Source: an uncultured Prosthecobacter sp. (GTDB taxonomy: Bacteria > Verrucomicrobiota > Verrucomicrobiia > Verrucomicrobiales > Verrucomicrobiaceae). From it: a DNA stretch of 12,998 nucleotides. The position numbers and the translations under genes were made by a program. This document shows, piece after piece, positions 1-12,998 of the stretch. The notes beneath the pieces are model-generated. The model made no database searches. It worked only from the letters and a program-made list of their open reading frames with translations, and was not told the origin of the DNA. The stretch's first letter is position 1. Each line of letters starts with the position of its first letter. Where the stretch lies: contig CALDGV010000231.1 in the NCBI GenBank assembly GCA_937941745.1, positions 1 through 12,998 of the forward strand. The letters are read 5' to 3'.

Positions 1-241
1 CATTGCTGGAGCGGCGGTTGATGCAGTAATGGCAGTCGTAGAGGCAGGCGTTGGTTAAGAGCACCTTCAGTAGCGACACGCAGCGACCGTCCGGTGTGTA
101 ACTGTGGCAGATGCCCATGCCACCGGTGGAGCCGATGCCTTTGCCATCGCGCGAGTCCTTCCGCGCCGCGCCGGAGCTGGCGCAGGACGCGTCATACTTC
201 GCCGCATCAGCGAGGATTTCGAGTTTGCGCGTGAGGTCCAT
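1..241 (-). CDS. Radical SAM protein, UDG-linked putative DNA modification/repair type (N-terminus only)
   Basis: Reading the minus strand from the ATG at 241 gives an open frame of 80 residues that runs off the left edge. It begins MDLTRKLEILADAAKYDASC and contains CHSYTPDGRC (residues 45-54), then KVLLTNACLYDCHYC (59-73). That last stretch holds the CxxxCxxC radical SAM iron-sulfur motif (C66, C70, C73). The opening sequence matches what I remember of the family annotated as putative DNA modification/repair radical SAM protein, which is usually next to a uracil-DNA-glycosylase-like gene. The enzyme would bind a 4Fe-4S cluster and cleave S-adenosylmethionine; its substrate is not established. 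ATG 241 is the only usable start, because the frame meets a stop about 50 nt upstream and has no ATG/GTG/TTG in between. Family assignment is from memory of the N-terminal motif; most of the protein is outside the window. Confidence 0.85.
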   Translation of the reverse strand, partial: MDLTRKLEILADAAKYDASCASSGAARKDSRDGKGIGSTGGMGICHSYTPDGRCVSLLKVLLTNACLYDCHYCINRRSSN

Positions 242-396
242 GAGTTCGCGCGAACAGTCAACAGAAGCCTCTTTTTGTCATCTGGGCAGATACTGTTCAG
301 GAGAAAAAATCACGACAGACTTTCCTCTGGGTCATGCCCGCCGCCACGCCTCCTGTCTGTGGTCCGGCCGATGAACTTTTGAGACAAATCAGGGGC
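242..396. promoter_or_regulatory. Divergent intergenic region (radical SAM gene / sugar operon)
   Basis: This 155-nt spacer separates the minus-strand radical SAM gene from the plus-strand aminotransferase and must carry the promoters for both. A TTGTCA at 275-280 resembles a -35 box on the plus strand, but no convincing -10 box lies 16-18 nt beyond it. An in-frame ATG at 334 would extend the aminotransferase into this region; I prefer the start at 397. Calling it regulatory rests on position, not on a recognised site. Confidence 0.35.
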
Positions 397-1521
397 ATGA
401 GCACACGCCGCGTCTCCAAGTTTCCAGCCTACCCGGCCTCTGACTGTCTGAGCCAGCTTCCGGAAATCGAACGTGCTGTTGCCAGGGTAATGCGTGGCGG
501 CCAGTTCATCCTCGGCCATGAAGTACGTGCCTTTGAAGAAGACTTCTCAAACTACCTTGGCGTGGAAGAAACGGTGGCCGTTGGCACAGGCACCGATGCC
601 ATTGAACTGATGCTGCGTGCCCTGGACCTGGGCCAGGGAGACGCCGTGGTGATTCCCACCTTTGCACCATCCGCCGTGGCTGCAGGGGTAGAGCGTGCGG
701 GCTGCACCGTCGTGCTTGCAGATGTGGAGCCCGAGTCGCTCACCCTCTGCCCCGATGCCCTGGATGAGATTTTGAGCTCGGATCGAGGCCGTCAGGTCCG
801 TGCCGCGCTTGCGGTGCATCTGTTCGGCCATCCAGCGGACTGGGAGCGCCTTAGCGCAGTCGCCCAAAAACATGGGATTGAGCTGCTGGAAGACGCAGCC
901 CAGTCTCATGGAACACGATGGAGGAACCGGCTGACAGGAAGTCTGGGGCGCATGGCAGCCTTCAGTTTCTACCCGACGAAAAACCTGGGAGCCCTGGGTG
1001 ACGCCGGAGCAGTCACCACATCGGACCCAGACCTGGCAGAGCGTCTCCGGGAACTTCGGCAGTATGGCTGGAGACGGCGCTACATCAGTGATCAGCGGGG
1101 AGGCATCAACAGCCGCATGGATGAACTGCAGGCAGCGATCCTGCGCGCCAAGCTGCCGCTGCTGGAGGCCCAAGTATCGCGCCGCCGAGCACTGGCGGCA
1201 CTTTATCAGGAATGGCTGCCCTCGGGCATCCATCTTCCCGGCACCCAGCCGGGGGCATCCCATTCCTGGCATCAGTTTGTCGTGCGGCTGGCAGATCGAG
1301 ATGCTTTGAAGGAGCATCTGGAGCGAGCCGGCATCCCCGTGGCGGTTTTGTATCCGGCCTGTCTTCATGAACAAGGTGCCTGGGCAGGCTCAGACACCTT
1401 CGCCAACGCAGAAAAAGCCGCTCGTCAGGTGCTGGCACTCCCCCTGCATCCACACCTGAGCCCGGAGGCGGTGATGAGCGTGGCCGAACAGATTCGCGAG
1501 TACCTGCATGTCGCCTCATGA
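397..1521 (+). CDS. DegT/DnrJ/EryC1/StrS-family sugar aminotransferase (FdtB/QdtB-like)
   Basis: A PLP-dependent aminotransferase of 374 residues, predicted to transfer an amino group from glutamate to a nucleotide-linked 3-keto-6-deoxyhexose in the cytoplasm. Visible motifs: VGTGTDA (62-67), the PLP-contacting EDAAQSHG (165-172), SFYPTKNLGALGDAGA with Schiff-base lysine K195, and a later NSRMDELQAA substrate/dimer segment. The SFYPTKNLGA...YGW...NSRMDE pattern resembles the enzymes that make dTDP-3-amino-3,6-dideoxyhexoses (FdtB, QdtB, TylB). The FdtA-like ketoisomerase at 3204-3647 in the same operon agrees with this. ATG 397 gives the usual family length; AGGGG at 391-395 is only one base away, so the RBS is poor. 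ATG 334 would add 21 residues of unlikely sequence. The 3' end overlaps the methyltransferase by 14 nt. Family membership is sure; the exact sugar is inferred. Confidence 0.9.
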   Translation: MSTRRVSKFPAYPASDCLSQLPEIERAVARVMRGGQFILGHEVRAFEEDFSNYLGVEETVAVGTGTDAIELMLRALDLGQGDAVVIPTFAPSAVAAGVERAGCTVVLADVEPESLTLCPDALDEILSSDRGRQVRAALAVHLFGHPADWERLSAVAQKHGIELLEDAAQSHGTRWRNRLTGSLGRMAAFSFYPTKNLGALGDAGAVTTSDPDLAERLRELRQYGWRRRYISDQRGGINSRMDELQAAILRAKLPLLEAQVSRRRALAALYQEWLPSGIHLPGTQPGASHSWHQFVVRLADRDALKEHLERAGIPVAVLYPACLHEQGAWAGSDTFANAEKAARQVLALPLHPHLSPEAVMSVAEQIREYLHVAS

Positions 1522-2239
1522 GCATCACCTCCTCCGCCAGGCGGAAGACACCTACTGGTGGTATGCCGTGCTCCACCGGCTGGTGATGCACGAACTGCGC
1601 CAGCACCTTCCCCAAGGCAGCACCATCCTGGACGCGGGCTGCGGCACCGGCGGACTGCTGGCCAAGCTGTCCATCTGGGAGACGCATGGGGTGGATCTTT
1701 CGACGGAGGCCGTGCGGCTTTGCCACGAACGCGGCCTGAGCCAGGTACAGCGTGGCAGCGTCAATGCGCTTCCCTTCCCTGATGCTCACTTCGACGCCGT
1801 GCTCAGCCTGGACGTTCTCTACCATCAAGAGGTGGATGAGAGCCGGGCCTTGGAGGAAATGAGCCGGGTTTTGAAGCCTGGTGGCATTTGGATCGCAAAT
1901 CTGCCTGCCTTTGAGTGCCTGCGAGGAGGTCATGACTCCGCCGTGTGTGGCTCCCGCCGCTACAAATCCTGTCATGTGCGCCGACGGCTGAGACTGCATA
2001 ACCTGGAGCTTGTGATGACACATTACTGGAATGCCTGGCTTTTCTTTCCGCTCTGGATCTGGCGGATGCAGACCCGGAAGGACGCAAACCCGACTTCTGA
2101 CCTCCGCCCTCTGCCGTCTGCCTTGAACAGGCTGCTGACCTTGGGAGGTAGGGCGGACGCCTGCTTGAGCCGTCATCTGAAAATTCCCTTCGGCAGCTCT
2201 CTCTTTGTGACAGCCAGCCGAGGCACACGGGATCTATGA
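1508..2239 (+). CDS. Class I SAM-dependent methyltransferase
   Basis: A 243-residue methyltransferase of the Methyltransf_11 type. It starts with an HHLLRQAEDTYWWYAVLHRL segment, a form common in small methyltransferases of glycan and secondary-metabolite loci. Next come motif I ILDAGCGTGG (40-49), the acidic GVDLS (61-65) that contacts the SAM ribose, NALPFPDAHFDAVLSLDVLYH (motif II region, 86-106), and the post-II SRVLKPGG (119-126). The C-terminal third is Arg/Trp-rich (WLFFPLWIWRMQTRKD) and may touch the membrane or the acceptor. It overlaps the aminotransferase by 14 nt and the next gene by 4 nt (ATGA), so translation is probably coupled. The substrate is unknown. Context suggests the sugar being made here, either N-methylation of the new amino group or O-methylation, but the sequence is not obviously close to TylM1/DesVI N,N-dimethyltransferases. 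Confidence 0.88.
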   Translation: MSPHEHHLLRQAEDTYWWYAVLHRLVMHELRQHLPQGSTILDAGCGTGGLLAKLSIWETHGVDLSTEAVRLCHERGLSQVQRGSVNALPFPDAHFDAVLSLDVLYHQEVDESRALEEMSRVLKPGGIWIANLPAFECLRGGHDSAVCGSRRYKSCHVRRRLRLHNLELVMTHYWNAWLFFPLWIWRMQTRKDANPTSDLRPLPSALNRLLTLGGRADACLSRHLKIPFGSSLFVTASRGTRDL

Positions 2240-3207
2240 ACCAAACGCTTCCAGAGCCGGAATTCAGCTTTGTCATTCCCCTTTACCAGACAGGAGAAGG
2301 ACTGCCGAAGCTCGTGAGCACCTTCCGCGAGCTTTGGATCGAGGAGCCCTGGGAGCTCATTCTGGTGGATGACGGCAGCACCGACGGCACCTTTGCCCAG
2401 GCCAGCCTGCTGACGCGGGACTTTCCCGCCGAAGTCACCCTGGTGGAACTGGCACGCAACTTTGGCGAACACGCCGCCGTGCTGGAAGGCTGCCGAAGAG
2501 CCCGAGGCCGCTTTTTGGTCACCCTGGACGATGACCTGCAAAACCCTGTGGACGAGGCGGTCCGCCTCCTGCGCCATCTGCGGGATGCCGGGGATGCCGC
2601 CGAAGTAGTTTATGCCAGATATGAGCGCAAACAGCATCCCGTGCTGCGAAACCTCGGCAGCCGACTGGTGAACCTGGCCGCCACTGTGCTGATCGGCAAG
2701 CCTGGAGACCTCTATCTCTCCAGCTTCAGGGCTCTGCGCCGGGAGCTCGTCGAACGCATCAGCAGCTACCGCGGCCCCTACCCTTACCTCGATGGCCTCA
2801 TCCTGGGCGCCACCCGCCGTATTCAAACTCTGGCTGTGCGGCACGAACCACGCCATCAAGGACAGAGCAACTACACGCCGCAGAAACTCCTGCGCCTGAC
2901 CATGAGCATCCTGTTCGATTTCAGCATCCGCCCGCTCAGGCTGGCCGGTGTCCTGGGCGTCCTGCTTTGCCTCGGAGGCGCGCTGCTTTTGGGGACTGTT
3001 TTGATCGAAGCACTTTGGTTTGGATCCAGGCAGGCTGGCTGGCCATCCATCATGGGCGTGATGGCCATTTTCGGAGGCACCCAGCTCCTGATGCTCGGAA
3101 TCATCGGCGAATACGTCGGCAGGGCCTTCCTCATCGTTTCAGGCAAGCCTCAGTCCCTGGTGCGCACCAGCCTGAACTGCCGGCCGGAGCTTTCTGCCAC
3201 CTCATGA
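2236..3207 (+). CDS. GT2 glycosyltransferase, polyprenyl-phosphate type (DPM1/ArnC-like)
   Basis: A 323-residue inverting family 2 glycosyltransferase. The GT-A domain shows FSFVIPLYQTGEGL (10-23), the nucleotide-binding ILVDDGSTDGT (42-52), ELARNFGEHAAVLEG (71-85) and the metal-binding LDDDLQNP (97-104). It also has the GQSNYTPQKLLRL segment (209-221) typical of polyprenyl-phosphate sugar synthases. Two C-terminal membrane helices follow (about 236-260 and 270-292), then a short cytoplasmic tail. Enzymes with this layout (ArnC, GtrB, Ppm/DPM1) move a sugar from a nucleotide to undecaprenyl or dolichyl phosphate at the inner leaflet. Which sugar is used here cannot be read from sequence; a dTDP-amino sugar made by its neighbours is possible. 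The start codon overlaps the methyltransferase stop as ATGA, and its own stop overlaps the next start in the same way. Confidence 0.92.
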   Translation: MNQTLPEPEFSFVIPLYQTGEGLPKLVSTFRELWIEEPWELILVDDGSTDGTFAQASLLTRDFPAEVTLVELARNFGEHAAVLEGCRRARGRFLVTLDDDLQNPVDEAVRLLRHLRDAGDAAEVVYARYERKQHPVLRNLGSRLVNLAATVLIGKPGDLYLSSFRALRRELVERISSYRGPYPYLDGLILGATRRIQTLAVRHEPRHQGQSNYTPQKLLRLTMSILFDFSIRPLRLAGVLGVLLCLGGALLLGTVLIEALWFGSRQAGWPSIMGVMAIFGGTQLLMLGIIGEYVGRAFLIVSGKPQSLVRTSLNCRPELSATS

Positions 3208-3647
3208 ACACCACACCGCCCATCGCACTGCCGGAGGGGGTGCGCCTGATCGATCTGCCGCATTTTGACCAGGCGGCACGAGGCTGCCTGACCGTGGCAG
3301 AAGCACCCGAAAACCTGCCCTTCATCCCGCAGCGGCTCTTCTGGATTTCCCAAGTCTCCAACGGTGAGGCGCGTGGAGATCACGCCCACCGTCAATGCGC
3401 TCAGTTCATACTCTGCATCCACGGATCCTGCCAGGTCAGGCTGAGTGATGGCAGCGCTGACTGCCAGATCCAGCTGGGTTCAGCCAGCCAGGGACTCTTC
3501 GTGCCGCCACTGACCTGGGTCAGTTGCCACCCTGACAATGCCGATTCTTGTTTGCTCGTCTTGGCCTCCAGACGCTATGAAAAGGAGGATTACATTTTTG
3601 ACCTTCAGGAAATGCGCTTCCTGCGTTCCACTGCTTCCGGATCATGA
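3204..3647 (+). CDS. WxcM-like cupin, dTDP-4-keto-6-deoxyglucose 3,4-ketoisomerase (FdtA/QdtA type)
   Basis: A 147-residue single-domain cupin. The family signature RGDHAHRQCAQ (58-68) holds H60 and H62, which correspond to the paired active-site histidines of FdtA/QdtA-type isomerases. It continues with CIHGSCQVRLSDG (71-83), QGLFVPPLTW (96-105) and the closing LLVLASRRYEKEDYI (117-131), all hallmarks of the family. Characterised members isomerise dTDP-4-keto-6-deoxy-D-glucose to the 3-keto sugar, the step immediately before a C3 aminotransferase; that partner is the first gene of this operon. The longer open frame from 2967 lies inside the glycosyltransferase and is rejected as a start. ATG 3204 overlaps the upstream stop (ATGA) and gives the normal family length. 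The C4 stereochemistry of the product (Fuc3N-like or Qui3N-like) cannot be decided by eye. Confidence 0.9.
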   Translation: MNTTPPIALPEGVRLIDLPHFDQAARGCLTVAEAPENLPFIPQRLFWISQVSNGEARGDHAHRQCAQFILCIHGSCQVRLSDGSADCQIQLGSASQGLFVPPLTWVSCHPDNADSCLLVLASRRYEKEDYIFDLQEMRFLRSTASGS

Positions 3648-4732
3648 ACTCCCCTTCCTCACCCGCCCTCTTTGGAGTCTGGTCCGACCCTGAGCGCCTG
3701 CCACAACGCATCACTCTACGACTACGGCAGTGGCCGCCCAGCCTGGTGATGTTCATGCTCAGCTTCATGGCGGTCTTTGTCGGCTGGGTGGATCATCAGA
3801 CCGGCTGGGAGCTCAGCTTTTTCATCTTCTACTCCATCCCTGTCCTGCTCTCCGTGTGGTGGGTCGGCGCCAGCGCCGGCGTCTTCATGGCAATCGTCTG
3901 CGGCATCGTCTGGTGGGTTTCCAACCAGTGGACCAGTCCCTACCATACCGTCTGGGGCTACGCCTGGGCGACTCTGAGCCGGGTGTTTTATTTCGGCATC
4001 GTGGTCTATGCCGTCACTGCTGTCCGAATGCGGCAGGAGGCCGATGCCGCGAGGATTCAAGCCTTGGAAGAGCGGCGTCAGTTGGAGAAGGACATCGTCA
4101 CCGTCAGCGAGCACGAGCAGCAGCGGATCGGCCAGGACCTGCACGATGGACTTTGCCAGCAGCTTGCCGCCATCGGCTGTGCGGCCAGAGTGCTTGCGGA
4201 AGACCTGAAGGCAGGAGGCTACGCCCAAGCAGAGGATGCCGCCGCGATTGAAGAATCACTAAGACAGGCGGTGATGGAGGCACGTGACATGGCACGTGGC
4301 ATTTTCCCCGTTCAAGTGGACCGCATCGGCCTTTCAGCAGCACTTCGAGACCTCTCCGTCACTACCTCAAGGCTCACAGGCATCAACATCGAGGTGGATG
4401 ATCCGGGAGAGGTGCATCTCGACTCCCCGGAAACCGCCATGCATCTTTACCGGATTGCGCAGGAGGCAGTCGCCAATGCTGTGCGGCACGCCCAGGCCAC
4501 ATTTGTGAGGATCAAAATCCATCTGGATGAGCAGTTTCTGAGCTTGATCATTGAAGATGACGGCTGCGGCCTGGGCGGCAAAGGCGCGAGAGCCAGCGAA
4601 GGCATGGGGCTGCGAACCATGCGCTACCGCGCTCAGGTGATCGGAGCCTCCCTTTTTATGGAGCCAAGACTGGGCGGCGGAACACGTATCCGCTGCATGA
4701 TGCCGCTTTCCACCCCCACGAACCATGCCTGA
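3644..4732 (+). CDS. NarL-type sensor histidine kinase with four-helix membrane sensor
   Basis: A 362-residue sensor kinase. The N-terminus has about four membrane helices (roughly 33-50, 56-73, 77-94, 105-127) with only short loops. It therefore has no extracytoplasmic sensor domain and probably senses something in or at the membrane. A coiled linker (about 128-155) leads to the HisKA_3 dimerisation domain with RIGQDLHDGLCQQLAA, phospho-acceptor H167. The ATPase domain shows the N box YRIAQEAVANAVRHA (269-283), DDGCGL (305-310) and GMGLRTMRYRA (320-330), with GGGTRI near the end. It overlaps the ketoisomerase by 4 nt (ATGA) and the response regulator by 8 nt, so it is translated with both. 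NarL-type kinases signal to LuxR-HTH regulators, which is what follows. The stimulus is unknown. Confidence 0.95.
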   Translation: MNSPSSPALFGVWSDPERLPQRITLRLRQWPPSLVMFMLSFMAVFVGWVDHQTGWELSFFIFYSIPVLLSVWWVGASAGVFMAIVCGIVWWVSNQWTSPYHTVWGYAWATLSRVFYFGIVVYAVTAVRMRQEADAARIQALEERRQLEKDIVTVSEHEQQRIGQDLHDGLCQQLAAIGCAARVLAEDLKAGGYAQAEDAAAIEESLRQAVMEARDMARGIFPVQVDRIGLSAALRDLSVTTSRLTGINIEVDDPGEVHLDSPETAMHLYRIAQEAVANAVRHAQATFVRIKIHLDEQFLSLIIEDDGCGLGGKGARASEGMGLRTMRYRAQVIGASLFMEPRLGGGTRIRCMMPLSTPTNHA

Positions 4733-5396
4733 CACTGCCCGCACCAAACCCTGCAAGGTCCTTCTGGTGGAGGATCACCCCATGTTCCGAGAGCATCTGA
4801 GCGCCCTGATCCGACGCGAACTCGGCCTCTCCATCTGCGGGGAGGCGGACAATATTCAGGATGCCATGAGCCTCATTGAGGAGCATCAGCCTGATGTCGC
4901 CATCCTGGACATCACCCTCCGAGGATCGAGCGGGCTGGAACTGCTCAAGGACCTCAAAGCCCGCGGCATTGAGCTCAACGTCCTGGTGCTTTCCATGCAT
5001 GACGAGGACCTTTACGCCGAGAGGGCGCTGCGTGCCGGTGCCCGTGGTTACATAAGCAAAAACGAGGCCTCCCAGGAAGTCATCACCGCCATCCGCAGCG
5101 TGATGAACGGCGAGGTCTATGTCAGCCGGAGCATGAATGCCAAGCTGCTGGCGCGCATGACGCAGAAAGCCGGCAAGAACAAGCTCACAGGGCTCGAACT
5201 GCTGGCCGACCGTGAACTTGAGGTCTTCCACCTCCTGGGCAAAGGCCGCAGCACCCGTGAAATTGCGGACGCCCTGCACCTTGGCGAATCCACCGTCGAA
5301 ACCTACCGGGCCCGCATCAAGGACAAGCTGAATCTCCGCAGCGCCGCTGAACTGTATCTTCGCGCCGGAGAATGGGTCAGGGAGCACGGGGCATGA
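4725..5396 (+). CDS. NarL/FixJ-family response regulator (REC-LuxR HTH)
   Basis: A 223-residue transcription regulator. The receiver domain (about 11-125) has acidic residues E16 and D17, phospho-acceptor D62 in VAILDITLRG, switch residue S90 in VLVLSMHDE and K112 in GYISKNEA. A linker leads to a LuxR-type DNA-binding domain (about 155-215) with the usual DRELEVFHLLGKGRSTREIA and GESTVETYRARIKDKL signatures, the latter containing the recognition helix. It starts 8 nt before the kinase ends, so the pair is almost certainly cognate. Targets are unknown; autoregulation of its own operon or control of the downstream 5493-9703 pair are the natural candidates. The gene ends at a predicted hairpin whose 5' arm overlaps the stop codon. 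Confidence 0.96.
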   Translation: MPDTARTKPCKVLLVEDHPMFREHLSALIRRELGLSICGEADNIQDAMSLIEEHQPDVAILDITLRGSSGLELLKDLKARGIELNVLVLSMHDEDLYAERALRAGARGYISKNEASQEVITAIRSVMNGEVYVSRSMNAKLLARMTQKAGKNKLTGLELLADRELEVFHLLGKGRSTREIADALHLGESTVETYRARIKDKLNLRSAAELYLRAGEWVREHGA

Positions 5397-5430
5397 CAGG
5401 GGACGAGCGGCAGCCGCTACAAGCCCTGTC
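5395..5430 (+). other. Imperfect hairpin overlapping the response regulator stop codon
   Basis: GACAGGG at 5395-5401 pairs with CCCTGTC at 5424-5430, and inside it AGCGG (5406-5410) pairs with CCGCT (5414-5418) around a CAG loop. The result is a 7-bp outer and a 5-bp inner stem with small internal loops. No T-run follows, so it is not a classical intrinsic terminator. It could protect the 3' end of the upstream mRNA, pause polymerase, or be the first stem of a structured leader for the next gene. The pairing is seen directly; function is inferred. Confidence 0.5.
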
Positions 5431-5439
5431 TGTGGCAGC

Positions 5440-5490
5440 AAACCGCCTTTCGCGCTGAAATGGCGGCGGTTTAACCAAAAAACCGCCGCC
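5440..5490 (+). promoter_or_regulatory. Mutually exclusive hairpins directly upstream of the 5493 start codon
   Basis: Segment B, GGCGGCGGTTT (5462-5472), is a perfect 11-bp complement of segment C, AAACCGCCGCC (5480-5490), with a 7-nt loop. Segment A, AAACCGCC (5440-5447), repeats the first eight bases of C and can pair instead with 5465-5472. A:B and B:C therefore compete. C ends two bases before the ATG at 5493, so the B:C stem would cover the ribosome-loading region. There is no T-run, so a standard terminator is not supported. Possible roles are a translational on/off switch or attenuator, or an unconventional terminator between the two-component genes and the next unit. It could also simply be a DNA palindrome. 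Confidence 0.5.
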
Positions 5491-5492
5491 CT

Positions 5493-7307
5493 ATGAAAGA
5501 GCCTTCCGCATCCTCATCGACCTCCTCCATCCCAGGTTTCAGGCGTTACCTCATCCCTCTTTTGATGGCCGGCCTGTGCTGGCTGATGTATGGGCATACG
5601 CTCCACCACGAAAACGTCCTCGATGACGGACTTTATGTGACGGAGAATCCTTACCTCAAGGACGGCCGGAGCTTTCTCTACCCTTTTGAATTCAAGGAAT
5701 TTGCCCGCAGCCATGCCGTGCATGGCACCAGTTCAGACGTGACGCTGAACTTCATCACCCGTCCGGTCACCTACGCCACGTTCTTTTTGAACCTGCAGCT
5801 GGACGGCAAAGCCACCCCAGGCTTTCGCCTGATGAACATGGGCTTCCACCTGCTGAACGCCCTTCTTCTCTACCACTTGTGCCAAAGACTGACAGGACAC
5901 TCCAGAATCTCACTGATTTCAGCACTGGTGTTCTTGTGTCATCCACTCGCCACGGAGTCTGTAACATACATTGCACAAAGATTTGAACTGCTCGTCACAC
6001 TCTTCGCACTGGCTGCACTGATCAGCTGGCTCAAAGCGGGTGAGGCTGACGAAATGAACGAAAAAGCAGGCATGCGTTGGAGGGTGGCAAGCCTTGCCTT
6101 CACCCTTCTGGGAATGCTCTCGAAGGAAAGTGGCTTCCTGATCCCCTTCCTCATCCTGGGCATGGACATCCTGCTCAACAGAAAATCGGCCCTCAAAACC
6201 CTCTGGTCCCTGCGCTGGCATGCCCTGCTGCTGCCGATCGTTCCAGGACTGATCCTGGCATTTCACTTCATCAATGATGTCGAAGGCACCGGAATCGCCG
6301 GAGCACTTCACATCACCAACGTCAGCATCAATCCGGTGACCATCTCCGATTATGCAATGACCCAAGTCTGCGCCTGGCTGACATACCTTAGGCTGATCCT
6401 GCTGCCTTACGGTCAGAGCTTTGATCATGATTATCCGCTTGTGACTTCGCCGCTTGACCCTCGTTTCATGATGTCCGCAGCCATCATCGTCACCCTGCTG
6501 ACCGCCTCGTTCATGTTCTGGAGGCGCAGCCACAGGCTTGGAGGTCTAACGCTATCAGGCCTGGTCTTTTTCTTGGTTACGTTGGCGCCTTCATCCAGCA
6601 TCATTCCTCTGCCTGACGTTTTTGCAGAGCATCGAAGCTACCTCGCTTCCGCAGGCATCATCATCAGTCTCGCCGGAATCCTCCTGTGCCTGCAAAGCTG
6701 GAGTCCCACCTTCAGCAAGCCTTTGAATTACTCGCTTGTTGCGGTCATCCCCATACTGATGCTTTGCACCCTCACGCGCAATGAGGTCCTCAGATCCCGC
6801 GAGTCCATCTGGCAGGATGCTTATGCCAAGGGCTCCGAGAGAGCCAGGGTGCTGAAGGGGCTGGGAATCGCCGCCTTCAATGCAGGCAGGCCGGAAGAAG
6901 CGATCAAGCTTTTCCAGCGCTCAACGCAGAAGCATCCCAAGGACTTTGAATCGTGGCACAATCTCTGCCAGCTCCTGATCCGGAAAGGGCGCTTTCAGGA
7001 GGCGCTGGATCAGTCCAGGGCGGCAGTTCAAGAAGTCGGCCCACTCCTACCGCTCGCCCACATGCATGCTTATGCGCTAAGAGGCCTGGGCCATCGGCAG
7101 CAGGCTGTGGAGGTCTGGAATGAAATTGCGCGGGTCATCCCTGACCAGCGCGAAGCCCATCTGAATCTGGCTGAACTCATGGTGGAGGCCAATCAATGGG
7201 CCAGGGCAGCCATGCACCTGAATGCTGCTGAACGCAGTGGCCCCCTGAGCCCTGAGCATGCGGCGCTAAAAGCCAGGATCACGCCTCAAATCGCCGGCAA
7301 CCCATAA
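5493..7307 (+). CDS. Multi-pass GT-C/TMTC-like glycosyltransferase-type membrane protein with C-terminal TPRs
   Basis: A 604-residue integral membrane protein. A first helix (about 18-34) is followed by a loop with VLDDGLYVTEN (42-52), whose acidic pair sits where GT-C enzymes keep catalytic carboxylates. Then come TRPVTYATFFLN (89-100), FHLLNALLLYHL (118-129) and a segment ending HPLATESVTYIAQR (150-163), further helices to about 430, and AEHRSYLASAGI (378-389). This order closely recalls TMTC-type O-mannosyltransferases and their bacterial relatives, which use lipid-phosphate sugars on the outer face of the membrane. Residues about 450-600 form at least three TPRs (GIAAFNAGRPEEAIKLFQRS, LLIRKGRFQEALDQS, ALRGLGHRQQAVEVW), likely acceptor- or partner-binding. 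It lies 96 nt after the response regulator, behind a hairpin, and 8 nt before the next gene. No good RBS is visible. Activity is inferred from fold-level similarity only. Confidence 0.8.
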   Translation: MKEPSASSSTSSIPGFRRYLIPLLMAGLCWLMYGHTLHHENVLDDGLYVTENPYLKDGRSFLYPFEFKEFARSHAVHGTSSDVTLNFITRPVTYATFFLNLQLDGKATPGFRLMNMGFHLLNALLLYHLCQRLTGHSRISLISALVFLCHPLATESVTYIAQRFELLVTLFALAALISWLKAGEADEMNEKAGMRWRVASLAFTLLGMLSKESGFLIPFLILGMDILLNRKSALKTLWSLRWHALLLPIVPGLILAFHFINDVEGTGIAGALHITNVSINPVTISDYAMTQVCAWLTYLRLILLPYGQSFDHDYPLVTSPLDPRFMMSAAIIVTLLTASFMFWRRSHRLGGLTLSGLVFFLVTLAPSSSIIPLPDVFAEHRSYLASAGIIISLAGILLCLQSWSPTFSKPLNYSLVAVIPILMLCTLTRNEVLRSRESIWQDAYAKGSERARVLKGLGIAAFNAGRPEEAIKLFQRSTQKHPKDFESWHNLCQLLIRKGRFQEALDQSRAAVQEVGPLLPLAHMHAYALRGLGHRQQAVEVWNEIARVIPDQREAHLNLAELMVEANQWARAAMHLNAAERSGPLSPEHAALKARITPQIAGNP

Positions 7308-7315
7308 AATCCCCG

Positions 7316-9703
7316 ATGCATCTTGCCTTCGCGTCGCTGTTTTTCCTGGGTTCTGGCGCTTCAGCACTGATCTATCAAATCTGCTGGCAGCGGCTTTTCG
7401 TGGTGTTCGCAGGCGGCGATTTGCCAGCCATCACGGTCATCGTGGCGGCCTTCATGCTTGGACTAGGGCTGGGCAGCTCACTGGGAGGCCGCATGGCAGA
7501 CCATCAGACCCAGCTGCGTAACGTGATCAGCTTTGTCCTTGTCGAGCTGGCGATCGCAGCCTGGGGTGTCGGCAGTGAATGGCTCTACCATGACCTTCTC
7601 TACCAAAAGCTCGGGACTCTGGCCAGGGCCAGGGTGACCAGCCATGTGCTGCTTTTTCTAATGCTCATCCCACCCACGATCTTGATGGGGCTTTCCCTGC
7701 CACTGCTGGCAAGGGCACTGACACCGTCGCTTCAGCAGGCCCCGGCAAACATCAGCCTTCTTTACGGCTTGAACACACTGGGAGCAGCTGCTGGAGCCTT
7801 CATCACCCCATGGTGCCTTGTGCCGCTCTGGGGCATTTCAGGCGCACTGCAAATCGCCGCAGCGCTGAACGGAATTTGCGCCTTCGGCATCGCACCACTG
7901 ATCTGGCTCAAGCGCAGAGAAAGGACCGATGATCTTCAAAACGTGGATGTGGAGCAGGCCACCCATCAACCTGATCCTGTGAGAGATTCGAACTGGCGCC
8001 TCTGCCTGATCTTGCACGGTGTCACAGGCTTCATCGCACTGGGGCTGGAGATGATCTGGTTTCGGGTCCTGGGCGTGCTGCTGAAATCCACGGCATTCAC
8101 CTTTGGAACCCTGCTGAGCCTTTATCTTCTAGGGCTCGGCCTCGGGGCACTGCTTGGAGCCAGATTCATCCACCTTTGGAAGGACCCTCTGAAGGCTTTC
8201 CTGCGCATGCAGGCGGCTCTTGTCGCAATGGCCGTGCTCTCCATGGCAGCTTTTCTTTACCTGGTGCATCATGTCAGCTCATTGGCCGAGTTGCTGACAT
8301 ACCTGGACAGCTATGAACCCCTGGATGCCAATACAGCCATCGCACAGCTTCTGAATCCTTCCCTGGATCGAAACGGCTTTCCTGCCCCTGGCCTGCTTCC
8401 CATCCTTCACCTGCTGGTTCCAGCCATCTTGATGCTCCCATCCACCATCCTGATGGGCATGGCCTTTCCCGCACTCCAAAAAGCAGCCCAGACGAGCCGC
8501 ACTCATCTCGGCCAGCGTATCGGTGACTTGCAGGCTGCCAACATCGCAGGCGCAGTCCTCGGATCGTTGTTGGCAGGCTGCATTCTGCTCGCCTGGCTGG
8601 GCACGACGGGAACCTTGCGCATTCTCGTCCTTCTCGCTTTTGCTTTGGCGATGCTCTCACTGCCCCCAAAGCAGCGCTTTCGCGCTGCAGGCGTGGTTTG
8701 CACCGCAGTTGGCCTTTTCGTGATTCAGGTCCTGCCAAGTCAGCATGCCTTCTGGGCGGCCGTCCATGGTAGTTCAGCTTCAAAGATCACCCAGGTGGAG
8801 GACAGCACTGGAGTGACTGTTCTGAAGAAGACGGACCCTGATGCAGGGCATGATGGCGACACCGTCGTTTATGTGAATGGCATTGGTCAGAGCTGGCTGC
8901 CTTATGGCGGCATCCATACAGCTTTGGGCGCCTTGCCGGCCTTGCTCCATCCAAAGCCTGAAAACATCGCGGTGATCGGCCTGGGCTCGGGCGATACGGC
9001 TTATTCGGCAGGCACACGTTATGAAACTCGTGAAATCGTCTGCGTGGAAATCATCGGCGGTCAGCTTGAGGCACTCAGGAGGCATCATGAGTTGCATCCG
9101 TCGCCCTCCCTTCAGATGCTGCTTCAAGACAGTCGCATTCGTCACGTGCACGCAGACGGCCGACGTTTCCTCATCGGCACCAAGCAGCGCTTTGACATCA
9201 TTGAGGCAGATGCGCTTCGCCCTAACAGCGCGGGCTCCGGAATCTTGTACTCCGAGGAGTACTTCCAACTCCTGAGGCGTCGTTTGAAGCCTGGCGGCTA
9301 TGCGGTGACCTGGCTGCCGACTGAGCGTGTCCGCAGGACTTTTCTCAAAGTATTTCCCCATGTGCTGGATCTGGGGGCCATCGCGATCGGCAGCCCGGAT
9401 CCCATCACAGCCAATGCGCCTGACTTGCGCCGCCGCATGGGTTATCTCGAAGTGCGTCAGCACTTCCGTCTGGCAGGGGTGAAGATCCATGAATTGCTGG
9501 CTCCATACGTGCAGCTCAACTTCAACAGGCACCTCGTCTCTCCTGATTTTCAACGCGATTCACTCCGGGACCTGAACACCGACCTGCTGCCGCGTGATGA
9601 GTTCCATCTGCCAGCCCTCTGGCCATCTGCAGACTTGCCGATGGAACCAGGCAACGATGTGAGGGCGGGCACGAACCCATCACTTACTGCGGACCGTTCA
9701 TGA
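7316..9703 (+). CDS. Membrane protein fused to a spermidine-synthase-like domain
   Basis: A 795-residue fusion. Residues 1-470 are hydrophobic, about a dozen helices in two related halves: LPLLARA-type and FPALQKA-type segments follow near-identical PTILMG/STILMG motifs (119-133 and 375-390), and IYQICWQRLF (19-28) echoes LEMIWFRVLG (244-253). Residues about 490-670 are a Rossmann methyltransferase-like domain with IAVIGLGSGD (551-560), VCVEII (576-581), ADGRRFL (613-619), FDIIEADALRP (626-636), YSEEYF and LKPGG. The arrangement matches proteins annotated as fused MFS/spermidine synthase. D632 fits the first aspartate of the SpeE DxxD motif, but the second is R635, so polyamine synthesis is doubtful. 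The remaining C-terminus (about 670-795) is a poorly conserved tail. It begins 8 nt after the TMTC-like gene and is probably co-transcribed with it. Its 3' end overlaps the convergent lipoprotein gene by 20 nt. Substrate and role are unknown. Confidence 0.85.
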   Translation: MHLAFASLFFLGSGASALIYQICWQRLFVVFAGGDLPAITVIVAAFMLGLGLGSSLGGRMADHQTQLRNVISFVLVELAIAAWGVGSEWLYHDLLYQKLGTLARARVTSHVLLFLMLIPPTILMGLSLPLLARALTPSLQQAPANISLLYGLNTLGAAAGAFITPWCLVPLWGISGALQIAAALNGICAFGIAPLIWLKRRERTDDLQNVDVEQATHQPDPVRDSNWRLCLILHGVTGFIALGLEMIWFRVLGVLLKSTAFTFGTLLSLYLLGLGLGALLGARFIHLWKDPLKAFLRMQAALVAMAVLSMAAFLYLVHHVSSLAELLTYLDSYEPLDANTAIAQLLNPSLDRNGFPAPGLLPILHLLVPAILMLPSTILMGMAFPALQKAAQTSRTHLGQRIGDLQAANIAGAVLGSLLAGCILLAWLGTTGTLRILVLLAFALAMLSLPPKQRFRAAGVVCTAVGLFVIQVLPSQHAFWAAVHGSSASKITQVEDSTGVTVLKKTDPDAGHDGDTVVYVNGIGQSWLPYGGIHTALGALPALLHPKPENIAVIGLGSGDTAYSAGTRYETREIVCVEIIGGQLEALRRHHELHPSPSLQMLLQDSRIRHVHADGRRFLIGTKQRFDIIEADALRPNSAGSGILYSEEYFQLLRRRLKPGGYAVTWLPTERVRRTFLKVFPHVLDLGAIAIGSPDPITANAPDLRRRMGYLEVRQHFRLAGVKIHELLAPYVQLNFNRHLVSPDFQRDSLRDLNTDLLPRDEFHLPALWPSADLPMEPGNDVRAGTNPSLTADRS

Positions 9704-10151
9704 ATTCCGTCACGCGATTGCCACGGAAGGTCACTGTCGCAGCCCGGTAAGGAACATAGACCACCGATGGGCTGTAGCTCCAGAAGGGGTCCCATGCACC
9801 GTAGTAGCCTCCGCCATACCTGCCCCAACCGTAAGCTCCCCTGCCCCAGCCCAGGCCGACGCTGTAGGTGTTTGCATAGACTGGTTGTGAATCCATGTAG
9901 GACCAGACTTCCACTTCCTTGCCCCCCTGGCGCCCTGTGGCAACCCCATCTGGCCGGCCGTAGGCGAGAAACACGGCTTCCTTGCTCATGCCCTCCCTGA
10001 TGCGTCCCTGCTGCACCAAGACTTGATCGCTGGTGGAAAGGTCCTGATAGATCTTGGAGTTGTTGGTAATGCGACGCTCCCGCGCTGTGGCACAGCAGCC
10101 GAGCACAAGCATCAAAGCCAGAGAGAAACCGGACCGGGTGAAGTGATTCAT
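9684..10151 (-). CDS. Small lipoprotein with BamE/SmpA-like region and Gly/Tyr/Trp-rich segment
   Basis: A 155-residue predicted lipoprotein. The N-terminus has a basic residue, a hydrophobic stretch LALMLVLG and then CC (19-20), a reasonable lipobox for lipidation at C19. Residues 43-86 (VQQGRIREGMSKEAVFLAYG, then RPDG and VEVWSYMD) resemble the small alpha/beta fold of the SmpA/OmlA (BamE) superfamily, which is widespread in envelope lipoproteins. Residues 99-122 are a low-complexity stretch rich in Gly, Trp, Tyr and Arg, then a Tyr/Pro segment and a short strand ending FRGNRVTEFMNG. It sits 44 nt downstream of the acetyltransferase gene and may share its transcript. It converges on the membrane-fusion gene with a 20-nt overlap of the two coding ends. 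A true BamE role is unlikely; treat it as an envelope lipoprotein of unknown function. Confidence 0.8.
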   Translation of the reverse strand: MNHFTRSGFSLALMLVLGCCATARERRITNNSKIYQDLSTSDQVLVQQGRIREGMSKEAVFLAYGRPDGVATGRQGGKEVEVWSYMDSQPVYANTYSVGLGWGRGAYGWGRYGGGYYGAWDPFWSYSPSVVYVPYRAATVTFRGNRVTEFMNGPQ

Positions 10152-10195
10152 GGATGGAGCGGGAGACTGCCCGCAGTTCAGATTTGTTCAAACGA

Positions 10196-10681
10196 TCACA
10201 GCCGCATGGCAAAATGCACCTGCCTGCCGATCTCCTCAAAGCCACAGGATGGGTAAAGGTTCTGGCCAATCACATTGGAGGCCATGGTTTCGATCTTGGC
10301 CACCTGCATGCCATTCTCACGGAAATAGTCGAGCGCATGGTGAATGAGCCGCCGCCCCAGGCCCAGCCCACGTGCATTTTCCACCACGGCCAGATTCGGG
10401 ATGCGGCCAAGCGCATTCAGACGGTCCAGCCGAGTGGTGATGTAGCCAAGGATCTCCCCCTCACGTTCAGCGACAAAACACCCTTCAGGATTCTGCGTGC
10501 AGTCCTCGTCGATGTGGTCCGCCTTGCGAGCCTTCCAGTTGCGCTCGTTCCAGACCCCCAGGCGGTCCTCCATCATTTGGTCAAGCGCCACGCTCCCAAA
10601 GGAATCGATCGTGATCTGGCGCAAAACAGGCAGGTCTTCGCTGCGGTAATGACGGATGGTCACAGGAGGCTGGTGGGTCAT
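10196..10681 (-). CDS. GNAT-family N-acetyltransferase
   Basis: A 161-residue single-domain GNAT enzyme, acetyl-CoA dependent and cytoplasmic. It opens with the beta-1 pattern VTIRHYRSEDLPVLRQIT (7-24), has GCFVAEREGEILGYITTRLD (67-86) as beta-2 to beta-4, and shows the acetyl-CoA pyrophosphate-binding motif A in IPNLAVVENARGLGLGRRLI (94-113), with R104-G-L-G-L-G109. The end AKIETMASNVIGQNLYPSCGFEE (128-150) is the usual motif B with the N..A..LY...GF pattern. The substrate is unknown (protein N-terminus, small molecule or amino sugar). It is divergent from the TPR gene and lies 44 nt upstream of the lipoprotein. The long opposite-strand frame at 10154-10792 has no recognisable domain and is taken as its shadow. 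Confidence 0.9.
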   Translation of the reverse strand: MTHQPPVTIRHYRSEDLPVLRQITIDSFGSVALDQMMEDRLGVWNERNWKARKADHIDEDCTQNPEGCFVAEREGEILGYITTRLDRLNALGRIPNLAVVENARGLGLGRRLIHHALDYFRENGMQVAKIETMASNVIGQNLYPSCGFEEIGRQVHFAMRL

Positions 10682-10758
10682 GGGGGATTACAAACGTGGA
10701 TCGTCCGCCCATCATTCCGCCACCTTGACGCTCCCGCAACCTGTGACCATCCTCCAAG
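10682..10758. promoter_or_regulatory. Divergent promoter region (acetyltransferase / TPR gene)
   Basis: These 77 nt separate two divergent start codons and so should hold both promoters. On the plus strand TTGACG at 10725-10730 resembles a -35 box, but the hexamer 17 nt later (CATCCT) is a poor -10 and would leave a leader of only a few bases. No operator, palindrome or strong RBS is evident. The call rests on position. Confidence 0.3.
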
Positions 10759-12885
10759 ATGCCCATCTCGCGCCCTCACCTCCTGCTGCTGACAGCCTTT
10801 TGGAGCCTGCTTGGGCTGCTTCAAGCGAAGGGAGCCCCCAGCCTGCTGGACGATTTTCCAGCGGTTTTCAGCAGAGAAACGGGTTTTTCAGGAGAAACTC
10901 GAGAACAGCGGTTTTCAGCGACATGGGAATACTTGGCAGCACGGCACAAAATGACTCCTGAAGCCGTGGAGAAGGCACTGCCGCAGCTTGCTGAGCAGCT
11001 CTCTCGAGACTCCAAGGCGGCCCGCCTTCAAAAGGCACGCGCTTCTTTTGTCCGCGGTGACTATGAGCAGGCTCGCATCCTGGCCCTGGAAGCTGGTGAC
11101 CTGGCACACAGGGCATCGCCGCGCCAACGGATGGAAATCGTGTCAGCACTGGAACTGGCGGCGTTTGCGGCGATGGAACTCTCAAGGCATGAGGAAGCCC
11201 TGAAGTATCTCGGCATTGCCCTGGGTGAGGTCCGCATCGAACAGGATCTGGCCGCCTGGGCGTCACTGCAGACATCCATGGCCTGCGGTTACCAACTGAT
11301 GAAAATGGGTCAGGATCAGTTGCAGACCCTCCGGCTGATTTACACCGAGCATGAGCGATTGCTGGGTCCCAACTCCCCAAAGACCATCCAGCATCAAAGC
11401 ACCTACGCCGCCCAGCTTTACAGACATGGGCGCGATGTGGATGCAGAACGTGAGACAAGGGCCGTGCTGAAAGCAACGGAGCGCCTGCGGGGCCCTGAGC
11501 ATGAAGAGACGCAGGTGGTGCGCAAAAACCTCGCCCGCGTGCTGGAGGCCGTCGGCAGACATGCCGAGGCGGAAGGACTCCGACGGCAGGTGGTCGCCTC
11601 TCAAATGAAGGCGCTGGGAGGCAGTGCTGCCGCCACCCTGCGCAGCCGCGAACAGCTCATTCAAAACCTTTTCGATCAGAGAAAATATGCGGAGGCCGAG
11701 GCCGAGGCGACCCTGCTTCACGATCACAGCAGCCGGGGCATCGGCCATGAAGCACGCAGCAGCCTTTCCGGCAGAATCAGCTTGGCCCTGGCCATCGCCG
11801 GCCAGGGCCGCCATGAGGAGGCGCTTCAACAGCTACGCCCCCTTTTGGCAGATGTCCTGCGCCTGCTCGGCCCGGAAGACTCTGACACCCTGAAAGTACA
11901 GCATGCACTAGGAGTGACTCTGAACACGCTGCAACAGCACCAGGAAGCGGCTGTTCTTCTGGAAAAGGTTGTTTCCATCCGCCAGAAAGTTCTGCCTCCT
12001 GATGACCTGATGACGCTCGAAAGCCGCCATCAGTTGGGCATCGCCTTGATGCATCTTGATCGTCATGAAGAAGCCCTGCCACACATCAGGATCGCAGCTA
12101 CAGCCTTCCAGCGCCTGCTCAGACCCGATGATCCACGCCTGCAGGCAGCCAATCAGACAGGCGATGCCTTCGCCCACTCAGAAAAGGGCCGCCAAGTGCT
12201 CATTCGCGAGCAGACTGGCACCATTGACCAGCTCGTCTCAAAGCTGGGCCAGACTCATGCCGATGTGCTCACAGCCAGAGTCAACACAGCGATCTACCTG
12301 GCAGGCATCAAGGCCCACGAGGAAGCACTCAAGCAGTTGGAAACAGCCTTGGCCGGCTGCTTCCAAACCCTGGGCAGAAAGCATTCCTTCACCCTGGATG
12401 TCATGCAGAAGCGGGCGCTGACACTCTTCTTGCTGCAGCGGTGGGAGGAGGCTGAAAAACGCTTTCGTGAGATTTGTGCCGTTCGGGCAGAAGCCATGCC
12501 CGCCGATGATCTGATCCTCATCGAATGCCGCTATCGTCATGGTCTGTGCCTCAGCCAGCTCGGACGTTCTGAGGAAGCTGCATACCTCATCCAAACCTGT
12601 GTCAATGCCGTCCAAGATCGCAAAGACGTGAATCCTTCCTTTGCCCAGGAAATGCGCCAGAATCTCTCTCATCTGCGTCAGCCCCAGCCCTCCAGCCCCC
12701 TGGATGCAGGCGTCACGACACCAGGCACCTTGAACAAACCACTGAGCCTTGCTTCTGACCGCACCGCGTCTTCCGCATTGCCGCAGGTCGCTCCTGCAGG
12801 CACAGCCCTGCCTGCACCTTCGATGGATCCAGCAGCCCTCGTTCCGCCTGTGACCATTCAGAAACCAGTCGAATACAAACCCTGA
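10759..12885 (+). CDS. Secreted TPR protein with kinesin-light-chain-type repeats
   Basis: A 708-residue protein with a signal peptide (hydrophobic LLLLTAFWSLLGLLQA, residues 8-22, with likely cleavage near AKGA at 23-26), so it is exported. Residues about 90-620 are helical repeats. From residue 203 the turn motif (LGP, RGP, LGG, LGP, LPP, LRP, LGQ, LGR, MPA) recurs every 42 residues, as in kinesin-light-chain TPRs (TPR_10/TPR_12), each unit having the R.EEAL/W.EAE helix pair. The repeat block is followed by a Pro/Ser/Ala/Thr-rich, probably disordered tail (about 640-708), ending PVEYKP. No catalytic domain is visible, so it is likely a periplasmic or surface scaffold binding proteins or peptides. 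It is divergent from the GNAT gene and followed by another exported-protein start. The partner is unknown. Confidence 0.85.
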   Translation: MPISRPHLLLLTAFWSLLGLLQAKGAPSLLDDFPAVFSRETGFSGETREQRFSATWEYLAARHKMTPEAVEKALPQLAEQLSRDSKAARLQKARASFVRGDYEQARILALEAGDLAHRASPRQRMEIVSALELAAFAAMELSRHEEALKYLGIALGEVRIEQDLAAWASLQTSMACGYQLMKMGQDQLQTLRLIYTEHERLLGPNSPKTIQHQSTYAAQLYRHGRDVDAERETRAVLKATERLRGPEHEETQVVRKNLARVLEAVGRHAEAEGLRRQVVASQMKALGGSAAATLRSREQLIQNLFDQRKYAEAEAEATLLHDHSSRGIGHEARSSLSGRISLALAIAGQGRHEEALQQLRPLLADVLRLLGPEDSDTLKVQHALGVTLNTLQQHQEAAVLLEKVVSIRQKVLPPDDLMTLESRHQLGIALMHLDRHEEALPHIRIAATAFQRLLRPDDPRLQAANQTGDAFAHSEKGRQVLIREQTGTIDQLVSKLGQTHADVLTARVNTAIYLAGIKAHEEALKQLETALAGCFQTLGRKHSFTLDVMQKRALTLFLLQRWEEAEKRFREICAVRAEAMPADDLILIECRYRHGLCLSQLGRSEEAAYLIQTCVNAVQDRKDVNPSFAQEMRQNLSHLRQPQPSSPLDAGVTTPGTLNKPLSLASDRTASSALPQVAPAGTALPAPSMDPAALVPPVTIQKPVEYKP
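11365..12624 (+). repeat. Ten consecutive 42-residue TPR units (126-nt period)
   Basis: Within the TPR gene, the loop glycine/proline position falls at residues 203, 245, 287, 329, 371, 413, 455, 497, 539 and 581, an exact step of 42 with no insertion or deletion. The units are well diverged at the sequence level (for example LGPNSPKT, RGPEHEET, LGPEDSDT, LPPDDLMT, LGRKHSFT), so this is an old protein repeat rather than a recent DNA duplication. Units at 329, 455 and 497 are the most degenerate. Confidence 0.75.
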
Positions 12886-12959
12886 ACAGCTGGATCACTG
12901 CAAAATCCGACACATTCTTTGCCGGAATGTCGTCCCGCGGCCATCGTTTCACGAAAACC

Positions 12960-12998
12960 ATGCGCTCGCTGCTTCTTCTACTCTTCACTCTCGGCTCT
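12960..12998 (+). CDS. Start of an exported protein (signal peptide only)
   Basis: From ATG 12960 the frame reads MRSLLLLLFTLGS to the right edge. A basic residue followed by a leucine-rich core is typical of a Sec signal peptide. An in-frame ATG at 12927 would add MSSRGHRFTKT, giving a longer basic n-region; either start is possible. It lies 74 nt (or 41 nt) after the TPR gene on the same strand, so it may be co-transcribed with it. Thirteen codons are too few to name a product. Confidence 0.45.
   Translation, partial: MRSLLLLLFTLGS

Follow-up and report, generated by a model that had tools for sequence, protein, structure and literature searches.

Sugar 3,4-ketoisomerases of the FdtA/QdtA type work with DesV/QdtB aminotransferases in the pathways to dTDP-3-amino-3,6-dideoxy sugars, and at the locus described here the ketoisomerase and C3-aminotransferase families likewise lie side by side, whereas FdtA is stand-alone, a methyltransferase accompanies it and the product is predicted only. 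The ArnC/ArnT system, which loads an amino sugar onto undecaprenyl phosphate and transfers it, combines a polyprenyl-phosphate GT2 with a GT-C enzyme, as does this locus; in contrast, the proteins here fall below the ArnC and ArnT equivalog cut-offs, the GT-C enzyme has a TPR tail and the operon carries its own two-component pair. TMTC/PMT protein O-mannosyltransferases share the GT-C fold, DD motif and TPR tail with the GT-C enzyme of this locus, which is bacterial, has a predicted amino sugar donor and, unlike them, shows no match to DUF1736 (PF08409), the domain by which TMTC membership was tested, in the Pfam scan at E up to 0.01. Autoregulated two-component systems of the NarL/LuxR type join a HisKA_3 kinase to a GerE regulator with a dyad box at its own promoter, as is predicted here, whereas here the box and the putative regulon are mostly confined to one locus and one box lies in a coding sequence. 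Bacterial transcription factors bound within coding sequences have been shown by ChIP-seq and SELEX (PMC9600179); there the regulatory site lies within a gene, as the candidate site does here, whereas the candidate site described below was recognized by sequence conservation, by constraint on its codons and by relatives in which the box is intergenic. Nothing on this locus was found in the literature searched, most subscription journals being outside the reach of the search.

The window is a 12,998-nt stretch of DNA from an uncultured Prosthecobacter sp., and its forward strand carries six overlapping genes. These encode a DegT/DnrJ/EryC1 aminotransferase (gene 1, 397..1521; PF01041, E 2.7e-94, 316.8 bits against a cut-off of 19.8), a SAM-dependent methyltransferase (1508..2239; PF08241, E 9.5e-21) with a presumed substrate, an ArnC/GtrB-like GT2 (2236..3207; PF00535), a stand-alone FdtA-type sugar 3,4-ketoisomerase (3204..3647; PF05523, E 9.1e-37, 126.2 bits against 23), a HisKA_3 and HATPase_c sensor kinase with N-terminal membrane helices (3644..4732; PF07730, 38.9 bits against 24; PF02518, 44.1 against 26.4) and a NarL/LuxR-type response regulator (4725..5396; Response_reg PF00072, 92.7 bits against 30.2; GerE PF00196, 54.7 against 23.5). 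The families agree with those of the original prediction, and the overlaps of 14, 4, 4, 4 and 8 nt on which it relied were confirmed. They also recur in relatives: an in-frame kinase start overlaps the FdtA stop by 4 nt in 25 of the 29 sequences that have both genes (24 ATG, 1 GTG), and an in-frame FdtA start overlaps the GT2 stop by 4 nt in 26 of 28 sequences, several sequences offering further in-frame starts. The string is real, whereas its boundary was drawn too short, since the conserved unit also includes the GT-C gene at 5493..7307 on the same strand, which usually follows the six genes in relatives. For gene 1 the ORF tool placed the start at 334; the ATG at 397 was chosen because it has the usual distance from the upstream box described below and because the same ATGAGC start is found in L001 and L002. 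The best NCBIfam matches of the pair were MctS and MctR, below the equivalog cut-offs (122.2 bits against 700 and 146.7 against 300). On the minus strand, 2-241 encodes the beginning of a radical SAM protein (rSAM_link_UDG family) that is truncated at the edge of the window, and the window contains no RmlA/RmlB-type genes, flippase or acceptor proteins.

The idea that the first four genes form a sugar-activation and lipid-loading set agrees with their closest relatives of solved structure. By sequence, these are 2oga (labelled a transaminase, which we take to be DesV) and QdtB 3frk for the aminotransferase, the WxcM/FdtA/QdtA proteins 4zu4, 2pa7 and QdtA for the ketoisomerase, whose RGDHAH aligned with RGEHAH of 4zu4 (the HAH motif is common with the solved members), and ArnC (9bhc/8vxh/9hwj) and sll0501 for the GT2, which scored 145.2 bits with the ArnC equivalog NF007986 against a cut-off of 529. 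The methyltransferase matched only varied, generic methyltransferases. Gene 1 is thus a likely sugar 3-aminotransferase, with position 3 predicted. In L016, the one relative examined in which no pair lies beside the glycan genes, FdtA is fused to a hexapeptide acetyltransferase; the stand-alone FdtA of the units studied here therefore suggests a 3-amino sugar that is unacetylated and perhaps N-methylated.

The predicted GT-C enzyme has C-terminal TPR repeats, and both the GT-C fold and a conserved acidic pair in the first loop were found, which places it in the GT-C superfamily. A profile search against solved structures gave only TPR matches among the best 60 of 343, the 50 Foldseek matches listed were all TPR proteins, and the GT-C matches emerged in a second look with VIA-align. 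In our view the probable role of the unit is to add an unusual amino sugar to proteins on the surface of these soil and water bacteria. A competing view is that the acceptor is a lipid or polysaccharide instead, as lipid A is for ArnT; this seems rather unlikely, although it keeps some weight. Against it, a report on TMTC-type protein O-mannosyltransferases (PMC7801869) describes a TPR tail and DD motif like those of the GT-C enzyme, a weak argument, because a fold does not show the acceptor.

The GT2 scan of genome contigs gave 32 loci, and L001-L025 were used for neighborhood clustering, with L032 and L026-L031 left out. Gene order from the aminotransferase through methyltransferase, GT2, FdtA and kinase to regulator was kept on one strand in L001-L010; L011 has no aminotransferase or methyltransferase, L021 is rearranged, and L012-L020 have glycan genes with no adjoining kinase-regulator pair. 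Besides the unit genes, the neighborhoods share few gene clusters, the outside genes being different. Regulator orthologs are 63-87% identical, while paralogs are at 50% or less (17 genomes), and an ortholog was found in 39 of the 68 genomes of the family of G001 (Brevifollis), at 41 places. The GT2 gene was present in 41 of the 68 (E <= 1e-70); 34 genomes had both, five only the regulator, seven only GT2 and 22 neither. The linkage that was predicted to be conserved in relatives was borne out, since 27 of the 39 regulator-bearing genomes (27 of the 41 with GT2) have GT2 no more than 10 kb from the regulator, these loci being related by descent and the counts thus not independent. Coupling of the glycan genes to the pair is not universal, because seven regulator-bearing genomes have GT2 elsewhere and five have none at the cut-off. 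All 14 unlinked GT2 genes are at most 59% identical, and the linked ones are at least 61% identical except that of G017 (54%). Two further linked cases were L088 of G052 (40%, below the cut-off) and L126 of G057 (below the cut-off or across a contig break). In L081 (G045) glycan genes and regulator accompany only a kinase fragment, with no GT-C match and no box between regulator and GT-C gene, which suggests a decaying unit or an assembly fault.

Motif finding was run separately on the gaps between the regulator and GT-C genes and on the regions upstream of gene 1, and both runs returned the same 34-bp element, GTgGyG-N5-CryNACa...TGTCnTTTGC. One copy precedes gene 1 and another the GT-C gene, and a further copy is either within the methyltransferase coding sequence or in front of GT2. 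In the window, with the combined matrix, the first box (P1; 331..364, forward strand) lies 33 nt before gene 1, with 32 nt between, and scores 17.6 bits, and the box between the regulator and GT-C genes (P7; 5404..5437, forward strand) scores 19.6 bits. For the cross-promoter test each set was scored with the matrix of the other set, its own locus left out, against the 99th percentile of dinucleotide shuffles; 24 of 24 gene 1 regions and 32 of 33 gaps (the miss being L069) passed. The window P1 box, taken alone the weakest of its three boxes, scored 6.6 bits with the gap matrix lacking the window, a value reached by a fraction of 0.0007 of 1440 shuffles, and the P7 box scored 9.4 bits with the gene 1 matrix lacking the window, a value reached by none of 1980. 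As a negative control, the cross-promoter matrix found the box in none of the 11 loci whose glycan genes have no adjoining pair, including two (L014 and L019) whose genomes have the regulator elsewhere. L071, L081 and L089 were dropped from the upstream test, gene 1 being cut by the contig start, and L069 (gap set) and L005, L008, L010, L021 and L088 (gene 1 set) were left out of matrix building; all of these last six were scored. At a 10-bit threshold the combined matrix found the P1 box in 21 of 24 loci (none above 10 bits in L005, L008 and L010) and the P7 box in 33 of 33, and only nine scores exceeded 10 bits in 2.27 million positions of reversed sequence. A sigma-70 consensus scan of 250-5600 found no promoter against 0.9 expected, and a terminator scan gave five against 3.7 expected. 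Between the P7 box and the GT-C start at 5493, the segments AAACCGCC (5440-5447), GGCGGCGGTTT (5462-5472) and AAACCGCCGCC (5480-5490) could pair in two ways to give alternative hairpins; an interspersed repeat and an attenuator are both possible.

The third box of the window (P3; 1947..1980, forward strand, 22.0 bits with the combined matrix) lies inside the methyltransferase gene, 255 nt before GT2. At the same codons the matrix exceeded 10 bits in 22 of 30 methyltransferase genes; it did so in none of 204 other unit genes and in none of 11 methyltransferases from loci without the pair. Such a box could be a by-product of protein conservation in the GxRRYxxCHV codons and no regulatory site, and in keeping with this, RRY is retained in several methyltransferases from loci without the pair and the sequence flanking the box is conserved as well. 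We regard this as improbable, since the methyltransferases from loci without the pair do not score, and since codon resampling, in which the protein was kept and codons were redrawn from locus usage (400 draws each, own locus outside the matrix), gave P(max) <= 0.015 in 21 of the 30 genes and <= 0.05 in 24 (0.013 in the window). Moreover, in L004, L009 and L011 the box is found 31-40 nt before GT2 instead, as it is in the gap before GT2 in L126. No coding box above 10 bits was found in L021, L035 and L072-L075. Taken together, these results support a constraint on the coding box at the DNA level beyond the protein. The internal box before GT2 itself suggests that separate transcripts are possible, and the case for self-regulation does not rest on translational coupling. 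The box, at promoters and in the coding sequence, is new relative to the original prediction.

The distribution of the box follows that of the regulator. Scanning the 68 family genomes with the pattern at up to three mismatches gave 91 matches against 34 in the reversed control. All 47 sites with at most two mismatches are in regulator-bearing genomes (33 of the 39) and none is in the other 29, and 44 of the 47 lie within 8 kb of the regulator. Sites with three mismatches (16 near the regulator, 19 far from it and nine in genomes without it) are at background level. Two of the three remote sites are contig-broken unit ends, and the third, a 27.6-bit box of G052 (L125:6744), stands just before a homolog (36% identity) of the gene downstream of the GT-C gene, remote from the unit. 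In the window that gene (7316..9703, forward strand) encodes a fused MFS/spermidine synthase-like protein (NF037959, above cut-off); it follows the GT-C gene in L001, L122 and L021 and is a probable co-transcribed passenger, or a member in a few genomes. Where the pair lacks adjoining glycan genes, a GT-C gene with the box is found in L033, L086, L090 and L091. In L033 (G013) four homologs of the GT-C gene stand in a row after the pair, the first three each with its own box of 35-39 bits, and in L068 the box precedes the kinase and regulator genes themselves. L034, L036 and L076 hold the pair with no adjoining glycan genes, GT-C gene or strong box (L036 has only 12-14 bit matches); L034 and L036 are two of the three regulator orthologs of G016, the other being L035.

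The box is a dyad of the half-sites GTxGyG and CryNAC, with outer pairs complementary in 72, 77, 59 and 65 of 79 sites. An RNA hairpin was considered in place of a DNA operator; pair 3-15 is complementary in only 22 of the 79 sites and pair 5-13 in 37, and the complementarity thus fits a protein-bound dyad better than a stem. A sigma-54 promoter for TGGCGTTATTTGC in the P1 boxes was dropped, its GG-GC spacing being off that of the sigma-54 consensus. At the GT-C promoters a -10-like CAaAnT lies 18-19 nt past the TTTGC end of the box, and the right edge of the box overlaps a likely -35; the regulator would therefore be placed next to this element or on top of it, a position open to activators of this class, and we infer that it activates at the box. 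No clear -10 follows the P1 boxes. The same arrangement at the P7 box would suit the view that an unlinked factor reads the box, or that it is a general promoter element, with the two-component pair as a passenger. We hold this to be quite unlikely, since sites with at most two mismatches occur solely in regulator-bearing genomes, also where the pair has no adjoining glycan genes; the box was absent from the 11 glycan clusters that the pair does not accompany; and outside the family, G081 and G188 have regulator and box but do not share the unit.

The reading that we prefer, at a probability of roughly 0.68, is that the locus is an autoregulated HisKA_3/NarL two-component glycosylation unit with predicted binding of the regulator to the box. 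The computation showed directly the families, the GT-C fold and the linkage, the box that the promoters share and its occurrence together with the regulator, and the constraint on the coding copy beyond the protein; regulator binding, activation, sugar, acceptor and signal are predicted. FdtA and the aminotransferase would convert a common dTDP-4-keto-6-deoxy sugar to a dTDP-3-amino-3,6-dideoxyhexose, the methyltransferase would modify this amino sugar, the ArnC-like GT2 would put it on undecaprenyl phosphate, and the GT-C/TPR enzyme would transfer it on the outer side of the membrane, with surface proteins as the probable acceptors. The kinase would phosphorylate the regulator (26 of 55 positions of its HTH are invariant in the family), which would bind the box at three sites: the gene 1 promoter, the site inside the operon ahead of GT2, and the promoter of the GT-C gene. 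We accordingly propose that both the operon encoding the pair and the main target of the pair are under its control. The self-regulation proposed for the locus thus gains from the box that gene 1 and 5493-7307 have upstream in common and that co-occurs with the regulator.

In a sample of 386 genomes from the order, 44 carried the regulator; 39 of these are the family genomes, and the remaining five have it at six places (L134-L139). No glycan gene or GT-C homolog adjoins these six places in the 3-15 kb regions examined. At L134 (G081) a box of 33.4 bits, at 1.7 kb from the regulator, stands in front of an open frame (at least 1,375 residues) that contains a LEPR-XLL domain, and a weaker box of 17.6 bits on the opposite strand faces a divergent gene. 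A 29.0-bit box in G188 stands in front of an open frame that is at least 4,377 residues long (L153:1-13131, minus strand), with PATR repeats in a later 2,000-residue piece and no family match in the first 499 residues. L135-L138 have no box above 8 bits (the contigs of L137 and L138 are short), L139 has weak boxes of 11.6 and 13.1 bits, and the rule that a box accompanies the regulator thus cannot simply be carried over to genomes outside the family. Since the broad pattern gave 14 matches in 11 genomes against 12 in the reversed control (none in G129 and G324), only its high matrix scores were used, namely G081 (33.4), G188 (29.0), G059 (25.2) and the contig ends of known units, all of them scores with no genome-wide null.

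The structure model of the kinase predicts only short loops between its N-terminal helices, in line with a kinase that has only intramembrane helices, and invariant polar residues lie among these helices in an alignment of 36. The original suggestion that the pair perhaps senses lipid-linked sugar is not supported: the sensor residues D50/Y63/W72/N94/R113 are kept in orthologs that do not adjoin glycan genes (L034, L036 and L134-L137; N94 is D in L139), and two outside genomes place the box before giant surface-protein genes. A sensor that monitors the lipid-linked sugar or undecaprenyl phosphate state of the pathway itself, within otherwise real regulation, would suit a kinase with no extracellular domain and such polar residues, and is very improbable given those same residues in the unlinked orthologs. 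Since the outside boxes precede giant surface proteins and the sensor residues are kept there, some envelope or surface cue is favored over a glycan intermediate as the presumed signal.

Neither the enzyme families nor the kind of two-component pair is out of the ordinary; what is unusual is a compact, autoregulated and mostly one-locus predicted regulon with a candidate operator in a coding sequence. For an uncharacterized sensor pair from a phylum that has received little study, it provides a concrete, testable regulon, and it connects regulated expression with a glycosylation pathway that is predicted to depend on lipid. It is also a natural example of a predicted operator that is conserved within a gene and for which close relatives have an intergenic version, so that the cost of such an overlap could be measured. 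Tentatively, and with less than even confidence, we suggest that a pair serving surface proteins, with its box before LEPR-XLL/PATR giants outside the family, may have been taken over in the Brevifollis/Prosthecobacter family for the control of protein glycosylation through the amino-sugar operon and GT-C/TPR enzyme, with one operator in the methyltransferase codons that would shape VCGxRRYxxCHVR and could move to an intergenic gap.
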